Translations under genes and position numbers: made by a program
Source of the DNA: Candidatus Atribacteria bacterium 1244-E10-H5-B2
Lineage (GTDB): Bacteria > Atribacterota > JS1 > SB-45 > 34-128
NCBI GenBank assembly: GCA_003575245.1
Contig: NMQN01000512.1
Span: 1 to 6,361 of the forward strand
Reading direction: 5' to 3'
DNA length: 6,361 nucleotides
The notes under the pieces: generated by a model
Told to the model about the DNA's origin: nothing
Database searches by the model: none
Seen by the model: the letters and a program-made list of their open reading frames with translations, nothing else
Shown here: positions 1-6,361 of the stretch, in pieces
Layout: each line of letters opens with the position of its first letter
How positions within the stretch are numbered: position 1 is the stretch's first letter

Positions 1-937
1 TATTCCCTTAGGTACACTTACTTGTATTACTGGAGTATCTGGTTCCGGGAAAAGTACTTTGGTTGAGGAGACCTTGTATAAAGCTTTAATCAAAAAAATT
101 TATCAGAGCAGAGTTCATCCTGGTGATTATGATAAGATTGAAGGAATAGAAAATGTTGATAAAGTGATAATTATCGATCAATCACCAATAGGCAGAACTT
201 CTCGCTCTAATCCTGCTACTTACACTGGGGCTTTTACACCGATTAGAGAAATATTTTCCAGGACAAAAGAAGCTAAAATTAGAGGATATAAAGCGGGTAG
301 ATTTAGCTTCAATGTAAAAGGTGGAAGATGTGAGGCCTGTCAGGGTGGAGGGATAGTGAAGATTGAGATGTATTTTTTACCTGATGTATATATACTTTGT
401 GAAGTTTGTAAAGGCCAAAGATTCAATCGTGAAACTTTAGATATAAAATATAAGAGTAAAAATATAGCTCAGGTGTTAGATATGACTGTTGAAGAAGCTG
501 TGGAATTTTTTGCAGCAATCCCTACGATAAAAAGAAAATTACATACTTTATATGATGTAGGATTAAGATATATAAAATTAGGACAATCAGCCACCACTCT
601 ATCCGGTGGTGAAGCGCAAAGAGTGAAATTAGCTAAAGAATTAAGTATTAAAAGTACAGGAAGAACCATATACCTTTTAGATGAGCCTACCACTGGTCTG
701 CATTTTGATGATGTGAAAAAATTACTCGATGTTTTAGATAGGTTGGTAGAAGCTGGGAATACAGTTATGGTAATTGAACATAACTTAGAAGTAATTAAAT
801 CGGCAGATCATATTATTGATCTTGGTCCGGGAGGGGGAGAAGAGGGAGGAAGAGTTGTGGCCAAGGGAACTCCCGAAGAAATAGCTCGTAATAAAAAATC
901 ATTTACTGGAGAATTTTTAAAAAAAGCATTGAATTAG
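1..937 (+). CDS. uvrA: UvrA, excinuclease ABC subunit A (C-terminal part, 5' end outside window)
   Basis: This is the DNA-damage-recognition ATPase of nucleotide excision repair, which works as a dimer with UvrB and then hands over to UvrC. The reading frame is open from base 2, so 311 C-terminal codons of a protein usually about 940 residues long are present; the TTG at 59 is an internal Leu codon, not a start. The visible part is the second ABC module. It has a Walker A motif GVSGSGKST at 32-58, a zinc module with CEAC at 329-340 and CEVC at 398-409 (C-X2-C-X19-C-X2-C), the ABC signature [15 protein letters not shown] from about 599, Walker [13 protein letters not shown] around 671-706, and the H-loop VIEHNLEVI from about 773. 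All key residues are intact. The TAG stop (935-937) lies inside the first heptamer of a repeat array. uvrC begins 63 bases downstream, so co-transcription is likely. Confidence 0.98.
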
Positions 938-966
938 TCGTTAGTGAATAGTGAATAGTCGTTAGT
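932..966 (+). repeat. Heptamer array, GAATAGT/CGTTAGT family, five units
   Basis: Five consecutive seven-base units lie here without a break: AATTAGT at 932, CGTTAGT at 939, GAATAGT at 946 and 953, and CGTTAGT at 960. The stop codon of uvrA is within the first unit. The first 19 bases (932-950) occur exactly, in reverse complement, at 3499-3517. The rest of the gap to uvrC contains a weak four-base stem (972-975 with 981-984) and the AAAGGA ribosome-binding site at 989-994, six bases before the uvrC start. Confidence 0.85.
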
Positions 967-1000
967 AAGAGAGGCGTCTTGCCTGTTTAAAGGATAAAAT

Positions 1001-2500
1001 ATGGATATCAAATCAAAAATAAATAAATTACCTGAAACAAGTGGAGTTTATTTTTTTAAAGATAAAAGAGGAAAAGTAATATATGTAGGGAAAGCTAATT
1101 CCTTAAAAAGTAGAGTTTCTTCTTATTTCAGTAATTCTTCCCAACAATCTCCAAAGATAAATAAAATGATTAAAGAGATCGAGAATGTTGAATATATACC
1201 CACTTCTTCTGAAATAGAAGCACTTATCTTAGAAAGTAAAATGATTAAAAGTAATAGTCCTTACTATAATACTCAATCGAAAGATGATAAGAGTTATCCC
1301 TATATTAAAATTACTTTAGAAAGAGACTTTCCTCAAATATTATTTTACAGAAAAATAAATCGAAAGATAAAAGAAGGTAAAGCTTTATATTTTGGCCCTT
1401 TCGTGGACACGAATGCTACCCGAGTTGTTATAAAATTGCTAAGGCAAGTTTTTAAAATTAGGGGATGCAGAAAAAAAGATCTAAAGAAGGCGAAAATTTG
1501 CTTAGATTATCAGATTGGTTTATGTTCAGCGCCTTGTGCAAATATGATTAACAGAACAGATTACCGAAGAAGAATAAGAGAAATTTGCCTGTTTTTGGCA
1601 GGGAAACAAAAAAAATTATTAAATGGTCTTTATCGAGAAATGAAAGAAGCTTCCCATAATCTTAATTTCGAAAAAGCTGCCAAAGCAAGAGATAGAATAA
1701 AATCAATTGAAGCAATTTTAGAGGGTCAGGAAATAAATTTATATAGAAAAAATAGTAAAAATGATTATTTGTTAAAAAAGATAGAAGAAGTAGAAGAAGA
1801 CGAAATTAAGAAGGGCCGGAAGGCAATTATTGATTTAAAAGATAAATTAAGCTTAAAAAAATTGCCAGAAAGAATTGAAGCATTTGATATCTCAAATATT
1901 CAGGGAAAATTATCCGTTGGTTCTTTAGTTGTTTTTGAGGAAGGACGACCAAAAAAGAAAGATTACCGAAGATTTAGAGTGAAAAAAGTTAAAGGAATTG
2001 ACGATTATGCTATGTTACAAGAGGTAACCGAAAGAAGATATAAAAGATTATTATCTGAGGGTAAAAGATTACCTGACTTAGTCCTTGTTGATGGAGGAAA
2101 AGGTCAGCTTAGTGAAGTAAAAAAAATATTAGACAGTTTGAATCTCGAATTACCAATAATAAGTATTGCCAAAAAAGAAGAGGAAGTATTTAAACCGGAG
2201 GTTCGTACACCAATAATATTGCCTTCTAATTCTAAGGCACTTTTTTTACTGCAAAGAATAAGAGATGAGGCCCATAGATTCGCGGTGACTTATCACAGAA
2301 GGATTAGAAGTAAAGAATTACGTAATTCAAAGTTAGACCTTATTCCGGGAATTGGTGCTAAACGAAAAAGATTATTATTAGAATACTTTAAAAGCATAGA
2401 AGATATAAAAAATGCTTCCAGGGTTGATATAAGCAAAATACCAGGATTTGGAGATAAAATTGCGGAAAAAATTAAAACAGTTATGGAGGTAAGAAGATGA
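1001..2500 (+). CDS. uvrC: UvrC, excinuclease ABC subunit C (compact form)
   Basis: UvrC makes both incisions around DNA damage in the UvrB-DNA complex. The 499 residues show an N-terminal GIY-YIG nuclease (about 12-95; GVY at 15-17, YVGK at 28-31, R38, E78, N90), four cysteines at 156, 167, 175 and 179 in the spacing known for the UvrC iron-sulphur cluster, a UVR UvrB-binding helix pair (about 207-242), an RNase H-like endonuclease domain with the D-D-H triad (D296 in FDISN, D364 in LVDGG, H425 in DEAHRF), and two helix-hairpin-helix motifs (IPGIGAK at 448, IPGFGDK at 480). Family members are usually about 550-620 residues. The shortfall is in the stretch between the UVR motif and D296, only about 54 residues here. 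Both active sites are complete and the frame is unbroken, so it is probably functional. ATG 1001 has AAAGGA six bases upstream. The 3' end overlaps the next gene by ATGA. Confidence 0.97.
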   Translation: MDIKSKINKLPETSGVYFFKDKRGKVIYVGKANSLKSRVSSYFSNSSQQSPKINKMIKEIENVEYIPTSSEIEALILESKMIKSNSPYYNTQSKDDKSYPYIKITLERDFPQILFYRKINRKIKEGKALYFGPFVDTNATRVVIKLLRQVFKIRGCRKKDLKKAKICLDYQIGLCSAPCANMINRTDYRRRIREICLFLAGKQKKLLNGLYREMKEASHNLNFEKAAKARDRIKSIEAILEGQEINLYRKNSKNDYLLKKIEEVEEDEIKKGRKAIIDLKDKLSLKKLPERIEAFDISNIQGKLSVGSLVVFEEGRPKKKDYRRFRVKKVKGIDDYAMLQEVTERRYKRLLSEGKRLPDLVLVDGGKGQLSEVKKILDSLNLELPIISIAKKEEEVFKPEVRTPIILPSNSKALFLLQRIRDEAHRFAVTYHRRIRSKELRNSKLDLIPGIGAKRKRLLLEYFKSIEDIKNASRVDISKIPGFGDKIAEKIKTVMEVRR

Positions 2501-2997
2501 TATTAAATTTTGAAGGAAAAAGACCAATAATTAGCAAAGAAGCCTTCGTTGCCAAAAATGCTACTGTAATTGGAGAAGTTATAATCGGAAAATGCTCCAG
2601 TATTTGGTATAATGTGGTATTAAGAGGTGATATAGCTCCCATTAGTATAGGAAATAATACCAGCGTTCAGGATGGCAGTATTGTTCATTGTGATGTAGGA
2701 GTCCCTACTATAGTAGGAAACAATGTTACCATAGGTCATAATGTAATGCTTCACGCGTGCAAGATTGGAGATAATTCTTTGATAGGGATAGGGGCAATTG
2801 TGCTTAATGGGGCAGAAGTAGGCGAAGGAGCTATAGTGGGAGCTGGGGCAATAGTGACTCCGAAGACTAAAATACCATCGTTTACCATGGCTTTAGGCGT
2901 ACCAGCAAAGGTAGTGCGTAGTCTTTCTGAAGAAGAAATTGATAATTTAAAAAAACATGCCCTGGATTATGTTGAGTTAATGAAAAGATATAAATGA
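2497..2997 (+). CDS. Gamma-carbonic-anhydrase-family protein (YrdA/PaaY-like left-handed beta-helix)
   Basis: The 166-residue protein is almost entirely hexapeptide repeats of the left-handed beta-helix type (about 10-140), followed by a C-terminal helix (about 143-165). The three expected zinc/iron-ligand histidines are present: H64 (IVHC), H81 (TIGH) and H86 (VMLH). R43 and D45 of the RGD motif and Q58 of VQDG, which form the active-site network in the family, are also there. The residue two before Q58 is Ser where Asn is common. The acidic loop of the methanogen Cam enzyme is absent, which places it in the shorter YrdA/PaaY/CamH group. Reversible CO2 hydration is the family reaction, but many YrdA-like members are weak or untested, so activity is inferred. 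A GGAGG (2485-2489), seven bases before ATG, lies inside uvrC, and the stop/start overlap ATGA indicates translational coupling. Repeats begin three bases after the TGA stop. Confidence 0.93.
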   Translation: MILNFEGKRPIISKEAFVAKNATVIGEVIIGKCSSIWYNVVLRGDIAPISIGNNTSVQDGSIVHCDVGVPTIVGNNVTIGHNVMLHACKIGDNSLIGIGAIVLNGAEVGEGAIVGAGAIVTPKTKIPSFTMALGVPAKVVRSLSEEEIDNLKKHALDYVELMKRYK

Positions 2998-3000
2998 TTC

Positions 3001-3032
3001 CGTATCTCGTATCTCGTGAATCGTATCTCGTA
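3001..3032 (+). repeat. Heptamer array, CGTATCT family
   Basis: About four and a half units of CGTATCT lie head to tail from 3001, the third being a variant (CGTGAAT at 3015). This array opens the 742-base gap and starts three bases after the stop of the carbonic-anhydrase-like gene. Units of the same family appear in reverse orientation near the far end of the gap (3439-3459), so the two could pair. Confidence 0.85.
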
Positions 3033-3036
3033 AGAA

Positions 3037-3060
3037 TTAGTTACTTGGTTAGCTAGTTAA
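3037..3060 (+). repeat. Octamer array, TTAGTTAC/TTGGTTAG family, three units
   Basis: Three eight-base units fit the consensus YTRGTTAN, starting at 3037, 3045 and 3053. The same octamer family recurs in this gap at 3251-3290 and, rotated by one base, at 3633-3729, always in the same orientation. The array runs into a GAAAA stretch that introduces the next heptamer block, as the copy at 3283-3300 also does. Confidence 0.75.
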
Positions 3061-3066
3061 GAAAAA

Positions 3067-3094
3067 GAAGTTAGAATTCAGAAGTCAGAATGAA
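3067..3094 (+). repeat. Heptamer array, GAATTCA/GAAGTCA family, four units
   Basis: Four units begin at 3067, 3074, 3081 and 3088, each starting with GAA and mostly ending in CA or TA. This purine-rich family differs in sequence from the CGTATCT family but has the same period of seven. It is followed by about 30 bases (3095-3123) in which I see no clear units. Confidence 0.75.
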
Positions 3095-3123
3095 AAAACA
3101 GAAATGTCATTGTGAAAAAGATA

Positions 3124-3175
3124 GAATCCGGGAGCCAGAAGTCAGAATAAATTAGTATCGTGTATCGAGTATCGC
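3124..3175 (+). repeat. Composite heptamer block: GAAGTCA units joined to GTATCGN units
   Basis: Four GAAGTCA-type units (3124, 3131, 3138, 3145) are followed, after a short ATTAGT-like join, by three GTATCGN units at 3155, 3162 and 3169. The order GAAGNCA block, then TTAGT join, then GTATCGA block recurs at 3298-3351, 5289-5323 and 6277-6304. Bases 3154-3174 match the reverse complement of 3439-3459 at 19 of 21 positions. Confidence 0.8.
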
Positions 3176-3194
3176 TTTTCGCGTGAAGAAAATA

Positions 3195-3242
3195 GAAATC
3201 AGGAGCAAGGAACCAGAGAGTCATGAGCGCGTAGCGTTTAGA
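3195..3242 (+). repeat. Degenerate GAAATCA/GGAACCA heptamers followed by GAGCGCG/TAGCGTT units
   Basis: Purine-rich units at 3195, 3202, 3209 and a slightly longer one at 3216-3223 continue the GAAGTCA family. They are followed by two to three units around 3225-3242 that resemble the TAGAGCG/TATAGCG array at 5231-5265. Degeneracy is higher here than in neighbouring blocks, so the boundaries are approximate. Confidence 0.55.
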
Positions 3243-3250
3243 GGACACAT

Positions 3251-3290
3251 TTAGTTAGCTGGTTAGTTGGTTACCTGATTAATTAGTTAA
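3251..3290 (+). repeat. Octamer array, TTAGTTAG/CTGGTTAG family, five units
   Basis: Five uninterrupted eight-base units start at 3251, 3259, 3267, 3275 and 3283. All fit YTRGTTAN except the fourth, which differs at one position (CTGATTAA). The array is the clearest evidence that this family has a true period of eight rather than seven. Confidence 0.85.
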
Positions 3291-3297
3291 GAAAATA

Positions 3298-3389
3298 GAA
3301 TAAAGAAGCCAGAAGCCAAATTAGTATATAGTATCGAGTATAGTATATAGTAAGAAATTCAGAATCCGGTAGTTAGAATTTAGAACAAA
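3298..3389 (+). repeat. Long composite heptamer block (GAAGCCA, AATTAGT, ATATAGT, GAATTTA units)
   Basis: Units run almost continuously in steps of seven. GAATAAA and two GAAGCCA units (3298-3318) pass in register into AATTAGT (3319), ATATAGT (3326) and ATCGAGT (3333). A five-base truncated unit and another ATATAGT (3345) follow, and then purine-rich GAA units resume from 3354 to 3389. Bases 3311-3334 are identical to 5288-5311 in the next gap, a 24-base direct repeat. From 3390 to 3438 only AT-rich sequence without clear units is seen. Confidence 0.85.
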
Positions 3390-3438
3390 ATAAGTCTAAG
3401 ATAAAAAGTAAAAAATTACGGAATCTTTACTCAATGCC

Positions 3439-3495
3439 CGATACTCGATACGGGATACTATAATATTATACTATACGCTAAACGCTCTACGCTAG
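3439..3495 (-). repeat. Inverted heptamer array: CGATACT units then CTATACG units
   Basis: On the plus strand three units read CGATACT, CGATACG and GGATACT (3439-3459). A 12-base perfect palindrome of TATAATATTATA type follows at about 3459-3470, and then CTATACG, CTAAACG and CTCTACG (3471-3491) with a partial unit. These are the reverse complements of the AGTATCG and CGTATAG families found at the 5' sides of the gaps. The block therefore faces the arrays at 3001-3032 and 3155-3175. Confidence 0.8.
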
Positions 3496-3498
3496 TTT

Positions 3499-3517
3499 TA
3501 TTCACTAACGACTAATT
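3499..3517 (-). repeat. Inverted copy of the uvrA-downstream heptamers
   Basis: These 19 bases are the exact reverse complement of 932-950 (AATTAGT, CGTTAGT and most of GAATAGT). The copy closes the repeat-dense part of the gap. The promoter candidate begins four bases downstream. Confidence 0.85.
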
Positions 3518-3520
3518 TAT

Positions 3521-3550
3521 TTGTAAAATATTTAAAAAAATGTATATAAT
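3521..3550 (+). promoter_or_regulatory. Candidate sigma-70-type promoter for the HARE-HTH nuclease-like gene
   Basis: TTGTAA (3521-3526) and a perfect TATAAT (3545-3550) are separated by 18 bases. The site lies in the only repeat-free island of the gap, in the orientation of the downstream gene. A transcript would start near 3557 and carry a leader of roughly 180 bases containing the octamer array. In AT-rich DNA chance matches are common, so this is a candidate only. Confidence 0.5.
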
Positions 3551-3579
3551 AAAGAAAGTAAAATTCTAAACAGTATCAA

Positions 3580-3600
3580 AATAATTTTTTCAAAATTATT
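3580..3600. other. AT-only perfect hairpin in the leader
   Basis: Nine bases AATAATTTT at 3580-3588 are perfectly complementary to 3592-3600, with a three-base loop. A second short inverted repeat, CTATAA with TTATAG, sits at 3606-3623. With no GC in the stem it is unlikely to be an efficient intrinsic terminator. It may be a weak leader structure or chance in AT-rich sequence. Confidence 0.35.
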
Positions 3601-3632
3601 ATCAGCTATAACTATTATTATAGAATGGATAA

Positions 3633-3729
3633 ATTGGTTAATTGGCAAACCGGGTTAATCGGTCAATTGGTGAATAGTTGAGTTGGCTAATTGGTAAATC
3701 GATTAATTGGATAATCAGTTGATTGGAGG
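3633..3729 (+). repeat. Twelve-unit octamer array (ATTGGTTA family) ending in the ribosome-binding site
   Basis: Twelve consecutive units, eleven of eight bases and one of nine (3649-3657), begin with ATTGG or a close variant: ATTGGTTA at 3633, ATTGGCAA at 3641, ATTGGTGA at 3666, ATTGGTAA at 3690, ATTGGATA at 3706. The last unit, ATTGGAGG at 3722-3729, contains the Shine-Dalgarno sequence GGAGG (3725-3729), ten bases before the ATG of the next gene. It is the same family as the octamers at 3037 and 3251, shifted by one base in phase. It would form most of the 5' leader of the downstream mRNA. Confidence 0.85.
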
Positions 3730-3739
3730 TTAGAGACTT

Positions 3740-5230
3740 ATGAAACATAAATCAGTTGCTGACGGTGCTTATGAAATATTGATCAAACATAAAAAACCGT
3801 TGCATTATCGGCAAATTACTAAAGAGTTGACAAAAATAAGGCCGTTAAAGGTTAAGGAACCCTACTATGCTGTAAACGCCTCTATGAGTGGAGACAAAAG
3901 ATTTACGAGGATAAAAAGAGGAGTATGGGGTTTGGTAAAATGGCAATATAAAGATGCAAACATTAAGTATTCCCTCACCAGTTATTGTTTAAAAGACGGT
4001 ACCATGTTTTTAACCAGTTATATGAGACCCTTTTTTCCCAAAGAAGAAAATGCCGTTGAAATTACCTTTATAGACAAAGAAGGAAATGAAATAGAAGCAA
4101 TAGTAAATAATGATCTCAATTGTTTAGTTGGACTAAAAGAATGGTATGAAAAGAAAAAACTGAAAGTAAACGATATTATTTTTGTTGGTCTTATTGACTA
4201 TGATAGAAAAAGATACTTTTTGGTAACAGAAGATGAGGCCAAGATAGAACCTCAGGACGATTTAAGTGAAAAAATATTTAAAATATTGCAGGAAGCAGGA
4301 CGTTCTCTAACTTATAAAGAAATATGTGAAAGGGTATTAGAGGTAGAAGTAAACGAAGAAAATTTATTTTCTAAATATATTGACAATATTTTGAGAAAAG
4401 ACCTCCGGTTTATCGAAAATAAAGAAGAAATGTGGGGTCTCTTTGATTGGTTGAGTGAAATTGAAAAACTGCAATTAAAACTGAAAAATTCTGAAGATAA
4501 CGAAAGTCTTAAAAAATTACTTCAAAAGGTCTTTGAATTTTTGGGTTTTGAGACTTCTATTGTATTAGAAGTAAAAGCATCTTTTATTTTAGCAAAAGCA
4601 TTATTAGATTATAAAACGTACAATTTAATTATTGATGCAAAGTTATCAGATGAAAAAAGCGAAAAAATACAAAAGTATGAACATTGGAGCGAGTTGAGCA
4701 AGGTAAAAGAGGAAACAAAATCAGATTATTCGGTAATTGTTTCTCCAAATTTCGATTATGATAAACTACGCCGAAAAACAGATAAGAACAAAGTTATGTT
4801 GTTTAAGTTGAAGTGGTTATGCGATCTTATAGAAGAACACGATAAATTACCTTTTTCTTTAAGTAATTTGAAATCAATTTTTTCAGCAGATAATTCTGTT
4901 AAGAATAATATTTTTAGATTATTTGAAAAAAGAAAAATACTCTATAACAAAACAAAACTGATTAATATTATTATTAATTTATTACACGAGAATAGTGGTA
5001 AAAAACTTTATCTTAATGTAGAATCGCTAACTAAAATAATTAATCAAAAAACTGATGCATACATTGGGTTTAAAGGAGTGCAAGAATATGAAGTAGAAGA
5101 AATTACTAAAATATTTTCCTTGGAGCCATTTAATATAATACAAAAAACCGAAATGGGAAGCATTGTATTAAACTTTAAACCGGAATTAGCAAAAGAAAGA
5201 TTAAATAAAGTTATTAAGGAAATGTTTTAG
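3740..5230 (+). CDS. HARE-HTH protein with PD-(D/E)XK (FokI-like) nuclease-like domain
   Basis: No named gene is recognised. Residues about 3-68 look like a HARE-HTH module (VADGAYEILIKHKKPLHYRQI, ending RGVWGLVKW), a winged helix known from RNA polymerase delta subunit and restriction enzymes. Residues about 78-165 are strand-rich, and GLKEWYEKKKLKVNDIIF resembles B3-type pseudobarrels (tentative). Residues about 174-237 repeat the HARE pattern (LSEKIFKILQEAGRSLTYKEI, ending MWGLFDW). Residues about 255-380 follow a PD-(D/E)XK pattern recalling the FokI cleavage domain: LGF at 268-270, IIDAK at 297-301, then Q311 and Y313, SVIVSPNF at 331-338, and a helical tail. The first catalytic acid is uncertain: D290 is only nine residues before D299, and the FokI PD position appears to be Ala/Lys. 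The last about 110 residues match nothing I know. No signal peptide or membrane segment is visible, so it is cytoplasmic. GGAGG lies ten bases before ATG. A restriction, DNA-modification-sensing or regulatory role is inferred; no methyltransferase is nearby. Confidence 0.8.
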   Translation: MKHKSVADGAYEILIKHKKPLHYRQITKELTKIRPLKVKEPYYAVNASMSGDKRFTRIKRGVWGLVKWQYKDANIKYSLTSYCLKDGTMFLTSYMRPFFPKEENAVEITFIDKEGNEIEAIVNNDLNCLVGLKEWYEKKKLKVNDIIFVGLIDYDRKRYFLVTEDEAKIEPQDDLSEKIFKILQEAGRSLTYKEICERVLEVEVNEENLFSKYIDNILRKDLRFIENKEEMWGLFDWLSEIEKLQLKLKNSEDNESLKKLLQKVFEFLGFETSIVLEVKASFILAKALLDYKTYNLIIDAKLSDEKSEKIQKYEHWSELSKVKEETKSDYSVIVSPNFDYDKLRRKTDKNKVMLFKLKWLCDLIEEHDKLPFSLSNLKSIFSADNSVKNNIFRLFEKRKILYNKTKLINIIINLLHENSGKKLYLNVESLTKIINQKTDAYIGFKGVQEYEVEEITKIFSLEPFNIIQKTEMGSIVLNFKPELAKERLNKVIKEMF

Positions 5231-5265
5231 TATAGTGTAGAGCGGGTAGCGTATAGCGTAGAGTT
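5231..5265 (+). repeat. Heptamer array, TATAGCG/TAGAGCG family, five units
   Basis: Five units start at 5231, 5238, 5245, 5252 and 5259, directly after the TAG stop of the nuclease-like gene. In the shifted phase the stop itself sits in a TTTTAGT unit. The core 5247-5260 (14 bases) is exactly complementary to 5541-5554 at the other end of the gap. Confidence 0.8.
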
Positions 5266-5288
5266 AGATAAAAAGAATACAAAATCTA

Positions 5289-5323
5289 GAAGCCAAATTA
5301 GTATATAGTATGTAGTATATTGC
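5289..5323 (+). repeat. Composite heptamer block, GAAGCCA then AATTAGT/ATATAGT units
   Basis: Five in-register units begin at 5289 (GAAGCCA), 5296 (AATTAGT), 5303 (ATATAGT), 5310 (ATGTAGT) and 5317 (ATATTGC). Bases 5288-5311 are identical to 3311-3334, almost 2 kb away on the far side of the nuclease-like gene. This shows that the composite is an interspersed module and not merely local slippage. Confidence 0.85.
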
Positions 5324-5537
5324 AAAGAAAATAAAAGAAAAAAGTAAGGACCTATTTCATATGCCTCTATGTCTTCATCATTTGTTATTCATACCTTCAC
5401 GGGAATGACATAAGACAATATGAATGACAGAAATTAGCAGGAATTACAATGATAAACAAAAATAGCAGAATATTAACTTATTGAGAATTTATCAAAAGAA
5501 GTTGGTAGCATGTTATACAGAATGATTTATCTTATAC
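5324..5537. other. Repeat-poor part of the second long gap
   Basis: These 214 bases show no open reading frame of note, no RNA gene I recognise and little heptamer structure. They contain two GAATGACA copies (5403-5410 and about 5432-5439), the first within CGGGAATGACA. That resembles fragments of interspersed repeats seen in various bacteria, but two short copies prove nothing. A weak promoter candidate lies near the right end. Confidence 0.5.
5511..5519 (+). promoter_or_regulatory. Weak extended -10 candidate upstream of the metallo-hydrolase gene
   Basis: TGTTATACA gives a TG-n-TATACA arrangement about 80 bases before the start codon. The only -35-like element is TTATCA at 5489-5494, with a 19-base spacer. 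The match is poor and is given only because it is the best candidate in a gap that should contain a promoter if the gene is not transcribed from upstream. Confidence 0.2.
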
Positions 5538-5579
5538 CTATACGCTATACGCTATACGCTATACTATACACGATATACG
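5538..5579 (-). repeat. Inverted heptamer array, CTATACG family, six units
   Basis: Three perfect CTATACG units (5538, 5545, 5552) are followed by three variants to 5579 (CTATACT, ATACACG, ATATACG). They are the reverse complement of the CGTATAG-type array at 5231-5265, so the gap is bounded by facing copies. The array ends just before the AAGGAG ribosome-binding site (5588-5593) of the next gene and would lie in its leader. Confidence 0.88.
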
Positions 5580-5600
5580 AGATAGAGAAGGAGCAAAATC

Positions 5601-6239
5601 ATGAAAATAAAATGGTTAGGGCATTCTTCGTTTTTAATTGAATCTGAAAAAGGAATTAAAATTATCACTGATCCTTTCGATGAAACTCTTGGCTATAAAC
5701 TCCCTCGAATTAAAGTAAACATTGTGACTGTTAGCCACGAACATTTTGACCATAATTTTGTGAGAGGAGTGAGAGGAAGACCGGTAGTTTTTAAAGGTCT
5801 GGTAAATAGAGAATCACATAAAATGGAATTTAGAGGAATATCAGCTTATCATGATAGCGTTTACGGAGGACAGCGAGGACCAAATACTATATTTGTTATA
5901 AAAGCGGATGGATTTAACTTGTGCCACTTAGGTGATTTGGGGCATATTTTAGATTCTGATAAATTAGCAGAGATAGGTACAATAGACATTCTATTTATTC
6001 CTGTGGGAGGATTTTATACCATAGATAACAGTCAAGCCACTCAGATAATTAAAGATATTGAACCTAAGATAGCAATTCCCATGCATTATAAGACGGAGGC
6101 AATTAAATTTTCTATAGACCCAGTAGAAGTGTTTCTATCAAATAAAGATAATGTACAAAGATTAGAATCGTGCGAGTTCGAAATAACAGAGGATAAATTG
6201 CCTAAAAATACCCAAATTTATGTTTTACAATATGAATAG
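5601..6239 (+). CDS. Metallo-beta-lactamase-fold metal-dependent hydrolase (COG2220/UlaG-like type)
   Basis: The 212-residue protein has the metallo-beta-lactamase signature HEHFDH (H46, H48, D50, H51), preceded by the N-terminal GHSSF typical of the Lactamase_B_3 / COG2220 branch (H8). Other conserved-looking residues are H84 (AYHD), H109 and D112 in HLGDLG, IPVGG at 133-137, and the terminal ligand H162 in IPMHYKT. These indicate a two-metal hydrolase site. Length is usual for the compact members of this branch. Substrates vary widely in the family (lactones, phosphodiesters, unknown), so none is assigned. No signal peptide or membrane segment is present, so it is probably cytoplasmic. ATG 5601 has AAGGAG seven bases upstream. 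It stands alone between repeat arrays, with no co-directional gene closer than 370 bases upstream. Its TAG stop lies inside a GAATAGT heptamer. Confidence 0.93.
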   Translation: MKIKWLGHSSFLIESEKGIKIITDPFDETLGYKLPRIKVNIVTVSHEHFDHNFVRGVRGRPVVFKGLVNRESHKMEFRGISAYHDSVYGGQRGPNTIFVIKADGFNLCHLGDLGHILDSDKLAEIGTIDILFIPVGGFYTIDNSQATQIIKDIEPKIAIPMHYKTEAIKFSIDPVEVFLSNKDNVQRLESCEFEITEDKLPKNTQIYVLQYE

Positions 6240-6261
6240 TCTATAGTTATCGTATATCGTA
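6234..6261 (+). repeat. Heptamer array overlapping the end of the metallo-hydrolase gene
   Basis: Four units start at 6234 (GAATAGT), 6241 (CTATAGT), 6248 and 6255 (both TATCGTA). The last sense codon GAA and the TAG stop are part of the first unit, which is identical to units downstream of uvrA at 946 and 953. Confidence 0.75.
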
Positions 6262-6276
6262 AAGAAACAAAATTCA

Positions 6277-6356
6277 GAAGACAAGTTAGTATCGAGTATT
6301 GCGTTATGAAAATAGAATTCAGAAATAAGGAGATAGAATATTATATAGAGGAGATT
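6277..6356 (+). repeat. Composite heptamer block, GAAGACA/AGTTAGT/ATCGAGT then GAATTCA units
   Basis: GAAGACA (6277), AGTTAGT (6284), ATCGAGT (6291) and ATTGCGT (6298) repeat the composite order seen in the earlier gaps. After a short join, purine-rich units follow from 6315 (GAATTCA, GAAATAA, GGAGATA, GAATATT) in steps of seven to about 6356, with increasing degeneracy. Confidence 0.7.
6348..6353 (+). promoter_or_regulatory. Possible ribosome-binding site of the next gene
   Basis: GAGGAG lies eight bases before the right edge, so a start codon immediately beyond the window would be well spaced. It falls within the last degenerate heptamers, as the GGAGG of the nuclease-like gene falls in the last octamer. 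The start codon is not visible. Confidence 0.4.
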
Positions 6357-6361
6357 TAATC

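What the first reader, a model, noticed from the sequence alone, without database searches (positions are those of the whole stretch)
2998..3739. Intergenic DNA built from sequence-distinct repeat families that share a period of 7 (or 8) bases
Directly visible: blocks of CGTATCT, GTATCGN, GAAGCCA/GAATTCA, AATTAGT/ATATAGT and CTATACG units all step by exactly seven bases, often joining in register. The TTAGTTAG/ATTGGTTA family steps by eight. The same families fill parts of every other gap (932-966, 5231-5323, 5538-5579, 6234-6356). Unrelated sequences with one shared period suggest a common generating process and not one ancestral repeat. Heptanucleotide STRR repeats of filamentous cyanobacteria are the nearest known parallel; mixed families in one gap are not something I know to be described.
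Basis: partly seen in the sequence, partly recalled or inferred. Interest (0 to 1): 0.8.

Follow-up and report, generated by a model that had tools for sequence, protein, structure and literature searches.

The report
Outward-pointing seven-base repeat blocks between genes
The gaps between genes in one group of uncultured Atribacterota bacteria hold copied blocks made of seven- and eight-base repeats, and most of the blocks near a gene point away from it, as expected if they are the ends of inserted pieces of DNA.

Summary
The periodicity is real. Lag-7 identity in the window's gap DNA is 0.44 against 0.29 in shuffles (z 11.8), with no excess in coding DNA; lag 8 is a weaker second. The window is Atribacterota; the same words abound in 12 of 50 Atribacterota genomes and are nearly absent from the rest. 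Indels peak at 7 bases, mostly tandem, so unit-length change happens. But many arrays are dispersed copies of fixed words; two, of 32 and 31 bases, are exact in this window, with 298 and 269 matches at up to 2 mismatches. New here is polarity across many families: strand follows the nearest gene edge, not transcription, pointing outward at starts and stops alike (160 of 204; 45 of 48 for the 32-base word). I read the arrays as terminal modules of mosaic, mobile-like elements inserted into short gaps; what moves them is unknown. A one-family version of the polarity is in print for Xanthomonas and Nostoc (PMC4692102).

The parts
935..966 (+). Word W1, exact 32-base copy TAGTCGTTAGTGAATAGTGAATAGTCGTTAGT; begins with the uvrA stop codon TAG and points away from uvrA
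   Evidence: exact match; 298 matches (some overlapping) with up to 2 mismatches in 13 of 50 Atribacterota genomes, reversed control 0
3001..3031 (+). Word W2, exact 31-base copy CGTATCTCGTATCTCGTGAATCGTATCTCGT, three bases after the gamma-carbonic-anhydrase-like gene
   Evidence: exact match; 269 matches with up to 2 mismatches in 12 of 50 genomes, reversed control 0
3037..3060 (+). octamer-like stretch TTAGTTACTTGGTTAGCTAGTTAA
   Evidence: read; similar stretches in L005 and L009 (by eye)
3066..3090 (+). heptamer array AGAAGTC/AGAATTC
3155..3174 (+). heptamer array GTATCGN
3251..3289 (+). octamer array GTTAGCTG/GTTAGTTG
   Evidence: rows of period 8 and 16
3304..3352 (+). heptamer arrays AGAAGCC then TAGTATA/GTATCGA
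3439..3494 (-). heptamer arrays in the opposite polarity: CGATACT (3439-3458) and CTATACG (3471-3494), facing the next gene
3501..3515 (-). TTCACTAACGACTAA, reverse-strand stretch of the W1 family, just before the likely promoter
   Evidence: read; longer forms in L007 and L009 (by eye)
3521..3550 (+). likely promoter of the HARE-HTH gene (TTGTAA, 18-base spacer, TATAAT), alike in orthologous gaps
   Evidence: by eye
3632..3726 (+). octamer array AATTGGTN between likely promoter and start codon
5230..5260 (+). heptamer array GTATAGC after the HARE-HTH gene (overlaps the last base of its stop codon)
5299..5320 (+). heptamer array TAGTATA
5533..5584 (-). heptamer array TATACGC/TATACGA before the MBL-fold gene, opposite polarity
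6248..6261 (+). heptamer array TATCGTA after the MBL-fold gene

Best explanation
The arrays are modules, mostly terminal ones, of composite (mosaic) intergenic elements that spread in one group of Atribacterota by copying into short gaps between genes in either orientation. Each family has a fixed direction relative to the element's interior, so wherever an element lands its end faces the nearest gene and the array points away from it, at starts and stops alike. After arrival the arrays gain and lose whole 7- or 8-base units by slippage or unequal recombination; this keeps the period and makes hybrid arrays. Shown: periodicity, dispersed fixed words, shared composites, polarity, 7-base indels, long and short versions of the same gap. 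Inferred: that the copying is insertion of a mobile-like element, and that the short gap is the older state. Not known: the enzyme or recombination route.
For: Dispersal: W1 298 and W2 269 matches in 13 and 12 of 50 genomes, reversed words 0. 1,028 similar stretches among 163 gaps of G002 against 2 among 60 gaps of the repeat-poor G040. A 246-base composite lies in opposite orientations in two different gaps at 91% identity, with the W1 end after a stop in one and upstream of a start in the other; the two copies differ, among other changes, by one 7-base unit inside an array. Polarity: strand predicted from position in the gap, leave-one-genome-out, 160 of 204 at lag 7 (tandem+ 78/105, tandem- 70/84, convergent 5/6, divergent 7/9; by genome G002 72/89, G003 6/9, G007 19/23, G008 35/49, G038 28/34) and 38 of 48 at lag 8, while a transcription-direction rule gets 107 of 183. 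One tract per family per orthologous gap: 166 of 212; 300 permutations average 0.498, maximum 0.633. Decay with distance from the gene: 89/101 under 40 bases, 45/58 at 40-100, 26/45 beyond. W1: 45 of 48 outward, 27/29 at stops and 18/19 at starts, median 13.5 bases from the gene. W1-family pairs within 70 bases of a gene edge: 69 gap sides outward, 1 inward, over 502 gaps. In three genomes all 16 gaps with both orientations run plus then minus. Outside W1 conservation ends within about 5 bases, and inside it interiors differ. Long and short versions of the same gap in related genomes. Unit indels.
Against: No target-site duplication or clean empty site was found; the one alignable case (L005, by eye) looks like replacement of about 19 bases, not pure insertion. 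Both ends of a gap carry W1-type caps only a little more often than chance (6 against 2.4 expected, p 0.024), so there is no strict pair of inverted ends. The CGTATCT family follows the rule weakly (14 of 22; W2 16 of 24). G003 taken alone is not significant (6 of 9). No specific enzyme was found: Y1 transposase genes occur also outside the group, and 1 of 19 examined sits beside a GTAGGGG palindrome. TAGTGAA arrays in other hosts' viral contigs show, by eye, the opposite direction upstream of starts.
Confidence: 0.6

Rival explanations
1. Local replication slippage with a preference for 7-base steps makes each array in place, the preference being set by the polymerase footprint (a hypothesis that PMC4692102 reports from earlier work). 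No element moves.
For: One period for distinct units; 7-base indels mostly tandem; heptamer excess known elsewhere (PMC4692102). No genome of the phylum search reaches the MutS1 cut-off (0 of 50, against 11 of 14 control genomes), which may be permissive, though repeat-poor genomes share that.
Against: The same unit orders recur at dozens of places; composites of up to about 250 bases are shared between gaps; slippage does not predict outward polarity at both gene ends.
Confidence: 0.15
2. Arrays are selected boundary elements: a binding site or RNA signal that works pointing away from genes and is copied by recombination because it is useful (insulator, terminator or decay signal).
For: Polarity at both gene ends; in four repeat-bearing genomes sense RNA of tandem gaps has median folding z -1.59 to -2.40, against -1.29 in G040.
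Against: The words are nearly absent from most Atribacterota and several array-bearing gaps are short elsewhere; family content of orthologous gaps turns over (shared fraction 0.26 against 0.13 for shuffled partners); the folding difference is small and can come from the palindromes nearby.
Confidence: 0.15
3. Non-allelic gene conversion or template switching at shared words (TAGT, GTAT) spreads patches from gap to gap, without a transposase.
For: Modular mosaics joined to different interiors; a replacement-like change in L005.
Against: Needs prior homology in the receiving gap, but gaps of 0-60 bases correspond to long array-bearing ones; conservation stops just outside W1.
Confidence: 0.1

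Closest known systems
Heptameric simple-sequence repeats of Xanthomonas (GGGAATC) and Nostoc (GGGGA(C/T)T), PMC4692102 (sections 10 and 16 and passages read)
   Same: Period 7, mostly intergenic, dispersed; [quoted passage not shown] pairs in convergent orientation in Xanthomonas; intergenic patterns vary between close species
   Different: The paper studies one G-rich, quadruplex-capable family per organism; here several heptamer and octamer families without G-runs obey the rule together, as fixed composite words inside larger copied blocks
TAACTGA direct repeats of Beggiatoaceae, Cyanobacteria and Bacteroidetes, PMC4679880 (abstract and sections 8 and 10 read)
   Same: Intergenic heptamers, indels mostly in 7-nt steps between two close Cyanothece strains; mixed heptamers in some genomes (Microcystis, Elizabethkingia)
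   Different: In the BOGUAY genome one favoured word, mostly forward just upstream of starts; here both gene ends, outward, many words (the TAACTGA unit itself is 1 of 190 tracts)
STRR heptamers of filamentous cyanobacteria (name recalled; PMC4692102 mentions three heptanucleotides in Calothrix)
   Same: Several heptamer families in one genome
   Different: No polarity or composite-word description known to me; the original work was not read
BIMEs/REPs, in particular GTAG-tagged palindromes (PMC3733652, passages incl. part of the abstract seen)
   Same: Intergenic mosaic of small modules; GTAGGGG lies in gap DNA of the five examined repeat-bearing genomes at 0.61-2.09 per kb against 0 and 0.06 in two others
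   Different: The heptamer arrays are not palindromes; Y1 transposase genes here are not flanked by them

Membership tests
Heptanucleotide intergenic SSR / STRR-type repeat | tandem units of exactly 7 bases in intergenic DNA, above chance | tested here: met
Heptanucleotide intergenic SSR / STRR-type repeat | copy-number change by whole units | tested here: met
   18 indels of 7 bases, 16 tandem
Heptanucleotide intergenic SSR of the one-family kind | one dominant unit sequence per genome | tested here: not met
   (three genomes pooled): 55 distinct units among 190 lag-7 tracts; the commonest has 25
GGGAATC-type heptamers of Xanthomonas/Nostoc | three or more G in a row per unit (quadruplex-forming) | tested here: not met
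   no unit with 4 or more tracts has GGG or CCC
TAACTGA repeats | unit TAACTGA as the favoured word | tested here: not met
   1 of 190 lag-7 tracts (listed as AACTGAT)
MITE / inverted-terminal-repeat element | paired inverted terminal repeats | tested here: inconclusive
   6 of 502 gaps capped at both ends, 2.4 expected; own-gap fold-back only slightly above other-gap
MITE / inverted-terminal-repeat element | target-site duplication | tested here: inconclusive
   (by eye): no case with both flanks alignable and a clean insertion
MITE / inverted-terminal-repeat element | high copy number, dispersed, in both orientations | tested here: met
REP/BIME mobilised by a RAYT (Y1) transposase | RAYT gene flanked by the repeat | tested here: not met
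   of 20 Y1 places fetched 19 had a called gene; 1 of 19 has GTAGGGG alongside, none the arrays of this finding (one has a CATATTAT, one a TAATAGAT tract)

The most novel reading that the evidence does not exclude
These Atribacterota carry an undescribed class of mobile mosaic element whose common feature is a heptamer-array terminus that joins to many different interiors. The element inserts in either orientation into minimal gaps between genes, so the genome records its insertions as arrays pointing away from genes; the period of 7 is then a property of the copying machinery itself, which would also link the outward heptamers of Xanthomonas, Nostoc and Atribacterota.
Probability: 0.2. Interest if true: 0.8.

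Novelty: new variant of a known kind. Interest (0 to 1): 0.6.

Why it matters
Heptamer excess in bacterial intergenic DNA has been noted without an accepted cause (PMC4692102). A multi-family case in which strand is largely predictable from the nearest gene edge, at both starts and stops, gives a sharp test between slippage, regulation and insertion, and ready-made words (W1, W2) whose gain and loss can be followed in strains.

Tried and rejected
Whole-gap palindrome (fold-back) model: the left part of a gap matches the reverse complement of its own right part only somewhat better than that of other gaps (fraction over threshold 0.30 against 0.17 in G002, 0.28 against 0.12 in G038; 0.17/0.14 in G003, 0.12/0.10 in G007, 0.21/0.19 in G008; repeat-poor G040 shows 0.32/0.20). 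Rejected as the main cause of polarity.

Transcription-direction rule: 107 of 183 at lag 7 and 16 of 39 at lag 8, below the positional rule.

Y1/RAYT transposase, reverse transcriptase and MutS1 loss as group-specific causes: Y1 in 34 of 50 genomes inside and outside the group, RT in 10 of 50, MutS1 above cut-off in 0 of 50. None separates repeat-bearing from other genomes.

Universal heptamer words: CGTATCK arrays occur in 4 viral-contig stretches, but the reversed control pattern occurs in 9, so word sharing across phyla is not special. TAGTGAA arrays occur in 20 viral-contig stretches; in L169, L170 and L176/L179 they lie, by eye and without gene calls, in the opposite polarity upstream of starts, so the sign of the rule is not universal. 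Exact W1 and W2 have no match in viral contigs, and a 76-base stretch around W1 none in plasmids.

Polarity in cyanobacterial plasmid stretches: 12 period-7 tracts, 3 of 8 predictable; too few, no support. Vibrio and Pseudoalteromonas stretches hold 5 period-7 tracts; not usable.

GTAGGGG palindromes follow the left-plus, right-minus order weakly: 87 of 138.

A shared TTAGT insertion target: TAGT lies near 92 of 265 lag-7 tract starts, but TAGT is itself part of many units; not pressed.

Limits: no phylogeny was built, so 'group' means the genomes rich in the words; the kinship of G036 and G040 to it is not known, and G036 gave only 2.7 kb of gap DNA. Genes were called with a simple caller of my own (it gave the window's five genes). 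Family signs were chosen from the window and orthologous loci; learn them without the tested genome or gap (the learning set includes 2 lag-7 and 1 lag-8 tracts of G040). Stretches of five repeat-bearing genomes were examined, not whole genomes; for G003 and G007 the coding fraction found was low (0.72, 0.78). Left out before counting: gaps under 40 bases, tracts whose unit equals its own reverse complement, families with a tied or unseen learned sign. In one search (up to 3 mismatches), 7 of 55 W1 places (6 at contig ends, 1 inside a gene) and 2 of 26 W2 places (contig ends) are outside the polarity counts, and orthologous copies were not removed. The conservation inside W1 is partly by construction (places chosen at up to 3 mismatches); only the fall outside it is informative. 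The aligner under-counts long indels.

Full report
What the window is. The window carries the 3' part of uvrA, then uvrC, a gamma-carbonic-anhydrase-like hexapeptide gene, a HARE-HTH-domain gene and an MBL-fold hydrolase gene, all on the plus strand. UvrC matches 11 of the 16 loci found at 79-95% identity; ten of these are titled Atribacterota/Atribacteria MAGs and one 'bacterium'; the other five (Clostridia, Halobacteriovorax) are at 38-43%. Where contigs reach far enough the gene order is mostly the same. No tRNA and no Rfam family was found. No genome is held for the window.

Lag-7 identity in gap DNA is far above shuffles and absent from coding DNA, with lag 8 second; period-7 tracts cover 24% of 2998-3739 and period-8 tracts 10%, against maxima of 5% and 6% in 200 shuffles. 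In stretches from five other repeat-bearing genomes intergenic period-7 tracts run 1.88, 0.60, 2.85, 0.80 and 2.37 per kb (G008, G003, G002, G038, G007) and coding DNA 0.01-0.04; apart from 8 and the harmonic 14, the other lags from 4 to 15 reach at most 0.25 per kb. G038 has more period 8 (1.06) than period 7. Two other Atribacterota genomes, G036 (2.7 kb of gap DNA only) and G040, have 0 and 0.13.

Distribution. A CGTATCN pattern is found in 18 of 50 Atribacterota genomes; six of these have one to four matches (G037 four, five others one each) and 12 have 13 or more; the reversed pattern has one match in each of eight genomes. W1 is in 13 of 50 (in G037 a single copy) and W2 in 12 of 50; the reversed words are in none. 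Ten of ten UvrC-linked Atribacterota genomes and none of three outgroup genomes hold the TAGTGAA pattern. Intergenic placement was checked only in the fetched stretches.

Fixed words. Chains anchored on TAGT with 7-base steps use two remainders for more than half of the units, CGT (130) and GAA (121) of 439, and the order CGT-GAA-GAA-CGT recurs. This is W1, exact at window 935-966, where its first three bases are the uvrA stop codon. W2 is exact at 3001-3031. Summed over genomes, with up to 2 mismatches and some overlapping matches, W1 has 298 and W2 269 (my sums). Around 54 W1 places a short A+T lead (TAAAT) is partly conserved, and beyond that the outside is not. Inside follow several different modules: AGTTTTCAGTT stretches, GTAG-tagged or other palindromes, GTATCG arrays.

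Copied composites. Within G002, 100 of 163 gaps share 1,028 similar stretches, about equally direct (519) and inverted (509); in G040 there are 2 among 60 gaps. One 246-base block lies in opposite orientations in two gaps at 91% identity. Orthologous gaps differ in length, for example 18 to 396 bases for the HARE-MBL gap (8 genomes) and 396 to 828 for the gCA-HARE gap (7 genomes). In 26 gene pairs one genome has a gap of at most 60 bases and another at least 120; many, not all, of the long versions carry arrays (by eye). Family content of orthologous gaps overlaps more than by chance (0.26 against 0.13 for shuffled partners, 178 pairs), so there is both inheritance and turnover. Indels in similar gap DNA fall with length but rise again at 7 (18, of which 16 tandem), against 7 at 6 and 6 at 8.

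Polarity. On the top strand, outward-type units lie in left halves and their reverse complements in right halves, for both tandem orientations (three genomes: 104 of 128; 16 of 16 two-sided gaps plus then minus). With signs learned from the other genomes: 160 of 204 at lag 7, 38 of 48 at lag 8. With one tract per family per orthologous gap and signs learned from other gaps: 166 of 212, against 0.498 mean and 0.633 maximum in 300 permutations. The rule is strongest next to genes (89 of 101 within 40 bases) and fades beyond 100 (26 of 45); it holds at 3' edges (91 of 125) and 5' edges (69 of 79). W1: 45 of 48 outward, median 13.5 bases from the gene. W1-family pairs within 70 bases of an edge: 69 gap sides outward, 1 inward, in 502 gaps. 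Weak families: CGTATCT (14 of 22) and W2 (16 of 24; 11 of 13 within 60 bases). Stop codons inside W1 cannot explain the rule, since 5' edges obey too.

Reading. If a word is the end of an inserted block and the receiving gap was short, its outer side must face the nearest gene whichever way the block landed. That gives outward polarity at both gene ends, independence from transcription, decay with distance, and the end of conservation just outside W1 with many interiors inside. It does not require paired ends, and pairs are in fact only mildly in excess (6 against 2.4 expected). The step from 'copied block' to 'inserted mobile element' is inference: no target duplication, no enzyme. Y1 transposases, RT and MutS1 do not separate the groups. 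Slippage explains the upkeep of the period and the hybrid arrays, but not the fixed words or the polarity. Sense RNA of tandem gaps folds a little better than shuffles in four repeat-bearing genomes (median z -1.59 to -2.40) but also in G040 (-1.29).

Known work. [quoted passage not shown] It also reports the polymerase-footprint idea for period 7. PMC4679880 (abstract and sections 8 and 10 read) describes TAACTGA repeats, indels mostly of 7 nt, and mixed heptamers in some genomes. PMC3733652 (passages seen) describes GTAG-tagged palindromes. A search for Atribacterota with 'intergenic repeats' gave one tool paper, seen in the listing; in a looser search none of the 15 papers listed mentions Atribacterota. 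Searches on heptamers and intergenic DNA gave these same two relevant papers (with two unrelated ones); three further searches added nothing that I recognised as relevant in their listings. So the period and a one-family polarity are known; the multi-family, composite-word form and its place in Atribacterota I did not find in those searches of an open-access library.

Changes made on checking: W2 starts three bases after the gene; folding was run in four, not five, repeat-bearing genomes; one TAACTGA tract exists; the statement on background lags was narrowed.

Noticed in passing
gaps of L002, L003, L005, L007, L009, L010: GTAGGGG-tagged palindromes with varying self-complementary inner stems; GTAGGGG runs at 0.61-2.09 per kb of gap DNA in five repeat-bearing genomes against 0 and 0.06 in two others. 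They look like GTAG-type REPs.
   Followed up: partly
phylum-wide: No Atribacterota genome of 50 reaches the MutS1 cut-off; 45 have partial matches to the C-terminal part, possibly MutS2-like. Canonical mismatch repair may be missing in the phylum (MAGs, so incomplete).
   Followed up: no
G005 (genome of L005): W1 is 0 forward and 17 reverse, the TAGTGAA pattern 2 and 21, while W2 is 27 and 27; unexplained strand skew, perhaps contig orientation.
   Followed up: no
G038, 398 kb of stretches: 203 tandem-minus gaps against 6 tandem-plus (gaps of 40 bases or more): very strong co-orientation of genes over long contigs.
   Followed up: no
window 3740-5230: HARE-HTH protein of 496 aa passes the NCBIfam cut-off for low-GC RNA polymerase delta by one bit (43 against 42) but is far longer than that 83-position model; function open.
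   Followed up: no
L163, L167, L169, L170, L174, L176, L179 (viral contigs): TAGTGAA arrays, some long, in contigs of 39-63% G+C; in L169, L170 and L176/L179 they read, by eye, towards the start of the adjacent gene, opposite to the rule here.
   Followed up: partly
L148 1495-1656 (Nostoc plasmid): One cyanobacterial gap has GAATTCAGGAGTCAGAAGTCAGAAT on the left and TTCTGAATTCTGTATTCTG on the right: similar words and the same mirror order as in the window's group.
   Followed up: no
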